Translations under genes and position numbers: made by a program
In this document: positions 1 to 64,000 of the stretch, piece after piece
Numbering within the stretch: the stretch's first letter is position 1
Layout of the letters: every line of letters begins with the position of its first letter
Source of the DNA: Acidobacteriota bacterium
GTDB lineage: Bacteria > Acidobacteriota > UBA6911
DNA length: 64,000 nt
NCBI GenBank assembly: GCA_031271905.1
Contig: JAISUT010000028.1
Coordinates: 1-64,000 of the forward strand
Direction of reading: 5' to 3'
Notes under the pieces: generated by a model
What the model was told of the DNA's origin: nothing
Databases searched by the model: none
The model's input: only the letters and a program-made list of their open reading frames with translations

Positions 1-153
1 GACAAGAAGCAATGGGACGCCGACAAAGAGGCGACCCGGCAGGAAACCATGCGCAATCTGAAAGCGGAAGGCGTACCGGTTGAAGTTATCGCAAAAGTGA
101 TGAACCTGACGCCGGGCGAGGTGCGCAAGCTGGACAAGCAAAAAAAGCGCTGA
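1..153 (+). pseudogene. C-terminal tail of an Rpn/PD-(D/E)XK transposase-like protein, cut by the window edge
   Basis: The open frame enters from the left edge and ends with TGA at 151-153. Its 50 visible residues are charged and end in a helix-turn pattern (EGVPVEVIAKVMNLTPGEVRKL). This resembles the C-terminal tail of Rpn-family recombination-promoting nucleases and related PD-(D/E)XK transposase-like proteins. The catalytic domain would lie outside the window, so whether the gene is intact cannot be judged. The neighbouring fragments are clearly broken, which suggests a decayed mobile-element zone. The family call rests on the tail motif only. Confidence 0.5.
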
Positions 154-183
154 CGGCAGCAGACCACATCGCAAGCCGTCCAA

Positions 184-249
184 CCTCTGGAGCAGTGGGC
201 GGTGTTCTTCGGCTGCGCCGACCGGCCGGAGCACCGTGAGGCGGTGGAG
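184..249 (+). pseudogene. Possible second fragment of an Rpn-type protein
   Basis: In the same frame as the preceding tail, but after its stop codon, 22 codons read PLEQWAVFFGCADRPEHREA and so on. This resembles the interior 'LEQW..FF' stretch of Rpn-type nucleases. It has no start codon and runs into unrelated frame at about 250. It is most simply a remnant left by rearrangement between Rpn copies. The assignment rests on a short motif only. Confidence 0.25.
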
Positions 250-581
250 TCCCAAAATACAGCGGCGGTAACGTGCCTACAGACGTGGCGTGGTATTCCG
301 ACAACAGCGGAGACAGGAAGCATACGGTGGGGACGAAAAGCGCCAATGAGTTGGGATTGTACGATATGAGCGGGAACGTATCTGAATGGGTTGCGGACGT
401 GTATGGTGGCGACTATTTAGGATACCATCCCGATTTCGGTTGGATTCCGGGGCGGCGCGTGATTCGCGGCGGGAGCTATCACGACAGCGCAAGGAACGCG
501 CGAGTCTCTATTCGCAGCTACGAAGAGCCCGGCAATCGCCACTCCAATCTCGGCTTCCGCTTGGCCTGCAGTTCAAAGTAA
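240..581 (+). pseudogene. Truncated formylglycine-generating-enzyme (SUMF1/FGE-sulfatase) domain
   Basis: After an in-frame TGA at 237-239 the frame encodes about 113 residues with hallmarks of the C-terminal half of FGE/SUMF1-type domains: KYSGGN, VAWYSDNSG, GLYDMSGNVSEWV, RVIRGGSYHD and a final GFRLA. Full FGE-like domains are about 220-280 residues, so the N-terminal half is missing. A GTG at 273 could start a short product, but that would begin inside the domain. Intact relatives either oxidise a Cys to formylglycine or serve as lectin-like, variable, substrate-binding domains; this copy is probably non-functional. The same coding style (VREWV/GGSY motifs) is common beside mobile elements. 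Confidence 0.7.
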
Positions 582-597
582 GGCGAGGGCGCGGAGC

Positions 598-702
598 GCC
601 CAATGGTTGTTTTGAGCGAAGAGTTTTGACGCGAGGCGAAGCGAGGGACGAGCGGAGCCGACAGGCAAAACTGCGCTGATTAAACCAAGGAAACCATTGG
701 GC
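598..702. repeat. 105-bp inverted-repeat element ending in GCCCAATGGTT
   Basis: GCCCAATGGTT at 598-608 is exactly inverted at 692-702 (AACCATTGGGC). The element sits 16 bases after the stop of the FGE fragment. Its right end is where the minus-strand DUF4139-like reading frame loses family resemblance. That is compatible with a small inserted element or a strong convergent hairpin. No transposase is encoded inside. Confidence 0.5.
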
Positions 703-981
703 TTTCGCGCAGGCAGGGTCGCCAATGGTCAGAGACTTCAGCGCGTCACTCATATCTTCCGTCCGAAAAGGCAGATTCAAGCGCACCGACCCCTCCGCGC
801 CGCCCCGGTGTTCAAAGTAGGCCACCCCTGAAGAAAAGATTGCGAGCCGTCGCAGTTTCAGATCAGGATCCTGATATTCCATGAAAACACTCCCTTTCAT
901 GGCATCATAAATTTTCACGCCAAGCTGTTCTCTTAGTGCCTGACCTATTATGTTATGCACCATCATTATGATGGATTTCAA
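703..981 (-). pseudogene. N-terminal fragment of a DUF4139-type protein, truncated
   Basis: Reading leftwards, the region about 885-706 encodes LRRLAIFSSGVAYFEHRGG, then a stretch ending LPFRTEDMSDALKSLTIGD. This is the typical opening of DUF4139 proteins, where a 'hhFssGVGYFEH' strand is followed by 'FR...MNDVLKSL'. Family members are several hundred residues; here resemblance stops at the end of the inverted repeat at 702. The remaining open frame across 508-702 is out of character for the family. Upstream residues encoded by about 886-981 are not family-like, so the native start is also uncertain. I infer a gene disrupted by the element at 598-702. Confidence 0.5.
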
Positions 982-1310
982 TCATTATAATATGATCATA
1001 ATACATCAACACTTTATCGAACAGTTTGACAGTTGCTTCGTCGCTGTTTATTGTGATTGACAAATCGTCATATAGTCTTTTACAACAACAGTTACATCGG
1101 TATGTTCTAAGCATGGGACACCGCTTTCATGGGAATCTAAACGACAACTTTAGTTTTACCAAAATTAAAGGTATTCTGCAAGGGAAAACAACGCATGTTT
1201 CCCGCACGATTATCGGCGGCTGGAGCACCCTTCGAATAGATATAATTTTCGCCCCTCAGGACGATAAATAAATAGAACGACGTTTTAACCAAGGGTGAGG
1301 AGGATGAGTC
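960..1310 (+). promoter_or_regulatory. AT-rich upstream region of the lipoprotein gene with candidate promoters
   Basis: This 350-base stretch is far more AT-rich than its surroundings and I call no gene in it. It holds a perfect dyad CCATCAT-T-ATGATGG at 960-974 and the palindrome TATGATCATA just after it. A good sigma-70-like pair lies at 1026-1031 (TTGACA) and 1049-1054 (TATTGT) with a 17-base spacer. TATAAT at 1241-1246, about 65 bases before the ATG at 1311, lacks a clear -35. Any of these could drive the lipoprotein genes; none is proven. Confidence 0.35.
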
Positions 1311-2327
1311 ATGAAAGACAGCATCTGCTTCAGATTGCCGATGGCGTTGTCGGCGCTTGCCGCGTGCCTGCTCCTCGCAGGATGCGGGAACGCTCCTTCC
1401 AACGGTGGCGGTCTGCCGGAAGGCGACCAGGGCGAGGCGTTCTCCGCGAGCGCCGTGGCGCTTTCTTCCGACAGCATCAGGATCGACTGGACTGCTTCTC
1501 CGGGCGCGGAGGCCTACTGGGTCATGTATTCCGAAGAGGAGAACCCGGACGCCGGAGGTCTCCGCTTGGCGTACCCCGGTTCGGTTGCCGACAGGTCGTA
1601 TGTCCTGACGGGGCTGGAACCCGACACCGTCTACTATTTTCGGGTCTACCCCAACGACCAGTTGGCGGGCGAATATGCGGCGGCGAGCGCCCGGACTTTG
1701 GCGCAACCCGCGCCGGTGGGCAACGGCATGACGCTTTACAACAACTCCGTCTATGACGACGACCCGATAACGGCGTTCGCCGTCTTTGACGCCACAGGCT
1801 CCGTCGTGGGCGAGTACGCCGCCGGGGAGATCGGGGCGGGGAAGACGTTCGCCATCGCGGACGTGCCTAACGGGACGTACCGGGTCATGGTCGAGGACGC
1901 CTACGCCTCCGGCAAGTCGTTCGCCTCCACGCTGTTCGACGTGGACGAGGGCACGTGGCCGCTCGTCACCTACACGGGGGACGGCATCGTCGTCACAGGC
2001 GGCATCCCCGCCTCGGACATCCAGGGGATTTACGAGACGACCGCCGACCTCGGCGCGGGCGCCGCGGATTATGACGCATTCCTCGCCTCGAACGGGACTT
2101 ACTTCGTCGAACGTCCAGACGACGGGCGCGTGGTCGTCGAACTGGGCTCTTACTCCGTTGACGGCGACGCCGTCACCTTCTCCCCGACCGAGGTGTGGCG
2201 CGGGGGCTTGGACGGCGAGCGCGTCCAGGCTTCGCCCGACGACGCGCATGAGGGGGCTTATGACGCATCCCGCCAGGTGATGACGGCGCGCGGCGCGGCA
2301 TGGGGAAAGTTCCAGCAACCGCAGTAG
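1311..2327 (+). CDS. Fibronectin type III lipoprotein, copy 1
   Basis: The 338-residue product starts at ATG 1311 behind GAGGAGG. It has a lipoprotein signal with lipobox LAGC (Cys25), so it should be lipid-anchored. After a low-complexity linker, residues about 45-125 form a fibronectin type III-like domain (SIRIDWTASPGAEAYWVMY, later YVLTGLEPDTVYYFRVYP). A second beta-rich region (about 135-225) and a C-terminal module (about 225-335) with IPASDIQGIYETTADLGAG follow. The gene at 2660 is a paralogue of exactly the same length, so this is a tandem duplication. The function is unknown; adhesion or cell-envelope scaffolding is a guess from the domain type. Confidence 0.8.
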   Translation: MKDSICFRLPMALSALAACLLLAGCGNAPSNGGGLPEGDQGEAFSASAVALSSDSIRIDWTASPGAEAYWVMYSEEENPDAGGLRLAYPGSVADRSYVLTGLEPDTVYYFRVYPNDQLAGEYAAASARTLAQPAPVGNGMTLYNNSVYDDDPITAFAVFDATGSVVGEYAAGEIGAGKTFAIADVPNGTYRVMVEDAYASGKSFASTLFDVDEGTWPLVTYTGDGIVVTGGIPASDIQGIYETTADLGAGAADYDAFLASNGTYFVERPDDGRVVVELGSYSVDGDAVTFSPTEVWRGGLDGERVQASPDDAHEGAYDASRQVMTARGAAWGKFQQPQ

Positions 2328-2346
2328 CGGGTGAAAACTGCATCAA

Positions 2347-2380
2347 GGCGAGGCGGTCGCGCCCCTGCGGCCGCCTCGCC
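2347..2380 (+). terminator. Strong GC hairpin after lipoprotein copy 1
   Basis: GGCGAGGCGG at 2347-2356 pairs perfectly with CCGCCTCGCC at 2371-2380, only 20 bases after the stop of the first lipoprotein gene. No T-run follows, only a C-run, so it may be a processing or attenuation hairpin rather than a classical terminator. The rest of the 332-base gap (to 2659) holds an A-run near 2480 and the dyad GAACGTTC near 2518; I see no gene in it. Confidence 0.45.
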
Positions 2381-2659
2381 CCCCCGCACAGACATCTCCT
2401 TCAAAATTCCCAAGACGCCCTTCTTGCTTTGTCGTCGCCCCGCAATTTTTCCAGTCTTCCGTCATTTCCGCCTGCGAGAAAAAAAAAGAGGGGTCGGATA
2501 CAGGTATGTGACAGACGAACGTTCATGAAAGGTCGCGTAGGGCGGGACGGGGACGGAAAAGCGCGACGGCATCGAGGACGCGATGGCGGGGGCGGCGCGC
2601 CGCCTCTCCCCCGGAACACGGCGACGATTTGCGATTTGAAAACCTAAAAGGAGGTCGAC

Positions 2660-3676
2660 ATGAAAAACGGTATCGGTTTCAAAGGGTTGTTCATTTTGTC
2701 GGCGCTGGCCATGTGCCTGTTTCTCGTGGGATGCGGCGGCGGGTCTTCCGACGGCGGGTCTTCCAACACCGGGCCTTCGACCGGTGGGGGTTCTTCCAAA
2801 GACCAGCCGTTCACCGTGACCGCCACGGCGCTTTCCTCCAGCAGCATAAAGGTGTCGTGGACCGAGTCGCCGGGCACCGCATCCTACTGGGTTTTTTACT
2901 CCGACAAGGCGAACGCCACGGACATGGACACGCAGATGGTCTATAGCGGGTCGGCGACCGACCGGAGCTACACCATGACGGGGTTGAACCCCGGCACCAC
3001 CTATTATTTCCGGGTGTACCTGGACGGCAACATGGCGTTGTACTGGAGCACGAGCGCCACGACCCTCTCCGGCGCGGCGGCAGGGAACGGCATCGAGGTC
3101 TACAACTACTCCGTCTACCAGAACGACCCGATCACCAGCATCCGCGTGTACGACTCCACGGGCGCGAAGGTGGATGAATACGACGCGGGGCAGGTTGGCG
3201 ACGGGGAGGTGCGCGAGTTCGCCGACCTGCCCGCCGGGGCTTACCGGGTCGAGATAGAGGACGACTACGGTTACACGGGGACGTTCAAGTCCACTTCGTT
3301 CACGGTGGACGCGGACGCCTGGGTGCGGGTCACCTACACCGGGGACGGCGTCATCGTCACCGGCGGCATCCCCGCCTCGGACATCCAGGGGATTTACGAG
3401 ACGACCGCCGATTTCGGCGCGGGTACCGCGACTTACGACGTGCTCCTCGCCTCGAACGGCACCTACTTCGCCACCCGCCTGGACGACGGCGACGTAATCG
3501 TGGAGGTGGGCGCGTATTCCGTGAGCGGCGGCATCGTCTCCTTCACCCCGGACAAGGTGTGGAGCGACGCCGACGGCGAGCTGGCCGACGCCTCGTCCTC
3601 GGATGCGTACAAGGGGACGTACAACGCCTCGAACCAGGTGTTGACCGCCCGCAACGTGTCGTGGGAAAAGCTGTGA
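2660..3676 (+). CDS. Fibronectin type III lipoprotein, copy 2
   Basis: This is a 338-residue paralogue of the preceding gene, starting at ATG 2660 behind AAAAGGAGG. The lipobox is LVGC (Cys25), followed by a Gly/Ser-rich linker. The fibronectin III-like domain (about 45-125: SIKVSWTESPGTASYWVFY, YTMTGLNPGTTYYFRVYL) and the C-terminal module are conserved. The block encoding VTYTGDGVIVTGGIPASDIQ and the following ETTADFGAG is nearly identical to copy 1 at DNA level, while the linker and the 50 residues after the FN3 domain differ more. It is probably co-transcribed with or regulated like copy 1. Its stop codon lies directly against a dispersed repeat. The function is unknown. Confidence 0.8.
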   Translation: MKNGIGFKGLFILSALAMCLFLVGCGGGSSDGGSSNTGPSTGGGSSKDQPFTVTATALSSSSIKVSWTESPGTASYWVFYSDKANATDMDTQMVYSGSATDRSYTMTGLNPGTTYYFRVYLDGNMALYWSTSATTLSGAAAGNGIEVYNYSVYQNDPITSIRVYDSTGAKVDEYDAGQVGDGEVREFADLPAGAYRVEIEDDYGYTGTFKSTSFTVDADAWVRVTYTGDGVIVTGGIPASDIQGIYETTADFGAGTATYDVLLASNGTYFATRLDDGDVIVEVGAYSVSGGIVSFTPDKVWSDADGELADASSSDAYKGTYNASNQVLTARNVSWEKL

Positions 3677-3798
3677 AGGGCACCTCTAAAAGCTCGCAGA
3701 CAAGGCGTCGCCGCAAATCGAAAAGCGGAGTTTACCAAGGTAAATGAGCATTTTCGATCAAGGCGCAACGCAGCGTCCGGGGTTTTTAGAGGTTCCCT
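3677..3798. repeat. Dispersed gene-end repeat, long form (copy A)
   Basis: The ends are AGGGCACCTCTAAAA (from 3677) and TTTTTAGAGGTTCCCT (to 3798), an imperfect terminal inverted repeat. Inside, the family core is split by a central hairpin (ATCGAAAA at about 3717-3724 with TTTTCGAT at about 3751-3758, and GTTTACC with GGTAAA at the tip). The central segment is flanked by a direct CAAGGCG at 3701-3707 and 3759-3765. The element begins immediately after the stop of the second lipoprotein gene. Confidence 0.85.
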
Positions 3799-3932
3799 AA
3801 AAACCATTGGAAAGCTGTGGTAAGGTTAAGGGCGGTCGCGAACACGGCCGCCTTTCTTAATGCGTCATATGCGTCAGGAAAACCGCTGCGACGGGGCATG
3901 CCCGTTTCAGCGGGGGCGAGGGAGGAGTCTTC

Positions 3933-5456
3933 ATGGGAAAGCATACTTTTTGGCGTGCGCTGCTCGGCGTCGTCATGTTGGCGGCGGTCTCGACCGGTGC
4001 GGCGACGGTCGCCGCCAAGGACGCGGCGGGCGAGAGCCCCTTGGTTGACGACAACGGGAATGCCGCGCCTCAAACGGAACCGGCCCCGTTGCGGAACGTC
4101 TTTGACAAGGTCAAGACCCGGTTCAACAGCAAAGCCGGTCCGCTGGTCGATAAAGACGCCGACCTCGTCTTCGACGACGACGCCCGGAAGCTGATCGTCA
4201 AAAACGACCAAAAGCCGTTGGAGGTGGGCTATGGCGACATCCAGCGGGTGGTGTTCGACGTCAGCAGGCACATGCGCGGCGGCGGGCTGGGCGACTTCAT
4301 CGGCGCAGGCAGCGGCGTCGTAAACATAATGTTGCAACACGCCCTGCAGAATCGTGCGGTACAGGACTATTGGTGCTTCATCCAATACAAAAGCGCCGAC
4401 GGCTCCATCCAACCCTACATGCTGGAGATCGACAAAGCGTCATCCCAAGATGCGATAGGGAAGATGCAGGCGGTCTTGGGCGACAAAGTGGAAATTGCGG
4501 AGTTCGCCGAGCAGGCGGAGGCCATCGATCGAAAGACCCTGCCGGACGTCAAGTCGAAGCACAAGCTGCGCGTCGCCTCGACACATCCCCCGGTGCCGGC
4601 AATCCGGCCGGACAAGGCGCTGCTGGTCGTGGTCTGCCCTCGGTTGGCGGCGCGCAAAGGCGGCGGGATCCAGAACAAGCTCCATGCCAACGACCATGTG
4701 GTCGCCGTCAACACCATGGGCACTTACGGCTTCGCCTACCTCGACCCCGGCGAATACCTGCTGGCGACGGAGTCCCGGGGCGGCGCCAGCGGCTTTCGGA
4801 TGCGGCTCGAGGCGGGAGAGGATTACTACTTCCTCCAAAATGCCGTCAACGCCGCCACGACATCCTTGTCGAGGCAGACGAAGGAGTTGGTGATGTACGA
4901 GTTGAGCGGATCGTTCTTCGCCGACTGGCAGCGCAAGGCGGGGTCGGGTGACGACGAAACCGACGAGGATTCCGTGCAGGCCGCGTTCGGCACGGAAGGG
5001 GTGGACGCCAACGGGAACGTCGTCAGCGCCTCGGCGGGTTCCGCGAACCCATGCGGCGCCGTAGAAATCGATTTCTCCGTCAAAACCGACAAAGGGCAGC
5101 ATCCGATCGCCAAGTCCCAGCCGGGGAAGGCGATCGTGTATGTCTTGCGCAAACCCGGAATGACGGGGGCGCTGGTGCAGACCAAGCTGGCCATGGACGG
5201 CGCCTGGATGGGGGCGAACCAGCGCAACGGCTATTTCTTCTTCGCCGCAGAGCCGGGGGCGCATTCTTTCTGCTCGGTGGTCAAGGCTGGCAGCTCCATC
5301 CTCCAGATTGAGCTGGAGCCGGACAAGACCTATTACCTGGAGCAAAAAATCCAACTGAGCACAAAGGAGCCGACCGTCCTGACGCAACTTTCGGAGGGCG
5401 AAGGCTTGCGCTTGCTAGGTAAAAACCATTATAGCGTCATCGAGGAGAAGAAATGA
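3933..5456 (+). CDS. Secreted protein with two DUF2846-like modules
   Basis: The 507-residue product starts at ATG 3933 behind GGGAGGAG. An N-terminal signal peptide (hydrophobic about 8-26) predicts export. Two similar beta-sandwich-like modules are visible at about 225-330 (RPDKALLVVVCPR, MGTYGFAYLDPGEYLLAT) and about 396-490 (QPGKAIVYVLRKPG, NGYFFFAAEPGAHSFCSVV). They match the 'GKAxVYVxR ... G.Y.....PG.H' pattern of DUF2846. Residues about 50-220 are an unassigned domain. The stop overlaps the start of the PEGA gene by four bases (ATGA), so the two are translationally coupled. The biochemical role is unknown; an envelope or surface role fits the neighbours. Confidence 0.7.
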   Translation: MGKHTFWRALLGVVMLAAVSTGAATVAAKDAAGESPLVDDNGNAAPQTEPAPLRNVFDKVKTRFNSKAGPLVDKDADLVFDDDARKLIVKNDQKPLEVGYGDIQRVVFDVSRHMRGGGLGDFIGAGSGVVNIMLQHALQNRAVQDYWCFIQYKSADGSIQPYMLEIDKASSQDAIGKMQAVLGDKVEIAEFAEQAEAIDRKTLPDVKSKHKLRVASTHPPVPAIRPDKALLVVVCPRLAARKGGGIQNKLHANDHVVAVNTMGTYGFAYLDPGEYLLATESRGGASGFRMRLEAGEDYYFLQNAVNAATTSLSRQTKELVMYELSGSFFADWQRKAGSGDDETDEDSVQAAFGTEGVDANGNVVSASAGSANPCGAVEIDFSVKTDKGQHPIAKSQPGKAIVYVLRKPGMTGALVQTKLAMDGAWMGANQRNGYFFFAAEPGAHSFCSVVKAGSSILQIELEPDKTYYLEQKIQLSTKEPTVLTQLSEGEGLRLLGKNHYSVIEEKK

Positions 5457-6892
5457 CCATGAACGCATCCCCAAGAATCGTCCGTCTGGCATTGGCCGTC
5501 ATCCTCGCATCCCATCTGTGTTTCGGGCAGGCGGCGCAGACGTCCATCCCCGAAGGCACCAGGATCAAGGTTCGCCTGGAGCAGAGCCTGTCGGGCGATT
5601 CGGCGCAGGAGGGGCAGCATGTCCAGCTCTCGGTCGTGGACGAGGTCAAGGTCGGGGACACCGTTGTCATCGCCCAAGGCGCGAACGTGACCGGACAGGT
5701 GACCCTCGCCCAACCCAAGCGTCGCATGGGGCGCACCGGCAAGATCGACTTCTCCATCGAGCGGGTCACCGCCGTAGACCAGTCCTACATCCCCCTGCGC
5801 TACACGGCGAACAGGACGGAGGGGGGGAGCACGGCGATCTCGACCGGCGTGCTGACGGCCGGAATCGCCATCGTCTTCTTCCCCGCCGCGCCCATCGCCC
5901 TCCTGCGCCGGGGCAAGGAGGCCAGGATAGAGGCGGGGACGGTGTTCGACGTGTTCACCGACCAGGCGCACACGCTGTCCGTCCCGGCGGCGACCGCAGA
6001 CGTCGCCGGCGCGAGGTACGCAAAGCTCGATGTCGCATCCACCCCCGCCGGGGCGGATGTGGAGCTGGACGGCGACTTCGTCGGCAGCACGCCGCTGGAG
6101 CTGGAGCTGGAGGCGGGTGCGCACGAGGTCGTCGTCAAAAAGAAGGGGTTCCAGCCGTGGCGGCGGTCGCTGAAGACCAGCGGCGCCACCGTCCGCATCA
6201 GCGCCGACCTGGAGCCGGACTCCGCCGTGGCGGAGGACGCCCCCGTCGCGTCGCCCGCTCCGGCGGCTCCGGCGGCACCGAGCGCGGCTCCGGCGCCGCC
6301 GGGGCTAGACGGCACGCGGTGGACATATTCCGACTCCGAGGAAGAGTACGAGATCGAGTTCCTGCAGGGAGGGCGGCTCCGGGTGGGGCAAGCCGCCGAC
6401 ACCACCCCCGACGATGACACGTGGGAGGCGGGCGGGGACGCCGTGACCTTGTACCGGAACGGCCGCTACGTCACCCAAGACGGCAAGATCGGCGGAGACG
6501 GCGTGATTCGCGGCACCGCCGTCAACGAGCGCGGCGAGACCTGGTCGTTCGAGATGCGCCGGTCGGAAGGCGGAGAAGGCGTCGCCAGCGCGCATGCAGC
6601 GACCGTGTCCGCACCGCCGAGTCTAGGCGGCACGCGGTGGACATATTCCGACTCCGACGGCGAGTATGAGATCGAGTTTCTGCCGGACGGGAGGCTCCGG
6701 GTGCATCAGACCGCCGACACCACCCCCGACGATGACACGTGGGAGGCGGGCGGGGATGCCGTGACCTTGTACCGAAACGATCGTTATGCCACCTACAAGG
6801 GCGGTTTCGACGGAGACGGCGTGATTCGCGGCACCGCCGTCAACAAGAAGGGCAAGACCTGGTCGTTCGAGATGCGCCGGTCGGGGCGCTGA
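5453..6892 (+). CDS. Secreted PEGA-domain protein with duplicated C-terminal module
   Basis: The 479-residue product has a signal peptide (hydrophobic about 10-28). A beta-rich N-terminal region (about 33-175) includes a hydrophobic stretch at about 128-150. A PEGA domain follows at about 190-252 (KLDVASTPAGADVELDGDFV, GAHEVVVKKKGFQPW), then an Ala/Pro linker. Two 86-residue modules at 286-371 and 392-477 each start DGTRWTYSDS or GGTRWTYSDS and end WSFEMRRS. PEGA domains are generally envelope-associated beta modules. The start overlaps the upstream gene by four bases. The near-identity of the two C-terminal modules at DNA level points to a recent in-frame duplication. The function is unknown. 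Confidence 0.75.
   Translation: MTMNASPRIVRLALAVILASHLCFGQAAQTSIPEGTRIKVRLEQSLSGDSAQEGQHVQLSVVDEVKVGDTVVIAQGANVTGQVTLAQPKRRMGRTGKIDFSIERVTAVDQSYIPLRYTANRTEGGSTAISTGVLTAGIAIVFFPAAPIALLRRGKEARIEAGTVFDVFTDQAHTLSVPAATADVAGARYAKLDVASTPAGADVELDGDFVGSTPLELELEAGAHEVVVKKKGFQPWRRSLKTSGATVRISADLEPDSAVAEDAPVASPAPAAPAAPSAAPAPPGLDGTRWTYSDSEEEYEIEFLQGGRLRVGQAADTTPDDDTWEAGGDAVTLYRNGRYVTQDGKIGGDGVIRGTAVNERGETWSFEMRRSEGGEGVASAHAATVSAPPSLGGTRWTYSDSDGEYEIEFLPDGRLRVHQTADTTPDDDTWEAGGDAVTLYRNDRYATYKGGFDGDGVIRGTAVNKKGKTWSFEMRRSGR
6308..6883 (+). repeat. In-frame 258-bp tandem duplication inside the PEGA gene
   Basis: Unit 1 (6308-6565) and unit 2 (6626-6883) are both exactly 258 bp and share long identical stretches, for example ACCACCCCCGACGATGACAC and the run encoding WSFEMRRS. 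They are separated by a 60-bp linker encoding an Ala/Ser-rich spacer. Differences cluster in the first third and around the variable VTQDGKIGG / ATYKGGFDG segment. Confidence 0.85.
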
Positions 6893-6968
6893 TCCGAGAT
6901 GATGAAAAAATACTGAGAAGGCAACCTCGTCTTGGGAATCGGGGTTTTGGGGACGCAGCCTTTTAGAA

Positions 6969-7271
6969 TCAACGGCGGGCTTTTGTTCCTAAATTATTTT
7001 GGACAGGTGTGAGCGCGGGGGCAAAGACGATCTCTTGATAGTTCATGTCACGGATGGCGACATTCACTTCGTTGGTGTTGCCAGACGCGGCGACCGAAAC
7101 ATTCAGCTTGGCAGAGGGGTCGAGGTCGGGCGCGCCGTTGTCAAAAACGATGGCATTCAGCTTTTCGGCCATTTCGCAGGTGAGGAGGGATCGGCAGGTG
7201 TAGCCGTCCTTCACCAGCTTCTCTTCGTCCGCCAAGGCGGCATCGGCACCCCAGCGCAGATTGGGGTGCAC
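6969..7271 (-). pseudogene. Unrecognised short reading frame, possibly a gene remnant
   Basis: A 100-residue minus-strand frame begins at a GTG within a longer open stretch (upstream in-frame residues read HAPIFSGDVHPNLRW) and ends KARR. It has balanced composition (KLNVSVAASGNTNEVNVAIR) and lower GC than the neighbouring genes, so it looks like former coding DNA, but I recognise no family. There is no ribosome-binding site before the GTG. It lies between the PEGA gene and the end of the capA-like gene in a zone of broken genes. The 6893-6968 stretch to its left holds nothing I can name. Confidence 0.3.
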
Positions 7272-7331
7272 ATCGCCACTGAATATAGGCGCATGCCTCG
7301 GTGTGCGGCGTCCGGCAGCCGTTTTTACTGT

Positions 7332-8387
7332 TCACTGTTTTAAAGTTATATTCCCTTCGTCGTCGATATTTGCAATTGCCGACATTTCGGGGAAATCCGT
7401 TTTGGTCAGATTTTGAATGACTTTCAGCACACGTTTTTCCTTGTCTATATGTACGGGCTGGGATTTCACCTGATTGGTCGAAATGATTTGACCTTCCAGA
7501 AATCTGCCTTTCGTGTCGGTTTTGATTTTGATGATCGGCGCCAGCCCGCTGACGTCGTTTATATTTATTCTGCTGTAAGTGCAGAAGTTGCCCATACTGT
7601 AAGCGATAAATCTGTTTTTATAGACTTCGACCGCGCGGGTTACATGCGGACCGTGCCCCAACAGGACGTCGCCGCCCGCGTCAATCATACGGTGCGCAAA
7701 TTCATAGACATTGCCGCGGTTTTCGCCGATAAACGTGTCAGTTTTGCGCGTGACGTGCTGAAACGACTTGCCTTCGCCGCCTGCATGGAACGACACTATG
7801 ACGATGTCGCATTGGCGGTCGAGTTCGCGCACGATTTCCTCAGCCGCCGCCAAATCATTGACGCTGACCGTACCGGAGTTCGGCGCAAATGCGCAAAATC
7901 CGTAGTTGACGCCTTTTACGGTAAACGTGTCCGTCGGGTACGACAGCAAACCGGCATAGCGAATCCCCTGCTCTTCCAGGGCTTTGACCGTGCTTTGCCT
8001 GCCTGTGTCGCCAAAGTCGCCCACATGGTTGTTGGCGATGCTGAGTATGTCGAAACCGGCATCTTTAAGGCAGGACGCAAACTTTACAGGCATGCCGAAA
8101 GTGTAGCATACGCTGGGATTGTTGCAGGTTTTTGCATCCATGTGCGAATCGGTGAGCACGCCTTCGAGATTGCCGAAAGTCAGGTCGCCACTATGCAGAA
8201 TCTCTCGTACTTCGGACAATTCCTGGGAACAGTCCTCGCCCGGAGGCAAAAATTCCCTGCTTGGATAATGCGTGCCCAGCATTATGTCGCCCACCGCGAC
8301 AATGTTCACGGCATCGTCAATTGATTGCGCATAAATAAACAAGGGGCATATCGCAAACACTAACAACAACAGCCTGTTTTTGTTCAT
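7332..8387 (-). CDS. CapA/PgsA-type secreted metallophosphatase-like protein
   Basis: The product is 351 residues, starting at the ATG at 8387 (TTGAGG lies seven bases upstream; an in-frame TTG four codons earlier is less likely). It has a signal peptide followed by the PGA_cap fold motifs NIVAVGDIMLG, FGNLEGVLTD, SIANNHVGDFG, IVSFHAGGEG and LLGHGPHV. Family members take part in capsular poly-gamma-glutamate synthesis or act as exported phosphoesterases; no pgsB/pgsC partners are nearby, so the substrate is open. GC is clearly lower than in the flanking genes, suggesting acquisition by transfer. A MITE-like element lies just upstream. Confidence 0.8.
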   Translation of the reverse strand: MNKNRLLLLVFAICPLFIYAQSIDDAVNIVAVGDIMLGTHYPSREFLPPGEDCSQELSEVREILHSGDLTFGNLEGVLTDSHMDAKTCNNPSVCYTFGMPVKFASCLKDAGFDILSIANNHVGDFGDTGRQSTVKALEEQGIRYAGLLSYPTDTFTVKGVNYGFCAFAPNSGTVSVNDLAAAEEIVRELDRQCDIVIVSFHAGGEGKSFQHVTRKTDTFIGENRGNVYEFAHRMIDAGGDVLLGHGPHVTRAVEVYKNRFIAYSMGNFCTYSRININDVSGLAPIIKIKTDTKGRFLEGQIISTNQVKSQPVHIDKEKRVLKVIQNLTKTDFPEMSAIANIDDEGNITLKQ

Positions 8388-8411
8388 GTTATTCCTCAAA
8401 AACTTACAGCG

Positions 8412-8517
8412 TTAAGGAAGTGCTGATTTATTCGAAAATCAAAGAGATTTGCGCCTGCAAACGCATTGTTTCCAGCAGTGCATCTTCCTGAAAACGAATT
8501 AATCAGCGTTTCCTTAA
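8412..8517. repeat. 106-bp MITE-like element with 23-bp terminal inverted repeats
   Basis: The left end, 8412-8434, begins TTAAGGAAGTGCTGATTTAT. The complement of the right end, 8495-8517, begins TTAAGGAAACGCTGATTAAT. They match at 20 of 23 positions. The interior has no reading frame. Size, end quality and AT-rich context fit a non-autonomous transposable element; no matching transposase gene is in the window. Confidence 0.7.
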
Positions 8518-8522
8518 GTGAT

Positions 8523-8861
8523 TTATCTGTTTATGTGCAGTAAAGCAATGAAATGGCGGTACTTTTCGCTGTCATCGTTTTCTTCTTCCGTCGGGTCAAC
8601 GCAAAGAACACCGTCTAAATCAAAGCAAGACTGCTCAATCACCACATGATTCAGGTAATTCCATTGAAACAGCCGGGGCATTTCCAATACCGTAAACGCA
8701 ATATCGACTAACTGCTCTGAACCCGGTTTCACATAGACCGCCGTGTAGAGCATAGTTTTGTCCGACAAATCGACTGCAGAAATAATCGCGTCCTTTGCCG
8801 CTTTCATTGCGCTCCCGTCATAGCAGGAATCGTCTACGACAAGAATAGTAGTTAAGCCGCG
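8523..8861 (-). pseudogene. 5'-truncated phosphoribosyltransferase with C-terminal HAD-like tail
   Basis: The open frame begins just after an in-frame TAG at 8862-8864. It reads LTTILVVDDSCYDGSAMKAA, the PRPP-binding loop signature of type I phosphoribosyltransferases (hydrophobics, then V-D-D-S-x-x-S/G). It continues through LFQWNYLNH and FDLDGVLCVDPTEEENDD, typical of phosphoribosyltransferases fused to or followed by a HAD-like segment. The N-terminal 60-100 residues of the domain are absent. The longest ATG-initiated product (94 residues from 8807) would lack the PRPP loop, so this is probably a dead fragment. Lower GC and the adjacent MITE agree with a degraded island. The stop lies six bases from the MITE end. 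Confidence 0.65.
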
Positions 8862-9000
8862 CTATAGGAAGGCAGAGTACCAACACTGTTGGAATTTGTC
8901 AAACGACCGTGTCGTTTACGGTTCGAAACATTGGGTCAAAACATTGGGGCCCCCGGACGCTTGTTTGGTTGACCGTGCTTTGCTAGACTAGCCCCCTGTC

Positions 9001-9918
9001 ATGCATACGATAGCCACAGCGCGGAGGGAGGTCTGCGAACGATTGCGGCGGGCGGGCGTGGACGCGCCGGAGCTGACCGCCGACCTCTTGGTCGGGTTCG
9101 CCCTCGCCTCGGACGACGCCCCGGCTGGCGACCCGTGCGGAGGCGCAAGCAAAGGAAAGGATCGCGTGTTCGTCCTGAGCCACCCCGGGCATCGGCTCGA
9201 CGACGACGCCCGCGCCCGCCTGGACGCTTTCGCCGCGCGCCGCGCCGGGGGGGAGCCCCTGCAATACATAACCGGCGAACGGGAGTTCTACGGCAGGTCG
9301 TTCCATGTGACGCCCGACGTGTTGATCCCGCGCCCCGAGACCGAGTTCCTGGTCGAGGCGGCGGTCGGGATCATCCGGGAGCGCTACGGGCGGCGCCTTT
9401 CGCCCGCGCGCGTCGCAGACGTCGGCACGGGCTCCGGCTGCATCGCGGTCTCCGTGCTCGGCGAAGCCCCCGCGGCGTTCTGCCACGCCATAGACCGCTC
9501 GCCCCTCGCCCTGCGCGTCGCCCGACGCAACGCGCGCCGCCACGGGGTCGAAGGGCGCTTGGCGCTGGTCTGCGGCGACCTGTTGGAAGGTTTTTCCCCC
9601 GAATGCTTCGATTTGATCCTGAGTAATCCCCCCTATGTCGCGCGAATGGATTATAATAGCCTCCCTGTCGAAGTCAGGGGGTTCGAACCGCACCTCGCGC
9701 TTTTCGGCGGCGAGGACGGGTTCGAGGTCTACCGCCGGTTGGTTCCCGCGAGCCATTCCCGGCTGAAGGCCGGCGGCTTCCTCCTGCTGGAGCTGGGCGC
9801 GGGTCAAGACGCGGAGGTCGCGCGGCTCGCCCGGAGCGCAGGTTTTTCGGTCGAGTCGGCCATCGAGGACTTGCAGGGGACGCCGCGTTGCCTTGTGGCG
9901 CGGAAAACCGCATGGTAG
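9001..9918 (+). CDS. prmC: Peptide chain release factor N5-glutamine methyltransferase PrmC
   Basis: The 305-residue SAM-dependent enzyme should methylate the Gln of the GGQ motif in release factors RF1/RF2. It has an N-terminal helical domain, FYGRSFHVTPDVLIPRPETE, the SAM-binding VADVGTGSGCIAV, and the catalytic NPPYV motif followed by RGFEPHLALFGGEDGF. The length is normal for the family. prfA, the common upstream partner, is absent here; the upstream side is the degraded island. The ATG at 9001 is the only well-placed start, although no strong Shine-Dalgarno precedes it. murA follows 71 bases later on the same strand. Confidence 0.95.
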   Translation: MHTIATARREVCERLRRAGVDAPELTADLLVGFALASDDAPAGDPCGGASKGKDRVFVLSHPGHRLDDDARARLDAFAARRAGGEPLQYITGEREFYGRSFHVTPDVLIPRPETEFLVEAAVGIIRERYGRRLSPARVADVGTGSGCIAVSVLGEAPAAFCHAIDRSPLALRVARRNARRHGVEGRLALVCGDLLEGFSPECFDLILSNPPYVARMDYNSLPVEVRGFEPHLALFGGEDGFEVYRRLVPASHSRLKAGGFLLLELGAGQDAEVARLARSAGFSVESAIEDLQGTPRCLVARKTAW

Positions 9919-9989
9919 GGCGGTCGCGCTGCGACATCCCTGCCTTTGGCGGTTCGGGGATTTTTTAACGACGGAGGAGATGGGCGGGG

Positions 9990-11243
9990 ATGGACAAGAT
10001 TCGGGTGGTGGGTGGAAAGGCGTTGCACGGACGGGTGGAAGTCAGCGGCGCGAAGAACGCGGCGCTTCCCGCCATGGCGGCGACGCTCTTGACGGCGGAG
10101 ACCATCCGGCTGGAGAACATCCCCTACGTCAAAGACATCCTGACGACCCGCACGCTGCTCGAAAGCATGGGCGTCGCGGCATCGGTCTCCGAGGATGGCG
10201 CGGGGGAGTTCAAGGCGGACGCCCCCACCTCGCTGGAAGCCCCATACGAGCTGGTCAAAACGATGCGCGCGTCGGTGCTGGTGCTGGGCCCCCTTCTGGC
10301 GCGCTTCAAGAAGGCGCGGGTGTCCCTGCCCGGCGGGTGCGCCATCGGCGCCCGCCCCATCAACCTGCATTTGCAGGGGCTGGAAAAAATGGGGGCGAAA
10401 TGCGAAGTCACCCACGGCTATGTGGATGCGACCGCCGAGGCGTTGCGCGGTGCCTACATCCAGATGGATACCGTGACCGTGACCGGCACGGAGAACCTGA
10501 TGATGGCGGCCGTCTTGGCGGAAGGGGTGACCGTTCTGGACAACGCCGCCTGCGAACCGGAGGTGGAGAACCTGGCGGACATGTTGCGCGCCATGGGCGC
10601 GGAGATCGAGGGGGATGGGACGCGCACCATCCGCATCCGCGGCGTGAAGAGGTTGAAGGGCTGCCGCCACAAGGTCATACCCGACCGCATCGAGGCGGGG
10701 ACTTTCGCCATCGCGGCGGCGATCACCCAGGGCGACGTCGAGATCGCGAACTGCAACCCCAAGCACCTGACCTCGGTGCTGACCCAGTTGAACTTGGTCG
10801 GCGCAGAGATCTCCTTGGGGGAGAACGGCTTCCGCGTGCGCGGTCACGCGGCGGTCTCCTCGAAGAACGTGACCACCTTCCCCTACCCCGCGTTCCCGAC
10901 CGACATGCAGGCGCAGTACATGGCGCTGATGACCCAAGGGGACGGGACCGCCATCATCACGGAGACCATCTTCGAGAACCGCTTCATGCATGCGCAGGAG
11001 CTTCGCCGCATGGGGGCGGACATCGTGGTGGAGGGGCGGCAGGCGGTCGTGCGCGGCGGCAAGCCCCTGACTGGCGCGAAAGTCCAGGCGTCGGATCTTC
11101 GCGCCAGCGCCTCGCTCGTACTGGCGGGGCTGGCGGCGCAGGGCGAGACCGTCATCGACCGCGTGTACCATCTGGATCGCGGCTATTGCCGCATCGAGGC
11201 GAAGATGGCGGGGCTGGGGGCGGAGATCGAGCGCATCCATTGA
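9990..11243 (+). CDS. murA: UDP-N-acetylglucosamine 1-carboxyvinyltransferase MurA
   Basis: The 417-residue cytoplasmic enzyme transfers enolpyruvate from PEP to UDP-GlcNAc, the first committed step of peptidoglycan synthesis. Visible marks are the N-terminal [14 protein letters not shown] and the active-site loop [11 protein letters not shown], with the PEP-reactive Cys at residue 117. This is the fosfomycin-sensitive Cys form rather than the resistant Asp form. The C-terminal region includes [17 protein letters not shown] and [11 protein letters not shown] 9990 is preceded by GGAGG and GGGCGGGG. The gene ends 11 bases before a long-form dispersed repeat. Confidence 0.97.
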
Positions 11244-11254
11244 GCATGGATGAT

Positions 11255-11362
11255 GGGAACCCCTAAAAAGCTCGCAGGCGATCGAAAGGCGGAGTTCGCC
11301 AAGGTGAATGGGCGTTTTCGATCAAGGCGCTGGCACCGTCATCCGGGGTTTTTGAGGTTCCC
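11255..11362. repeat. Dispersed gene-end repeat, long form (copy B)
   Basis: The ends are GGGAACCCCTAAAAA (11255) and TTTTTGAGGTTCCC (to 11362). The central hairpin is kept (GATCGAAA at about 11280 with TTTCGATC at about 11316-11323), with sequence changes relative to copy A that largely preserve pairing. The CAAGGCG repeat on the left is degraded. The element starts 11 bases after the murA stop. Confidence 0.8.
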
Positions 11363-11482
11363 TGATGTGAATTTGCGCAAATCGACGGGGGGGCTGGACG
11401 GGAGATGAGACCGTGGAAGATTCTCAGGATGATCCCGTTTTCCATCCAGAAGGTGTTCTTTTATGGCTATTGGAAAGGAAAG

Positions 11483-11833
11483 ATGAAAATGCTAGGTTGC
11501 CTTTTCTGTCAGATGGCGTCGCATGAAAAACCGGTGAAAACCCTCTACGAAGACGACCGGTGCCTGGTCTTTGAAGACATCAACCCCCAGGCGCCGGTAC
11601 ACCTGCTGGTGATCCCGAAAAAGCACATCTCCTCGCTCAACGACGCCGGGGACGGGGATCGCGAGCTGCTCGGGCACCTGCTGGGCGTGGCAGCCCGCAT
11701 GGCGAAGGAGAAGGGGATCGACGGGAGCGGCTACCGTACCGTCGTCAACACCAACGCCGAGGCGGGGCAGACCGTATTCCACCTGCACATCCACGTCTTG
11801 GGCGGGCGGCTGCTCGCCTGGCCTCCGGGGTAA
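11483..11833 (+). CDS. HIT family (HINT-type) nucleotide-binding protein
   Basis: The 116-residue protein starts at ATG 11483 behind GGAAAGGAAAG; a longer open frame exists upstream but is not family-like. The histidine triad is HLHIHVLGGR (His100, His102, His104), and a CLFC pair (Cys6, Cys9) with the KKHISS histidine matches the zinc-site pattern of HINT/PKCI-type members. HINT proteins hydrolyse purine nucleoside phosphoramidates and acyl-adenylates in the cytoplasm. The gene is flanked by dispersed repeats on both sides. Confidence 0.9.
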   Translation: MKMLGCLFCQMASHEKPVKTLYEDDRCLVFEDINPQAPVHLLVIPKKHISSLNDAGDGDRELLGHLLGVAARMAKEKGIDGSGYRTVVNTNAEAGQTVFHLHIHVLGGRLLAWPPG

Positions 11834-11902
11834 CCGCGAAGCCGACCGCTCGGCTGAGCCGAGAAATGAACTGCGAGTCAACGACTGTTTTGGGATTTTT
11901 GG

Positions 11903-11966
11903 AGTGCCCCTCGAAAAACCCGGGATGACGCATTGCGCCCCGTCTGCGGGAATTCCGAGGTGTCAC
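11903..11966. repeat. Degenerate copy of the gene-end repeat (short form)
   Basis: AGTGCCCCTCGAAAAACCC, then GGGATGACGCATTGCGCC, CCGTCTGCGGG and a right end CCGAGGTGTCAC align along the whole short form of the family, with many substitutions. The preceding bases, about 11878-11909 (CAACGACTGTTTTGGGATTT), look like the right end of yet another decayed copy. The repeat ends 15 bases before the DUF3467 start codon. Confidence 0.5.
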
Positions 11967-11981
11967 AGAAAGGGTTCTACC

Positions 11982-12290
11982 ATGGCTCACGATGAAAAAC
12001 CGGTGAAGATCGTCGCCGACCCCACCCTGAGTTCGCCGCGCATCTACTCCAACTACGTGCAGGTCAACGCCTCGCCGGTGGATTGCACGCTGACCTTCTG
12101 CGAGGTCATCGGCCCGCAGAGCGAACAGGAGGCGTTGCGGATGCAGGAGACGGGGGTGTTGCCGGCACCGGTCAAAGCGGTGATCGCCGTCCCTGCGCAG
12201 ATATTGGACGGGCTCATCCAGGCGCTCCAGGCGCAACGCGACAAGCATGTGGGGCGGCCGCAATCCTTCAGCGGCTCCACCGTCCAGTAG
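11982..12290 (+). CDS. DUF3467-type small protein
   Basis: The 102-residue protein starts at ATG 11982, with GAAAGGG upstream. The pattern SPRIYSNYVQVNASPVDCTL, then TFCEVIGP and AVIAVPAQILDGLIQALQAQ matches DUF3467, a family of small beta/alpha proteins of unknown function, often around 100 residues. No signal peptide or membrane segment is present. The neighbours (HIT, moaE on the opposite strand) do not indicate a role. It is convergent with moaE. Confidence 0.7.
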   Translation: MAHDEKPVKIVADPTLSSPRIYSNYVQVNASPVDCTLTFCEVIGPQSEQEALRMQETGVLPAPVKAVIAVPAQILDGLIQALQAQRDKHVGRPQSFSGSTVQ

Positions 12291-12365
12291 AGCCTGGCCC
12301 CGCACCCGGTTTGCGCGGCTGGCGGCGGCGGCTTGGCTGCTTCTGGTGGACGGCGCGCCGCCCCC

Positions 12366-12803
12366 CTATTTCACCCCTTCTATCCAAGCGGCGCTGTCGT
12401 CGGCGACTTCTCCGTCGGCGTAGAACTCCTTCTTCCAGATCGGGACGATCTGCTTGATGGTGTCGATGGCGTAGCGACAGGCGTCAAACGCCGCTACACG
12501 GTGCGCGGAGGCGACGACGATCAGCGTGCTGCATTCGCCGACCTCCATGCGCCCCAAGCGGTGTACGATGGCGATGCCCAGGATGTCGAACTTCTCCTTC
12601 GCCAGCGCCCCCACCTCCTCCAGCTTCTTGAGCGCCATCGGCTCGTAAGCTTCGTATTCGAGGTGGCGCACCGCCTTGTCCCGCGCATTGTCGCGCACGA
12701 CCCCCTCGAAGACCACCAGCGCCCCGGACCCGCCGCCCTGCGCCGACTGCAAAGCCCTTACGACCTTGCCCGAATCGATAACCTCGTGTGTAAGCTGGAA
12801 CAT
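12366..12803 (-). CDS. moaE: Molybdopterin synthase catalytic subunit MoaE
   Basis: The 145-residue protein is the large subunit of molybdopterin synthase, which moves sulfur from MoaD onto cyclic pyranopterin monophosphate. Family marks are GALVVFEGVVRDNARDK, LEYEAYEPMALKKL, VHRLGRMEVGE and the lysine-bearing IDTIKQIVPIWKKEFYADG. It begins at ATG 12803 behind AGGACTG and lies 54 bases downstream of moaD in the same direction, so the two subunits are probably co-transcribed. The genes for the earlier step (moaA) and for sulfuration lie elsewhere. Confidence 0.95.
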   Translation of the reverse strand: MFQLTHEVIDSGKVVRALQSAQGGGSGALVVFEGVVRDNARDKAVRHLEYEAYEPMALKKLEEVGALAKEKFDILGIAIVHRLGRMEVGECSTLIVVASAHRVAAFDACRYAIDTIKQIVPIWKKEFYADGEVADDSAAWIEGVK

Positions 12804-12857
12804 AAACAGTCCTCATGCGCCCCTGCGCCGCCCGCCGGCGTCGCGGCGGAGCCCTCG

Positions 12858-13103
12858 TTAACCGCCGCTGACGGGGGGGAGAAACGCGACCTCGTCCCCG
12901 TCCTCGACCGGCGAGGACGGGCGGGCGAACTCGGAGTTCAGCGCAAAAAGGAGCGAGGCTCGATGACCCTCCAACTCCGGGAATTCCGCAACGAATTTGT
13001 CGAATATCGAGGCGACGTCGGAAACCCCGGCGGACTCCACCGTGCGCTCCCTCCCGCCGACGACATCTGCCAGCGATGCAAAAAACAGGACGCGAATGCT
13101 CAT
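12858..13103 (-). CDS. moaD: Molybdopterin synthase sulfur carrier subunit MoaD
   Basis: The 81-residue ubiquitin-fold protein ends in the required Gly-Gly (FLPPVSGG), whose C-terminus is adenylated and thiocarboxylated. The N-terminal MSIRVLFFASLADVVG and the DGDEVAFLPPVSGG end are typical. It lies 17 bases downstream of dacB and just upstream of moaE. An obvious ribosome-binding site is lacking, so its translation may depend on dacB read-through. Confidence 0.93.
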   Translation of the reverse strand: MSIRVLFFASLADVVGGRERTVESAGVSDVASIFDKFVAEFPELEGHRASLLFALNSEFARPSSPVEDGDEVAFLPPVSGG

Positions 13104-13120
13104 GACCGACAGAGTTTAAA

Positions 13121-14602
13121 TCAATACGATTTGACAAACAACGAGCAGATTTCGTCGATGGTCTGTTTCACCTTCGCCGTGGCGGTGACGCTGTTGGCGA
13201 AGATGCAGAAGGCGAGGTTCTTGCCGGACTGGGTGGTGATGTAGCCCGAGAGCGTGGTGACGCCGTTCAAGGTGCCGGTCTTGGCGTGGACGGAGCCTTT
13301 GACGTCCAGCGCCGCCAAGCGGTTCTTCAGCGTCCCGTCGGTGCCGCTCACCGCCAGCGTGTTGAAGAACAGGCTGAAATAGGGGCGGTTGAACAGGTAT
13401 TCCAAGAGCGAGGTCTGGAAGCGCGGCGTGAGGAAGTTCTCGCGCGAAAGGCCGCAGCCGTCGTCGAGCTTGATCTTCTCGCTGTCGATGCCCGCCTCCA
13501 CCAAGAACGCCTTGACGGCTTGCAAGCCCGCCTCGTTCGTGCCGACGCCGCGAAACTCCGCGCCCAAGGTCCGCAACAGCATCTCCGCGTGCAGGTTCTG
13601 GCTTCGTTTGTTGATGATCTCGAGCGCCTTGACCAGCGGCAGCGACTGGTGCTCGGCCAAGAGTTTCCGCTCCGCCGTGACATCCTCCAGTTCGTCGCCG
13701 TAGTGGACGGCCCGCACGCCGCCGCGAACCGCGACCTCGCGCCGTTCAAGCTCGTCTTTGAAGATGGCGGCGGTGGTCTCGGCGGGCTTGGCCAAGACCA
13801 CCGCCTGCGTGACGGTCTTCGTCGCGGGAAGCACGCCTGTGATCACCAAGGTGTTCGACGCGCGTTGCAAGGTCACCCGCAGGGTGCGCTTGGCATTGCG
13901 TCCGCCGGTGAGCGCCTGGTTGCTGATGCGGAAATAGCTGGTCTTCGGCTCCAGCGACACCGCCACTTTTTTCTTGTACTTCGTGGGGCTCGCCGTGACT
14001 TGGATGACGTTGTTGTTGATGCTGAGGGCGGTGACCGGGGCGCCGTAGCGCTTGCCCAGCTCCGACGCCGTCCAGCCCTTGCCATTGTCGTTCGGGTCGA
14101 AATAGCTGTCGTCGCCGACGATGTCGCCCTTGACCTCGCGTATGCCCAGCGCGGCGATCTTCTCGGCGAGGTCTTGCAAGGCGGGCGACTGTTGCAAGTC
14201 GCCGTATGCGTCCATCAGGTTCGGGTCGCCGCGCCCCACCAGGATCAGGTCGCCGTCCAGGACGCCGTCCTCGTCAACCGTGCCGTTGGAGTACACGCCG
14301 GTGCGATAGCGGAAGTCGGGGCCCAGCTTCTCCACCGCCGCCGCCGTCGTCACCACCTTCAAAACCGAAGCGGGCAGGAACGCCTTGTCGGGGTTGACCT
14401 CCACCAGAACCTTGTTGTCCTCCGGGTCCAGTATCTGTATCCCCCAGTTGGCAGAGCGCACGCCGGGGCGCTTCAGGTACTGCGCGACCTTCCGCTGGAT
14501 GGTTTCCAGCGCGTCCGTCGCCTGCGCCTCATCGGCAGAAGCGGAAGACGTTAGCAGGATGATGGCGACCAACATAGTGACCGGCTTGCGCAGAAACGAC
14601 AC
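13121..14602 (-). CDS. dacB: D-alanyl-D-alanine carboxypeptidase/endopeptidase (PBP4, DacB)
   Basis: The 493-residue periplasmic class C penicillin-binding protein trims and cleaves peptidoglycan peptides. It starts with GTG at 14602 behind GAGGGAGGGG and has a signal peptide (about 9-24). The active-site motifs are S79-V-L-K82, S334-Q-N336 and K441-T-G443. The large insert between the first two motifs is typical of PBP4. It heads a likely dacB-moaD-moaE transcript. A short-form dispersed repeat lies 20 bases upstream of the start, between folK and dacB. Confidence 0.95.
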   Translation of the reverse strand: MSFLRKPVTMLVAIILLTSSASADEAQATDALETIQRKVAQYLKRPGVRSANWGIQILDPEDNKVLVEVNPDKAFLPASVLKVVTTAAAVEKLGPDFRYRTGVYSNGTVDEDGVLDGDLILVGRGDPNLMDAYGDLQQSPALQDLAEKIAALGIREVKGDIVGDDSYFDPNDNGKGWTASELGKRYGAPVTALSINNNVIQVTASPTKYKKKVAVSLEPKTSYFRISNQALTGGRNAKRTLRVTLQRASNTLVITGVLPATKTVTQAVVLAKPAETTAAIFKDELERREVAVRGGVRAVHYGDELEDVTAERKLLAEHQSLPLVKALEIINKRSQNLHAEMLLRTLGAEFRGVGTNEAGLQAVKAFLVEAGIDSEKIKLDDGCGLSRENFLTPRFQTSLLEYLFNRPYFSLFFNTLAVSGTDGTLKNRLAALDVKGSVHAKTGTLNGVTTLSGYITTQSGKNLAFCIFANSVTATAKVKQTIDEICSLFVKSY

Positions 14603-14622
14603 GTCCCCTCCCTCGACTCTTT

Positions 14623-14687
14623 AGGGAACCTCAAGAAACCCAGGACGCTGCGTTGCGCCTTGTCTGCGAGGTTTTTAGATGTTCCCT
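14623..14687. repeat. Dispersed gene-end repeat, short form (copy C)
   Basis: The ends are AGGGAACCTCAAGAAA (14623) and TTTTTAGATGTTCCCT (to 14687), with the core GCTGCGTTGCGCCTTGTCTG. It lacks the central hairpin of the long form. It lies in the 291-base gap between folK and dacB (14603-14893), the remainder of which holds no gene I can see. Confidence 0.85.
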
Positions 14688-14893
14688 TTTATCCTTCTCC
14701 TCTGGCGACCCCCTTCAAGGGACTCATCGGCAGACAACGGCCGGCACGTTCGCGAATACCCCGGAAAAAATCAGGGGGATCAAATCTCCCTCCCGCCAAT
14801 CCTTTCAAACATCGCCGGATAAATACGTCTGGCGCGCGCCTTTGGTTTCCTGTGCTTGTGGAAATCGGCAGATGGAATCCGCGCGGCGGGGCG

Positions 14894-15382
14894 TCAGGCG
14901 CCGTCGTCCAGGCGTCTGACGGCGGCGGAGTCCCGGCACCCCGCCAACAGCTCTTGGACGGTCTTCCCCGCCAAGGGGTGCCGCACTCCTGGCGCGATCT
15001 CGGCGAGCGGCTCCAGCACGAAGCGCCTTTCCGTCATACGGGGGTGGGGGATGGACAGATCCGCCTCGGCGACCACCTCGCCGCCGTACAGCAGGATGTC
15101 CAGGTCGAGCGGCCGGGGGGCGTTGCGAAACGTCCGCACCCTGCCCGCCTCCCGCTCGACGGCGTTGCACCACGCGAGCAGCTCGCGCGGCGACAGCGGG
15201 GTCTCGATCTCCAGCACCTGGTTCAGGAACCAAGGCTGGTCGGCATAACCCACCGGCTCGGTCTCGAACAAGGAGGAGGCGCGCAGGAGCGTCCCCTTTT
15301 CCGCCAAGCGGCGGGCGCCGAATTCGAGGCAGGCTTTGCGGTCGCCGAGGTTGGCGCCGGCGGAGACGTAGGCGACAGTCAT
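14894..15382 (-). CDS. folK: 2-amino-4-hydroxy-6-hydroxymethyldihydropteridine pyrophosphokinase FolK
   Basis: The 162-residue kinase transfers pyrophosphate from ATP to 6-hydroxymethyl-dihydropterin in folate synthesis. The motifs are YVSAGANLGDR, SSLFETEPVGYADQPWFLN, the RPLDLDILLYGG core and IPHPRMTERRFVLEPLAEIAP. AAAGGAGG is directly adjacent to an earlier in-frame ATG (15391) but nine bases from the ATG at 15382, so I choose the latter. It lies 29 bases downstream of lptD and is probably in the same transcript. Confidence 0.95.
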   Translation of the reverse strand: MTVAYVSAGANLGDRKACLEFGARRLAEKGTLLRASSLFETEPVGYADQPWFLNQVLEIETPLSPRELLAWCNAVEREAGRVRTFRNAPRPLDLDILLYGGEVVAEADLSIPHPRMTERRFVLEPLAEIAPGVRHPLAGKTVQELLAGCRDSAAVRRLDDGA

Positions 15383-15411
15383 GGGGTCCATCCTCCTTTG
15401 CCCGACAGGGG

Positions 15412-17646
15412 CTAATAGGTGTTGCGTGTGCCGCGGACGTTGCCGAAGTTACCGATCCCCTTGAGCGTGAACGAGAGCGACACGCGCGATTCGGTGCGCA
15501 GCCCCAAGTCGTACTGGTTCACCTCCGCGCCCACGCTGCAACAGTCCCAAGTGTATCCGAGGCGCGTGTTGCTGTTCAGCCACCGCCCGGTCGAGAGGTT
15601 GTAGCTCGCGGTCAGGCTCGCGGCGAAGCCGCGAAGCGGCGAACCGTAGCCTATCTGCCCTTGGACGTGGTCGCCCGAAAGCATGCCCGGCTCGTCCGGC
15701 CGCAGGATGAAGTAGGTGCCGGAGAGGAAGAAGTCGCCCTGCTCCCAGAGCGTCGAGAGGCTGACGGAGCGCCAGCGGCGGCGCTTGACGTCCAGGTCGG
15801 CGCGGACGTCGTTGTAGACGCCCGCCTGCGGCGACAGTCGGAAGACGGCGCTCAGGGGCGAGAAGTCGCTCAGGCGGCCGGTCTGGTAGAAGCCGGTCGC
15901 GCTGTCGAGCGGGTAGAACGAGTTGGCGCGCCCCTCGACGAAAGCGCCGCCGAAGGTCGGGTCGAAGTAGTATTTCTGCACGAGGCTGAGGGACATGAAC
16001 TCGTGCCTGCCCGCCTTGCCGCCGACCCGCGTGAAGCGGTTGACGACGCCGTACTCGACCTCGTTCGTGTCGGCGACGGCGTCGTGCTCGTCGAAGCGGA
16101 TGGTGTCGTCCAAATCCCGCACCCCCTCGATCCGGCGGTAGGTGAAATACGGCTCGACGGAGTGTCTGAAGCCCCCCGACCCCGGCGACTGGAAATCGCG
16201 CTCCAGCACCGGCGTCCGCACGTCCACGCTGAAATCGACGTAGCGGCGGTGGAAGCCCTCGTTCGACACGCCGGAAGGGGCGTCCGGGGCGAGCCGCGCC
16301 CCGTACCAGGTCTCCCGCACCCCGACCGTGGGGGTGACGGAAAATCCCGCCAGCGACGGCAGGCGCGCGGAGATGTGCGGGAACACGTCCAGCCGCTGAA
16401 CCAGGCTGCCGGTGTTGACGAGGCTGTCAGAGCGCGAGAGCCCTTCCAGCGCGGCGCGGAAATCGAGGACGAAGGGGGATGCGCCCAGTAGCGTCCCCAG
16501 GCTGGAGAACTCCAGCGCCGGGGTCTTCTTGGTGATCATGGGCGTGTCGGGGAACAGCATCACGTTGCGGCTGAAAGAGACGTCCGTGGAAATGCTCCCG
16601 TGGTTGCGCGTGAAGAAGCCGATGGCCTTCTCCATCGGCACGGTGGCGCTCTCCAGGTCTTCCGCGAACGCCTGGCGGAAGGCGAAATCGGAATAGATGT
16701 TCGCGTGGACCACCGCCCGCCAGTCGTCTCCGAGCAAGGTCTCGCCCTCCGCCTCGATCTGCACCCCCCCCTGTCCGCGTTTGTCGTCGATGCCGTACAG
16801 GCGCAACTCCAGGTGCGTGTCCTCGTCCGGGCGGGTGCGGAAAAGCCCGCCGAGGGCGAGCCCCCGCAGGCTGTACCAGTCGCCGTAGACCAAGAGGTCG
16901 GAACTGCGCCCGAGCGTCTGGTACCAGCCTTCGCTGAACAGGCGCCCCTTGGAGGTGGACGTCCCGGTGTGGAACGGTATGAAGCCGCTGTTGCGCTCCT
17001 TCCGCCCGGTCGGCAAGATCAGGTAGGGCGTGTAGAACACCGGCATCCCCTTGATCTTGAAAACCGTGTCGCGCATCCGCGCCGTGTGGTCGAGGCGGAT
17101 CTCCGCGCTGGAGGCGGAGAAGCTCCATTTGGGGATCAGGTCGCGGCACGCGGTGGCGAAGCCGTCCTCGATGCGGAAGGTGTCCGGCCCGGTCTTGCGG
17201 ATCGTCCTCCCGCTGACGAGGAACTCCTTGTCCGTGTAGCCCGTGGCGTCATAAAAGACGCCGGTCTGCGAGGCGAAGTCGAACTCCGCGCGGGAGGCGG
17301 AGAGCCACTGGTCCTTCTGCGAGAAATGCACGACGCCGGAAGCCCCGCCGTCGGCGCCGACGACGAAGCCGGTGGACGCCTCCTCGTCGTATTCCGCCTC
17401 CCCGCCGCTGATGACGATGTCCTTGTAGGCGATGCGGACGCCGCCTTTGGCGCGGTATCTGGCGCCCAGCTTCTCCTGGGTGTCGGAGGTCAGCGTGACG
17501 ACGCCGTCGCGGAAGCGGAGTTCCGTGCGCACCTGCCCCGCCGCAGACGCCGGCGGCGCGAGATCTTGCGCCGGAAGCGCCCGTCCCGCCAAGGTCGGCG
17601 CGAACGGAACGAGGAGCAGGAGCAACAGGCAACGCCGCATATCCAT
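15412..17646 (-). CDS. lptD: LPS-assembly protein LptD (outer-membrane LPS translocon)
   Basis: The product is about 744 residues, starting at ATG 17646 (an ATG two codons later is an alternative), with a signal peptide rich in Leu. An N-terminal OstA/LptA-like beta-jellyroll (about 35-190) is followed by the LptD beta-barrel. Seen are the periplasmic-domain end CRDLIPKWSFSASSAEI, YTPYLILPTGRKERNSGF and the C-terminal YTWDCC pair, ending in Tyr. The mature protein appears to have just three cysteines (one in ACRDLI and the CC pair). E. coli LptD has four forming two disulfides, so at most one of those bonds is possible. It places LPS on the cell surface, proving a diderm envelope. It is divergent from proB. 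Confidence 0.93.
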   Translation of the reverse strand: MDMRRCLLLLLLVPFAPTLAGRALPAQDLAPPASAAGQVRTELRFRDGVVTLTSDTQEKLGARYRAKGGVRIAYKDIVISGGEAEYDEEASTGFVVGADGGASGVVHFSQKDQWLSASRAEFDFASQTGVFYDATGYTDKEFLVSGRTIRKTGPDTFRIEDGFATACRDLIPKWSFSASSAEIRLDHTARMRDTVFKIKGMPVFYTPYLILPTGRKERNSGFIPFHTGTSTSKGRLFSEGWYQTLGRSSDLLVYGDWYSLRGLALGGLFRTRPDEDTHLELRLYGIDDKRGQGGVQIEAEGETLLGDDWRAVVHANIYSDFAFRQAFAEDLESATVPMEKAIGFFTRNHGSISTDVSFSRNVMLFPDTPMITKKTPALEFSSLGTLLGASPFVLDFRAALEGLSRSDSLVNTGSLVQRLDVFPHISARLPSLAGFSVTPTVGVRETWYGARLAPDAPSGVSNEGFHRRYVDFSVDVRTPVLERDFQSPGSGGFRHSVEPYFTYRRIEGVRDLDDTIRFDEHDAVADTNEVEYGVVNRFTRVGGKAGRHEFMSLSLVQKYYFDPTFGGAFVEGRANSFYPLDSATGFYQTGRLSDFSPLSAVFRLSPQAGVYNDVRADLDVKRRRWRSVSLSTLWEQGDFFLSGTYFILRPDEPGMLSGDHVQGQIGYGSPLRGFAASLTASYNLSTGRWLNSNTRLGYTWDCCSVGAEVNQYDLGLRTESRVSLSFTLKGIGNFGNVRGTRNTY

Positions 17647-17824
17647 TCCATCCTTGTCCGTGACTTCGCCCCCGGCCCCTTCCAACGCCGTCCACGCCCC
17701 TTCTCGCGGCGCATCTGCGCCTGCGGCCGGCGGCACCCCGCGCCCCCACCGGCGGCTGCGCACATTCGCCCCCCGCCGGGGCGACCCAGTATGTTATCTT
17801 ATGCCTTTTGCCGGAACCAGACTT

Positions 17825-18946
17825 ATGCGCTTTGTCGTCAAATTAGGAACCTCGACCCTGACCCGGGGGACGCAACGCCTCTCGCCGCCCTTGGTGATCG
17901 ACTTGGCGCGGCAGGTCGCCGCGTTGAAGGACGAAGGGCATGAGATGGTCTTGGTGTCCTCGGGCGCCGTCGCCGCCGGACGGGAGCGCCTCCAGGTGCC
18001 CCACCTGCCCAAGAACGTCCCCGCCAAGCAGATGCTGGCGGCCGTCGGGCAGCCGCGCCTGATGGCGTTCTACGAGAGGATATTCGAGATGTACGGCGTG
18101 ACCGTGGCGCAGGTGCTCCTGACCCGGAAGGACTTCGCCGGACGGCGCGGCTACCTGAACGCGCGCAACACGCTCGCCGCCTTGATGGAGAACGGCGTCC
18201 TGCCCGTCGTCAACGAGAACGACACGGTGGCGACCGACGAGATCCGCGTGGGGGACAACGACAACCTCTCGGCGCTGGTGGCGAGCCTGGTGGACGCCGA
18301 CTGGCTCGTCCTCCTGACCGACCAGGCGGGGTTGTTCACCGCCGACCCGCGTTGCGACGCCGACGCCTGCCTCATCGCGGAGGTCGCCGGCAAGGAGATC
18401 CCCCCGGACATCTGGCGGGCGGCGGGCGGCAGCGGCGGCTCGGGGCTGGGCACCGGCGGCATGGTCACCAAGCTCCAAGCCGCGGACTTGGCGCGCCGCA
18501 GCGGCGCCTGTTGCGTGATCGCGCAAGGGGCGGAGCCCGACGTGCTGACGCGACTCGCTGGCGGCGAACACATAGGGACGCGCTTCCCCCCGCTCGCCAC
18601 CGCCGTGGAGAGCCGCATGCGATACATCCTGTCCGGGGGGCATCATGCCGTCGGGCGGTTGCTGGTGGACGCGGGGGCGGTCGGCGCGCTGCGGCGCGGG
18701 GCGAGCTTGCTGTCGGTGGGGTTGACGGCGGTGTCGGGCGAATTCGACCGGGGCGACACGGTGCGCGTCATGATGAAGGATCCGCAGGGGGCGGATGGCG
18801 AGACGGAGGTCGCACGGGGGATCGCCAACTACGACAGCCGCGACCTGGTGCGCATCCTGCGCAAACCCTCGGACGAGATCGAGTCGGTCCTCGGCTATCA
18901 TTTCGGCGACGAGGTGATACACCACAACAACCTCGTGCTGCTGTGA
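17825..18946 (+). CDS. proB: Glutamate 5-kinase ProB
   Basis: The 373-residue kinase phosphorylates glutamate, the first step of proline synthesis. ATG 17825 begins [15 protein letters not shown] longer open frame continues upstream into lptD's promoter region and is not family-like. The amino acid kinase domain ([52 protein letters not shown]) is followed by a C-terminal PUA domain at about 280-370 ([20 protein letters not shown]). proA follows on the same strand, completing the proline branch up to glutamate semialdehyde. A 178-base divergent region with lptD precedes it. Confidence 0.96.
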
Positions 18947-18982
18947 CGCGGGGCGTCGATGGGAACCGAGGTTCGCGAGGCC

Positions 18983-18999
18983 GGGGCACGCCGTGCCCC
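18983..18999 (+). promoter_or_regulatory. Perfect hairpin between proB and proA
   Basis: GGGGCACG at 18983-18990 is inverted at 18992-18999 (CGTGCCCC), leaving a very tight loop. It lies about 20 bases ahead of the proA Shine-Dalgarno AAAGGGAGG. No T-run follows. It could tune proA expression or protect an mRNA end; there is no evidence beyond the dyad. Confidence 0.4.
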
Positions 19000-19019
19000 C
19001 AACTAAAGGGAGGCGGGAT

Positions 19020-20276
19020 ATGCTGACAGAGATGGGACGCAAGGCGCGGGCGGCCGCAAGGTCGATGGGTTCGGCGGCGACGGAGGTGAAGAACCGGACG
19101 CTGCGCGACTTGGCGGCGTTGTTGGAACGGTCGCGCGACGCGGTCAAGCAGGCGAACCGGGCAGACATAGACGCCGCAGCCGCTTCCGGCATGGGCGAGG
19201 CGCTCATCGACCGGCTGACTTTGACCGATGCGCGCCTGGACGGCCTTTCGCACGACCTGCGCGCCTTGGCGGGGCTCCCAGACCCCGTGGGGGAGCGCTA
19301 TGACGAGACGACGCTCCCGAACGGCTTGCGGCTGCGCCGGCAGCGCGTCCCCCTAGGCGTCCTCGGCGTGATCTACGAGTCGCGCCCCAACGTCACCATC
19401 GACGTGGCGGGCCTTGCCGTCAAGACCGGCAACGCCGCCATCCTGCGCGGCGGCAAGGAGACCATCCACTCCAACCTGGCGCTGGTGGGGCTGGTGCGCG
19501 AGGCGTTGCGCGCGAACGCCTTGCCGGAGGACGCCGTGCAGTTCATCGACGACGCCGACCGCGCCCTCGTGCTCGGGCTGCTCCAGTCGAACGACTATGT
19601 GGACGTCATCATCCCGCGCGGCGGCGAGGGGTTGCACCGCCTCTGCCGCGAGAACAGCCGCATCCCGGTCATCACGGGCGGCGTCGGCATCTGCCACGTC
19701 TTCGTGGACGAGTCGGCGGACATGGAAAAGTCGTTGGCGGTGATCCACAACGCCAAGACGCAACGCCCTTCGGTCTGCAACGCCTTGGACACGGTGCTCG
19801 TACACCGCGCGGTCGCGGCGCGGGCGCTCCCCCTCGTCGTCGCGCACCTGGTGCCGGCGGGGGTGACCTTCCGCGCCGAGCCCGTGGCGCTGGCGGCCTT
19901 GGCTGGCGCGGGTGGCGATGCGGTGCAGCCTGCGGGGCCGGGGGATTTCGACACGGAGTGGATGTCGCTGGTGCTGGGGCTGAAGGTGGTGGACGGCATC
20001 GACGAGGCGATCGCGCACGCGAATGCGCACAGCATGGGGCATTCCGACGCGATCCTCACGGAGGACGCCGCGAACGCCGCGCGCTGGGTGAACGAGGTCG
20101 ATTCCGCCGCCGTGTACGTCAACGCCTCGACGCGCTTCACCGACGGCGGGCAGTTCGGGCTCGGCGCCGAGGTGGCGATCTCCACCCAGCGCATCCACGC
20201 CCGCGGCCCGATGGGGTTGCGCGAGCTGACCTCCTACAAATGGGTCGGCGAGGGCGACTACCATGTCAGGGGCTGA
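19020..20276 (+). CDS. proA: Gamma-glutamyl phosphate reductase ProA
   Basis: The 418-residue NADPH-dependent enzyme reduces glutamyl 5-phosphate to glutamate 5-semialdehyde. It starts at ATG 19020 behind AAAGGGAGG; an earlier in-frame ATG at 18993 lacks a site. Motifs include [33 protein letters not shown] and the catalytic Cys in [11 protein letters not shown]. The C-terminus carries [18 protein letters not shown]. It pairs with proB 73 bases upstream. Length and motifs are normal. Confidence 0.97.
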
Positions 20277-20416
20277 GGGCGCACCCGACGCCGACCGAAC
20301 CGCCGCCCCGTCCCGGTCGAGCGGCATGCCGCGCCTCAGCCGAAGAGCAGCACGGCGCCCACGCTCCTTTTGCAGAGCCGAGGCAATCCGCGCCATCCGC
20401 CACGGCGGCGAAAGCG

Positions 20417-21517
20417 TCAGGCGCGGGACGCTTGCGACGGCGCGTCGCCGATGGACTCGCCACGGCGCAGGCGTTCACGCAGGCTCTGGAGCTGCCGGTC
20501 GATGCGCTCCAGTTCGACCAACGCCTTCTTCTCCGCCTCCGAAGTCCGCAGCACCGCTTGGATGCCGCCGCCGCAGATGACCAGCCGCTGGTCGGCCATC
20601 AGGGCGAGGATGGGGTCGTGCGTGGCCATCAGCACGATCTTCTCCCGGCGCACCAGCAGATCCAGCGCCTGCTTGCGGTCGATGCCCGCGTTCTCGATCT
20701 CGTCGATCAGCACGATGGGTGACGCGCTCAGAAACGCCGTGTCGGCTATCATCAGCGCCCGCGACTGCCCGCCCGAAAGGGAGGTCAGCGGTGCGTCCGC
20801 CGCAAAAGCCTCCCCCGCCAGCAGGTTCGCCTTGGCGATGACGTCGGCAACGAGCCTTTCCGAGGCGCCGCCGGCCGTGTCGCGCGACGTTGCGGCAGAC
20901 CGCCGGCTCTCGGCGTGCATGCGGACGAACTCCCCGGCGCTCGCGTCCATGACGAAATTCATGTTCTGCGAAAGTTGCGCCACCAGCTTGCGCCCTGGGG
21001 AGAAGCGGCTGCGGAGGTCGGGCGGCTCGCCGTTGACCAGGACGACGCGACCCGTGGGGGTGTCCCCCTGCGCCATCCACTCGATGTCGGCCAGCAGGCG
21101 GCTCTTGCCCGACCCGGTGGGACCGACGATGCCGGTGACGCTGCCAACCGGCAGCTCCAGCCGGACGTCCTCCGCGTTGCCGGACTTGTCGCGCCCGCCG
21201 ACGACCGTGATCGAGCGCACCTGGGCGCGCGCGCCGTCAGCCGCGCCTCGGGCGTCGGAAACCCGGGCGGCGAGGAAAAACCCGAGGTTGGCCTCCAGAC
21301 GCCGCCGGTCGATGCCGATGTCCTCGAACAGCTCCTCGGGCAACTCCGCGAGCCGCCGCCGGAGCGAGACCCCCGCCTGCGGCCCAAGGCGTATGCCGTA
21401 ATCCTCCAAGAAGCGGAGGACTTCGGGACGAGACCCGGCAAGGGCTTGCACGTCCGCGTCGAGGATCGCGTCGGGAGGGGCGTCAGCGGCAGACGCCTCC
21501 CGGAGTGGCTCGTTCAT
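20417..21517 (-). CDS. Soluble ABC-type ATPase with N-terminal DUF1858-like domain
   Basis: The 366-residue protein starts at ATG 21517 behind GGAAAG, inside the end of the upstream gene (35-base overlap). Residues about 16-80 (DADVQALAGSRPEVLRFLED, YGIRLGP, LFEDIGIDRRRLEANLG) resemble the DUF1858/ScdA N-terminal fold. The ABC domain has Walker A GPTGSGKS (132-139), signature LSGGQ (247-251), Walker B IVLIDE (268-273) and switch His300. There are no membrane segments and no permease gene nearby. With the two upstream genes it forms a compact cassette; I infer an energy-driven soluble machine rather than an importer. The substrate is unknown. The 140-base gap to proA holds nothing recognisable. 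Confidence 0.75.
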   Translation of the reverse strand: MNEPLREASAADAPPDAILDADVQALAGSRPEVLRFLEDYGIRLGPQAGVSLRRRLAELPEELFEDIGIDRRRLEANLGFFLAARVSDARGAADGARAQVRSITVVGGRDKSGNAEDVRLELPVGSVTGIVGPTGSGKSRLLADIEWMAQGDTPTGRVVLVNGEPPDLRSRFSPGRKLVAQLSQNMNFVMDASAGEFVRMHAESRRSAATSRDTAGGASERLVADVIAKANLLAGEAFAADAPLTSLSGGQSRALMIADTAFLSASPIVLIDEIENAGIDRKQALDLLVRREKIVLMATHDPILALMADQRLVICGGGIQAVLRTSEAEKKALVELERIDRQLQSLRERLRRGESIGDAPSQASRA

Positions 21518-22517
21518 TGATCTTTCCAAAATCGAGGTTGTCGAGGTACAGGCGGGCGAAATCCGCCTCCATCCGCCCAAGACCCGTTTCGAGCTCGCCG
21601 AAGTCGGCGAGGGAATAGGAGGTCTCGCCGTCCAGGTCGCCGGGGAGGATGCAGCCGCCGCGGAGCAGCGCGCGGAACTCGTCGTTCCAGAACTGGTCGA
21701 TGACCGGACGGCACTCCTCCAGGCGGGACGTGCGCGCCACCATCATGACGGGGTTGAGCAGCCGCCCCTCCTTCATCGCGGGGACGCGCACCTTCTTGTG
21801 CGACGGGATGCGCGCCACCGCCACGTCTGGCAGCAGGCTGTAGGCCGTCCTGTGCGGGTCGCCCGAGCCGAAGCGCTTGATCGTCTGCGAGAAGTGCTTG
21901 ATATCGACGACGCTTTTGGCGAAGCGGACGATCCCCTCGTCGCCGAAACGCTCGCGCAGGAAATACATCAGGCCGAACGGCGCCTTGTCCACATGGCCGT
22001 GGACCGTCAGCCCGAGGCCGGAGTCCAGCAGCTCCGCCCAGGAATCGACGGCGGGGACGCCGGGGACGGTCAGGTCTTGCACCACGCTCCAGGACATGAA
22101 GCAGAGGATGCCGATGCCGCTCCGCAGGACGCCCGCGCGGATCTTCTCCGGCAGCGCGTCGAGGTCGTCCGGGCGGGTGAGGCCGGTGTACAGGCCGGTC
22201 TTCAGGAAGCGGTCGGAAAAGCCGTGCGTGAAAAAGACGCTGTAGTTGTTGGTCACGATGACGTCGGGGAAGTCGCCCTCCTCGCGCCGGGCGCGCAACA
22301 GGAACTCGATGTCCTGCGAGGCGCAGTCGGTGAGGTCGGAGCAGGAGACGGGCTTGTCGGGACGCTCGGCGTTGTACCGTTCGACGAACGGCGCGAAGAA
22401 CTGCTTGAAAGGGACCTTCAAGGGGCAGGGCATCGACACATGGACGCGGACGCCGTCGCGCAGGCGCGGGTCTTCGACATATGCCGGAGCGCCTTCCTCA
22501 AGGATGTTGATTCTCAT
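21483..22517 (-). CDS. Solute-binding-protein-like cytoplasmic protein
   Basis: The 344-residue protein starts at ATG 22517 behind AAAGGGGGG. It has the two-lobe pattern of type II extracellular solute-binding proteins (PFVERYNAERPDKPVSC, DFPDVIVTNNYSVFF, VPAVDSWAELLDSGLGLTVH, GLMYFLRERFG, VIDQFWNDEFRALL). However, there is no signal peptide or lipobox: the N-terminus is MRINILEEGAPAYVED. Three early cysteines (31, 59, 65) sit near the expected ligand cleft. It lies 21 bases after the GTPase gene and overlaps the ATPase gene, so the three are almost certainly co-translated. It probably binds a small molecule or metal complex in the cytoplasm; that is inference. Confidence 0.65.
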   Translation of the reverse strand: MRINILEEGAPAYVEDPRLRDGVRVHVSMPCPLKVPFKQFFAPFVERYNAERPDKPVSCSDLTDCASQDIEFLLRARREEGDFPDVIVTNNYSVFFTHGFSDRFLKTGLYTGLTRPDDLDALPEKIRAGVLRSGIGILCFMSWSVVQDLTVPGVPAVDSWAELLDSGLGLTVHGHVDKAPFGLMYFLRERFGDEGIVRFAKSVVDIKHFSQTIKRFGSGDPHRTAYSLLPDVAVARIPSHKKVRVPAMKEGRLLNPVMMVARTSRLEECRPVIDQFWNDEFRALLRGGCILPGDLDGETSYSLADFGELETGLGRMEADFARLYLDNLDFGKINERATPGGVCR

Positions 22518-22538
22518 ACGTCCCCCCTTTCGAACCTC

Positions 22539-23225
22539 TTACGAAAATCCTATCTTCTTCAGGTTTCCCACCTGGTACTCGCCGCCGATCTTGGTCTCGC
22601 CCAGGCAGTAGGAGCAGAGCGCCGCAGGCATCGAGAAGCGCAGGCGGCTCTCCTCCACCGTCGCGGTCTCAGGCGCGTCCCCGACGAGGCGCGCCAGCTC
22701 GAACACCCCCTGACCGCTGATGCCGTTGACAAGCAGCAGCCGCGCCTTGGGGTTGGCCTCCGCCACGCGGAAGGCGAACACCTCGCGCTCGGCCTGTGAC
22801 ACAATATCATATTTTGTAATGATTACAATGTCAGCCATCCGCAACATGGGGCCGATCTTGCGCGGGGTGTCCATCCCCATCAGGTTGTCGATGACGCAGA
22901 CCGCCGCCACGTCCCGGACGTGCGGCGAGCAGCGGTTGCACAGCCCCGCGCTCTCGGTGAAAAGGTACCCGAGTCGCAGGCCGAGGCCCCAGTCCACCCC
23001 CTCCTGGATGTTGCTGACGAAGAAATGGTCGGGGCAGAGCCCGCCCGCCAGACCCACCCGGACGGGGACGCCCATCCGCTCGAACAGCGCCGCCTCGTTG
23101 GCGTACAGGCAGTCGAACTTGATCACGCCGGCGGACTCCCCCGTGCGCGCCAGCTCCTGGATGAGCTTGGCGAGCACGGAGGTCTTGCCCGACGACGGCG
23201 GCCCTGAAAACGTGACGAGTTTCAT
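22539..23225 (-). CDS. G3E-type (HypB/UreG/CobW-like) GTPase with Cys-X2-Cys motifs
   Basis: The 228-residue P-loop protein starts at ATG 23225 (an earlier in-frame start at 23258 lacks a site). It has Walker A GPPSSGKT (8-15) and a hydrophobic strand ending in an ExxG motif, GYLFTESAGL (86-95), the Walker B hallmark of the G3E family. CNRC (96-99) follows at once, then a hydrophobic VCVID strand (109-113), the base-specificity motif TKYD (137-140) and a C-terminal CSYC (204-207). G3E members (HypB, UreG, CobW, MeaB) deliver or guard metals and cofactors for enzymes. The cysteine pairs could bind a metal. It is the first gene of the three-gene cassette; the target is unknown. Confidence 0.75.
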   Translation of the reverse strand: MKLVTFSGPPSSGKTSVLAKLIQELARTGESAGVIKFDCLYANEAALFERMGVPVRVGLAGGLCPDHFFVSNIQEGVDWGLGLRLGYLFTESAGLCNRCSPHVRDVAAVCVIDNLMGMDTPRKIGPMLRMADIVIITKYDIVSQAEREVFAFRVAEANPKARLLLVNGISGQGVFELARLVGDAPETATVEESRLRFSMPAALCSYCLGETKIGGEYQVGNLKKIGFS

Positions 23226-23316
23226 CCCACTGCCCCATGTTGCGCTGCGTTGCGCCATGTTGAGATTGCTTGGGGATGCGGAGCCCCCTCCCCGCGTCCC
23301 GCGCCCTCGCGGCGGG

Positions 23317-24324
23317 CTACTCCGCCTTGAGGGAGCGATCCATCAGTTCGCGGATGGCCTCGCGAGGGGCGACCTCGCCTTCGAGGATGCGCCGCACCTG
23401 CTCCGTGATCGGCATCTCCACCTTCAGCTCGCGCGCCAGCTCCACGGTGGCGTAGGTGGTCTTGACCCCCTCCGCCACCTCGCGCATCGAGGACAGGATC
23501 CCTTGCAGATCGCGCCCCCGCCCCAGCTCGACGCCGACGGAGCGGTTGCGGCTGAGGTCTCCGGTGCAGGTCAGTATCAAGTCGCCCATCCCCGCCAAGC
23601 CCGCCAGCGTCTCGCGGCGAGCGCCCAAGGCCGTCGCCAGCCGCGCGATCTCGGCAAGGCCCCGCGTGATCAGCGCCGCCTTGGGGTTGTGCCCGAGCCG
23701 CAACCCCTCGATCACCCCCGCCGCGATGGCGATGACGTTCTTGATGGCACCGCCGATCTCCACGCCGACCACGTCGCCGGAGGCGTAGACGCGCATCGTC
23801 TTGCCGGAGAAGGCCCGCTGCACCCACTGCGCGGCGTCGGCGTCGGTCGATGCCGCCACCAGCGCCGTCGGGTCGCCGACCGCCACCTCGCGCGCGAAGC
23901 TGGGGCCGGACAGGACGACGACGCGGGGGGGGCGGGGGGAGAACGCCTTCGCCGTCACGTCGCGGATGACCTGGCTCATGCGCTGGCGCCGTTCCGTGTC
24001 TATCCCCTTGGTGGCGCTCACCAACGGCATGTCGGCGGAGAGGTGCGGCAGCATCCGCTCGTACAGGCCGCGGCAGACGTGCGAGGGCATGACCGTCAAC
24101 GCGCACTCCGCTCCCGCCAAGGCTTCGCCGAGGTCGCCCGTCGGCGCGACGTTTCCGGGGATGGCGACGCCGGGGAGGAACAAGGTGTTCTCGCGGCGTT
24201 CGCGGAGCGAGGCCACGACCTCCGGCTCGTAAGCCCAGAGGCGCACCTCGTGGCCGCTGTGCGCCAAGGCGTGCGCGAGCGCCGTGCCCCAGCTCCCCGC
24301 CCCGATGACCGCAATTATCGACAT
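23317..24324 (-). CDS. gpsA: Glycerol-3-phosphate dehydrogenase [NAD(P)+] GpsA
   Basis: The 335-residue cytoplasmic enzyme reduces dihydroxyacetone phosphate to sn-glycerol 3-phosphate for phospholipid synthesis. It starts at ATG 24324 (MSIIAVIGAGSWGTALA), with the nucleotide loop at residues 8-14. SATKGI and GGAIKNVIAIAAG carry the conserved lysines; GLAGMGDLILTCTGDLSRNR is the substrate-site segment. The C-terminus has PITEQVRRILEG. It lies 22 bases downstream of the GDSL hydrolase gene, in the same direction. Confidence 0.97.
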   Translation of the reverse strand: MSIIAVIGAGSWGTALAHALAHSGHEVRLWAYEPEVVASLRERRENTLFLPGVAIPGNVAPTGDLGEALAGAECALTVMPSHVCRGLYERMLPHLSADMPLVSATKGIDTERRQRMSQVIRDVTAKAFSPRPPRVVVLSGPSFAREVAVGDPTALVAASTDADAAQWVQRAFSGKTMRVYASGDVVGVEIGGAIKNVIAIAAGVIEGLRLGHNPKAALITRGLAEIARLATALGARRETLAGLAGMGDLILTCTGDLSRNRSVGVELGRGRDLQGILSSMREVAEGVKTTYATVELARELKVEMPITEQVRRILEGEVAPREAIRELMDRSLKAE

Positions 24325-24346
24325 GGCCGCCAACCCGTGAACATCT

Positions 24347-25141
24347 CTAACGCCCGCCCGCCGTTTGCCGCAACGCCTTTTCGATGGCGGCCTCCACGAG
24401 CGGCGCCATCAGCGCGTACCCCTTCTCGTTCGGGTGCAGGCCGTCCATCGAGAAGCCGTCTTTCAAAAAACCCTTGTCGTCCGCGAGGGCGGCGTGGTAG
24501 TCCACGTACTCCGCCCCGATCTCGGCGGCGTATTCCTTCAGCCAGCCGTTGACGCGGAGGATGTCCGCCGGGGGGCGGGCGGCGGTCTGCGGCCAGCGCG
24601 AGTAGTCGCTGACCGGCGTGACCGAGCAGAGGACTATTTTGATGCCGTGCGCCTTCGCCAGCTCCGCCATCGCGCGGAAGTTGTCCTGGATCATCCCCAG
24701 CGTCGTCGGACCGGTGTTGCGCGCGATGTCGTTGGTCCCCGCGAAGATCACCACGGCCGCAGGCCGCAGGCGGATCACGTCGGGGTACATGCGCGCCAGC
24801 ATCTGGGGGGTCGTCTGCCCGCCGATGCCGCGGTTGACGTAGGGCTTGCCGGGGAACGACTGTTCGAGCTTCCACATGTCGGTGATGGAGTCTCCCATGA
24901 ACACCACCCGCCCCCGCTCCGGCGCGGCGGCGAGCAGCTTCTGGTTGTCCTTGTGGTAGCGCCCCAACTGGTTCCAGTCCTGCAACTGGTTCGCCAAGCT
25001 CTGCGCCTGCGAGGGGAGGCAGCAGTTGCCCGGCGGCGGATCGAACTCCCCGGCGATCTGCGCCCTCGCCGCCCCTGCGGTCGCTACGAAGAACGCCGCC
25101 GCGAAAAACAGGCCAAGCACCGTCACCCTCGACACCCGCAT
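24347..25141 (-). CDS. Secreted SGNH/GDSL-type hydrolase
   Basis: The 264-residue protein starts at ATG 25141 behind AAGGAGAT and has a signal peptide (hydrophobic about 8-28). The SGNH blocks are visible: GDSITD (block I, nucleophile Ser), RGIGGQT (block II, Gly), GTNDIARN (block III, Asn) and DGLHPNEKGY (block V, Asp and His). Secreted relatives are esterases or acetyl-hydrolases acting on glycans and other acyl esters. Two cysteines (NCCLP) follow the signal peptide. It sits between moaA and gpsA; the context gives no substrate. Confidence 0.9.
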   Translation of the reverse strand: MRVSRVTVLGLFFAAAFFVATAGAARAQIAGEFDPPPGNCCLPSQAQSLANQLQDWNQLGRYHKDNQKLLAAAPERGRVVFMGDSITDMWKLEQSFPGKPYVNRGIGGQTTPQMLARMYPDVIRLRPAAVVIFAGTNDIARNTGPTTLGMIQDNFRAMAELAKAHGIKIVLCSVTPVSDYSRWPQTAARPPADILRVNGWLKEYAAEIGAEYVDYHAALADDKGFLKDGFSMDGLHPNEKGYALMAPLVEAAIEKALRQTAGGR

Positions 25142-25214
25142 CCCACATCTCCTTTCCAAGCCCCTTCAAGCTCCACCCGTCCGACGATCAGCCGCCGCGA
25201 AAACGGCGCCGGGG

Positions 25215-26285
25215 TCATCCGCCGATGCTGATCATCTCGATCTTGCGGCGCGAGTCGGCGCGATAGCTCCCGGAGTTCATCGCCTCCAGCCGCTCCTCCG
25301 AATAGCGGTCGCGCCGGCTCGTCCACGCCTCGCGGATGACGCTGGCGACCTCCCGGTCGTCCGCGCCGCCGCGCAGCAGCTTTTTCAGATCGACGCCCTT
25401 GTCGGAGAACAGGCAGAGCACCAGCCGCCCGTCGGCGGAGAGGCGCCCCCTCGTGCAACCTGCGCAGAAAGGCTCGGTCACCGAGGCGATGACGCCGATG
25501 TCCCCGCCGCCGTCCTTGAAGCGGTAGTTCACGGCGGGGGCGTTCGGGTCGCTGCGCCCGACCTCCTCCAGCGGGTAGCGTGCGCCTATCCGCTCCAATA
25601 TCTCCCGCTTGGGGACGATCTTCTCCGACTCCCACCGGTTGGCGTTGCCGACGTCCATGTATTCGATGAAGCGCAGCCAGAAGCCGTTGCGACGGGCGAA
25701 CTCGGTCAGGGGCAGGATGTCCTCGTCGTTGACGCCGCGCTGGACTACGCAGTTGACCTTGATCGGCGCGATGCCGAGCCCCTTGGCGGTGAGCAACCCT
25801 TGCAGGACGTTCGCCAAGTCGTCCCGCCTGGTCATGGCGCGGAACTTCTGCGGGTCGATGGTGTCGAGGCTGACGTTGATGCGCCGCACCCCGGAGCGCC
25901 GAAGCGCCGCCGCGTGCTGCCCCAGGAAAGAGGCGTTGGTGGTCAGCGAGAGGTCTTTCAGCCCGAGCCCGTCGAGCTCGGCGAGCCGGCCGACGAGGTC
26001 GCACAGCTTGTGGCGCAACAGCGGCTCGCCCCCCGTGAGCCGTATCTCCTCGACGCCCAGCGAGACGAAGATGCGCGACAGGCGCACGATCTCCTCGAAG
26101 GTCAGTATCTCCCGCCGGTTGATCCACTCGTAACGGTCCAGAGGCATGCAGTAGGCGCAACGGAAGTTGCAACGGTCGGTCACCGAAAGGCGCAGGTCGT
26201 TCAAGGGCCTGCCCAGCGCGTCCTTCAGGCATTCCCGAGCCGTCCCGTGCGAACCTTCCCGCGAAACCTCTCGCCCCGCCACCAT
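25215..26285 (-). CDS. moaA: GTP 3',8-cyclase MoaA (molybdenum cofactor)
   Basis: The 356-residue radical SAM enzyme converts GTP to 3',8-cyclo-7,8-dihydro-GTP, the first step of molybdenum cofactor synthesis. I use ATG 26285, six bases after GGGGAG; longer starts are not family-like. The SAM cluster motif is C39-x3-C43-x2-C46 (CNFRCAYC), then RLTGGEPLLR. The C-terminal cluster is EPFCAGCTRGRL followed by VLCLF. The protein ends in Gly-Gly (MISIGG), as MoaA requires. No moaC gene is visible nearby. moaD and moaE are 12 kb away. Confidence 0.96.
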   Translation of the reverse strand: MVAGREVSREGSHGTARECLKDALGRPLNDLRLSVTDRCNFRCAYCMPLDRYEWINRREILTFEEIVRLSRIFVSLGVEEIRLTGGEPLLRHKLCDLVGRLAELDGLGLKDLSLTTNASFLGQHAAALRRSGVRRINVSLDTIDPQKFRAMTRRDDLANVLQGLLTAKGLGIAPIKVNCVVQRGVNDEDILPLTEFARRNGFWLRFIEYMDVGNANRWESEKIVPKREILERIGARYPLEEVGRSDPNAPAVNYRFKDGGGDIGVIASVTEPFCAGCTRGRLSADGRLVLCLFSDKGVDLKKLLRGGADDREVASVIREAWTSRRDRYSEERLEAMNSGSYRADSRRKIEMISIGG

Positions 26286-26388
26286 CGGAATCTCCCCAGA
26301 AGTGAGGAATGATAGCATGGAGCGCATGTTTTCGCATCCACGGATGCGCGCCTGCGGCACCCGCGCCCGCCCTGTCGGCGGCACGCCG

Positions 26389-28953
26389 CTACAGTTCCGG
26401 CCAGGCGTGCTTGGGGTAGCGGCGCATCAGTTCGCGGCGGATGGCGGGGTAATGGCGCGTCCAGAAGCCTCCGAGGTCTTGGGTCACCTGCACCGCCCGC
26501 TGGTTCGGCGCCAGCAGGTGCACGGTGAGCGGCACCCGGCCGGAGCAGATGCGGGGCGTCTCGCCCATGCCGAAAAAATCCTGTAAGCGGGATTCGATCC
26601 ACGGAGGCCGGTCGGCTTCGTAATGGATGCGCACGGAGCGTTTGGGCGAGAGCGCGACGCGCTCCGGCGCCTCTTTGGCGAGGCGCGCCCGTTGCCGTTC
26701 CGAGAGCATCCCCAGCAGGATCTCGCCCGCCGGCAGCGCCTCGACCTCCGCCAAGCTGCGCTTGTCGCGGCAAAGCCCCCTCACGCCCGCCCGGATGTCC
26801 CCGTCGCCCGCCTCCGGCCACCCCTCCCCGGGAAACGTCCGCGCCAAGAGCGCCAGCCTGCGCCGCAACGCCTCCAAGGCCCCGTAGCCGGACAGTTGTT
26901 CGACGCCGCGCGCCAGGAGCGCGTCCGCCAAGACGCGCGACGTCTCCTCGGAACAAGGGGCGGGGCGCACGGCTTCCTCCAGCACCAACCCCTCGTACAG
27001 GGTGCGCCGCGACTCCTCGACCCTTTTCGCCGCATCGTTCCAAAGCGTCTGGACGACATCGACGACCTTCTCGGGGAACATCTCCGCGAGCCATTCGACC
27101 TCTATCGCCGAAGCCAGGCGGATCAATCCCCCATCCTTCTTCTCCTCCGCGTCCGCCGCGACTAGGAACATCGCCCCGTGCACGACGCTGGACGGGGCGA
27201 GCCGCGCCGCCCCCCCGTTTGACAGCAACACCTCCCCGTCCCCCTTCTTGCGACGGCGGGCGACGCGGTCGGGGAACGCCGCCAAGACCGCCATGCCCAG
27301 GGCCTCGCCCCTGTCCTCGTCCGTCAGGCGCACCCCGCCCCCGCCCCCGTCCTTGCCGGGGGAAAGCCGGGTCAACTGCCGGTGCGCCTGACGCACGGCG
27401 TGGACCGCCCCGGGATCGAGACCGAGGGAGCGCAACCGCTCCGGGTGAAAGCCCGCCGCCTCCGCCTCGCGGAAGAGATCCGCCAGCTCCAGCAGGTCGG
27501 AGCGTCCCGAGGAGCGCCGCGCGCCGCCGCAGGCGCCAGCGTCCGCCCGGGAGACGGTCGCGCGCGCGTCCAGCCGGATGTCCCTCTCGGAGAGCAGCGC
27601 GGCGGCGAGGACGCTCTCTTCAAACACCCCCGCCGCCGCCCCATCCAGGATCAGGCGGGAGACGCGGGGGTGCGTCGGCAGGGAGGACATGCGCCGTCCG
27701 GCCGCAGTGAGGCCGCCCGCGCCATCCACCGCGCCGAGCCTCTGGAGCAACCCGTCCGCCGCAGCGATGGCGGCGTCGGAGGGGCGTTCGAACCAATCGA
27801 AGGCGGCGAGGTCGCCACACCCTGCGCCGTGCAGCAGCAGCGCGGTCTCCGCGAGGTCGGCGCGCAGTATCTCCGGCGTCTCCCTCGGAGGGCGCGCGTT
27901 GTAGTCGGCGCGCGAATAGAGCCGCAGGACGACGCCCGCTTGCGTGCGCCCCGCCCGCCCCGCCCGCTGCGCCGCCGCCGCCTTGCTGATCTTCGCCGTC
28001 TGGAGCGTCGGCAAGCCGCTCCATGCCGAGTGTCCGGCGCGGCGGCAGAGGCCGCTGTCGATGACGGCGGCTATGCCCGGAATCGTCACGGAGGACTCCG
28101 CCACGTTGGTCGAGAGGATCACCTTGACCTTGTCCGAGGGCGCCAGGGCCCGGCGCTGCACGGCGGCGGGCAGGTCGCCGTGCAGCGGGACGACCTCGAG
28201 CCCCGCCCCTTGCGCGACGGGCAGCAACGCCTCCGCCGCGCGGCGTATCTCCGCCGCCCCCGGGAGGAACACGAGGACGTCCCCCCGCGTCCCGGAGCGG
28301 AGGATGCCGAGCACGGCGCCGCGCACCTTCTCGTGGAGGGGGCGGTTGTCGGGCTTCTCCTCGTATGCGACGGAGATGCCGTAAAGCGGCTCGTCGAGGG
28401 CGACGACCGGCGCGCCGCCCAGATATGCCGCGACCGGCGCCGCGTCCAGCGTCGCCGACATCACCAGCACCTTCAGCCCCGGGTCGGCGCGCCGCGCCCG
28501 TTTGGCGAGAGCCAGCGCCAGATCCGTGTCGATGTGCCTTTCGTGGAACTCGTCCAAGATGATCACGGAGGCGCCGCCCGACCCGCTGCGCCGGGGTGCG
28601 GCGCCCGCGAGCCGCCTCGCCAAGATGGCTTCGGTCAGGAAGCGGATGCGGGTTCCGGGGCCGCCGACGTTCTCGAAGCGGATGGAGTACCCCACCGTCT
28701 GGCCGAGGGGTTCGCCCAGCTCCTCGGCGACCCGAGCCGCCGCGAGGCGCACCGCCAGCCGGCGCGGCTCCAGCACCAGTATCTCGCCAGCCTTGCCGGC
28801 GGCGGCGAACCCCGCGTCGAGGAGCGCGCGCGGGACGCGCGTCGTCTTCCCCGTCCCCGGCGGCGCGGTCAAGACCAGCGTCCCGGCGCGGTCGAGCGTC
28901 TCCACGATTCCCTTGAGGTGCGCGTCGATGGGGAGGGGGGCGAGTCTTTCCAT
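26389..28953 (-). CDS. hrpB: ATP-dependent helicase HrpB (DEAH-box)
   Basis: The 854-residue helicase starts at ATG 28953. It has Walker A APPGTGKTTRVP, the DEFH box (VIILDEFHERHIDTDLAL), motif III SATL and the motif VI-like QRAGRAGRTQAG. The C-terminal HrpB-specific region ends GGFWTRHYPAIRRELMRRYP KHAW (written with a break). The length is normal for HrpB (about 800-850). Its cellular role in most bacteria is undefined. It is the first gene of a block leading into moaA (103 bases downstream). Confidence 0.95.
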   Translation of the reverse strand: MERLAPLPIDAHLKGIVETLDRAGTLVLTAPPGTGKTTRVPRALLDAGFAAAGKAGEILVLEPRRLAVRLAAARVAEELGEPLGQTVGYSIRFENVGGPGTRIRFLTEAILARRLAGAAPRRSGSGGASVIILDEFHERHIDTDLALALAKRARRADPGLKVLVMSATLDAAPVAAYLGGAPVVALDEPLYGISVAYEEKPDNRPLHEKVRGAVLGILRSGTRGDVLVFLPGAAEIRRAAEALLPVAQGAGLEVVPLHGDLPAAVQRRALAPSDKVKVILSTNVAESSVTIPGIAAVIDSGLCRRAGHSAWSGLPTLQTAKISKAAAAQRAGRAGRTQAGVVLRLYSRADYNARPPRETPEILRADLAETALLLHGAGCGDLAAFDWFERPSDAAIAAADGLLQRLGAVDGAGGLTAAGRRMSSLPTHPRVSRLILDGAAAGVFEESVLAAALLSERDIRLDARATVSRADAGACGGARRSSGRSDLLELADLFREAEAAGFHPERLRSLGLDPGAVHAVRQAHRQLTRLSPGKDGGGGGVRLTDEDRGEALGMAVLAAFPDRVARRRKKGDGEVLLSNGGAARLAPSSVVHGAMFLVAADAEEKKDGGLIRLASAIEVEWLAEMFPEKVVDVVQTLWNDAAKRVEESRRTLYEGLVLEEAVRPAPCSEETSRVLADALLARGVEQLSGYGALEALRRRLALLARTFPGEGWPEAGDGDIRAGVRGLCRDKRSLAEVEALPAGEILLGMLSERQRARLAKEAPERVALSPKRSVRIHYEADRPPWIESRLQDFFGMGETPRICSGRVPLTVHLLAPNQRAVQVTQDLGGFWTRHYPAIRRELMRRYPKHAWPEL

Positions 28954-29076
28954 CAAGCTTCCGTGGCTCCACGAAACCCAGCCGCCGCCGGCGCATCGGC
29001 GTTGGCGGCGCGAACGTCCCTGAACCAGGCCTCCGTGGGTCGTTATTGCGGCGCGAAGCGCCTTGGGGCGCGGCGG

Positions 29077-29694
29077 CTAACGCAGCCGGTCGCTGACGCC
29101 GCGCCAAGAGCCCGGCTTGGCGCAGGCGGGGTCCTGGCACCTGAGGATGTTGGCGTACTCCGTCGCCTCGCTGCGCAACGCGCCTTCGCCGCAGGCGGAG
29201 CATCGCAGCCCCAGCGCGTCCGCGAGCCGTTGCAGAAGCCCGGCGTCGATGCGCAGGCTCGCGCCGCACCGGCGGCAGAGCGCGACGATCCCTTCCTGGG
29301 TGAGCGCGAGTCGCAACGCTCCGCCGCATCCGGGGCAGGTCGCGGAACGCAACTCCGGCTCCAGGCGTTCCAGCTCTTCAAACAAGGGGTTCGCAGGCGC
29401 GGCGCCTTCCGCCGGGACGCCGTCGCCAGCCGCCTGAGGCGCCCGCGCCGACCCCTCCGGCAAGGCGCATCCGTCCGGCGAGGGCGCCGGGGGCGCGGTT
29501 GCGGCGGGCGACGGGACGGGAAAGCCCGAGTCCGCCTCCTCCATGTCGTCCAGCGGGATGACCGCGCGGACGCTGTCGCCCCGGGCGAGCTCCAGCTCGT
29601 ACTCCTCGCCCTCGAACGTCTTCAGGCGCAGGCGCACCGCGTCGGCGGCGGTCTCCAACACCTCGAACCAGTCGATGGGGCCTTTGACTTGCAT
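29077..29694 (-). CDS. Hypothetical protein with C-terminal zinc ribbons
   Basis: The 205-residue protein starts at ATG 29694. The N-terminal 45 residues (MQVKGPIDWFEVLE, RLKTFEGEEYELELARGD) look like a small beta fold. A Pro/Ala-rich linker follows (about 55-100). The C-terminal half has CPGCGG with CRRCG, and CSACGEG with CQDPAC, two treble-clef or ribbon-like zinc sites. No enzyme motif is visible. Such proteins often bind nucleic acid or partner proteins. It lies 123 bases upstream of hrpB on the same strand; that gap contains a GGCGC-rich hairpin. Confidence 0.6.
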   Translation of the reverse strand: MQVKGPIDWFEVLETAADAVRLRLKTFEGEEYELELARGDSVRAVIPLDDMEEADSGFPVPSPAATAPPAPSPDGCALPEGSARAPQAAGDGVPAEGAAPANPLFEELERLEPELRSATCPGCGGALRLALTQEGIVALCRRCGASLRIDAGLLQRLADALGLRCSACGEGALRSEATEYANILRCQDPACAKPGSWRGVSDRLR

Positions 29695-29749
29695 ACGGTT
29701 CCCGGCGGGGAGAAGGCGAGCCCGGCGGGCCCCGCCCTCGCCCCGTTAG

Positions 29750-29793
29750 GATGCGGGAGCGAGCCCCCGCATCGGAAAGCGGCTGCGAGCCGC
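29750..29793 (-). terminator. Two consecutive hairpins after the NTF2-like gene
   Basis: GATGCGGG (29750-29757) pairs with CCCGCATC (29766-29773), and GCGGCT (29779-29784) pairs with AGCCGC (29788-29793). Both lie just past the stop of the minus-strand gene at 29805. They probably end or stabilise that transcript. No U-run is present, so the termination role is inferred. Confidence 0.45.
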
Positions 29794-29804
29794 GTCAAAA
29801 CGGA

Positions 29805-30809
29805 CTAGCGGATGCTCTGGCGCTCCTCGGACATCCCCTGCTCGTAGGTGCTCCAGCCGGAGTTCATCCCGTAAGGACAGCGGTGGAACACCGCCTCGAT
29901 GCGGCGGATGTTCTCCCCTTCGATCTTGAACAGTTCGGCGATCTGCCAAGTCCAGTTGATCTGGACGTGGTCGAAGAAGCCGAAGGCGAAGGCGATGCCC
30001 TTCTCGCGGTCGATGGCGACGAAGCGGCGGTCGCGGATGCGGGTCACGATGCCTTCCAGTCCGTGCTCGAACTGCTGCTTGCACGCCTTGGGGATCAGCT
30101 TGCCCTCTTTGTCGAGGCCGCACGCCATCATGCCGTTTTCGAAGCGCACCGCGTCGTCGGTGAAGGGGTAGTAGCCCTTGCCGTCATTGCGTTGCAGGCC
30201 GTCGAAATAGTAGTTGCCGATGCGCACCAGGTCTTCGCGGGTGTGACGCTGCGCCTCGGGGATGGACTCGGTGAACATCTTGTGCGGCGCGCCCATCTTC
30301 TCGACGGCCTCGCCGGTCGCGGGGAAGGCGTTGGGCGCGGGGGCGGCGCCGGTCAGGCTCTGCTCCGGGCGGATGGCGAGCTGCTCGGCCTCGGTGATGA
30401 GCCCGCCCACGATCTTCAGGCGGATGGCGACGGCGACGGTCGTGGGCGCGGCGGGTTTCGCCCCCGGCGCGGCGGCGGCGTTGCCGCCTTCCTTGACGGT
30501 GCCGATGAAGGCGACCTGCTGGGTCTCGACGTCGGGGATGTAGAACTTGTAAGTCCCCTTGCCCGACATGCCGTACCACAGCCCTTCGTTCCCGAGCGGC
30601 AGCTCGACGCCGTTCTCCGTGAACCGGACGTCTTTATGGAACAGCGCGGGATCGACCTTGTGCGCCTGCATGGCGTCCAGGTACTTGTCGATGTAGCCTT
30701 CCAGGCACGCCCGGTCGCAGGCCGGTTTGACTGCGGGCGGCTGAGCCAGCGCGACAGACGTTAGCGCCAGCGCCATGAAAACCCCGAGAGCAATCAGTTT
30801 CGTTCGCAT
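29805..30809 (-). CDS. Secreted NTF2/SnoaL-like protein
   Basis: The 334-residue protein starts at ATG 30809, six bases after GGAGG, with a signal peptide ending near ALAQ. Two similar halves are visible. The first (about 30-145) has YIDKYLDAMQAHKVDPALFH and RFTENGVELPLG. The second (about 190-330) has YYFDGLQRNDGKGYYPFTDD and VRFENGMMACG. Both follow the 'helix-Y...A...H.d..a..p....v.f.eNG' pattern of NTF2-like folds. Related secreted proteins are uncharacterised. Paired cysteines (CDRAC, CGLDKEGKLIPKAC) may form disulfides. The upstream 160-base gap (30810-30969) contains a GACCGCCCGG tandem and no gene. Confidence 0.65.
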   Translation of the reverse strand: MRTKLIALGVFMALALTSVALAQPPAVKPACDRACLEGYIDKYLDAMQAHKVDPALFHKDVRFTENGVELPLGNEGLWYGMSGKGTYKFYIPDVETQQVAFIGTVKEGGNAAAAPGAKPAAPTTVAVAIRLKIVGGLITEAEQLAIRPEQSLTGAAPAPNAFPATGEAVEKMGAPHKMFTESIPEAQRHTREDLVRIGNYYFDGLQRNDGKGYYPFTDDAVRFENGMMACGLDKEGKLIPKACKQQFEHGLEGIVTRIRDRRFVAIDREKGIAFAFGFFDHVQINWTWQIAELFKIEGENIRRIEAVFHRCPYGMNSGWSTYEQGMSEERQSIR

Positions 30810-30969
30810 CACATTCCTCCCCGATGGATAGAAAATCCAGCATCATCGACAGTGCAAAGCCTGTGGATGAAGAACGCGCCCATCATACCCACCTTGCCGC
30901 GTCCGCGCAACAAATTACGACACCGCCCGGGACCGCCCGGGACCGCCCCGAAGTGCCCGGCCGCCGTCC

Positions 30970-32580
30970 CTACGCTTCGCGTCGGGCGGGCGGGGTGTGC
31001 GTGAGCGCGACCTCCCCGTGGTGGCGCTCGAGGAAATGCTCCATGCTCCACTCGCTGGTGAACAGGAGCACGCGGCGGCCGGTCTCGTCGTAGGCGACGG
31101 CGGCCTCATACGGCAGCAGCTCGGCGAGCGCGCCGTCGTCCAGCTCCGACTCCGCCCAGCGCAGCACCTTCCACGGCATGTTGTCGATGCCCGCCTCCGC
31201 GCCATACTCGCTTTTCAGGCGGTGCAGCAGCACGTCGAACTGCAAAAGGCCCACCGCGCCGAGCAGGGTCTTGTTCTGGTGCGCGGGCGAGGGGACGCGG
31301 AACGCCTGGATGATGTTCTCCGACAGCAACTGCTCCAGCCCCTTGCGGAACGGCTTGTAGTTCGCGGGCGAGGGGTTGGTTATAAAGCCGAAGTGCTCGG
31401 GGGCGAAGCGCGGTATCTCGTCGAAGACCAGCCCCGGGTCGCCGCTCAACGTGTCGCCCACGCGCAGGTCTTGCCGCGTGACCAGGCCCACGATGTCCCC
31501 CGGCCACGCCTCGTCCACGATCTCGCGACTCTGCCCGAAGTGGGTGTGCGAGTCCGACAGGCGTATCCTCTTGCCGGTGCGCGAGACGTACGCCTGCATG
31601 TCGCGCTCGAACTTGCCGGAGCAGACGCGCACGAAGGCGATGCGGTCGCGGTGCAGGGGGTTCATGTTGGTCTGGATCTTGAAGACGAAGCCGGAGAACT
31701 CCGATGCGTCCATCGGCACGACGCCTCGGTTGGAGCGGCGCGGCACGGGCGGCGACGAATGCTCGGCGAAGCCGTCCAGCAGCAAGTCCACGCCGAAGTT
31801 GTTGACCGCGCTGCCGAAGTAGACCGGTATCGACCTCCCCTCCAGCACCGCCGCAGGGTCCAGCGCCCCCTGCACCGCGTCGAGTATCTGCAGCTCCTCG
31901 ACCGCCTGCTCATACGCCTTGCCGTGGAGCTCGCCGGCGAGCGAGGGGTCGGAGAAGTCGCGCACCGAGACCGGCGCCTTGTACGCGCCGCCCGAGACCC
32001 GCTCGTAGAGGTGCGCCTCTTTTTTCATACGGTCGTAGACGCCCCGGAAATCGACGCCGTCGCCCAAGGGCCAATTGACCGGGCAGGCGCCGATCCCCAG
32101 CACCGTCTCCACCTCGTCGACAAGCTCCAGCGGCGCCTTGCCCGGGCGGTCGAGCTTGTTCATGAAGGCGAAGATGGGGATGCCCCGGTCGCGGCAGATC
32201 TCGAACAGCTTGCGCGTCTGGCTCTCGATCCCCTTGGCGGCGTCGATGACCATCACCACGCTGTCCACCGCCATCAGGACGCGGTAGGTGTCCTCGGAGA
32301 AGTCCCTGTGGCCGGGGGTGTCCAGCAGGTTCATGCGCCAGTCCCGGTAGTCGAACTGCAAGAGGGTGGAGCTGACCGAGATGCCGCGCTGCTTCTCCAG
32401 CTCCATCCAGTCCGAAGCCGTCTCCCGCTGCTTCTTGCGCGCGGTGACCGACCCGGCCAGTTGCAGCGCGCCGCCGTAGAGCAGGAACTTCTCCGTCAGC
32501 GTGGTCTTGCCCGCGTCCGGGTGCGAGATGATCGCAAACGTCCGCCTCTTCCGTATCTCGTCGTTGCCCGTGTAGCCCAT
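30970..32580 (-). CDS. prfC: Peptide chain release factor 3 PrfC
   Basis: The 536-residue translational GTPase recycles RF1/RF2 from terminated ribosomes. I start it at ATG 32580 (MGYTGNDEIRKRRTFAIISH), with GGGGGAAG upstream; an ATG seven codons earlier is possible. G motifs: SHPDAGKTT (G1), DTPGHRDF (G3), FMNKLDR (G4). The RF3-specific WMELEKQRGISVSSTLLQFD and GVVPMDASEFSGFVFKIQTN are present. The frame stays open far upstream into lhr, but that extension is antisense-like noise. It is adjacent to lhr, same strand. Confidence 0.96.
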   Translation of the reverse strand: MGYTGNDEIRKRRTFAIISHPDAGKTTLTEKFLLYGGALQLAGSVTARKKQRETASDWMELEKQRGISVSSTLLQFDYRDWRMNLLDTPGHRDFSEDTYRVLMAVDSVVMVIDAAKGIESQTRKLFEICRDRGIPIFAFMNKLDRPGKAPLELVDEVETVLGIGACPVNWPLGDGVDFRGVYDRMKKEAHLYERVSGGAYKAPVSVRDFSDPSLAGELHGKAYEQAVEELQILDAVQGALDPAAVLEGRSIPVYFGSAVNNFGVDLLLDGFAEHSSPPVPRRSNRGVVPMDASEFSGFVFKIQTNMNPLHRDRIAFVRVCSGKFERDMQAYVSRTGKRIRLSDSHTHFGQSREIVDEAWPGDIVGLVTRQDLRVGDTLSGDPGLVFDEIPRFAPEHFGFITNPSPANYKPFRKGLEQLLSENIIQAFRVPSPAHQNKTLLGAVGLLQFDVLLHRLKSEYGAEAGIDNMPWKVLRWAESELDDGALAELLPYEAAVAYDETGRRVLLFTSEWSMEHFLERHHGEVALTHTPPARREA

Positions 32581-32750
32581 GAACGTCCCAACTTCCCCCA
32601 TGCCCGCAGTCCACGCCCGCGTCCCGCGCCCAACCGCAGGATGGCTGGGCGGATGAAACGCAACGTATATTAACAGCCCCCGCCGAAAGGAAAAGGCTTG
32701 AATATGCCGCATGCGCCCCGACCGCCACGCGGGGACGGGGCGCCGAGCCG

Positions 32751-35700
32751 CTACAAGGGGCGGGGGTCGAGGAGACGGGCGAGCGCGGCACGTTCGCGCC
32801 CGTCCATCGCGGCGAGGGCGTCCGGGGCGAGGAAGAACCGCTCCTCGCCGTTCTCCACGGCTGCGACCGGCACGCCGTCCCGATAGACCACCCGGTTGCC
32901 CGCAAGCGCCGCGACGCGCTGGCCGGGCGTCACCACCCCCGCGAGGTTGAGCGGGTCGCATGCCGAGACGCGCACATACGCCGCCCGCGACGCTCCCGCG
33001 CCCACATCCCCCCCGGACGCCCCTCCGCGCTCGGCGCGCAACGCCGCCACCGCGTCCGGCGACGCGAACTGCTCGCCGTACAGGCCTGAGACGAAGCGGC
33101 CGCCGCGCACCTCCCCGCGCGCCTCCAAGCGGCGCAACGCCGGCAACAGGAGACGCCAAGGGGGCGCCGCCTGCTCGCGCGCCAGCAGCTCCCGGCAGAA
33201 GACGCCGTAACGGTGCAAAAGCTGGCGCGCCCAAAGCTCCGTCCGTCGAGGCGCGGCGCCCGCGCCCATGTCCCCCCCGGCGGCGCCGTCTCCGGGGAGC
33301 GGCGCCGCCAGCAACGCCCACCGCCCCTCGCGCGTGCGGCGCACCGGGCGCGGACGCCCGCGGCGAGGACGGGCGATGCGGCGGGTCTCGCCGCTGTACA
33401 ATGCGCGCAACGCCGTGAAGGCGTCCGCCGTCACCAGCCCTGCAGACACCAGTTGCCACAACGCATCCTCCGCCTCGGACGGGAGCCGCCGGACGCCGGC
33501 GACGACCTCTTGGAAAAAAGATGCGCCCCGGACGCGCAGGAACTCCAGCACCTCCCGCGCGGCAGGCGCAAGCTGCGCGGCGTCTACGGGCGGAGGCGCG
33601 CCGTCCAACAGCCACGCCAAGTCGCCCCGCAACCCCAGGCCGACCGGTGCGCCGCGCGCGAGGCCGGGGCGGCGCGCCGGTCGCCCGGCAAGGGTCTCCC
33701 GCCGACGCCAACGCCCCCAGACCACCTCGCCCCCGGCGCAGAGGTCGTCGAGGAACTCCGGCGCGTACGCCTTGATCCTGGGGGCGATGATCTCCGGCTC
33801 CCACGCCGCCGCCGCGGCCTCGTACCCTTGCAACTGCCGGACGACCTCCAACGCGCCCGCCGCCCCCTCGAGGTTCCCTCCCGGCGCGAGATGCTGCCAT
33901 TGGAACAGGAAGCGCAGGAACGCCGCCGGGGGGACGGGCTCGACCTCGCGGCGCAGGCGTGCGACGGTGGCGCGGTGGATGCGCGCCAGGATGCGACGGT
34001 CGCAAAACTCCTCGCCGTCCGCCCCTTCGGGGGTGAAGCGGCCGCGCAACACCGCGCCTTCCGCCTCCAGACGCCCCAGCGCCTCTTGGACGGCGGCGGC
34101 GGGAAAGCCCAGCATGGCGGCGAACGCCTCCGCGCGGAACGGGCCGCAGGTCTCCACCCAGCCGCGCACCAGCGCCAAGGTCGCATCCCCGTCCCCGCCG
34201 CCCTCCAAGCGGGACGCCTCCCCCAACCGCTCGACAGCCGCCCAGTAACGCCCGCCGCCCCTCCGAAGGAGGGAGGCGCGCCCGTCCCGCTCCAGATCCG
34301 CCATCCAGGTCGCGGCGGCGGGCGGCAGGCGGCGCATCTGCGCCTCGGGAAGGAGCAGCCAGCCGAACAGCGCGTCGTGCAGCTCCTCGGCGTCGCGCAC
34401 CACCGGCCAGGCGGCGTCCGCCGCCGCACGGACGGCGTCGGGGTCGAGCCGCCCCAGCTCCGCCGCATCGTCCGGCAGGGCGCGGCGGAGCGAGACGGCG
34501 CGCGCCCTACGCTCCTCCAGCGGCGCGTTGTCGAGGAAGGCGTAGGGCATGGCGTTCAACATCTGGTGCGCGAACGCCGAAGGGGCGGACGACTCCACGG
34601 CGGAGAAGCGGACGCCCTCATCCCGGACGTCCTCCAACACGCGGCTCAGCCCCTCGACCGACATCGCCTCGCGGAAGCAGTCGCGCAAGGTCTCAAACAG
34701 CAACGGATGGTCGAAAGACGCCGTCGCGCGGCACGCCGACGCCCCCTCCGGCAGAACCGCCCCCAACAGGTCGTCGGCGCGCATCCGCAACAGCGGTGGC
34801 GGCACCCTGCGCCCGCCTGAGAAGCGCCGCAACGCCAGCGAGCGCGTCAACGTCCAGCGCCAGCGCGTCCTGAAAAGGGGCGCGGACAACACCGCGCCGA
34901 CCAACGCCTCTTCGACGCCTTCCGCCCCCAGGAAGCCCAGGAGACCCTCCATGGGGAACGAATGCCGCGGCGTGAGCGAGATGTTGCACCCGTCGTCGGT
35001 CGCCGACGCCTGCAAGCCGTCGCCGCCCTCCCCCGCCCCTGCCGCGATGCGGCGACGCAACAGGAGCGCCAGCGCCCGGTTGACCCGTGCGCCGAACGGG
35101 GCGTGCACGACCAGTTGCGTCCCGCCGGCCTCGTCGAAGAACCGCTCGGCGACGACGTGCGCGTCGGAGGGGACTGCGCCGAGGACGCGCCTCCCCGCCG
35201 CGATGTAGGCGCACGCCTGCTCCGCCGCCGCCGCGGAAAGGCCGGCCTCCCCCGCCAACCACGCCGCCGCCCCGCCGTCCGGCAGCCGCAGGTCGATGCC
35301 GCGCCGCACCTCCGAGACGAATCGGGACAGCTCCGCAGTCCGCGCCGGCGCCTCGCCGACCCAGAAAGGCACGTCGGGCGCCTGTCCGTGCGCGTCTTCC
35401 ACCAGCAGCCTGCCCTTCTCCACGCGCCGGATGCGCCACGACGCATTCCCCAAGAGGAACACGTCCCCCGCCATGCTCTCGAACACGAAGTCCTCGTAGA
35501 CGCTGCCGACGCGCGCCCCGTCCACTTCGTTCACCACGTCGTAGTCGGACGAGTCGGGGATCGCGCCGCCGCAAGTGACCGCCGCGAGCCGTGCGCCGCG
35601 TCGCGCCCGCACGACGCCGTTCACGGCGTCCAGGTGCAGGTATGCGCCGCCGCGCCCGAGGGACGGCGCGAAGCCTTCGGAGAGCATCTTCACCACGGCG

Positions 35701-37112
35701 TCGAAACGCCCGCGCGGCAAGTCGCGGTAGGGGTGCGCCCGCCGGACGGACTCGAACAACTCGTCAAGCCTCCAGGCGCCGCCGCAGCCCCCCTCCTCGG
35801 CGGCGCACATCGCCACGACCTGTTGCGCGAGGACGTCCAGAGGCCATTCGGGGATGTGGACGCGGTCGAGCTCGCCCCGGCGCACGGCGAGCAACAGCGC
35901 CGCGCATTCGACCAGCTCGTCGCGGGTGAGCGGGAACACCCTCCCTTTCGGCATGCCGCCGAGCCGGTGGCCGGAGCGCCCCACCCGTTGCAGGAGCACG
36001 CCGATGGAGCGGGGCGAGCCTATCTGGCAGACCAGGTCCACCGCGCCGATGTCGATGCCCAGCTCCAGGGAGGCGGTCGCCACGCAGACGCGGAGCTCCC
36101 CGCGCTTCAGCCGCGCCTCCGTCCGCATCCGCGCCGCGTGCGCCAGGCTGCCGTGATGCGCCGCGACATGGCCAGCGTCGATGCCCAGCTCGCCCAGCTT
36201 CTCCGAGAGCTGGTGGGCGACCCGCTCCGCCAGGCGGCGCGTGCCCACGAAGACCAGCGTCGTGCCATGCCCCCCGCAGAGGTGCGCGATGCGCGTCACG
36301 GTGGCGTCCCAGAGTTCGAGCGACGCCACCGCCGAAAGCTCCATGTCCGGCGTCTCGACCTGCAAGTCGATGTCGCGGCGGCAGCCAACGCCCCCCGCGT
36401 CCACGATGGCGCAGGCGCCGTCCCGCCCGCCGGACGCCGCACCCGCCAGGAAGCGCGCCACCTCGTCCAACGGGCGGATGGTCGCGCTGAGCCCGATGCG
36501 GGCGAGCGGCCCGGGCGCCAGCCGCGCCAGCCGCTCTGCGGAAAGCGACAGGTGGGCGCCGCGCTTCGTCCCGGCGACGGCGTGGATCTCGTCCAATATG
36601 AGGGTGTGCGCGCCCGCGAGGCCGCGCCTGCCGCCGACGCTGGTCAGGAGGATGTAGAGCGACTCCGGCGTCGTCACCCAGACGTGCGGCGGGCGGCGGG
36701 AGTACGCCTGCCGTTCGTGCGCGGGGGTGTCGCCGGTGCGCAGGGCGATGCGGATGTCCGGGACGTCCAGCCCCCTCTCCCTGGCGAGTCGCGTGATCTC
36801 CCCGAGAGGCGCGGAGAGGTTTTTGTGGATGTCGTTCGAGAGCGCCTTCAGCGGCGAGACGTAGACCACTTGCGCCGTGTCGGGCAACGTCCCCGCGACG
36901 GCGGCGCGCAACAGGCGGTCGAGGCAGAGCAGGAACGCCGCGAGGGTCTTGCCCGCGCCGGTCGGGGCGGTGACGAGCGTGTTGCCGCCCTCGGAGTTCG
37001 CGGCGACCACCGGCCAGGCGGCGGCTTGGACCTCGGTGGGCTCTCCGAACCGGCGTTCGAACCACTCGCGGACGACCGGGTGGAAGAGGTCGAGCGGCGA
37101 CGGTGAGCTCAT
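32751..37112 (-). CDS. lhr: Lhr-type ATP-dependent helicase
   Basis: The 1453-residue superfamily 2 helicase starts at ATG 37112, which overlaps the stop of the YkgJ-like gene (ATGA). The helicase core holds the Q-motif-like GEPTEVQAAAWPVVA, Walker A TAPTGAGKTLAAF, VYVSPLKALSNDI, DEIHAVAGTKRGAHLSLSAE, SATIRP and QRVGRSGHR. A long C-terminal half follows, as in E. coli-type full-length Lhr (about 1500 residues). Lhr proteins are 3'-5' DNA/RNA helicases linked to DNA repair. Coupling to a YkgJ-type protein is notable. Its 3' end lies 170 bases before prfC. Confidence 0.95.
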   Translation of the reverse strand: MSSPSPLDLFHPVVREWFERRFGEPTEVQAAAWPVVAANSEGGNTLVTAPTGAGKTLAAFLLCLDRLLRAAVAGTLPDTAQVVYVSPLKALSNDIHKNLSAPLGEITRLARERGLDVPDIRIALRTGDTPAHERQAYSRRPPHVWVTTPESLYILLTSVGGRRGLAGAHTLILDEIHAVAGTKRGAHLSLSAERLARLAPGPLARIGLSATIRPLDEVARFLAGAASGGRDGACAIVDAGGVGCRRDIDLQVETPDMELSAVASLELWDATVTRIAHLCGGHGTTLVFVGTRRLAERVAHQLSEKLGELGIDAGHVAAHHGSLAHAARMRTEARLKRGELRVCVATASLELGIDIGAVDLVCQIGSPRSIGVLLQRVGRSGHRLGGMPKGRVFPLTRDELVECAALLLAVRRGELDRVHIPEWPLDVLAQQVVAMCAAEEGGCGGAWRLDELFESVRRAHPYRDLPRGRFDAVVKMLSEGFAPSLGRGGAYLHLDAVNGVVRARRGARLAAVTCGGAIPDSSDYDVVNEVDGARVGSVYEDFVFESMAGDVFLLGNASWRIRRVEKGRLLVEDAHGQAPDVPFWVGEAPARTAELSRFVSEVRRGIDLRLPDGGAAAWLAGEAGLSAAAAEQACAYIAAGRRVLGAVPSDAHVVAERFFDEAGGTQLVVHAPFGARVNRALALLLRRRIAAGAGEGGDGLQASATDDGCNISLTPRHSFPMEGLLGFLGAEGVEEALVGAVLSAPLFRTRWRWTLTRSLALRRFSGGRRVPPPLLRMRADDLLGAVLPEGASACRATASFDHPLLFETLRDCFREAMSVEGLSRVLEDVRDEGVRFSAVESSAPSAFAHQMLNAMPYAFLDNAPLEERRARAVSLRRALPDDAAELGRLDPDAVRAAADAAWPVVRDAEELHDALFGWLLLPEAQMRRLPPAAATWMADLERDGRASLLRRGGGRYWAAVERLGEASRLEGGGDGDATLALVRGWVETCGPFRAEAFAAMLGFPAAAVQEALGRLEAEGAVLRGRFTPEGADGEEFCDRRILARIHRATVARLRREVEPVPPAAFLRFLFQWQHLAPGGNLEGAAGALEVVRQLQGYEAAAAAWEPEIIAPRIKAYAPEFLDDLCAGGEVVWGRWRRRETLAGRPARRPGLARGAPVGLGLRGDLAWLLDGAPPPVDAAQLAPAAREVLEFLRVRGASFFQEVVAGVRRLPSEAEDALWQLVSAGLVTADAFTALRALYSGETRRIARPRRGRPRPVRRTREGRWALLAAPLPGDGAAGGDMGAGAAPRRTELWARQLLHRYGVFCRELLAREQAAPPWRLLLPALRRLEARGEVRGGRFVSGLYGEQFASPDAVAALRAERGGASGGDVGAGASRAAYVRVSACDPLNLAGVVTPGQRVAALAGNRVVYRDGVPVAAVENGEERFFLAPDALAAMDGRERAALARLLDPRPL

Positions 37113-37807
37113 GGCGCACCCGGATCGGCGAGGCGCGCCAACGCGGGCAGCCAAAACCCCTCGAAAGCCGCGACGACGGAGGGGATGAGGACGGTGGGGG
37201 CGTCCCCACGCCCTCCCCCGGCCGCGCGAAGGCGCGCCAACAGTTGAAGCGCAGCCTCCTGCTCGACCTCTTGCATCGCGCAGTAATCGAGTCGCAGCTC
37301 CCGCATCACCTCCGGCGGGAGCGCATCCGCGAAGTTCCTCTCGCACCAGTCGTCGAACAGCCCCCCGTCGGAGTCAACCATAGGCAACCCCTCCAGGCGG
37401 CACGCCAGCGGGCGGTCGGCGTAGACGAGGCACAGGTCGCGGCTCCCGCCGCCATCTCCCAGGAACGGGCACCGCGCCCCGGTCAACGCCTCGACCAAGG
37501 CGTCCACCTCGCCGTCCCGGCACGGCTCTATGAAGTAAGGGGGCGCGAGCCCCGGCAACCCTTCGCGGATCGCGTCCTGCAACCGCGCCGCGCGCCGCGC
37601 GACGGCGGCTTGCGCGGCGCGCGGCAGGGCGGCGTAGGCTTGGGCGAGCCTCCGGGCGTCGGGGAGCGACACGTCGAAAAGGCCGTGGCAGCAATCGGCG
37701 CACCCGCCGCCGCAGGCGATCGCGCCCGGATGCCGTTCGCGCAGGGCGCGGAAGCGTCCGTCCATCGCCGCCAGCAGCCCGTCGTATCGCCGCACGGCGT
37801 CCGGCAT
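37109..37807 (-). CDS. YkgJ-family cysteine-cluster protein
   Basis: The 232-residue protein starts at ATG 37807 (a GTG at 37816 overlapping the SDR stop is an alternative). It has the cysteine-cluster pattern ACGGGCADCCHGLFDVSLPD, EPCRDGE, CPFLG, LCLVYADRPLACRLEG and DWCERNF. YkgJ-type proteins (zinc- or iron-sulfur-binding, UPF0153-like) have no firmly assigned role. Four-base overlaps at one end with lhr, and near contact with the SDR at the other, make SDR-ykgJ-lhr a likely coupled unit. Confidence 0.75.
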   Translation of the reverse strand: MPDAVRRYDGLLAAMDGRFRALRERHPGAIACGGGCADCCHGLFDVSLPDARRLAQAYAALPRAAQAAVARRAARLQDAIREGLPGLAPPYFIEPCRDGEVDALVEALTGARCPFLGDGGGSRDLCLVYADRPLACRLEGLPMVDSDGGLFDDWCERNFADALPPEVMRELRLDYCAMQEVEQEAALQLLARLRAAGGGRGDAPTVLIPSVVAAFEGFWLPALARLADPGAP

Positions 37808-37812
37808 ACCCG

Positions 37813-38610
37813 TCACCCCACCAGCAGCATGCCGCCGTCATGGACGATGACCGTGCCGGTGATCTGCGCCCCCGCCGGCGAGGAGAGGAACACGCAGAGC
37901 GCGCCGATCTCTATCGGCTCGGCGAAGCGGTGCATCGGCATCAGTTTGGATATCTTCTCGAAGGCGTCCGGCGGCAGATCCTTGTCCAAGTCCGAGTGCG
38001 TCGGCCCGGGGGCGATGCCGTTGACGCGGATGCCGTGGTCGCCGAACTCTATCGCCATGTTGCGCGTGAACATGTCCAACGCCGCCTTCGAGGCGTGGTA
38101 CGGCGGCATCGGGTGCGTCAGCGCGCCGCCCAGCGACTGACCGCCGATGGAGGAGATGTTGATGACGCACCCCCCCTTGCCCGCCGCGATCATGCGCGGC
38201 ACGATGGCGTGCATCGCGTGGGCGGGGCCGTTCAGGTTGACGTTGATGACGCGGTGCCACTCCGCCATGTCCTTGTCGTCGAGGAAGCGCCCGACCGTGG
38301 AGACGCCGGCGTTGTTGACCAGCGCGTCCACCGTCCCGAACCTCTGGAAGACCTCGTCGGCGGCGGCCTTCACGCTGGTGGCGTCGCCCACGTCGCAGTG
38401 GACGAAAAAGCAGTTCGTCCCATGCCGCCTCAACCCCTCGGCGGCCAGCCTGCCGCTCTCCACGCCCCGGCAGAGGATGGCGACGTTCGCGCCGCTCTCG
38501 GCGTAGGCGCGGCCGATGCCCAGCCCGATGCCCCGGTTGCCGCCGGTGACCACCACGTTCTGCCCCTTCACGCTGAAGGCGTCCTTCATGTCCTTGATGG
38601 GATGTATCAT
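37813..38610 (-). CDS. Short-chain dehydrogenase/reductase (SDR)
   Basis: The 265-residue classical SDR starts at ATG 38610 behind GGAGGGGG. Cofactor loop VVVTGGNRGIGLGIG, then LVNNAGVST and the catalytic Ser (INISSIGG) with Y-x3-K (PPYHASKAALDMFTRNMA). RVNGIAPGPTHSD and the C-terminal ITGTVIVHDGGMLL are typical of gluconate/3-oxoacyl-type SDRs. The Asn of NRGIG and acidic downstream residues do not settle NAD versus NADP. The substrate is unknown. It lies 51 bases downstream of xdhC. Confidence 0.9.
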   Translation of the reverse strand: MIHPIKDMKDAFSVKGQNVVVTGGNRGIGLGIGRAYAESGANVAILCRGVESGRLAAEGLRRHGTNCFFVHCDVGDATSVKAAADEVFQRFGTVDALVNNAGVSTVGRFLDDKDMAEWHRVINVNLNGPAHAMHAIVPRMIAAGKGGCVINISSIGGQSLGGALTHPMPPYHASKAALDMFTRNMAIEFGDHGIRVNGIAPGPTHSDLDKDLPPDAFEKISKLMPMHRFAEPIEIGALCVFLSSPAGAQITGTVIVHDGGMLLVG

Positions 38611-38661
38611 CTCGACCCCCTCCGTCCCCCGTTTGATTCGCCATCTCCCGTAAAATGGCTT

Positions 38662-39753
38662 TCACCGCTCCGATTCCGACAACGACCCTGCGCCGCCGCC
38701 CCGGCGCACCTTGACCAGCTCGGCGGCGATGGCGAGCGCGATCTCCTCCGGCGACTCAGCCTGGATGTCCAGGCCGATCGGGGCGTGGACGCGCTTGAGC
38801 AGCTCCTCGGATATCCCCTCCTCGTCGCGGAAGCGGATGAAGCACGCCTTGATGCGGCGGCGGCTCCCGATCATGCCGATGTAGCGCGCGTTGCTGCGAA
38901 TGACCTCGCGCAGGCAGGGCTCGTCGAACTGGTGCCCGCGCGTGATCAGCACGATGTAGGTCTGCGGCGTGATCTCCAGGCCGCGCAACGTCTCCGCCAT
39001 GTCGCCCACCAACACCTCGTCGGCGTCCGGGAAGCGCTCGCGGTTGGCGTACACGACGCGGTCGTCCATCACGGTGGTGTGGAAGCCCAGGATCTTCGTG
39101 AAGGCGGCCAAGGGGATCGCCAGGTGCCCCGCGCCGACGATGACCACCTTGCGCACCGCCGTCATGACCTCGAAGAAGACCTCGGCCTTGCGCCCGCCGG
39201 AAAGCTCCAGCGTGGTGCGCAGGCAGTCCTCCCGCTCCTCGCGGACAGCCGCCTCCCTCAAGATCGCCGCCTGCAGCCCCGCATCCCGTATGTCCCCGCA
39301 ACGGACCTCTCCGTTGCGGACCAGACACTTGTCCCCCGGCGCGGCGTCCGCCACGCCATCCACCGACAGGACGGACGCCAGCACCGCCGCATTGCCGACC
39401 CTGGCTATCTCCTCCAACTCGCCGGCGAGCCGCACCGCCACGCCAGAGTCCTTGCCCCATGTGTCGATGAAGGCGTCCAGCACCCCGCCGCACACGGCGG
39501 GGCTGTCGGACTCGATGTCGTCCAAGAGCTCGACCTTGACCATCTCCGGCTTGCGGGAGCGGATCGCCTCCACCGCGCGGCGACGGACCTCGGCCTCGCC
39601 GCAACCGCCGCCGATGGTCCCCAATATCTCGCCCGACGCGGTGACGATCATCTTGGCGCCGACCTCCCTGGGGGTGGAGCCGAGCGTCGAAACGATGGTG
39701 GCGACGGCGAGCGTCTCACCCTCCGCCAAAAGCTGCTTTATCTGTTGGTACAT
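38662..39753 (-). CDS. xdhC: XdhC/CoxI-family molybdenum hydroxylase maturation protein
   Basis: The 363-residue protein starts at ATG 39753, with GGAAAGGAAGGGG upstream. The N-terminal XdhC/CoxI domain has ATIVSTLGSTPREVGAKMIV and TIGGGCGEAEV. The C-terminal Rossmann domain has VRKVVIVGAGHLAIPLAAFT and YIGMIGSRRR. XdhC binds molybdenum cofactor, oversees its sulfuration and inserts it into xanthine-dehydrogenase-type enzymes. No such hydroxylase is in the window. It heads the xdhC-SDR-ykgJ-lhr run and is divergent from the aspartase-like gene. Confidence 0.88.
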   Translation of the reverse strand: MYQQIKQLLAEGETLAVATIVSTLGSTPREVGAKMIVTASGEILGTIGGGCGEAEVRRRAVEAIRSRKPEMVKVELLDDIESDSPAVCGGVLDAFIDTWGKDSGVAVRLAGELEEIARVGNAAVLASVLSVDGVADAAPGDKCLVRNGEVRCGDIRDAGLQAAILREAAVREEREDCLRTTLELSGGRKAEVFFEVMTAVRKVVIVGAGHLAIPLAAFTKILGFHTTVMDDRVVYANRERFPDADEVLVGDMAETLRGLEITPQTYIVLITRGHQFDEPCLREVIRSNARYIGMIGSRRRIKACFIRFRDEEGISEELLKRVHAPIGLDIQAESPEEIALAIAAELVKVRRGGGAGSLSESER

Positions 39754-40020
39754 GGTGCCGCACCCCTTCCTTTCCCATCCCGCCCCGCGCCGGGGACATC
39801 CATCAGACCGACCCCTCCGGCGCGCAGGAAAACCTTATTCAATACACGATTGCGCCGCCCAAGACCAGCGGAAATTTTTTACAGCGGCGGCGCGAAGTGA
39901 CATACTTACCTGTTTTCACGGGCGAGTCCCGCCCGACCCCGGAAAGGAACTTGCATTGCAGAGGACATGGGAGACAAGAGGGGCAGCCGGCGGCCGCGCC
40001 CACGCCTGCGGGGTGGCGCC

Positions 40021-41421
40021 ATGACGTCCCGAGAGGCGTTTCGCACGGAACACGACCTGCTCGGCGAGAAGGAAGTCCCCGCCGACGCCCTCTACGGCAT
40101 CCACGCCGTCCGGGCGGCGGAGAACTTCCCCTTGGCGGGGCGGCCGCCGCACCCGGCGCTGATACGCGCCTATGGCGCGGTCAAGCTCGCCTGCGCCCGC
40201 GTCAACCACGAGCTGGGGAGATGGGACGGGACGACCTTCCGCGCCATCGAGGCCGCCTGCCTCGAAATGGCGGAGGGGCGTCTGGGCGGGCACATCCTCG
40301 CGGACGCCCTGCAAGGGGGGGCGGGCACCTCCACCAACATGAACGTCAACGAGGTGTTGTGCAACCGCGCCCTGCAACTGCTGGGACGCCCCTTGGGCGA
40401 CTATGCGACCCTCCACCCCGTCGAGGACATCAACCTCCACCAATCGACCAACGACACCTACCCGACCGCGTTGAAGGTCGCCGCCATCCAGATGTTGCGG
40501 GACTTGCAAGCCGAGGTGGTCGCGTTGCTGGAGGAGTTCCAGCGCAAGGAGCAGGAGTTCGCGCGCGTCGTGAAGGTGGGGCGCACCCAGTTGCAGGACG
40601 CGGTGCTGACCACGCTGGGGCGCGAGATGGGCGCCTACGCCGAGGCGTTCGCGCGCGACCGCTGGCGCATCTACAAGTGCGAGGAGCGCCTGCGCCTGGT
40701 CAACCTGGGCGGCACCGCCATCGGCACGGGCCTGGGCGCGCCCAAGCAGTTCATCTTCCGCGCGGTCGAGCGGTTGCGCGAGGTCACCGGGCTCGGCATC
40801 GCCCGCGCGGAGAACCTGGTGGAGTGCACGCAGAACGCCGACGTCTTCGTCGAGGTCAGCGGCATCCTGAAAGCCTGCGCGACGAACCTGCTGAAGACCG
40901 CCACCGACCTGCGCCTGCTCTCGTCCGGTCCCGACGCGGGCTTGGGAGAGTTGCGCCTGCCCGCGCGGCAGGCGGGCTCGTCCATCATGCCGGGGAAGGT
41001 GAACCCGGTCGTGCCGGAGGCCGTCTCGCAAGCCGCCATGCTGGTGATGGCGCACGACCAGGCGATAGCGCAGGCGTGCGCGGCGGGCAACCTGGAGCTG
41101 AACCCGTTCCTGCCGCTGGTGGCGGAGGCGCTGCTCGGCAGCCTCGGCCTCCTGGCGGGCGCCTGCCGCATCCTGCGCGAGAATTGCGTGGCGGGGCTCG
41201 AGGCGGACGAGGGGCGCTGCCGCCGGCATGTGGAGGGGGCGACCGCCTCGCTCACGGCGCTGGTCGAGGCGATAGGGTACGAGAAGGCGGAGGCGCTCGC
41301 CGACCTTGCCCGCAGGGAGGGCAAGTCGGCGCGCGAGGTCGTCGTCGCCTCCGGCGTCCTCGGCGCCGAGGAATACGACCGGCTGACCTCGGCGGAAAGC
41401 GTCACCAAGCTCGGGTCGTAG
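40021..41421 (+). CDS. aspA: Aspartate ammonia-lyase (fumarase/aspartase family)
   Basis: The 466-residue cytoplasmic lyase should reversibly convert aspartate to fumarate plus ammonia. RTEHDLLGEKEVPADALYGI and the following HAVRAAENF are closer to aspartases than to class II fumarases. GGAGTSTNMNVNEV, the HQSTNDTYPTA segment and the signature GSSIMPGKVNPVVPE with the catalytic-loop Ser are present. The ATG at 40021 lies behind GGGGTGG; a start at 39967 would add residues unlike the family. The stop is 35 bases before a short-form dispersed repeat. Confidence 0.88.
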   Translation: MTSREAFRTEHDLLGEKEVPADALYGIHAVRAAENFPLAGRPPHPALIRAYGAVKLACARVNHELGRWDGTTFRAIEAACLEMAEGRLGGHILADALQGGAGTSTNMNVNEVLCNRALQLLGRPLGDYATLHPVEDINLHQSTNDTYPTALKVAAIQMLRDLQAEVVALLEEFQRKEQEFARVVKVGRTQLQDAVLTTLGREMGAYAEAFARDRWRIYKCEERLRLVNLGGTAIGTGLGAPKQFIFRAVERLREVTGLGIARAENLVECTQNADVFVEVSGILKACATNLLKTATDLRLLSSGPDAGLGELRLPARQAGSSIMPGKVNPVVPEAVSQAAMLVMAHDQAIAQACAAGNLELNPFLPLVAEALLGSLGLLAGACRILRENCVAGLEADEGRCRRHVEGATASLTALVEAIGYEKAEALADLARREGKSAREVVVASGVLGAEEYDRLTSAESVTKLGS

Positions 41422-41456
41422 GCGCCGGGGACTCCATCCTACCGGCGGCCCTTGAT

Positions 41457-41520
41457 GGGAGCCTCTAAAAACCCCGGATACTGCGTTACGCCTTGTCTGC
41501 GAGCTTTTTTGAGGTTCCCT
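41457..41520. repeat. Dispersed gene-end repeat, short form (copy D), overlapping a CDS
   Basis: The ends are GGGAGCCTCTAAAAA (41457) and TTTTTTGAGGTTCCC (to about 41519), with the core CGGATACTGCGTTACGCCTT. It matches copies C and E except that the core has GTTACG where the others have GTTGCG. On the minus strand that change makes a TAA, which is the stop codon of the hemerythrin gene (41486-41488). Confidence 0.88.
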
Positions 41521-41920
41521 TGATGTGGGCGGCGACCTTCTTGTCCTCTTTCTTGATGTGGTTGATGAGCCAATCGCCCACGTTCGAGCTCACCTGCACG
41601 ACCAGCGCGACCGTGGGGCCGTCCCTTTTCATCTGATCCGCCAAGTTCCTCACCAGCGCGGTGAAGCCGTCGTGCAACTGCTTGTGGCGCGCATAGTCCG
41701 GATAGCCGTACCGCTGTTGCAACATCTGCTCGTCGGTGAAGTGCTTCACCGTGTAGTCGTGCAGGAAATCGACGGTCGTGCCGATCTCGGCCTTCCCCTT
41801 CCCCTGCGAACATGCTTCCAAAAGGTTGTTGATGGCCTTGATCAGCTCCTTGTGCTGGGCATCGATCTGCGCGTTTCCGGTCTCGATGTCCGACGACCAC
41901 TCATAGACGACGGTAGACAT
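41486..41920 (-). CDS. Bacteriohemerythrin
   Basis: The 144-residue protein starts at ATG 41920 (MSTVVYEWSSDIETGNAQID). The di-iron ligands follow the canonical order: His in AQHKEL, H-x3-E in VKHFTDEQML, H-x4-H in YARHKQLHDGF, and a final H-x4-D-like helix WLINHIKKEDKK. It should bind O2 reversibly for sensing, storage or delivery. The last ten residues (GTSKKLADKA) and the stop codon are encoded by the dispersed repeat at 41457-41520, so the native end was probably shortly after VAAHIK. A longer frame upstream of 41920 is not family-like. Confidence 0.92.
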   Translation of the reverse strand: MSTVVYEWSSDIETGNAQIDAQHKELIKAINNLLEACSQGKGKAEIGTTVDFLHDYTVKHFTDEQMLQQRYGYPDYARHKQLHDGFTALVRNLADQMKRDGPTVALVVQVSSNVGDWLINHIKKEDKKVAAHIKGTSKKLADKA

Positions 41921-42140
41921 TGGCGAACTCCTCGGCGGCGTGTTTTTAGGATGGGGGGATCGGGCGACGCCCCTCCCCTCCCTTCCCGGCGCGTCTTTGC
42001 CGGGACAGGCGTCCCCCATATCGGCTCGGCGGATCGGGAACTGTAGCGTTTCGCGGCGGGGCGTCGTTTGACCGGGTGCGCCAGCGGCTATTTCTAAAGA
42101 TTTGCGGAAGGGCTCGGCGTGGAAGCCGTCGCCGGGAACA

Positions 42141-43853
42141 TCACGCAGCGGGTGGTCGGCGGCGGGGCGGGAGCGCCTTCTGCAACAAACACGCCAGCAG
42201 CACCATCGCCGCGCAGCCGATGACGTTGTACCAGAGGTACGGGATCTCCGTGAAAACGAAGCAGCCCAAGACCAGCGCCTCCGCCGCGAGCGCCGCGACG
42301 AAGACCGGCGTCCCCGAGACCCCCTTCAAGAAGAACGCGATCAGGAACAGCCCCAATATCGTGCCGTAGAAGAGCGAGCCGAGGATGTTGACCGCCTCGA
42401 TGAGCGAGCCCTGCCGGTTGGCGAACAGCGCGAAGCCGATGGCGAACAGCCCCCAGAAGACGGTGGCCAGGCGCGAGACCCGCAGATAGTGCCGGTCGTC
42501 CCGGTCGGCGCGGACGAGGCGCTTGTAGATGTCGATGACCGTCGTCGATGCCAGCGCGTTCAGCTCGGCGGCGGTCGAAGACATGGAAGCCGCGAGGATG
42601 GCGGCCAGCACCAGCCCGACCAGCCCCGTCGGCAGGACGTGGATGGCGAAGTTCAGGAAAATGTAGTTCGTGTCGTCCGCGGCGGCGTCCGGGGCGGCGG
42701 CGCGGACAAGCCCTTTCGCCTCGGAGCGCAGGCGCAGCTCCTCGCGGTGCAGACGCCGCATGGACGCCACCGCGTCGTCGTCGAAACCGCGCCCGACGGA
42801 ACCGGAGGCCCCGGCGGCGGCGAGCGCCGCCCGGATGACCGACTGCTTCTCGGCATGGACGCGGGCGAAGTCCCCTTCCAATCGCCGGTACGCCCCGGCA
42901 TCCTCCCCGGCGTGGGCGGCGGCTTCCGCGCCCGGGTTGAAATTGAGCGGCGGCAAGGCGAACTGGTAATAGGCGAAGACCAGCACGCCCAGGAGCAGGA
43001 TGGCGAACTGCATCGGGATTTTGACGATGCCGTTGGCAAGCAGCCCGATGCGGCTCTCGCGGACGCTGCGCCCGGCCAGGTAGCGCGACACCTGCGACTG
43101 GTCGGTGCCGAAATAGGAGAGCGCGAGGAACGTCCCGCCGACCAGCCCGCTCCAGAAGTTGTAGCGGTCGCGCCAGTCGAAGTCGAAGGTCAGGACGTTC
43201 ATCTTCCCCAGCTTGCCCGCGACGCGCACCGCGTCGAGGCCCGACACGCCTTCGGGCAGGGCGCACAGGACGAGGACGAACGCCAGCCCCATCCCCAGGG
43301 CGACGATCGCCATCTGCAGCAGGTGGGTCTTGCCGACCGCCTCGGACCCGCCCACCGCCGTGTAGAGCACGACCAGCGCGCCGATGACGGCGACGGTCAG
43401 GCGCAGCTCCCAGCCGAGCAGGACGGTGAGGATGAGCGCGGGGGCGAGGATGGTGAAACCGGCGGCCAGACCGCGTTGGACAAGGAACAGGAACGCGCCG
43501 AGCAGGCGGTTTTTCAGGTCGAACCGCTGTTCGAGGAACTCATACGCGGTGAAGACCTTCAGGCGGTGGAAGAGCGGCACCGCCGTCTGGCAGAGGATGA
43601 TCATCGCGACGGGCAGGCCGAGGTAGAACTGCACGAAGCGCATCCCGTCCACATACGCCTGCCCCGGCGTGGAGAGGAAGGTGATGGCGCTGGCCTGGGT
43701 CGCCATGACCGAGAGCATGACCGCGAACCACGGGGTCGAGCGGCCGGCGAGCAGGTACCGTTCGGTGCTTCCGGCATGGCGGGTCTTCCAGACGCCGTAC
43801 AGGACGACGAACGCCGAGAAGCCGACCATGACCAGCCAATCGATCCAGCTCAT
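42141..43853 (-). CDS. Sodium:solute symporter (SSS family)
   Basis: The 570-residue inner-membrane carrier starts at ATG 43853 (MSWIDWLVMVGFSAFVVLYG), nine bases after the 46-residue gene. About 13-14 hydrophobic helices are visible. SSS marks include YLLAGRSTPWFAVMLSVMAT, ASAITFLSTPGQAY, YFGTDQSQVSRYLAGRS and LAAILAASMSSTAAELNALAS. An unusually polar insert of about 100 residues (about 300-400) separates two helix groups. The family imports sugars, amino acids or other solutes with Na+; the substrate is unknown. With the PIG-L gene upstream it may take up a deacetylated product; that is a guess. Confidence 0.9.
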   Translation of the reverse strand: MSWIDWLVMVGFSAFVVLYGVWKTRHAGSTERYLLAGRSTPWFAVMLSVMATQASAITFLSTPGQAYVDGMRFVQFYLGLPVAMIILCQTAVPLFHRLKVFTAYEFLEQRFDLKNRLLGAFLFLVQRGLAAGFTILAPALILTVLLGWELRLTVAVIGALVVLYTAVGGSEAVGKTHLLQMAIVALGMGLAFVLVLCALPEGVSGLDAVRVAGKLGKMNVLTFDFDWRDRYNFWSGLVGGTFLALSYFGTDQSQVSRYLAGRSVRESRIGLLANGIVKIPMQFAILLLGVLVFAYYQFALPPLNFNPGAEAAAHAGEDAGAYRRLEGDFARVHAEKQSVIRAALAAAGASGSVGRGFDDDAVASMRRLHREELRLRSEAKGLVRAAAPDAAADDTNYIFLNFAIHVLPTGLVGLVLAAILAASMSSTAAELNALASTTVIDIYKRLVRADRDDRHYLRVSRLATVFWGLFAIGFALFANRQGSLIEAVNILGSLFYGTILGLFLIAFFLKGVSGTPVFVAALAAEALVLGCFVFTEIPYLWYNVIGCAAMVLLACLLQKALPPRRRPPAA

Positions 43854-43861
43854 CGGGGCAC

Positions 43862-44002
43862 CTAGGAAAAGACCTTGGTTATCAGATAGAAGACCATGAT
43901 CAGCAACAACAAATTCCCTAAGAGGGCGAGGTAGATGCCGCGCCATGTCTTGAAAACGGGCGGCCTCTCCTCCGGCGCAGCATCTGCGGGGCGCGTCGTC
44001 AT
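43862..44002 (-). CDS. 46-residue single-pass membrane protein
   Basis: ATG 44002 overlaps the stop of the PIG-L gene by four bases (ATGA). The product is 46 residues: a polar N-terminus (MTTRPADAAPEERPPVFKTW) and one hydrophobic helix (about 23-42: YLALLGNLLLLIMVFYLITK). It ends eight bases before the symporter start. Its position between an exported deacetylase and a symporter suggests a small accessory subunit of the symporter, as small transmembrane proteins often are. I recognise no named family. Confidence 0.65.
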   Translation of the reverse strand: MTTRPADAAPEERPPVFKTWRGIYLALLGNLLLLIMVFYLITKVFS

Positions 44003-46662
44003 CGCTTCCGCGCCTCCAGCATGTTCTGGAAAAGGCGGAACGCGCCGGGGACGCCCGCCGGGAGCTGCCGGAAGAAGGCGAGGCTGGTGTAGACGAAGAC
44101 CCCCTCGCCGTATTCGCAATAGAGCGTGCCCCCCTCCAAGTCCCGCTCCCCCGCGTCATGCCCAGCGAACAGCGGCGTGTAGCGCCCGTCCCACTGCTCG
44201 GCGAAGTACAGGCCGCGCTCCTGCACCCAGCCCTCGAAATCGTCCTCGGCGATGGCGTTCGGCGCGACTAGGAGCGGGTGCGCGGGGTCGAGCGGGCGCA
44301 GCTCGGCGTCCTCCTCGACGATGCGGTCGCGCCCGACCTTGAACGGGTACGGCCCGATGTCGGCGGTCTGCAAGCCGGTGTTGACGTTGTACTGCACGAT
44401 GTAGGTCCCGCCGTTTTTCACGAAGTCCATCAACAGCGGCTGGGCGAAGCGCATCCGCTCGCGGGTGTTGTAGGCGCGGATGCCCGCGACGACGATGTCC
44501 AGGCCGGAGAGCGCCTCCGCGTTCAACGCCTCGTCGTCAAGGAGCGTCACCTCGTAGCCCATGTCCTTCAATATCTCCGGCAGGTCGTCGCCGGAGCCCA
44601 TGATGTAGCCAAGCCGCTTCTTCGCCCGCCCCGCCGGGCGCGCGTCCAAGGGGACCAGCCGCAGCACGGCGTCCGTGAAATGCACCTGGGCGTCGATGTG
44701 GGGGTAGTCGATCTCGGCCAGGGAATAGGAATATTCTTCCCCATCGACGTCCACGACGGCGCGCACGTCGGCGGCTTCGGCACCGGCGGGAGGCCGGACG
44801 CGGAAGGCCGCGACCTTCTCGCCGTGCCGTTTCGCGAATTCGAAGGGGACCGCTTCCGGTTCGACCGCCCAGCCCTCCGGCGCTTCCAGGCGCACCGTCC
44901 CCTTGTTGGCGACGTCGTGGTTTTTCAACGTCACGGCGATCTCCTTCCCCTCGCCCGCGCCGCCGTCACGCCCGCCGTGGAAGACCGCCACCTTCTGCTT
45001 GAAATCGGCGGTGACGGGGGGGCGCACCTCGAAGGGGCGCTGCCTCTCCCCCTCGGCGCGCTCCACCCAGCGATAGCGCACCGGGACGACGAACGCGAAC
45101 GTCTCGCCCATGATCTCCAGCGCCACCGCCACGGAAAACGCCGGGAGGTTCTCGGGCGGCCCGACGTCCCGCTGGTCGGCGACGACGTAGGCGCCCTCCT
45201 CCGGCGGCTCACGCAGCCAGTAAGGCTGCGAGACCGGGGACTGCGGACGGAACAGGACGCTTTGGCGGATGGACGCCGTCACGTTGTGCGGGACGTCCCG
45301 CCCGGCGTAGGCGTAATACGTGTAGTCCCGCACGTCCGCGCCGTTGCGCCAGCCGTCCGTCGGGCGGCCCTCCTCCGCGACGCCGATCTCCCACCGGGTC
45401 ATCCCGTCGGGCGTGGCGCGAAAAACCAAGGTTTGGCGCGGGAAACCGAGGTAGCGCACCCGGAGCGGCCGCCCCGTCCGCTGGATCACGCTGACGTCGA
45501 TGGCGGTCGCGTTCTGGGACAAGCCCGTCACCTGGGGCGAGGCGGAGTAGTCTTCCGCGAACGCCTCGACGCGCAGCCCCGCGCAGTCCCGGATCAAATC
45601 GAGCAGTTCCCGCCGTTTCAACGAGACCCAGGGGTCGTCGCCGAGCCGCGCCATCTCCGCGTCCAGCTCCAGCAGCGCGGGCAGCAGCGCGGCGGGGTCG
45701 TCGCCGCGATAGGAGGCCAGGATGTCCGCGATTTTTCGCGCGACGGCCCCGCCCCCCGCGACGCGCGACCACGAGACGTCGACGCCGTCCATGATGTCGC
45801 CCCGCGCCGGCTCTCCGTCGAGCTGCTTGAAATACTCCATCTGCGAGCCGCTGGACGGGAGCGAGCCGAAGCCCTGGCTCTTGTGCATGCTCCGGCTGCG
45901 CCCCGCGAGTTCGTTGTAGGACTGGCCGAGCAGGGGGTTGTAGGCGCCGATGTCCACGCCGGGCAGGTCGTCGTCCGCGCCCGCCGCCGCGCCGAAACGG
46001 AAGCTGTTCAGGAGGATGCGCCTGGTCTTCCACGGCTTCACATGTTCGAGCTGTTCGGGGAAGCGCCCGGGGTCGGCGGCCGCCGCGAACGCCTCGACCG
46101 CCAAGATAGCGGACGCCGTGTGGTGCCCGTGCCCGCCGCCGCCCCCTTCCTCGGTGGGGAAGCGCGTGACGATGACGTCGGGGCGGAAGTTGCGGATCAC
46201 CCAGACGACGTCGGCGAGCACGCGGTCGTGACCCCAGAACCCGAACGTCTCCGCCACCGACTTGGAGTAGCCGAAGTCGATGGCGCGGGTGAAGAACTGC
46301 TCCCCGCCGTCGATGCGCCGCGCCGCCAGCAGCTCCTGCGAGCGGAGGATGCCGATGTCGGCCCCTTTCTCCGTGCCGATGAGGTTCTGCCCGCCGTCGC
46401 CGCGCGTGACGGACAGGTACCCGGCGCGGTATTTCCTCTCCTTCGCCCAGTAGGCGATGAGCCCCGTGTTCTCGTCGTCCGGGTGCGCGGCGATGTAGAG
46501 CACCGAGCCGAGGACGTCCAGCTTCTCCAGCGCGAGGCGCACCTCGGCGGCGTCGCGCACCCCGGCGTCTGCCGCCGCGTAGAGCGCGCCTGCGGATAGA
46601 CCTGCGCACAGAAATAGGAAAATGGAAACCAGCGAGATTGGAAAGCGGCGTTTCATAGTCAT
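43999..46662 (-). CDS. Large secreted PIG-L (LmbE-type) deacetylase
   Basis: The 887-residue protein has a signal peptide (about 8-30). The PIG-L domain (about 50-330) carries the metal/catalytic motif AAHPDDE (His60, Asp62, Asp63) and the later zinc-ligand GGGHGHHTASA; SVTRGDGGQNLIG is also typical. About 550 further residues form beta-rich domains, ending in a glutamine-amidotransferase/trehalose-utilisation-like fold (LPEILKDMGYEVTLLDDEAL, DIVVAGIRAYNTRERM, GTYIVQYNV). PIG-L enzymes remove N-acetyl groups from GlcNAc-type sugars. Export and length suggest action on external glycans. The stop overlaps the 46-residue gene. Confidence 0.88.
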   Translation of the reverse strand: MTMKRRFPISLVSIFLFLCAGLSAGALYAAADAGVRDAAEVRLALEKLDVLGSVLYIAAHPDDENTGLIAYWAKERKYRAGYLSVTRGDGGQNLIGTEKGADIGILRSQELLAARRIDGGEQFFTRAIDFGYSKSVAETFGFWGHDRVLADVVWVIRNFRPDVIVTRFPTEEGGGGGHGHHTASAILAVEAFAAAADPGRFPEQLEHVKPWKTRRILLNSFRFGAAAGADDDLPGVDIGAYNPLLGQSYNELAGRSRSMHKSQGFGSLPSSGSQMEYFKQLDGEPARGDIMDGVDVSWSRVAGGGAVARKIADILASYRGDDPAALLPALLELDAEMARLGDDPWVSLKRRELLDLIRDCAGLRVEAFAEDYSASPQVTGLSQNATAIDVSVIQRTGRPLRVRYLGFPRQTLVFRATPDGMTRWEIGVAEEGRPTDGWRNGADVRDYTYYAYAGRDVPHNVTASIRQSVLFRPQSPVSQPYWLREPPEEGAYVVADQRDVGPPENLPAFSVAVALEIMGETFAFVVPVRYRWVERAEGERQRPFEVRPPVTADFKQKVAVFHGGRDGGAGEGKEIAVTLKNHDVANKGTVRLEAPEGWAVEPEAVPFEFAKRHGEKVAAFRVRPPAGAEAADVRAVVDVDGEEYSYSLAEIDYPHIDAQVHFTDAVLRLVPLDARPAGRAKKRLGYIMGSGDDLPEILKDMGYEVTLLDDEALNAEALSGLDIVVAGIRAYNTRERMRFAQPLLMDFVKNGGTYIVQYNVNTGLQTADIGPYPFKVGRDRIVEEDAELRPLDPAHPLLVAPNAIAEDDFEGWVQERGLYFAEQWDGRYTPLFAGHDAGERDLEGGTLYCEYGEGVFVYTSLAFFRQLPAGVPGAFRLFQNMLEARKR

Positions 46663-46725
46663 GTCCCGGCCCGGCGCGCGGGACGGTCCGCGCGGACGGC
46701 GCTCCCTATATGTTTTTCCACGGCG

Positions 46726-47382
46726 TCACTCTGTCGCGAGGCGGACGCCGAGTTCGTAAGCCTTCTTGCAGTCCTCGGGGAAGGTCTTCTCGGCCTTTTT
46801 CACCCGCTCCGCCGGATCGACCATGCTGAAGACGTACTTCGAATAGTCGTCGAACTGCCTGGTCTCGCACGCCAGCGCCGATTCCGCAGGCCGCCCGAAG
46901 ATCATGCCCGCCGACCACCCGTTCCCCTCGATGTGGACGGGGTATTTCACGTCCTTGAACTGCGCCTCGCCGACGTTCATGGTGTAGATCCACGCCGACT
47001 TCACCTTGCGCGGGAAGAGCGTGACCGGCGGCCAGGCGTAGACCAGGTACTGGAAAAAGAGGCGTTCGGTGAAGGAGCGCATCATGCCGGTCATGGTGCC
47101 GAAGTAGAACGGCGTGCCGAAGACCAGCGCACCGGCCTCGTCGTGTATCTTCTCGAGCAGCGGCGTGAGGCCGTCGCGGACGGCGCAGCGGCCATGGCTC
47201 TTCCCGTCCTTGAGCTTGCAGGCGAAGCAGCTATGGCAGCCCTTGTAGTCGTAATCGTAAAGGTGGACGAGCTCGGTCGCCGCGCCCGTGGAAGCCGCCC
47301 CCGCGAGGGCGTGCTCCAGCATGGTCGCGGTGTTCCACTTCTTGCGCGGGCTGCCGTTGACGGCGATAACTTTCATGTCCAT
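46726..47382 (-). CDS. NADPH-dependent FMN reductase / iron-sulfur flavoprotein-like
   Basis: The 218-residue flavodoxin-fold protein starts at ATG 47382, five bases after GGAGG; the neighbouring in-frame ATGs at 47385 and 47376 are alternatives. The FMN phosphate loop is NGSPRKKWNTATM and the isoalloxazine loop GTPFYFGTMTGMMRSFTERL. A cysteine set, GCHSCFACKLKDGKSHGRC, matches the compact Cys motif of iron-sulfur flavoproteins, so it may bind a [4Fe-4S] cluster. It probably reduces flavin, quinone or O2 species. It lies 24 bases downstream of the cytochrome gene, same strand. Confidence 0.85.
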   Translation of the reverse strand: MDMKVIAVNGSPRKKWNTATMLEHALAGAASTGAATELVHLYDYDYKGCHSCFACKLKDGKSHGRCAVRDGLTPLLEKIHDEAGALVFGTPFYFGTMTGMMRSFTERLFFQYLVYAWPPVTLFPRKVKSAWIYTMNVGEAQFKDVKYPVHIEGNGWSAGMIFGRPAESALACETRQFDDYSKYVFSMVDPAERVKKAEKTFPEDCKKAYELGVRLATE

Positions 47383-47409
47383 CATCTCCTCCGTGTCGCG
47401 GATTCAGGT

Positions 47410-48789
47410 TTACTTCGCGGTCACAGTCACCTGGTCGGCGGCGACGGTGACGACCGGGACTTCGCCGATCTCCACCAGGTCGGCGACAGACTGCGGCAGC
47501 CGCCGGTAGCTGAGCACGGCTTTGATCTCCACCTCGCCCTTGGCGAGTCCCGCAGGCACGTCCCAGGAGTATTTCTCCACCACCGCCTCAAGCGGCTTCA
47601 GACGGTTGTCGAAGACATCGGTGTCGGCGGTGTACCACTGGGCGACGGTCTCCTGCCCTTCGGCGTTCAGGTAGACCTTGCGGTAGAGGCGGTCGCCCTC
47701 CGGCAGCGCGTCGCGCGAGACGCCTTTGAAATCATCGAGCCCCATGATCTTCCCCAGGTCGAAGTAGGCGGGCTTGGCGGTGGTGACGCTGTAGCTCTTC
47801 TCCGGCGAGTCGCCCGGCGCGAGGCTCGCGGGGATGTGCCACGTCTTGCCTGCGGCGTCGCGCGCCTCGATACGCAGCCACAGTTGCCGCTCCTCGGCCG
47901 AACCGGTGGGGATGCGGTGCCCGGCGCGGCTGTTCTGCACGGTGACGGCGATCTCGAAGCGTTGCCCCGCCTGCGCCTCCTTGCCGAGCGGGTGGATGAA
48001 GACCTGCGCCGCCCCGGCGAGCATGTTGGGCGAGTAGGCGCCTTGGAAGATGTGCTGGGCGACGTCGGCACGCTCCGGCGCACCTGTCGCGGCTTTGCCG
48101 GGGGCGGGGGGCATGTGGCAGCTCAGGCAGTAGATCTCCGCCTTGGCGTAGGGGCTTTGCGCCCACTCCCGCTGCGTCTCCTTGACCCACGCCCCCCAAG
48201 GGCTGGTCTCGTTGTGGCAGACGCCGCAAAGCTCCGACTTCTTGAAGAGGTCCGACTGCCGCGCCTCGTGCAGCATGGGCTTTGAATCCGCGCGCGGACC
48301 GTGCTTGACCTTGCCGGGGCTGACGGCGAAGCCGCCGTTGGCGGGGACGTCCCCCTCGAAGCCGACGATGGAGTGGCACATGTCGCAGGAGACGCCGTCG
48401 GCCTTGGGGTCGGCCTTGCCCGCCTCGGCGGGCGGGATGTCGCCCGCGAGGAAGGCCTGCGGCGCGTGGCAGTTGATGCAGCCCGCCTTCACCGGGGCGA
48501 CCTTGGGCTCCCGCCCGGCGTGGGGGAGCGCCAGCTTGAAATATTCCGCCTGATCCCAGGGGAGCGCCTGCGCGCGCGCCATCGCCGACTGCTGGAACTG
48601 CGCGGCGATGTCCTTATGGCACATCGCGCACCGTTCGGACGGCTCGTAGGCGTCGTATTTGTGCGCCCCCTGCGGCGTCTTCCTCAACGCCTCTTCCGTA
48701 AAACCGGCATCGCCGCCGGCGCAGAAAGCGCACGCCGCCCCGACGAGGGCGATGGCGCATTTCGCCAAGGTTCTGTTTCGCGTACCCAT
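47410..48789 (-). CDS. Exported five-haem cytochrome c
   Basis: The 459-residue protein starts at ATG 48789, seven bases after GGGGAGG, with a signal peptide (about 7-24). Five haem c sites are visible: CAMCH (54-58), CINCH (104-108), CDMCH (135-139), CGVCH (188-192) and CLSCH (221-225). Extra His and Met residues could act as distal ligands. The C-terminal half (about 255-459) has no haem and looks beta-sandwich-like (RFEIAVTVQNSRAGHRIPTG). This layout occurs in periplasmic multihaem electron carriers of respiratory chains. It is probably co-transcribed with the flavin reductase. Confidence 0.9.
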   Translation of the reverse strand: MGTRNRTLAKCAIALVGAACAFCAGGDAGFTEEALRKTPQGAHKYDAYEPSERCAMCHKDIAAQFQQSAMARAQALPWDQAEYFKLALPHAGREPKVAPVKAGCINCHAPQAFLAGDIPPAEAGKADPKADGVSCDMCHSIVGFEGDVPANGGFAVSPGKVKHGPRADSKPMLHEARQSDLFKKSELCGVCHNETSPWGAWVKETQREWAQSPYAKAEIYCLSCHMPPAPGKAATGAPERADVAQHIFQGAYSPNMLAGAAQVFIHPLGKEAQAGQRFEIAVTVQNSRAGHRIPTGSAEERQLWLRIEARDAAGKTWHIPASLAPGDSPEKSYSVTTAKPAYFDLGKIMGLDDFKGVSRDALPEGDRLYRKVYLNAEGQETVAQWYTADTDVFDNRLKPLEAVVEKYSWDVPAGLAKGEVEIKAVLSYRRLPQSVADLVEIGEVPVVTVAADQVTVTAK

Positions 48790-48912
48790 CCGTCGCCTCC
48801 CCATGAATCAAGATGCGTCGCCGCCGGTGGCGCGAGCCGCCGCGACATACTGGCAATCATACATCGTTTCGGGGAAAACCGATACGCATTAAGATGGGGC
48901 GGGCGCCTTCCG

Positions 48913-50451
48913 TCAGCGCCCGGAGGGAGGCCCCGCGCCGGGGAGCCAGGACGGAAGGGCGTCCAGGGGCTGTCCCCAGAACAGCGGGAGCAGGAGATAG
49001 ACGGCGGCGGGGATCAGGACGAAGGAGACCAGGTTTATCCAAACCCCCGCCAGCGCCATGTCCCTGATGCTGAAGCAGCCGCTGCCGTAAGCCACGGCGT
49101 TGGGAGGCGTGGCGACGGGGAACATGAAGGCGTAGGATGCCGCGACGGCGGCGGCGAGCATGGGGCCGAGGGGGTTCATGCCGAGCGCCACGCCGACGGT
49201 TCCCATGAGGGGGACCATGAGCGTGGCGGTGGCGGTGTTGGAGGTGACCTCCGTCAGCAGGATGGTGAAGACGACGACCAGCGACATGAAGACGTAGGCG
49301 TGCACCCCCCGCAGGTCGCCGAATGCGTCGGCGGCGTACTGGGTCAGCCCGGTGACGGCGAAGCCGTGCGCGATGGCCAGCCCCCCGCCGAAGAGCAGCA
49401 CCACGTCCCAAGGGATCGTGACCGCCGTCCGCCAGTCCAAGAGGAACTCCCGCTTCTTGAGATCGACGGGGAGCGCGAACAACAGCAACGCGCCGCCGAT
49501 GGCGATGGTGGAGTCGTCGATGTGATCCAGCCCCAGAGGCTTGGCGACGAAGCCCCGGGCGATCCAGGCGACCGCCATGAGTCCGGCGACGGCGAGCACC
49601 GCCGCCGCCGGACGCGACAACGGGCCGAGGCGCGCCAGCTCGCCGTCGATCACCCCGTCCGCCCGCCCGCGGCCGAACCCCTTGGTGGGGAATTGCAGGC
49701 GGCACAGGATGAACCAGGTGGCGAGGAGGGTGACGGCGGCGAGGGGGCAGCCGAACAGCATCCACTGGCCGAAGGTGATCTCGTAGCCGTACATCTGCCG
49801 CACGACGCCGACCAAGATGGCGTTGGGCGGCGTGCCGATGATGGTGGCAAGCCCTCCGATGGACGCGGCGTAGGCGACGCCCAGCATCAGGGCGCGTCCG
49901 AAGTTCAGGTCGGGGTTCGAGCCCGCCTGCCCGCCCGCCTTGATCTGCGCGGCGCCGAGGCCGGTCACCTCGCCCACGACGGCGAGGCCGATGGGGACCA
50001 TCATCATGGCGGTGGCGCTGTTGCTGACCCACATGGACAGGAACGCCGTCGCCGCCATGAACCCCAGCACGAGCCGCGACGGGCTCATGCCGACCACCTT
50101 GATGGTGTGCAGGGCTATCCACCGGTGCAGATTCCACTTCTCCATCGTCACGGCGAGGAAGAAGCCGCCCATGAAAAGGTAGATCACGTCGCTGGCGTAG
50201 GGGGCGGCGGCATCCTTGGGACTCATGACGCCCAGCGCGGGGAAGGCGAAGATGGGGATGAGTCCGGTGGCGGGGATGGGGACGGCCTCGGTGATCCACC
50301 AGACGGCCATGAGCGCCGTGACGCACGCCACGTCCCACGCCCCCCGGGTCATCCCCACGGGGACGGACATGGCGAAGCGCATCACGCCGAAGACCGCCAG
50401 ACCGCCGAAAAAACCGATGTATTTTCCAAAAGGTGCGCCCGGAAGCCGCAT
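48913..50451 (-). CDS. DASS/SLC13-type sodium:carboxylate or sulfate carrier
   Basis: The 512-residue membrane protein starts at ATG 50451, six bases after GGGAGG. It has 11-12 hydrophobic segments and the two inverted SNT signatures of the DASS family, SNSATAMMMVP and SNTATATLMVP, each followed by a TPPNA loop (GTPPNAILVG, ATPPNAVAYG). WWITEAVPIPATGLIPIFAF at the start is characteristic. It probably imports C4-dicarboxylates or a related anion with Na+. Its 324-base upstream region is shared with a divergent gene. Confidence 0.92.
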   Translation of the reverse strand: MRLPGAPFGKYIGFFGGLAVFGVMRFAMSVPVGMTRGAWDVACVTALMAVWWITEAVPIPATGLIPIFAFPALGVMSPKDAAAPYASDVIYLFMGGFFLAVTMEKWNLHRWIALHTIKVVGMSPSRLVLGFMAATAFLSMWVSNSATAMMMVPIGLAVVGEVTGLGAAQIKAGGQAGSNPDLNFGRALMLGVAYAASIGGLATIIGTPPNAILVGVVRQMYGYEITFGQWMLFGCPLAAVTLLATWFILCRLQFPTKGFGRGRADGVIDGELARLGPLSRPAAAVLAVAGLMAVAWIARGFVAKPLGLDHIDDSTIAIGGALLLFALPVDLKKREFLLDWRTAVTIPWDVVLLFGGGLAIAHGFAVTGLTQYAADAFGDLRGVHAYVFMSLVVVFTILLTEVTSNTATATLMVPLMGTVGVALGMNPLGPMLAAAVAASYAFMFPVATPPNAVAYGSGCFSIRDMALAGVWINLVSFVLIPAAVYLLLPLFWGQPLDALPSWLPGAGPPSGR

Positions 50452-50643
50452 GTCCGCCCTCCCGCGTCGTTTATGGCACTTAAGTAAGAAGACCGCGTCG
50501 TTTCGCGTCATGGCGGCAGACCGACGCACGGCCATGTCCCTATGGAGGGGCTTATCGGCGCCAGCGCGGCTGCGCCGAAGGTTTTTCTTTCCCGCCGCCT
50601 GGGCTCGCCGCCTGCGATGGGGCCGGCAGGCGCCTGCGGCGGG

Positions 50644-50675
50644 TGCCCGACATGCCCGACATGTCCCGAACATGT
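50644..50675. promoter_or_regulatory. Short direct repeats in a divergent promoter region
   Basis: TGCCCGACA occurs twice in tandem (50644-50652, 50653-50661), then the variant TGTCCCGAACATGT (50662-50675). They sit in the 324-base gap between the divergent DASS carrier and the gene at 50776, and could be a regulator's operator array. The rest of the gap (50452-50775) contains no gene I can see. Confidence 0.4.
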
Positions 50676-50775
50676 AATCCTTTTCCCCGGTTCCGCCGAA
50701 ATACATAATAGGCTCGCAATTTTTCCTCCGGTGTCGGCGCGACGCCTTCTCCCCGACCCGGATGGGGGCGCACCG

Positions 50776-51933
50776 ATGTCTTCTCCGATTTTCTCACGGG
50801 AAAAGGAACCGGCGGGTTGGCCTTTCCTCCGTTGCTTTTTGGTGTTCTTGCTGGTCGCAGGTTGCGCCGCGTTCTTGCTCGCGACCGTCTCCACCGTGAT
50901 GGAAGCCGGCAAAGGGGCGATGCCGTCGCCCGTGCCGGGGCATCCGCCGGCGGTCGCGGCGGTCGCTGCGACAACACCGGAGATCCCGCCAGCCAGCGAG
51001 CCGGCAAGTGCGCCGGAAACCGGTTCGGCAACGGTCGCCGACGCCGAACCGCACGCCGGACTGGCGAAAAAGGCGTACCTCGCGGGCGAGGATCCGGCGT
51101 TCGCCGCCAAACACGGCTGGCCGGTCGCATACCCGGCGCCGCTGGACGGCGCGATCCTCCCCGGCAAGAGGATCGTCGCCTACTACGGCAATCCGCGCTC
51201 GACGCGGATGGGGGTGCTGGGCGAGTATCCCAAGGACGAGATGCTGGAGCGGTTGCGGCGGGAGGTGGAGAACTGGCGCGAGGCAGACCCGGAGCACGAG
51301 GTGCAACCCGCCCTGCACCTGGTCGCCGTGGTCGCGCAGGGGACGCCCGGAGCGTCGAAGAAGTACCGCCTGCCCATGCCCGACGAACTCATCCGGGAGG
51401 TGCATGGTTGGGCGCGGGAGGCGGGGGCGCTCCTGTTCATCGACATCCAGACGGGGCACGACGACATCCGCACCTTGCTGCCCCGCTTCGCGTGGATACT
51501 GGAAAACCCCGACGTCCACCTGGGCATCGACCCCGAGTTCAACCTAGTGGGCAGCGACAAGGTGCCGGGGACGAAGATCGGCTCGTTCGACGCCGAGGAC
51601 ATCAACTACGCCTCAGCCTATCTGCGGGACATCGTGAGGGAGCGCGGCCTGCCGCCGAAAGTCCTCGTCGTCCACCGCTTCACGCGCCGCATGGTGACGG
51701 GCGCGGACAAGATCGAGCTGCGCCCCGAAGTCGCGGTCGTCATGAACATGGACGGTTGGGGCGCGCCGTTCTTGAAGCGGGACACGTACCGGGACTACAT
51801 CGTCCGCGAGCCGGTGCAGTTCACCGGCTTCAAGCTCTTCTACCACAACGACACCAAGGGCGGCCACCCGCTGCTCACGCCGAGCCAGATCCTCCGCCTG
51901 ATCCCGACGCCGCTCTACATCCAGTACCAATAG
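50776..51933 (+). CDS. Exported or membrane-anchored protein of an uncharacterised family
   Basis: The 385-residue protein starts at ATG 50776; longer starts are not convincing. One N-terminal hydrophobic segment (about 17-42: LRCFLVFLLVAGCAAFLLAT) could be an anchor or, with VAGC, a weak lipobox. An Ala/Pro-rich linker follows. The globular part (about 120-385) reads like a TIM-barrel-type chain of beta strands: KRIVAYYGNPRSTRMGVLGE, LLFIDIQTGHDDIR, VHLGIDPEFNL, KVLVVHRFTRRMV, VVMNMDGWGAP, FTGFKLFYHNDTKGG and a final TPLYIQYQ. I recall similar secreted proteins in several phyla but no assigned function; a glycan-related role is speculation. Confidence 0.65.
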   Translation: MSSPIFSREKEPAGWPFLRCFLVFLLVAGCAAFLLATVSTVMEAGKGAMPSPVPGHPPAVAAVAATTPEIPPASEPASAPETGSATVADAEPHAGLAKKAYLAGEDPAFAAKHGWPVAYPAPLDGAILPGKRIVAYYGNPRSTRMGVLGEYPKDEMLERLRREVENWREADPEHEVQPALHLVAVVAQGTPGASKKYRLPMPDELIREVHGWAREAGALLFIDIQTGHDDIRTLLPRFAWILENPDVHLGIDPEFNLVGSDKVPGTKIGSFDAEDINYASAYLRDIVRERGLPPKVLVVHRFTRRMVTGADKIELRPEVAVVMNMDGWGAPFLKRDTYRDYIVREPVQFTGFKLFYHNDTKGGHPLLTPSQILRLIPTPLYIQYQ

Positions 51934-52105
51934 CGACCAGGGCGCGACACCTGCGGGGCGGCGCGTGCGGGGCGGGGGGCGCCACCCCCTCCCCATGGCG
52001 CGTCGCCATCAGGGAACCATCAACGAAATATTTCGAAAGTTACTTTGATGCATGGTCGATATTCTATTCCGGCGCGTCTGCGGACTGCGAACGGGAGAAA
52101 AATCG

Positions 52106-53581
52106 ATGCCTGCGGAATTCTTGAAAACGACGGACGACGCGGAAGGGATACCGAAAGACCTGCGCAAGCGGTTGCAGTCATGCAGGACGCTTCCCAGCGT
52201 CCCCGCCGTGGTGGTGCAGGTGCTGGACCTGGTGCAGAACCCGGACGACATCGGGACGGCGGACCTCGCCAAGGTGGTCGCGCGCGACCCGGCGCTCGTG
52301 GCGAAGATATTGAAGGTCGCCAACTCCGCATGGTGCGGCATCACCCGCGAGGTGAAGACGCTGGAGCAGGCGGTCATCCTCCTGGGGCTTTCCGGGACGA
52401 TGAGCCTCGCGCTCAGTTTTTCACTGGTGCGGAGCGTGAAGCCGGGGGCGGGCGTGGGCTTCGACCATCAGCAATACTGGCGTCGCGCGATCATCTCCGC
52501 CGCCGCCTCGGTCGCCGCCGGGATGGCGCTCAAGACCGCCCATCGCGAGGAGTTGTTCCTGACCGGGCTGTTGCAGGACATCGGCATGCTCGTGCTCAAC
52601 GAGGCGGTGCCGGAATACGGGCGCATGGCGGCGTCGGCGCTGAACGACCACATGGCGCTGGTCGAGATCGAGCGCAGGGAGTTGCAGGCGGACCACGCCC
52701 AGGTCGGCGCGTGGTTCCTGCATCGCTGGGGGTTGCCCGACGGGCTGGTGGCGGCGGTGCGCGGGAGCCACGGGAGCGAAAAGAGCGACTGCCCGTTGAA
52801 CGACTCGACGGCGCTCAGCAGCCGCATCGCGGACATCTGGATCAACGCCGAGTCCGTCAAGGCGGTGGAGGACGCCGCCGACGCCGCCGACTCGCTGTTC
52901 GGCTTGGGGCAGGAGGGGTTGAACCGCATCTTGACCCAGACTGCGGAGGACTTCCCGTCGATGGTGGCGGACCTGGACATGAAAGTCGGCGACGAGTTCC
53001 AGATCGACAGGCTCCTAGACCAGTCGCGGGACGCCATCGCCGAGATCAACGTGCAGATGATCCGCGAGGCGCGGGGGCTGGCGGCGCAGGCGCAACGCGA
53101 CTCGCTGACCTCGCTCTACAACCGCTCCTACCTGGAGCAGATACTGGACAACCAGTTCACGCGCAGCGCCAGCCTGGGGCAACCGTTGACGGCGATCTTC
53201 ATCGACGTTGACAACTTCAAGGGCATCAACGACACCTACGGCCATGCGGGCGGCGACGTCGTGCTGGTCGAGATCGCCAAGACCATACAGTCGGCGGTGC
53301 GCAACTACGACACCGTGGTGCGCTACGGCGGCGACGAGTTCATCGCCCTGCTGGCGAACGCCCCGTATGGCGTGGGGGCGGACGTATCCGAACGCATCCG
53401 CACGCTGGTGGCCGACCGGGTTTACGACGTCGGCGAGGGGACGGAAATCACCGCCACCGTCTCGATCGGCCATGCGACCATGCTGTCCAAAGCGGAGATG
53501 GCGACGCCGAAAGCGCTGCTCGAAGCCGCCGACAAAAACCTCTACATCGCGAAATCCAACGGGCGCAACTGCGTCGCGTGA
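52106..53581 (+). CDS. HDOD-GGDEF signalling protein (diguanylate cyclase)
   Basis: The 491-residue cytoplasmic protein starts at ATG 52106 behind GGGAGAAAA. An HDOD domain occupies about 20-235 (LPSVPAVVVQVLDLVQNPDD, VARDPALVAKILKVANSAW, VILLGLSG, LFLTGLLQDIGMLVLNE). The GGDEF domain starts at about 325 (DSLTSLYNRSYLEQ) and has an intact G408-G-D-E-F412 plus an RxxD product-inhibition site (R399-N-Y-D402) five residues before it. It should therefore make cyclic di-GMP and be feedback-inhibited. No receiver domain is present, so the input is probably the HDOD module. The 172-base gap upstream shows no gene. Confidence 0.92.
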   Translation: MPAEFLKTTDDAEGIPKDLRKRLQSCRTLPSVPAVVVQVLDLVQNPDDIGTADLAKVVARDPALVAKILKVANSAWCGITREVKTLEQAVILLGLSGTMSLALSFSLVRSVKPGAGVGFDHQQYWRRAIISAAASVAAGMALKTAHREELFLTGLLQDIGMLVLNEAVPEYGRMAASALNDHMALVEIERRELQADHAQVGAWFLHRWGLPDGLVAAVRGSHGSEKSDCPLNDSTALSSRIADIWINAESVKAVEDAADAADSLFGLGQEGLNRILTQTAEDFPSMVADLDMKVGDEFQIDRLLDQSRDAIAEINVQMIREARGLAAQAQRDSLTSLYNRSYLEQILDNQFTRSASLGQPLTAIFIDVDNFKGINDTYGHAGGDVVLVEIAKTIQSAVRNYDTVVRYGGDEFIALLANAPYGVGADVSERIRTLVADRVYDVGEGTEITATVSIGHATMLSKAEMATPKALLEAADKNLYIAKSNGRNCVA

Positions 53582-53602
53582 AGCGCGCCGCGCACGGGCG
53601 CG

Positions 53603-54547
53603 TCACCTCGGCCGTTCGGCGGAGAGGGCCTGGTCCTTGGGGACGCTCAGATAGCCGCCCGCCTTGTCCTTCTGCACCCAGTTGACCACCACTTCGTAAC
53701 GGATGCGGTTCTGCCCGACCAGGAACTGCACCGGCTCGTTGATCATCCGGTCTTTCTTCTCCAGCTTGCTGTCGTCCACGTAGACCTTGACGTTGTACCT
53801 GCCCTTCTTGACGTCGGTCTTGGTCAACTGCAAGCGGATGTCGCCCACCTTCACCAACGCCTTCTTGTCCGGGAGGGTGAACTCGTAGTAGTCCCGCTCC
53901 CCCTTCAGGCGCAGTTGCGCGAGCTCGGTGGAGTTTTTGGCGACGGCGGCAGAGAGCGAGTCGCGCACATCGACGAGCTGGCGTTGCGTCCCCTCCAGGT
54001 CGCGGCGGGTGTTGGCGAGGTCGGCCTTGACCGTGACGACGTCCTCCTTGACGCCGCCGACCTCCGTGTTCACCTTGCCGATCTTCGTCTCGGCCTCGGC
54101 CTTGGCGGCCTGGACCTGGGCTTCCAAGGTCTGCGTCCGGGTCGAGATCGCCTGCGTCAGCTCCTGCCTGGTCTTCTTGCCTTCCTCCTGGAGCCGGGCG
54201 GCGGCCTGCTCGACCTTCTCCTGGGTGTCGTCAACCGCCTGCTCCAGGTCGGACGCCAGGCTGGAGACCTTGTTGGAGATGGCGGCCTCGGTCACCTTGT
54301 GGCTGGTCTCCAGCTCGGCGATGCGCCCCGCCAGCGCGGCGATCTCGGCGTCTTTCGCCTTTTTCGACCTGATGTTGTCGTAGAACAGCCAGGCGACAGC
54401 CAATATCAGGATGAGGATGAGCGCCAGCTTCACCGGTTCCGGCACCAACCCCTTCTCCGCGACGACCACGGGTTTCGGCGGTACTGGAGCGGCAGGCGGC
54501 GCTTGCGGCGCCGACGGCTGTTGGAGATTCAACCCTTCTGTGTCCAT
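53603..54547 (-). CDS. Single-pass membrane protein with long periplasmic coiled coil
   Basis: The 314-residue protein starts at ATG 54547 behind GGAGGG. A Pro-rich cytoplasmic segment (about 8-36) precedes one transmembrane helix (about 39-58: VKLALILILILAVAWLFYDN). A long heptad-rich coiled coil (about 65-215) and a beta-rich C-terminal domain (about 220-305: RDYYEFTLPDKKALVKVGDI, NRIRYEVVVNWVQKDK) follow. No named family is recognised. A structural or envelope-spanning role is plausible. It is convergent with the HDOD-GGDEF gene, 21 bases apart. A short-form repeat lies 15 bases upstream of its start. Confidence 0.7.
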   Translation of the reverse strand: MDTEGLNLQQPSAPQAPPAAPVPPKPVVVAEKGLVPEPVKLALILILILAVAWLFYDNIRSKKAKDAEIAALAGRIAELETSHKVTEAAISNKVSSLASDLEQAVDDTQEKVEQAAARLQEEGKKTRQELTQAISTRTQTLEAQVQAAKAEAETKIGKVNTEVGGVKEDVVTVKADLANTRRDLEGTQRQLVDVRDSLSAAVAKNSTELAQLRLKGERDYYEFTLPDKKALVKVGDIRLQLTKTDVKKGRYNVKVYVDDSKLEKKDRMINEPVQFLVGQNRIRYEVVVNWVQKDKAGGYLSVPKDQALSAERPR

Positions 54548-54562
54548 CGCTATCCCTCCGAA

Positions 54563-54625
54563 GGGAACCTCTGAAAACCCCGGATACTGCGTTGCGCCTT
54601 GCCTGCGAAGTTTTTAGAGGCCCCC
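54563..54625. repeat. Dispersed gene-end repeat, short form (copy E), overlapping a CDS
   Basis: The ends are GGGAACCTCTGAAAA (54563) and TTTTTAGAGGCCCCC (to 54625), with the core CGGATACTGCGTTGCGCCTT. On the minus strand the right end reads GGC CTC TAA, the last codons and stop of the APC permease gene (stop at 54614-54616). It fills almost all of the gap between that gene and the coiled-coil gene. Confidence 0.88.
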
Positions 54626-55969
54626 CAAATGGTTTTTATTTTCAGATCCCTTGTTTTTGCTGGTGAGGAAGTAGCCGCCGAGCGAGGCGAGGATGCACGC
54701 CCCGACCCAGAGGCACAGCGTCCAGGACTCCGTGAAGCCGAAGTAGAGCATGACCCCCGCCAGCGCCAGGTAGCAACAGGCGGCGGCGATGACCGACGCC
54801 GACGGGCGCGGGTACTCCTTGCGTCGGAACGCGACCCAGAAGATCGAGAAGACGGTCAGCGCCGAGAAGAGCGTCAGGATGGCGCCGACGTTGTTGAGCA
54901 CCTCTTGCAAACGGTAGACGAAGACCAGGAACAAGGCGATGACGCCTTGCAGCACCACGGCGCCGACGGGCGGCTTGCCCGCCTTACCCCGGAGCGCCGC
55001 TGGCAGGAAGCCGTCCCGCGCCATCGCGGCGTAGACCCTCGGGCCGAGGAACGTCATGGCGCTGACGGCGGAGACGAAGGCGATGATCGCCAAGACCGAC
55101 ATGCAGGCGGCACCCTCCTCGCCCAGGATGTGCTTCATGATGAGGTGGCCGAGCGTGATGAGGCTCGGCTCGTCCTTCAACACGGCATTTTTCATGTTGT
55201 AGTTGAAACCGCCCGCGATCTGCTCCGGCGTCAGGTTGGCGACGAAGACCCAGTTGACGAAGAGGTAGAGGACGCCGACGATGACACACCCCAGCACCAG
55301 GGCGCGCGGCACGTCGCGTTTGGGATCTTTGAATTCGGAGGCGGCGTAGACGGCGGCGTTCCAGCCGCTGAAGGCGAAGGCGACGTAGAAGAGGTTGCGC
55401 ATGAAGGGGCTGAGGGGGAACCCCTCCGACGGGGTGGTCGGCGTCCAGGCGGGCCAGGAGTTGCTGCCTCCGATCAAGCCCGCGACGATGAAGCCGACCA
55501 CCAAGATGAGCTTCAGCGCCACCAGCGCGTTCTGCGACGCCAAGGAGAAGCGGAGCCCGACGGCGTGGACGGCGGTCAGCACAGCGATCATCAGCGCGGC
55601 GAAGACGACGGGGTTCACCCCGGGGTGCAGGGTGCGGGCGAACGCCCCCGCCGCGACGGCGTCCAGCGCGATGGGCGCGGAGAAGCCGAGCAACAGCGAC
55701 GCCCATCCCGCCAGGTAGCCGAGCGCCGGGTGGACCAGCGTGGAGAGGAAGCGGTACTCCCCGCCCGACTGCGGCACGAGCTGCGCGATGCCGGAGTACG
55801 CCTTGGCGCCGGCCAGGGCGAACAGCGTGCCGATGAGCCACGCCGCCAATATCTGCTTGGGGTTCAGGTCTTGCGCCATATATCCGGTGCTGATGAACAC
55901 CCCCGCGCCAATCATGTTGGCGACCACCATCCCCACCCCGGAACACATCCCCAGCCGACGATCTTTCAT
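54614..55969 (-). CDS. APC-family amino acid permease
   Basis: The 451-residue membrane protein starts at ATG 55969. About 12 hydrophobic helices are visible. The first-helix motif GVGMVVANMIGAGVFISTG is the APC unwound-helix substrate site. AYSGIAQLVPQSGGEYRFLS, YVAFAFSGWNAAVYAASEFK and RVYAAMARDGFLP are typical of the LAT/amino acid transporter branch. It probably exchanges or imports amino acids. The C-terminal tail (TSKNKGSENKNHLGGL) ends within the dispersed repeat. Confidence 0.9.
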   Translation of the reverse strand: MKDRRLGMCSGVGMVVANMIGAGVFISTGYMAQDLNPKQILAAWLIGTLFALAGAKAYSGIAQLVPQSGGEYRFLSTLVHPALGYLAGWASLLLGFSAPIALDAVAAGAFARTLHPGVNPVVFAALMIAVLTAVHAVGLRFSLASQNALVALKLILVVGFIVAGLIGGSNSWPAWTPTTPSEGFPLSPFMRNLFYVAFAFSGWNAAVYAASEFKDPKRDVPRALVLGCVIVGVLYLFVNWVFVANLTPEQIAGGFNYNMKNAVLKDEPSLITLGHLIMKHILGEEGAACMSVLAIIAFVSAVSAMTFLGPRVYAAMARDGFLPAALRGKAGKPPVGAVVLQGVIALFLVFVYRLQEVLNNVGAILTLFSALTVFSIFWVAFRRKEYPRPSASVIAAACCYLALAGVMLYFGFTESWTLCLWVGACILASLGGYFLTSKNKGSENKNHLGGL

Positions 55970-56588
55970 ACCCGATCCGACCTCTTTCGCATTGACATGA
56001 CTGCCCCGACCGCCCTGGCCACCTTGGTCGCCATGACCGCTCCGCCGCCCGCCTGACCGTAAACGGCGGCTTTGAAACCCAAGACTATACTACGTCGCCG
56101 CTTTTTTCGCATCACCCTTCGACGCGCCCCGACATCTTCGATGTCTTTGGTGCATCCCGGCGCATTTCGGTTCATGCCGGGAAACACCGGGACGGCGTGG
56201 GGTGGTCGGGGGAGGGGGCGGGGTTTGCGGGGCAGGGCATGGAACGGCGTGGACGCCATATCCGAATCCGAAGAAACACAAACTGTCGGCGCAGCCCCAT
56301 CCCACCGCCCCGCGCTTCCCATCCCGCGTCCGCCATTGCCCCGCGCCGCGCCACGTCCCGAGACCTCGCCCCGAACCCCGTCCCGAACCCCGTGAAACAA
56401 TTCCTATCCTTCTACGGTATCTCATGATAGAATCGCGACTTGCGTACAGTCCGAAACGTTGATGGAACAAGGGGTTGGGTCTAGATGTGACGCCTGTTGG
56501 CAGAAGCGCTGTCGGGAAGGATGGGCGGGAAGATTCACCCTCCATCTTATTTTTCCCTGTAAAATCGTTCGCCGTAAGCCGTGAGAAT
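55970..56588. other. 619-base stretch without a gene, GC-rich with hairpins and short repeats
   Basis: I see no gene here. A small hairpin GACATC-TTC-GATGTC followed by TTT lies at 56131-56148. A larger stem TCCCGGC/GCCGGGA lies at 56155-56161 and 56176-56182. From about 56185 to 56395 the strand shifts from G-rich to C-rich, ending in a tandem of CCCCGAACCCCGT and TCCCGAACCCCGT. The last 190 bases turn AT-richer and probably hold the promoter of the glycosyltransferase run. It marks the boundary between the GC-rich chromosome and the lower-GC polysaccharide cluster. Confidence 0.5.
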
Positions 56589-57467
56589 ATGTCGGAAATC
56601 AATTATTCCATCGTCATTCCGCACAAGGACATCCCGCAGTTGCTACAACGTTGTCTGGATTCCATCCCACTCCGCAGGGACACGCAGGTTGTCATCGTGG
56701 ATGACGACAGCGATCCCGCCACCGTGGACTTCGACCGTTTCCCGGGAGCAGGGCGCCCGGACACGGAAGTCTATTTCACCAAAGAAGGCAAGGGGGCGGG
56801 CTATGCCCGCAATATCGGTTTGGCGCACGCCAGGGGCAAATGGATTATCTTTGCCGACGCCGATGATTTTTTCACGCCATGTTTCGACGAAATGCTGGAC
56901 AGGTACCAAGACGCCGAATATGACATCGTCTATTTCAAAGTAACCAGTGTGGACTCGCAAACGATGCTGCCGCACACGAGGCATCTTCAAATAAATAGTT
57001 GTCTGTCGAAGATACAGGAAACGCATGATTGGAGTTTTTGCGTTTTAATGACGTCCGTGTGGGCTAGATTCATAAAACGCGATTTGCTAAAGCAAAACAA
57101 TATCGTATTCCAAGAAACCGCCGTGGCGAACGACACGCTCTTCTCGGCGAAATTGGCGATGCTTGATTTAAATAGGGTGATCTCGGAAAACATAATCTAT
57201 TGCGTCACCCATAGGGATGGTTCCTTAGAGGGTAATCGCAATATCGGGTCATTGAAAACACGCTTTGAAATCTCATGCCACGCATATCGATTTCTAAAAA
57301 AATCCAAGAAGGCAAATTATTATTACGCGGCATGTGGCTATTGGTGGATGGAGGCATTCTTCAAAAACCGCTTGATCGGCGTGCGCCTTTTACCAGAATT
57401 GTTCGCGACCTGCGGGATTTATTATGGCGTCAAGGGCGTATTTTGGGCATTCGACGGCAGGAGATGA
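56589..57467 (+). CDS. Family 2 (GT-A) glycosyltransferase
   Basis: The 292-residue protein starts at ATG 56589 (MSEINYSIVIPHKDIPQLLQ). GT2 marks are VVIVDDDSDP, the GAGYARNIGLAHARGKWIIF segment and the metal-binding DADD (ADADDFF). The C-terminal part has no long membrane helices. GC is well below that of the chromosome to the left. It is the first of three tandem glycosyltransferase genes, with the next starting eight bases after its stop. It probably adds one sugar to the surface polysaccharide exported by Wzm/Wzt; donor and acceptor are unknown. Confidence 0.85.
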   Translation: MSEINYSIVIPHKDIPQLLQRCLDSIPLRRDTQVVIVDDDSDPATVDFDRFPGAGRPDTEVYFTKEGKGAGYARNIGLAHARGKWIIFADADDFFTPCFDEMLDRYQDAEYDIVYFKVTSVDSQTMLPHTRHLQINSCLSKIQETHDWSFCVLMTSVWARFIKRDLLKQNNIVFQETAVANDTLFSAKLAMLDLNRVISENIIYCVTHRDGSLEGNRNIGSLKTRFEISCHAYRFLKKSKKANYYYAACGYWWMEAFFKNRLIGVRLLPELFATCGIYYGVKGVFWAFDGRR

Positions 57468-57474
57468 GCGGCGC

Positions 57475-58548
57475 ATGATTCATTTTATTTGCCATTATGC
57501 GCTTGATAGCGATTTCCGTCCGACGCTTCGCCGCATGGGGGTCAGGCACAAGATATTTCTCAAAGAAATAAAAATGAATTATAGATATCGTCTCATGCTT
57601 GCAATGAATCGAATGCCGAAATTATTCCTATTCGCGATGGTACATTCTTTCCGATCATGCGTGCTGAGCCGCCCCGCCCCGGATTTCGCCATAATCAGCT
57701 CAGACATGGAAGCCGTCGCATATATATTGATAAAGCACTTGTTTTTCCGATCAAAAACAAAAATAGTTTTCAATAGCTTCATCTTCACAAAAAGCCATGG
57801 TGGGTTTATCGACAGGGGAAAATATATTTTCTTTTGCTTAATATTTAAATTCATCGACTTGGCGATCGTCCATTCCAGACTGGAACAGGAACGGTACTCC
57901 CACTTGTTCAACGGAGGGAAAGCCGTCTTTCGCTTCGTGCCTTGGGGCACGACCATAGACGCCCTGCCGCGACTGCGCGTCAATGCAAAATCATCTGCTG
58001 CCAACAACCGAAATCCTATTGTCGTCGCCGCCGGTCGCTCCAAGCGCGACTACGCCACCTTGTTTAAGGCGATGGAGACGGTCGATGCCGAACTTCGGGT
58101 GATTTGCGATCATAAGGATGCAATTCCCCCGTTGAATATCGGCAAGCACACCGCTATCCTCTCAAATTGCCACGGCGATGATTATCTGCAAGAGTTGTCG
58201 GATGCTACGGTTGTGGTGATCCCGCTGGCGGAGGGCGACATCTCCGCCGGACAGATGGTTTTGATTCACGCCATGGGGTTGGGAAAGGCCGTGATTGTCA
58301 CCGCGACCCCAGGGATACAAGACTACGTCTCGGATCGATCTGACGCTTGGCTTGTCCCGATGGGGGATGATTCGGCGATGCGGCAAGCGATTGAGGGGTT
58401 GCTTGTGAATGATGGGGAGAGGGAGCGGATGGGGCGCAATGCCAAGGATACATATGCCCAAAGGTTTGACACGGGGCATTATCTTGAACGCATCGTGGAT
58501 GTGCTGGAAGAATTTCAAAACACTGAGATTCGGCGCGCTTTTGAATAG
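57475..58548 (+). CDS. Glycosyltransferase, GT-B fold (group 1 / GT4-like)
   Basis: The 357-residue protein starts at ATG 57475, with AGGAG 13 bases upstream. The N-terminal half is basic and hydrophobic and lacks a clear signal peptide. The C-terminal nucleotide-sugar half shows NPIVVAAGRSKRDYATLFKA, YLQELSDATVVVIPLAEGDI, SAGQMVLIHAMGLGKAVIVT and a terminal YAQRFDTGHYLERIVDVLEE. GT-B enzymes usually have an E-x7-E motif, here replaced by SAGQMVLIHAM, so the assignment is by fold pattern. It belongs to the tandem glycosyltransferase run. Confidence 0.75.
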   Translation: MIHFICHYALDSDFRPTLRRMGVRHKIFLKEIKMNYRYRLMLAMNRMPKLFLFAMVHSFRSCVLSRPAPDFAIISSDMEAVAYILIKHLFFRSKTKIVFNSFIFTKSHGGFIDRGKYIFFCLIFKFIDLAIVHSRLEQERYSHLFNGGKAVFRFVPWGTTIDALPRLRVNAKSSAANNRNPIVVAAGRSKRDYATLFKAMETVDAELRVICDHKDAIPPLNIGKHTAILSNCHGDDYLQELSDATVVVIPLAEGDISAGQMVLIHAMGLGKAVIVTATPGIQDYVSDRSDAWLVPMGDDSAMRQAIEGLLVNDGERERMGRNAKDTYAQRFDTGHYLERIVDVLEEFQNTEIRRAFE

Positions 58549-58600
58549 TTCATTGCAAAACCGATTTGCCCGTGGCACAGGGGGTTTTTAAGACGATAGC

Positions 58601-59578
58601 ATGGACAGTGCGATAAAATTGAGCATCATCATACCGGCTTACAACACTGCCGCATTGATCGGGCGTTGCCTGGAAAGCGTTTTTGACCAAGATTTGCCGA
58701 CGGATGATTTCGAAGTGATCGTCGTAAACGACGGTAGCATGGACAACACGCTCGAAGTCATAGAAAATTTCGCAAAAGATAAAAACAACGTAAAAGTGTT
58801 TTCGCAGGAAAACAAACGCCAAGGCGCCGCAAGGAATCTGGGGTTACGGCACGCACGGGGCGAATATATTTGGTTTATCGACAGCGATGATTACATCGAG
58901 GCTAATTGCTACAGGAAGATTTATGAAAAAGCAAACTCATCGAAATTGGATATCCTAAGCTTCGGAAGTTGTCGCATAAACACAGATACAAACTACCGGG
59001 AAGATCATTTTTGCGACAGCAAATACGATTCCGTCGTCATGCGTGGGGAAGACGCTCTTGTTAAAAGACTAGTGCCTATAACCATATGCCACCTCTTTCA
59101 TCATTCGTTCCTCGTCGACAATGACCTCTATTTTAGGGAACAGATGGTGTATGAAGACAACGAATTCATCATAAAATCATATTATTATGCCCAAAGGGTT
59201 TCCTTCGTCAGGGACATTTTTTATTACTACAACATCACCACCCCATCGACGACCCGGTCAACGTCTTCGCAACCTATCTTTGACTTGATAAAGGCGACGA
59301 ATCACACCATCGACTTTTGCAATTCGATTCAAGTGGGGGTGCAGACACGGTGCGCCATGAGCTTTTATGCGATCATTGCATTTAATTGCATATTTGACAA
59401 ATTGAAGCAACAGGGGGGGGATGTTGGGAAAGAGGTTATTCGGAAAATACTCCCCATGAGGAAAAAATTAGTTCCAACCATGCTTTTATCTTTTCATCTA
59501 AAATATTGTTTGGAAGCCATCGTGCTGGCGGTTTCCGTAAAATTGCTTTTAACGATAAACAATATGAGGCGATGCTGA
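58601..59578 (+). CDS. Family 2 (GT-A) glycosyltransferase
   Basis: The 325-residue protein starts at ATG 58601 with only a weak ribosome-binding site. It has the canonical GT2 opening KLSIIIPAYNTAALIGRCLE, then VIVVNDGSMDNT, QGAARNLGLRHARGEYIWFI and the DXD-type DSDDYIE. The C-terminal half has ED-type residues (MVYEDNEFIIKSYYY) expected near the acceptor site, and ends in a hydrophobic stretch (AIVLAVSVKLLLTI) that may contact the membrane. Its base composition is markedly AT-rich. It is the last gene of the plus-strand run, convergent with the next glycosyltransferase. Confidence 0.88.
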   Translation: MDSAIKLSIIIPAYNTAALIGRCLESVFDQDLPTDDFEVIVVNDGSMDNTLEVIENFAKDKNNVKVFSQENKRQGAARNLGLRHARGEYIWFIDSDDYIEANCYRKIYEKANSSKLDILSFGSCRINTDTNYREDHFCDSKYDSVVMRGEDALVKRLVPITICHLFHHSFLVDNDLYFREQMVYEDNEFIIKSYYYAQRVSFVRDIFYYYNITTPSTTRSTSSQPIFDLIKATNHTIDFCNSIQVGVQTRCAMSFYAIIAFNCIFDKLKQQGGDVGKEVIRKILPMRKKLVPTMLLSFHLKYCLEAIVLAVSVKLLLTINNMRRC

Positions 59579-59609
59579 GGGGATGTAGGGGGGGGATGCC
59601 AGTGCAGCC

Positions 59610-59635
59610 ATGCCGCCTGCGTCGGCGGACGGCAT
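59610..59635. terminator. Hairpin between convergent glycosyltransferase genes
   Basis: ATGCCG at 59610-59615 pairs with CGGCAT at 59630-59635, with further internal GCC/GGC pairing. It lies in the 135-base gap between the two convergent glycosyltransferase genes, so it could terminate either strand. No T-run follows. The rest of the gap is G-rich on the plus strand and holds no gene. Confidence 0.35.
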
Positions 59636-59713
59636 CACGTTGGCGTGGTCTTGAAAAGATACGTGGAGGGGGAGGGAAGGCTACTCGGGGTAAGGGGGAA
59701 GGTGTTAAGTTAT

Positions 59714-60925
59714 TTACGGCTGGTGATTTCCGATGATTTCAGTGAAATGACGATATAACCCTGCGGCCGTATCGTCCCATGAATGTTCCCGCGCATACTC
59801 GACCAATGCGGCGCGATCCCAGTTTTTCGCCAATCCCCGTTGGATGGCCATGGCAAAGGCTTCGGGGGTGCGCTCCGCAACAAGAAGACCTAGGTTTTCC
59901 GTAGGGATTATCTCCGGGACGCCCCAGGTGGCATGGGCGACAACCGGAGTCCCCGAAGCCAGTGATTCGAGGATCACATTGGGCCATCCTTCTTTTTCGC
60001 TGGCGAGGCAACTTACATCGGCTGCGGAGTAGTAGCGATGCAATTCGGTGTTTGCAGCGGCACCGACCCAATGAATGCAATCAGAGACGCCTAAGTCGGC
60101 GGCGAGTTTTTTCAATACCCCTGTATAGTCCCCCTCCTCGCCACCGGCACCGACGATCAGGTAATGGAGGTCGTCGTGCCCCTGTTTGCGCAAGATACCA
60201 AGGGCTTTTATCAGAACGTCGATCCCTTTGCGCTTGACGATATGGGAAACGGAAAGCATATAACGGAATTCGGGGGGAAGACCGAGTTCCGCGCAAGTAT
60301 TTCGTCGATCTGACGGGAAAAACCTCCGGGAATCCACGCCGTTGGCGCTACGATGCCCCTTTTCCTTTGGAGCCCCGAGTTTGACTGCGCCATCCACCAA
60401 CGCTTGGGAGACGCCAAAGAAGCGGTCGCACCGTCGCAAGGCGTAAATGACCTGCTTGATGCGAACGGGATAGCGGTACAAATCGTTGATGTCATGCCCG
60501 CGCAACGTCACGACGAACGGCTTATGGAAGGTCTTTGCCAGAAGTGCGCCAGCATAGCCGTCGGGAAATCCCAAATGGCAATCCAACAGGTCGAAACCGG
60601 CACCGAAACGACGTTGGCGCAACCAAGCGCGCACCGCGTACGCCAAAAACAAACCATCCAAAGGCTTGAGTATGCCGGGAATGGAAAGAAATTTGGGAAA
60701 AGCGGTTGGATACGGGTTGTCATCTGTGTGAGAAGGGACGAAATGGCGGTTCCGGTATCTTGAAATCCATTGCTCCCCGGGAAACCAGGGGATGGGGGAG
60801 ACGACGGTCAAATCAACCAGTTTGGACAAGGCATCTAAGCGTTGTTTGACAAACTGGGCATGAACCGGCATACGCGGATTGGGAAACATCGAAGCGATAC
60901 TCAACACCCGGATTTTGTCGCTCAT
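59714..60925 (-). CDS. Glycosyltransferase family 4
   Basis: The 403-residue GT-B enzyme starts at ATG 60925, overlapping the upstream stop by four bases. The N-terminal half has SIASMFPNPRMPVHAQFVKQ, LDCHLGFPDGYAGALLAK and VTLRGHDIND. The donor half has LSVSHIVKRKGIDVLIKALG, YYSAADVSCLASEKEGWPNV and the E-x7-E helix (EGWPNVILE), then GTPVVAHATWGVPEII. These are standard GT4 signatures for nucleotide-sugar-dependent retaining transferases. It is in the minus-strand part of the polysaccharide cluster, downstream of Wzm/Wzt. Confidence 0.92.
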   Translation of the reverse strand: MSDKIRVLSIASMFPNPRMPVHAQFVKQRLDALSKLVDLTVVSPIPWFPGEQWISRYRNRHFVPSHTDDNPYPTAFPKFLSIPGILKPLDGLFLAYAVRAWLRQRRFGAGFDLLDCHLGFPDGYAGALLAKTFHKPFVVTLRGHDINDLYRYPVRIKQVIYALRRCDRFFGVSQALVDGAVKLGAPKEKGHRSANGVDSRRFFPSDRRNTCAELGLPPEFRYMLSVSHIVKRKGIDVLIKALGILRKQGHDDLHYLIVGAGGEEGDYTGVLKKLAADLGVSDCIHWVGAAANTELHRYYSAADVSCLASEKEGWPNVILESLASGTPVVAHATWGVPEIIPTENLGLLVAERTPEAFAMAIQRGLAKNWDRAALVEYAREHSWDDTAAGLYRHFTEIIGNHQP

Positions 60926-62067
60926 AGCCCGTCAGTGACGATACGCCAAAACTCTTCCGCCTTATTTTCCCACGACTCGCTTTTCAAAAATGTCATCAGT
61001 GCGCCATCCGGCGCAGTCGATGAAGCGTCCGCCTCCAATGCTTGGTTTACAACCCCTGGGAAATCATGTCGAGAAGCGATTCGCATGAATCGTGACAACC
61101 GAACTGCTTCTGGAAGCGCCGTCGCGACCACCGGTTTGCCTGTGGCGAGATATTCCCGAAGTTTCAGCGGATTGATGGACTGGGTGCTCACCTCGACTTT
61201 ATAAGGCAGTATGCAGACATCAAAACCAGATGCCCAGCGAGGAAGTTCCGCATAGGGTGTCGAACCGAAAAAATGAACGTTCGCCAGATGTTCAAAGGGC
61301 TTCAAATCCCTGTCAATGGGCCCCAACACGGCAATGCTTCCCGTCGGGAAGCGCTTGGCGAGATCAAAAAGAATAGACACGTCAATACGATCATCAAAAA
61401 CACCCCAAAAACCGATGACGGGTTTTGGCAAAGCCGCCAATTCCGCTGGAGGCGACAACTTCGCTATTTGGGAGAAATGGTCGAAGTCAACTCCGTGCAA
61501 AAGCAAGTGCGCCCGACGGCATCGCGCACCGCGAGATCGCAACAATGTGTCAGAGGTGGCGATCAACAGATCGCAATGCACCAGCGTTTCTTCTTCAAGT
61601 TGACGCATCGCCACGCCGTCAACTCCCGGCCAGTTGGTGAAATCATCGACACAGTAATAGACCGTGCGATCAAACAGAGTAGAAGAAAAAAGACGTGGAA
61701 TGAAGGGGAGGGTGCTTACAAGGATGGTGCGGCTATCTTCGGTGGTTGGCGACAATGCTTTGATGACCGCGCGTTGAAGAATTTTCTGATTGATGCAGGC
61801 GGTCACCCGATTGCGAAAAGAGGGAAACATCTTAGGCGACAATACATTTGGATTTCGCGGGGATTTTGTTTGCGCTGGGGGTGCCGTCCATTTTCCCAGC
61901 ACCTGAAAAGCCCGTTTTAAATCGTAAATGGAGAGGCGTGGAGTCCGGAGTCCAACGGTATTCACCCATGTGACTGCGACGCGATCCAACAAATATCGAA
62001 ATATATGTTGGCAACTTGAAGGATGGCGTCCCCAATCGTCCGAAAACACCACCGCATGAAATTGCAT
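60922..62067 (-). CDS. Glycosyltransferase, GT-B (GT4-like)
   Basis: The 381-residue protein starts at ATG 62067 behind GGAAAAA. The N-terminal half reads AVVFSDDWGRHPSSCQHIFR, YYCVDDFTNWPGVD and LVHCDLLIATSDTLL. The C-terminal half has KPVIGFWGVFDDRIDVSILF, FGSTPYAELPRWASGFDVCI and LPYKVEVSTQSINPLKLREY, then LATGKPVVAT. This pattern matches the TagY/GumK-like GT4 group often found in exopolysaccharide loci. It is coupled to the downstream GT4 gene (ATGA overlap). GC rises again relative to wzt, so the cluster is mosaic. Confidence 0.85.
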   Translation of the reverse strand: MQFHAVVFSDDWGRHPSSCQHIFRYLLDRVAVTWVNTVGLRTPRLSIYDLKRAFQVLGKWTAPPAQTKSPRNPNVLSPKMFPSFRNRVTACINQKILQRAVIKALSPTTEDSRTILVSTLPFIPRLFSSTLFDRTVYYCVDDFTNWPGVDGVAMRQLEEETLVHCDLLIATSDTLLRSRGARCRRAHLLLHGVDFDHFSQIAKLSPPAELAALPKPVIGFWGVFDDRIDVSILFDLAKRFPTGSIAVLGPIDRDLKPFEHLANVHFFGSTPYAELPRWASGFDVCILPYKVEVSTQSINPLKLREYLATGKPVVATALPEAVRLSRFMRIASRHDFPGVVNQALEADASSTAPDGALMTFLKSESWENKAEEFWRIVTDGL

Positions 62068-62162
62068 AAATTTGATTTTTCCCTATCACAAAATTTTTAT
62101 ATCATATCAAACACTGCATTGTCATATTATAAAGTATGTCGTTATACCGTCGACTACTGTTC

Positions 62163-63347
62163 TTATGATACTTTCGCTTTAACATCAAGATCCGCCACTC
62201 CCGCCCATGTTCTGCCCTCGTCTACTGAAAAATGCCCTGCAGGAACTATTTCCACCAAAAAAGATTGCGTCTCACCATAAAAAATATGCCAAGATATGTA
62301 ATATTGTCCTTTTGTCAAATGCGATGTGAATTCGAAACTAAACTTCACTGGTTGATTGGGGGACAATTCGGGGCACCCTAATTCATCACCTGTCCAATTT
62401 CCGTCGTATACCACTAATAGATCTGTTGAACGAACTACTTTGAATCCTATGTGATAGTCCTTTAATTTTATCTTTGGAATAGCATTAACTGTAAAATTTA
62501 AACTTGTTCTCGGAGCAATATCCGTCAAAGATTTTGACGAAGATGACAAGTTAAAATCATTAACCTTTAAATATCTTTCAGAAAAATCCGTATTCGGAAT
62601 CGTATCTTTTAAATATTCTTCCAATACTTGTGTCACTTTCCCCATGGCCATTGTTTTGTTTTTCAAATAAAGCGCATTGTCACAGAGCATGCTGACAGCC
62701 TGCAAATTATGTGAAACAAAGACAATTGCAACACCATTATGTTTGAATTCCTTCATTCGATTAATACACTTTTGTTGGAATGCAACATCACCAACAGAAA
62801 GCACTTCATCAATGACAAGCGCTTCTGGATTAAGATGCGCCGCTATCGAGAATCCCAAACGCGCATTCATACCCGACGAATAACGTTTTACAGGGGTATC
62901 AATAAAACTTGAAAGTCCAGCGAAATCAACTATTTCATCAAACCGTGAGGTTATCTCCTTTCGACGCATCCCCATGATGGCACCTTGAAGATAAATATTT
63001 TCCCGTCCTGTTAAATCGGGATGAAATCCGGCAGAAATCTCTATCAAGGCTCCCGTTCTACCAACAATACTACATGTTCCGCGATTGGGGCGAAGGATTT
63101 TCGTCAATAATTTTAAAATAGTAGATTTCCCAGCACCATTGGGACCGATAATACCAAGAGCCTCACCATGTTTTACCTCGAATGAAACATCTTCTACCGC
63201 CCAGAATTCCTTTTCTTCTAATTCACTGGAGCTATTCTTGCGAAACAAGGCTTTGGCTGTGGCAGGAATAAGGTCGCGAAGGCTGTCATGCCGCTCCCCC
63301 TTTTTAAATTTTTTCCATACGTTATCGAAAGTGATTATCGCACTCAT
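62163..63347 (-). CDS. wzt: Polysaccharide ABC exporter ATP-binding protein Wzt
   Basis: The 394-residue protein starts at ATG 63347, sharing one base with the permease stop (TAATG). The ABC domain (about 1-245) has Walker A GIIGPNGAGKST, signature YSSGMNARLGF and Walker B ALVIDEVLSVGD. The C-terminal domain (about 265-394: SLNFTVNAIPKIKLKDYHIG, YYISWHIFYGE, HFSVDEGRTWAGVADLDVKA) matches the Wzt C-terminal beta-sandwich that recognises the capped end of O-antigen chains in some systems. It should power export of the glycan made by the neighbouring transferases. GC is low, consistent with transfer. Confidence 0.93.
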   Translation of the reverse strand: MSAIITFDNVWKKFKKGERHDSLRDLIPATAKALFRKNSSSELEEKEFWAVEDVSFEVKHGEALGIIGPNGAGKSTILKLLTKILRPNRGTCSIVGRTGALIEISAGFHPDLTGRENIYLQGAIMGMRRKEITSRFDEIVDFAGLSSFIDTPVKRYSSGMNARLGFSIAAHLNPEALVIDEVLSVGDVAFQQKCINRMKEFKHNGVAIVFVSHNLQAVSMLCDNALYLKNKTMAMGKVTQVLEEYLKDTIPNTDFSERYLKVNDFNLSSSSKSLTDIAPRTSLNFTVNAIPKIKLKDYHIGFKVVRSTDLLVVYDGNWTGDELGCPELSPNQPVKFSFEFTSHLTKGQYYISWHIFYGETQSFLVEIVPAGHFSVDEGRTWAGVADLDVKAKVS

Positions 63348-64000
63348 TATATATTCTCCGCAAACTTGAACTCCGTACGATGGAATATTTGCCAACATAC
63401 GACAAACAATCCTAAAGAAACTATCGTTGTTAAAACAAACGATATAGGTTCCGGTGGTTTATTTAACAATAATACATTATGATACGCATCTATAATGTAA
63501 GTCATTGGGTTGAGTTGAAAAGCCAGACGATATTTTTCGTTGATTTCCTCCAGGGGATAAAGAATGGGGGTCAAATACATCCATATAGATAAAACGAATT
63601 CAAAAACATATTTTACATCGCGATAGAATAAGTTTGCCATCGCAATAATAAGAGCTATGGCTGCCGTGAATGCAACATGTACCAGTAAAACAACAGGAAA
63701 CAGTAAAATACTTGGACCAACACCTATATGGTAATACATCATGAGAACTACAAGTACGACAGCTCCCACAAAAGCATCAATCAGACACACGATGACAGCA
63801 GAAAAAGGAAAGATTTCCCGAGGAAAATAAATTTTGGTGACCAAATTAATATTGCTGACGAGTGAGGTCACAGAAAAACGTAGCGACGATGAAAAAAAAT
63901 TCCAGAAAAGTAAGCCGCAATATGCATATACGGGATAGGCGACAGGCGTATCGATCTTGGCGACTTGAGTAAAAATAATTGAAAAAACAGCAGTGTTTAT
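63347..64000 (-). CDS. wzm: Polysaccharide ABC exporter permease Wzm (5' end outside the window)
   Basis: The open frame continues through the right edge, so the start is missing; about 217 residues are visible. They read VAYPVYAYCGLLFWNFFSSS, LRFSVTSLVSNINLVTKIYF, PREIFPFSAV, then four hydrophobic segments and YLTPILYPLEEINEKYRLAF, QLNPMTYIIDAYHNVLL. This is the ABC-2 type permease pattern of Wzm/TagG/RfbD proteins. It is translationally coupled to wzt. Together they form the inner-membrane O-antigen or capsule exporter. Confidence 0.93.
   Translation of the reverse strand: MNTAVFSIIFTQVAKIDTPVAYPVYAYCGLLFWNFFSSSLRFSVTSLVSNINLVTKIYFPREIFPFSAVIVCLIDAFVGAVVLVVLMMYYHIGVGPSILLFPVVLLVHVAFTAAIALIIAMANLFYRDVKYVFEFVLSIWMYLTPILYPLEEINEKYRLAFQLNPMTYIIDAYHNVLLLNKPPEPISFVLTTIVSLGLFVVCWQIFHRTEFKFAENI

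Follow-up and report, generated by a model that had tools for sequence, protein, structure and literature searches.

A permease-less gene cassette of a UreG/HypB-like GTPase, a cytoplasmic binding-like protein and an ABC ATPase, and its association with nitrogenase

The cassette and its surroundings

The window analyzed here is a stretch of 64,000 nucleotides from an Acidobacteriota bacterium (contig JAISUT010000028.1, positions 1 to 64,000). Positions 20417-23225 hold three closely packed, complete genes on the minus strand, which encode, in this order, a GTPase, a substrate-binding-like protein and an ABC ATPase (Table 1). The binding-protein gene starts 21 bp after the GTPase gene, has a good ribosome-binding site (AAAGGGGGG) and is overlapped by 35 bp by the ATPase gene, for which the best start is an ATG downstream of the listed TTG at 21580. 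The same-strand run that leads into the trio is hrpB-moaA-SGNH hydrolase-gpsA, and proA faces the trio (all of these names except moaA were assigned by inspection). No permease gene is adjacent to the trio in the window.

Table 1. Genes of the cassette and molybdenum-related genes elsewhere in the window
Feature	Position	Strand	Remarks
G3E-type GTPase (UreG/HypB-like)	22539-23225	-	228 aa; ATG at 23225, stop at 22539; Pfam cobW 5e-11
Substrate-binding-like protein, cytoplasmic by sequence	21483-22517	-	344 aa; SBP_bac_6 2e-22
Soluble ABC ATPase	20417-21517	-	366 aa; ATG at 21517, stop at 20417; ABC_tran 9e-13
moaA	25215-26384	-	molybdopterin gene
moaE	12366-12803	-	molybdopterin gene
moaD	12858-13103	-	molybdopterin gene
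XdhC-family aldehyde oxidoreductase maturation factor relative	38662-39753	-	further molybdo/tungstoenzyme accessory gene

A sequence-only reading of this locus had described the three genes as an intracellular machine without a permease. The genes are real, and no membrane partner of the ATPase lies next to them. Composition does not support a recent foreign origin, as the GC3 of the trio (0.88-0.90) is the same as that of the neighbouring genes; despite this neighbour-like GC3, the GTPase tree groups the window GTPase with those of Bacteroidales, with identities of up to 82%. A role in anti-phage defence was also rejected, because a PADLOC search gave only generic ATPase or P-loop matches for single proteins and no whole-system match. 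As a separate observation, molybdopterin genes lie within about 8 kb on either side of the cassette, and a relative of the XdhC family is encoded further along the window (Table 1).

Features of the three proteins

The GTPase scored above the gathering threshold for PF02492 (cobW/HypB/UreG). Its motifs comprise a GPPSSGKT P-loop, LCPDH, ESAGLCNRCSP (G3 plus CxxC), TKxD and a C-terminal ALCSYCLGE. In alignment A1 the P-loop is conserved, ESAGLCNRCSP is invariant, and so are five cysteines and a histidine (C59, H62, C91, C94, C199 and C202). The guanine-specificity position reads TKYD in the window GTPase and TKGD in its relatives, as opposed to the canonical NKxD; TKxD is found in some true GTPases. 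The PDB relatives are UreG and HypB, with which the protein shares its Pfam family, the P-loop and an ESxG-type G3, and C59 (of LCPDH) aligned with the Cys of the nickel-binding CPH motif of UreG. However, it belongs to neither family by the curated models: it has CPDH instead of CPH and scored 31 bits against a cut-off of 204.2 for TIGR00101 (UreG), and 43 bits against 121.2 for TIGR00073 (HypB). No NCBIfam model cut-off was reached by either the GTPase or the binding protein. The cassette GTPase further differs from UreG and HypB in the additional CxxC after G3, the C-terminal CxxC and the TKxD motif, and it is encoded with a cytosolic binding-like protein and an ABC ATPase, where UreG and HypB have urease or hydrogenase accessory proteins as partners. 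Its predicted structure (pLDDT 62) was too weak for use. The motifs and family match support its assignment to the metallochaperone (UreG/HypB) class with a putative metal-type Cys/His site, in agreement with the class proposed earlier.

The binding protein was confidently predicted to adopt a type II binding-protein fold (AF2 model, pLDDT 90.8). A Foldseek search returned TbpA, FbpA and FutA, i.e., thiamin- and ferric-binding proteins, as the nearest folds, with a TM-score of about 0.6 for FbpA/FutA (SBP_bac_6). The closest metal-binding folds are iron binders, not molybdate binders, which counts against a molybdenum cargo. Pro30, Cys31, His208 and Pro230 are invariant in an alignment (A2) that covers both cassette types described below. 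In the model, Cys31 lies at the start of the first long helix and His208 just before a helix of the second half, positions that may correspond to where such proteins usually hold ligands. The invariant Pro-Cys and His, kept across the family, are not shared with FbpA and FutA, from which the protein also differs in having no signal peptide and no cognate permease in its unit. In a hydropathy test, a hydrophobic N-terminus was found in 0/32 type-B binding proteins, the window's included, and in 2/57 of type A, compared with 20/25 periplasmic FecB-type proteins and 11/12 ModA proteins used as controls. The absence of a signal peptide therefore stands. The earlier reading had named an exported form of the binding protein as a finding against the intracellular machine, and the hydropathy test gave none in type B.

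The ABC ATPase has an N-terminal domain of about 80 residues, followed by intact Walker A, LSGGQ, Walker B, D-loop and H-loop motifs. Residues conserved in alignment A3 include GPTGSGKS, LSGGQSRAL, DEIENAGI and H299. The unit therefore has the functional ATPase motifs of an ABC importer (Walker A, LSGGQ, Walker B and H-loop, all conserved), but neither an exported binding protein nor a cognate permease. In both respects it differs from ModABC, a membrane-bound importer whose binding protein is exported. SufC of the SufBCD system for Fe-S assembly is an ABC ATPase that is active in the cytosol without a permease (PMC9164220), and the cassette ATPase resembles it in this regard. Unlike the situation in SufBCD, however, the cassette ATPase carries its own N-terminal domain and is partnered with a binding-protein fold; no SufB or SufD partner was recognised among the neighbours, which were read by eye, in the cassettes inspected.

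Distribution, two types and the link with nitrogenase

The cassette is widespread, which extends the earlier reading. A scan of genome contigs with the GTPase alignment yielded at least 537 relatives; the scan with the binding protein alone gave no match, and none was found on plasmids. All three genes were called together in 81 of the 95 loci inspected. Among the loci without a full trio call, several are misses of the gene caller, L037 contains only the GTPase, and L094 seems to be disrupted; this last locus (2913-4342, from a Lachnospiraceae MAG) combines an intact GTPase gene with fragmented ATPase and binding-protein genes, owing to either decay or an assembly error. In the phylum of the window's genome, 15 of 396 genomes have a GTPase relative, and the cassette is absent from the related genomes of its genus and family. 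No description of this gene combination was found among open-licence papers.

In the GTPase tree, one group, designated type A (57 loci), is set apart from all others with a support of 100/97. Its binding protein has a DUF1858-like N-terminal domain (confirmed with Pfam for L023), and a similar domain is present on the ATPase. In type B, to which the window's cassette belongs, the binding protein mostly lacks the DUF1858 domain. A zinc-ribbon-like protein of 80 residues (MHDGC...CxxC...CPxC...), without a Pfam match, is encoded after the ATPase in 24 type-A loci (L035, 2552-2794, and 23 others). A third, more distant variant (L031, 7769-11192; L032, 141-2423) consists of a short ABC ATPase, a GTPase 38% identical to the window's and an Fe-S protein, with no binding protein; L031 also contains a cysteine desulfurase gene.

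The neighbours of type A include the hybrid-cluster protein (HCP) in 11/57 loci and Crp/Fnr-type regulators in 10/57, with YgbA_NO and NifU-C genes in others. HCP follows the cassette directly or one gene later in L056, L057, L082, L098, L104, L107, L111, L114 and L116. This adjacency suggests a link of type A with Hcp or nitrosative stress in Clostridia and their relatives. HCP was nevertheless ruled out as a general client of the family, since it is present in only 1 of 11 Acidobacteriota with type A.

The co-occurrence of type B with nitrogen fixation genes is strong. With TIGR01290, every one of the 35 type-B host genomes tested proved to carry nifB, compared with 10 of 53 type-A hosts (Fisher p = 8e-16, a value that overstates independence because hosts are related within clades). 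Thirty-three type-B genomes were tested first, and all were positive; the remaining two contain the untyped loci L069 and L094, which the GTPase tree had placed with type B before the nifB test, and both were positive. The type-B hosts belong to eight phyla (Acidobacteriota, Bacteroidota, Chlorobiota, Bacillota, Spirochaetota, Pseudomonadota, Thermodesulfobacteriota and Myxococcota). Within samples that include the genomes used as centres, type B occurs in 2/6 nifB-positive and 0/390 nifB-negative Acidobacteriota, and in 2/11 nifB-positive and 0/118 nifB-negative Bacteroidales. Because four of those six Acidobacteriota and nine of those eleven Bacteroidales have no type B, the cassette is not essential for diazotrophs generally. 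Three genomes of the window's genus (G002, G003 and G005) contain a NifB relative and no type-B cassette, and are natural comparison genomes.

The window's genome has a nifHDK-EN-B cluster on a contig (C53) other than that of the cassette. There, nifH, nifD, nifK and nifE scored above curated cut-offs and nifB is present, and a NifN-type protein scored below its cut-off; if this protein is accepted, the genome would contain the full set of the six-gene criterion for diazotrophy (PMC3464626). No nifQ was found in this genome or in 29 of 33 type-B hosts. In the other four (three Pseudomonadota and one Desulfuromonadales) nifQ is present alongside type B, and a strict replacement of NifQ by type B is therefore unsupported.

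We searched every fetched locus for NifA sites (TGT-N10-ACA) that precede a strong sigma-54 promoter by 50-220 bp. Three distinct pairs were found in about 3.5 million strand-bases. Two of them immediately precede a type-B cassette, one in L067 (Propionivibrio) and one in L090 (Tolumonas), and the third, the sole other one in the scan, is at the nifB gene of L067. L054 has two UAS and no strong sigma-54 site, and the scan detected no NifA/sigma-54 site upstream of the window's cassette.

The genes around 31 type-B cassettes include ModA/ModB in eight loci, NifB in five, NifDK/EN in three and a FecCD importer in ten, and TonB receptors are also found nearby. In L045, the genes for ModA-ModB-ATPase-AnfO-GTPase-ATPase-SBP form a same-strand run. 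A TOBE-TOBE molbindin gene follows the trio in L040, a PBP_like/HTH regulator is encoded in L064, and ModD in L024. A FecCD importer, a FecB-like binding protein and a SAM methyltransferase recur together in L055 (5309-8911) and similar type-B loci, possibly as a metallophore system. The statement that the ATPase has no membrane partner thus holds for the window but needs qualification among relatives, because 14 of the 31 type-B loci have FecCD or ModB permease genes no more than about 10 kb away. A linked permease had been named as a finding that would speak against the unit; such a link exists in form only, since each of these importers is accompanied by its own binding protein and ATPase. 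For this reason they look like upstream suppliers, and the placement of the trio inside the cell, judged from the missing export signal and the missing permease of the conserved unit, is retained.

Possible function of the cassette

The gene neighbourhoods that accompany the trio (nif and modABC for type B, HCP for some of type A) and the presence of nifB in every type-B host tested tie it to metal-cluster enzymes; they further point to nitrogenase as the most likely client of type B. We consider it about an even bet (roughly 0.5) that the trio is a GTP- and ATP-driven cytosolic carrier which delivers molybdenum to nitrogenase cofactor assembly. Here, molybdate or another molybdenum species would enter through separate importers, and the binding-like protein would hold the metal species in its cleft through the invariant Cys31 and His208. 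The GTPase, acting through CPxH/CxxC, and likewise the ABC ATPase may serve as switches for loading or opening the carrier, so that the metal would be handed over to FeMo-cofactor assembly (NifB/NifEN). What we infer here is that molybdenum is the cargo, that GTP and ATP are both used, that the steps follow this sequence and that NifEN or NifB accepts the metal. Against this reading, the window's cassette is not adjacent to nif genes, and type A, which has the same core, is found mostly in non-diazotrophs.

The proposed role, helping molybdenum to reach nitrogenase, would be comparable to that of NifQ and HesA; hesA and nifQ mutants require high molybdate (PMC6361004). None of the three proteins contains a NifQ (PF04891) or ThiF-type domain, and no sequence relation to NifQ or HesA was found.

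The best-placed alternative, which we regard as possible but decidedly less probable, is that the trio is nitrogenase-linked with iron or an Fe-S species as its cargo, or that its client is the Fe-only (Anf) nitrogenase; it would then be an NTP-driven donor to NifB or AnfDGK. The similarity of the binding protein to FbpA and FutA, the frequent FecCD- and TonB-type importers, the AnfO gene within the L045 run, an Anf nitrogenase in one genome (G318), and the Fe-S genes next to type A and the third variant (NifU-C, FeS domain, cysteine desulfurase) are all consistent with it. However, ModABC, molbindin, ModD and the Mo-type regulators point to molybdenum, and MoFe-type NifDK is the only nitrogenase detected in the window's genome by family searches for nif genes.

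It is unlikely that the cassettes protect or repair metal clusters sensitive to O2 or NO, with type A acting on HCP and nitrosative damage, and type B on nitrogenase. The HCP, Crp/Fnr-type and YgbA_NO neighbours of type A fit such a role, but HCP is missing from most type-A Acidobacteriota, and type B is surrounded by supply genes (ModABC, importers, a TOBE protein) rather than stress genes. Less probable still is a device that senses molybdenum or another metal and controls nitrogenase expression without taking part in cofactor building. ModE-like and PBP_like regulators and AnfO are encoded close by, and binding-protein folds occur in regulators; however, Pfam searches found no DNA-binding or kinase domain in the three proteins, and the cassette itself is apparently a NifA target in two hosts. 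Finally, although SBP_bac_6 and ABC_tran are importer families and importers lie near about half of the type-B loci, we consider it very improbable that the trio is an orphan or leftover part of an ordinary ABC importer with a permease encoded elsewhere, given that the binding protein lacks an export signal in both types, the conserved unit lacks a permease, each linked importer comes with a binding protein and an ATPase of its own, the cassette ATPase bears an additional N-terminal domain, and the GTPase is the most conserved component.

Returning to the molybdenum carrier, a broader and more tentative proposal, to which we give somewhat less than even odds, is that the cassettes represent a new class of intracellular loader, in which a binding protein and an ABC ATPase that resemble those of importers, but lack any membrane part, are coupled to a G3E GTPase and move a metal or cluster precursor onto a metalloenzyme assembly line. 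Type B would deliver molybdenum in diazotrophs that mostly lack NifQ, and type A would serve another anaerobic metal-cluster enzyme. No counterpart was found for the architecture, whereas the proposed job has one in the NTPase metallochaperones; the cassettes would form a new class if the loader mechanism is true. The composition of the trio suggests that parts of an importer, a binding protein and an ABC ATPase, have been redeployed as an intracellular delivery machine. HesA is one candidate for molybdenum supply without NifQ, in Paenibacillus, cyanobacteria and Frankia. The nif-linked trio, present mostly in anaerobes of eight phyla, bears on the route by which molybdenum reaches the cofactor in diazotrophs lacking NifQ, and it could provide missing parts for nitrogenase engineering.

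Follow-up and report, generated by a model that had tools for sequence, protein, structure and literature searches.

Comparison With Known Repeat Elements

REP and BIME elements, which are associated with RAYT (Y1) transposases, are palindromic, occur in many copies and are found near gene 3' ends. The repeat family described here, one copy of which holds the end of a bacteriohemerythrin gene, resembles them in copy number, palindromes and position at gene 3' ends, but it has target duplications and resides in a genome without a Y1_Tnp protein. In Coxiella burnetii, QMITE1 and QMITE2 affect functional genes only at the 3' end, where the element encodes the last residues (pntAA, mutT, nagZ), and 33 residues of EnhC of C. 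burnetii Dugway derive from a QMITE (PMC5896051). Like the present family, these are small elements with terminal inverted repeats (TIRs) that lie at gene 3' ends and encode C-termini (PMC5896051). The present case differs in element and host, in that target duplication and orthologue ends document the insertion, and in that proteins unrelated to each other share one tail peptide.

Rickettsia palindromic elements (RPEs) are likewise short palindromic repeats that turned protein-coding in frame, and such in-frame fusions have been reviewed (PMC2229807, PMC10969869). They sit inside genes, whereas none of the 147 copies found here lies inside a called gene and only 3' ends are affected. The Correia/NEMIS, ERIC and YPAL elements are also MITE-like and mostly intergenic, form hairpins on transcription and give rise to ORF fusions (PMC2229807); they belong to other bacteria and were compared with the present family by description. 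The phenomenon is already known from the Coxiella QMITEs and the RPEs, to which the family described here adds a new example; the gain lies in a well-documented new element family rather than in the principle.

A Bacteriohemerythrin Gene That Ends in a Repeat

The window, i.e., the whole stretch of 64,000 nucleotides that was analysed, encodes a bacteriohemerythrin of which the last 10 codons and the stop codon lie inside a repeat copy (Table 1). The protein scored 121.1 bits with NF033749 (cut-off 84) and belongs to this curated bacteriohemerythrin family; it also matched TIGR02481 and the Pfam family Hemerythrin. The minus-strand reading frame ends ...KKVAAHIK-GTSKKLADKA-TAA, and the third base of the lysine codon before the tail is the first G of the element. 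The copy measures 63 bp, matches the family query at 92%, has both TIRs and is predicted to fold as RNA at -25.3 kcal/mol (z -4.3). The first-pass annotation had read both GTSKKLADKA and the TAA as repeat-encoded, and this reading stands. The C-terminus and stop codon of the gene are supplied by mobile repeat DNA.

The match to TIGR02481 covers residues 7-132 of 144 and the alignment with PDB 2avk reaches residue 134, both short of the tail. Since the tail lies beyond the metal-binding domain, its effect is probably neutral. The tail would be translated in the cell, and the tailed protein is predicted to give DKKVAAHIKGTSKKLADKA as its C-terminal Glu-C piece and GTSK, K and LADK as tail pieces under trypsin.

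Hemerythrin homologues are about 50% identical at closest (at most about 53%), and their ends are therefore indirect evidence for the former end of the gene; HIRGEK, YLSTR and HLKK are the termini of close homologues. The best counterpart in G002, a sister species of the same genus, is 43% identical and ends HIKNLAAEK; the sequence 3' of it is unlike the neighbourhood of hemerythrin in the window. Short tails, from a few up to about 12 residues, are frequent among the homologues, and GTSKKLADKA might accordingly be read as ancestral hemerythrin sequence that resembles the repeat by chance or was copied from gene to repeat. We give this reading practically no chance: the tail was present in 0 of 31 homologous loci (other genomes and paralogues), the likeness to the family extends over 63 bp including both TIRs, and the same element-encoded peptide closes the unrelated MurC, ModF-like and RND proteins. 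It is refuted by the element running on past the stop codon to its other TIR. The same tail in homologues without the repeat was also the observation that the first-pass annotation had set against its own interpretation, and the 31 loci did not contain it.

Table 1. Coordinates of the repeat copies and of the genes that end in them (window positions, except murC)
Feature	Location	Strand	Basis
Long-form (121 bp) copy, intergenic, showing the central part that the short form lacks	3677..3797	+	Family search
Diverged copy, variant right arm, outside the strict set	11255..11362	+	Family search
Short-form copy, intergenic	14624..14686	-	Family search
Relic of the original TAG stop	41439..41441	-	Empty-site join
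Target-site duplication, copy 2 (TTGAT on +, ATCAA on -)	41452..41456		Flank comparison
Short-form (63 bp) copy of the MITE-like element, GGGAACCTC...GAGGCTCCC	41457..41519	-	Family search, RNA fold
In-frame TAG within the element, predicted to close the gene with CAA in place of the TAA	41465..41467	-	Frame read-through
TAA stop, CAA in the family consensus	41486..41488	-	Copy comparison
Bacteriohemerythrin gene, 144 aa, ATG to TAA	41486..41920	-	ORF, family profiles
Element-encoded C-terminal peptide GTSKKLADKA	41489..41518	-	Translation
Target-site duplication, copy 1 (TTGAT on +, ATCAA on -)	41520..41524		Flank comparison
Short copy holding the stop of the amino-acid permease gene	54563..54625	-	Copy search, gene call
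Amino-acid permease gene, end ..KNHL-GGL, last residues from the element	54614..55936	-	Translation
murC, stop in long-form element	gene L096:5786-7207 (G000:C64:125786-127207), element 7141-7261		Gene and element overlap

Copies, Structure and Origin of the Element Family

The genome is a draft assembly of 3.4 Mb in 67 contigs, of which 1.98 Mb (58%) was examined in stretches for copies. With the window copy as query, at least 43 matches in the genome were obtained at E<=0.001 (40 of 283 first-look candidates were scored). The 1.98 Mb contained 147 interspersed copies, 57 of a short form of about 63 bp and 90 of a long form of about 121 bp, with the ends GGGAACCTC...GAGGTTCCC. The short-form consensus is GGGAACCTCTAAAAACCTCGCAGACAAGGCG-CAACGCAGCGTCCGGGGTTTTTAGAGGTTCCC, and the consensus sequences of both forms carry TIRs (GGGAACCTCTAAAAACC / GGTTTTTAGAGGTTCCC). 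The long form has about 58 bp more in its centre, between two CAAGGCG words, and a deletion between these direct repeats may have produced the short form. Strong hairpins are predicted for both.

Exact 4-bp target duplications flank 44 of the 120 copies with clear ends, compared to 2.7 when flanks were shuffled among copies, and the targets are AT-rich (roughly C-TNAA-G). By its structure the family is to be classed as a MITE; with 63 or 121 bp its members are too short to encode a transposase. The genome-wide transposase search comprised PF01609 and PF01797. No match to PF01797 (Y1_Tnp) was obtained across the genome, while 5 of 14 control genomes gave matches, and a RAYT/REP origin was ruled out as the genome has no Y1 transposase. 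An autonomous DDE_Tnp_1 insertion sequence was rejected as partner, since the sole PF01609 match (locus L114, G000:C54:1667-1909) is a remnant without the ends of the element. Long TIR pairs were also considered as the autonomous element and discarded, being mostly built on the ends of known short copies. No relatives were found on plasmids or phages and an Rfam scan of the window gave no match.

The element is present in G002 with the same ends and 71-76% identity (L027, L051), and two G002 genes end GNL within it. A search of eight other species of the genus gave no match. The diverged window copy at 11255-11362 has the right arm GGCGCTGGCACCGTCATCCGGGG, and similar arms occur at L101:383-447 and L091:12086-12148; together these are perhaps a subfamily.

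Insertion Site and Original End of the Gene

The direct repeat that flanks the hemerythrin copy is 5 bp long, one more than is usual in the family (4 bp). Joining the flanks gives CAC ATC AAG GGC CGC CGG TAG, which reads HIKGRR followed by a stop, and the predicted empty-site allele is ..CACATCAAGGGCCGCCGGTAG. According to this reconstruction, the protein once ended VAAHIKGRR. The first-pass annotation expected relatives to end directly after VAAHIK; GTSKKLADKA is indeed absent from them, but the reconstructed old end lies three residues further.

We consider it very probable that a MITE-like element inserted into the last hemerythrin codons with duplication of its target, and that a C to T change then shortened the resulting tail. 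A non-autonomous element of about 63 bp, moved by a transposase acting in trans, would have transposed into ATCAA and split off the original HIK-GRR-TAG end. Translation would then enter the left end of the element in one of three frames, which would yield a lysine-rich tail of 17 residues with the consensus GTSKNLADKAQRSVRGF. The insertion is likely to have come first and the point change, CAA to TAA, after it, by which the tail would have been reduced to GTSKKLADKA. The insertion would have been tolerated for its position at the extreme C-terminus.

Alternatively, the element could have inserted past an intact stop codon, with a later stop loss that extended the gene into it. Such placement has precedent in the family, in which 20 element ends start 0-1 bp past a stop codon. 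At hemerythrin, however, the flanks carry a direct repeat, the join restores an immediate in-frame stop, located beyond the element, and the sequence from HIK to the element contains no mutated stop, all of which makes a stop loss very improbable. The idea of the first-pass annotation that repeat DNA became coding sequence of this gene is supported by the target duplication, the empty-site join and the homologues without the tail. Its proposed course, an extension of the gene beyond its old stop followed by closure through a point change, is not: the element landed three codons ahead of that stop and brings a TAG of its own. Insertion with target duplication makes this a case of a small mobile repeat rewriting a protein end, with flanks, target duplication and lost C-terminus all readable.

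The Stop Codon Inside the Element

At the position of the stop, GTTGCG (CAA in the hemerythrin frame) is found in the window's other full and clear copies as well as in the majority of those across the genome. Among the 101 copies of the first sample, the codon at the stop position is CAA in 66, CGA in 18, TAA in 3 and something else in 4, and was unscorable in 10. The first-pass annotation attributed the stop to a point change in this copy, and the counts agree with that origin of the TAA; its view that this change closed the gene does not hold, as the in-element TAG would close the frame anyway. This TAG stands in the context GGT TTT TAG of the short form, and with CAA in place of TAA the frame would read through to GTSKKLADKAQRSIRGF. 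The ModF-like ABC gene (L104:7864-9453) shows the CAA outcome, with the end KGTSKKLAGKARRSVRVF. Because the same frame holds a TAG seven codons on, the point change only shortened the tail; on the codons as read, CAA to TAA would have cut it from 17 residues to 10 and was unneeded for closing the gene.

Other Genes Ending in the Element and a Possible RNA Role

None of the 147 copies overlaps a gene start. In 13 of them (about 9%) a stop codon lies at least 10 bp inside the element, and a further 12 overlap a stop by 1-9 bp. Gene calls were hexamer-based and made in the present analysis, and of the 13 at least one is open to doubt: a 783-aa 'gene' (L074:15530-17881) has no family match and its frame is probably spurious. 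Genes that run into the element include, besides the permease and murC of Table 1, those for TrmJ-like, ModF-like and RND permease proteins.

MurC now ends FLKGTSENLADKASPQVEKRSLPG, with an element-encoded tail of 21 residues. The empty site (target duplication TGAA) gives the end FLKG, and all eight orthologues from the genus whose sequence reaches this end (69-74% identical) stop 1-4 residues past FL, with ends such as FLN, FLR, FLKK and FLRVEK. The profile TIGR01082 ends at the insertion point. This suggests that a foreign tail of 21 residues is tolerated in a core cell-wall gene that is expected to be needed.

The AT-rich target preference in a genome of 65% GC would place stop codons among the suitable sites, hence repeated hits at gene ends. 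Selection would remove insertions that hit gene interiors or starts, and those in the last codons would survive as a short tail is tolerated. A reading that is compatible with the insertion account and concerns the persistence of copies is that these are retained as oriented RNA elements at 3' ends (a terminator or transcript-end hairpin), with the coding overlap as a side effect. The strong hairpin is in line with this, of the two strands the sense one folds better, and in tandem contexts the left end is turned towards the stop of the upstream gene in 79 cases versus 24 (79/103, p 5e-8). However, this bias was uneven over the three samples (62:13, 8:8 and 9:3), the excess of G.U over A.C in the stem rests largely on one position and is not counted here as a sign of selection on the RNA, and insertion preference with purifying selection suffices for the 3' position without any function. 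We regard such a role as possible but rather unlikely. More doubtful still is a combined view, in which insertion at or around stops together with an oriented transcript-end hairpin would make the family a recurrent source of stops and of the shared peptide KGTSKxLADKA in unrelated proteins, kept since the hairpin helps the host.

Lastly, the window contains two direct repeats of 274 nt at 6293-6884, which are 86% identical with a spacing of 318 bp.
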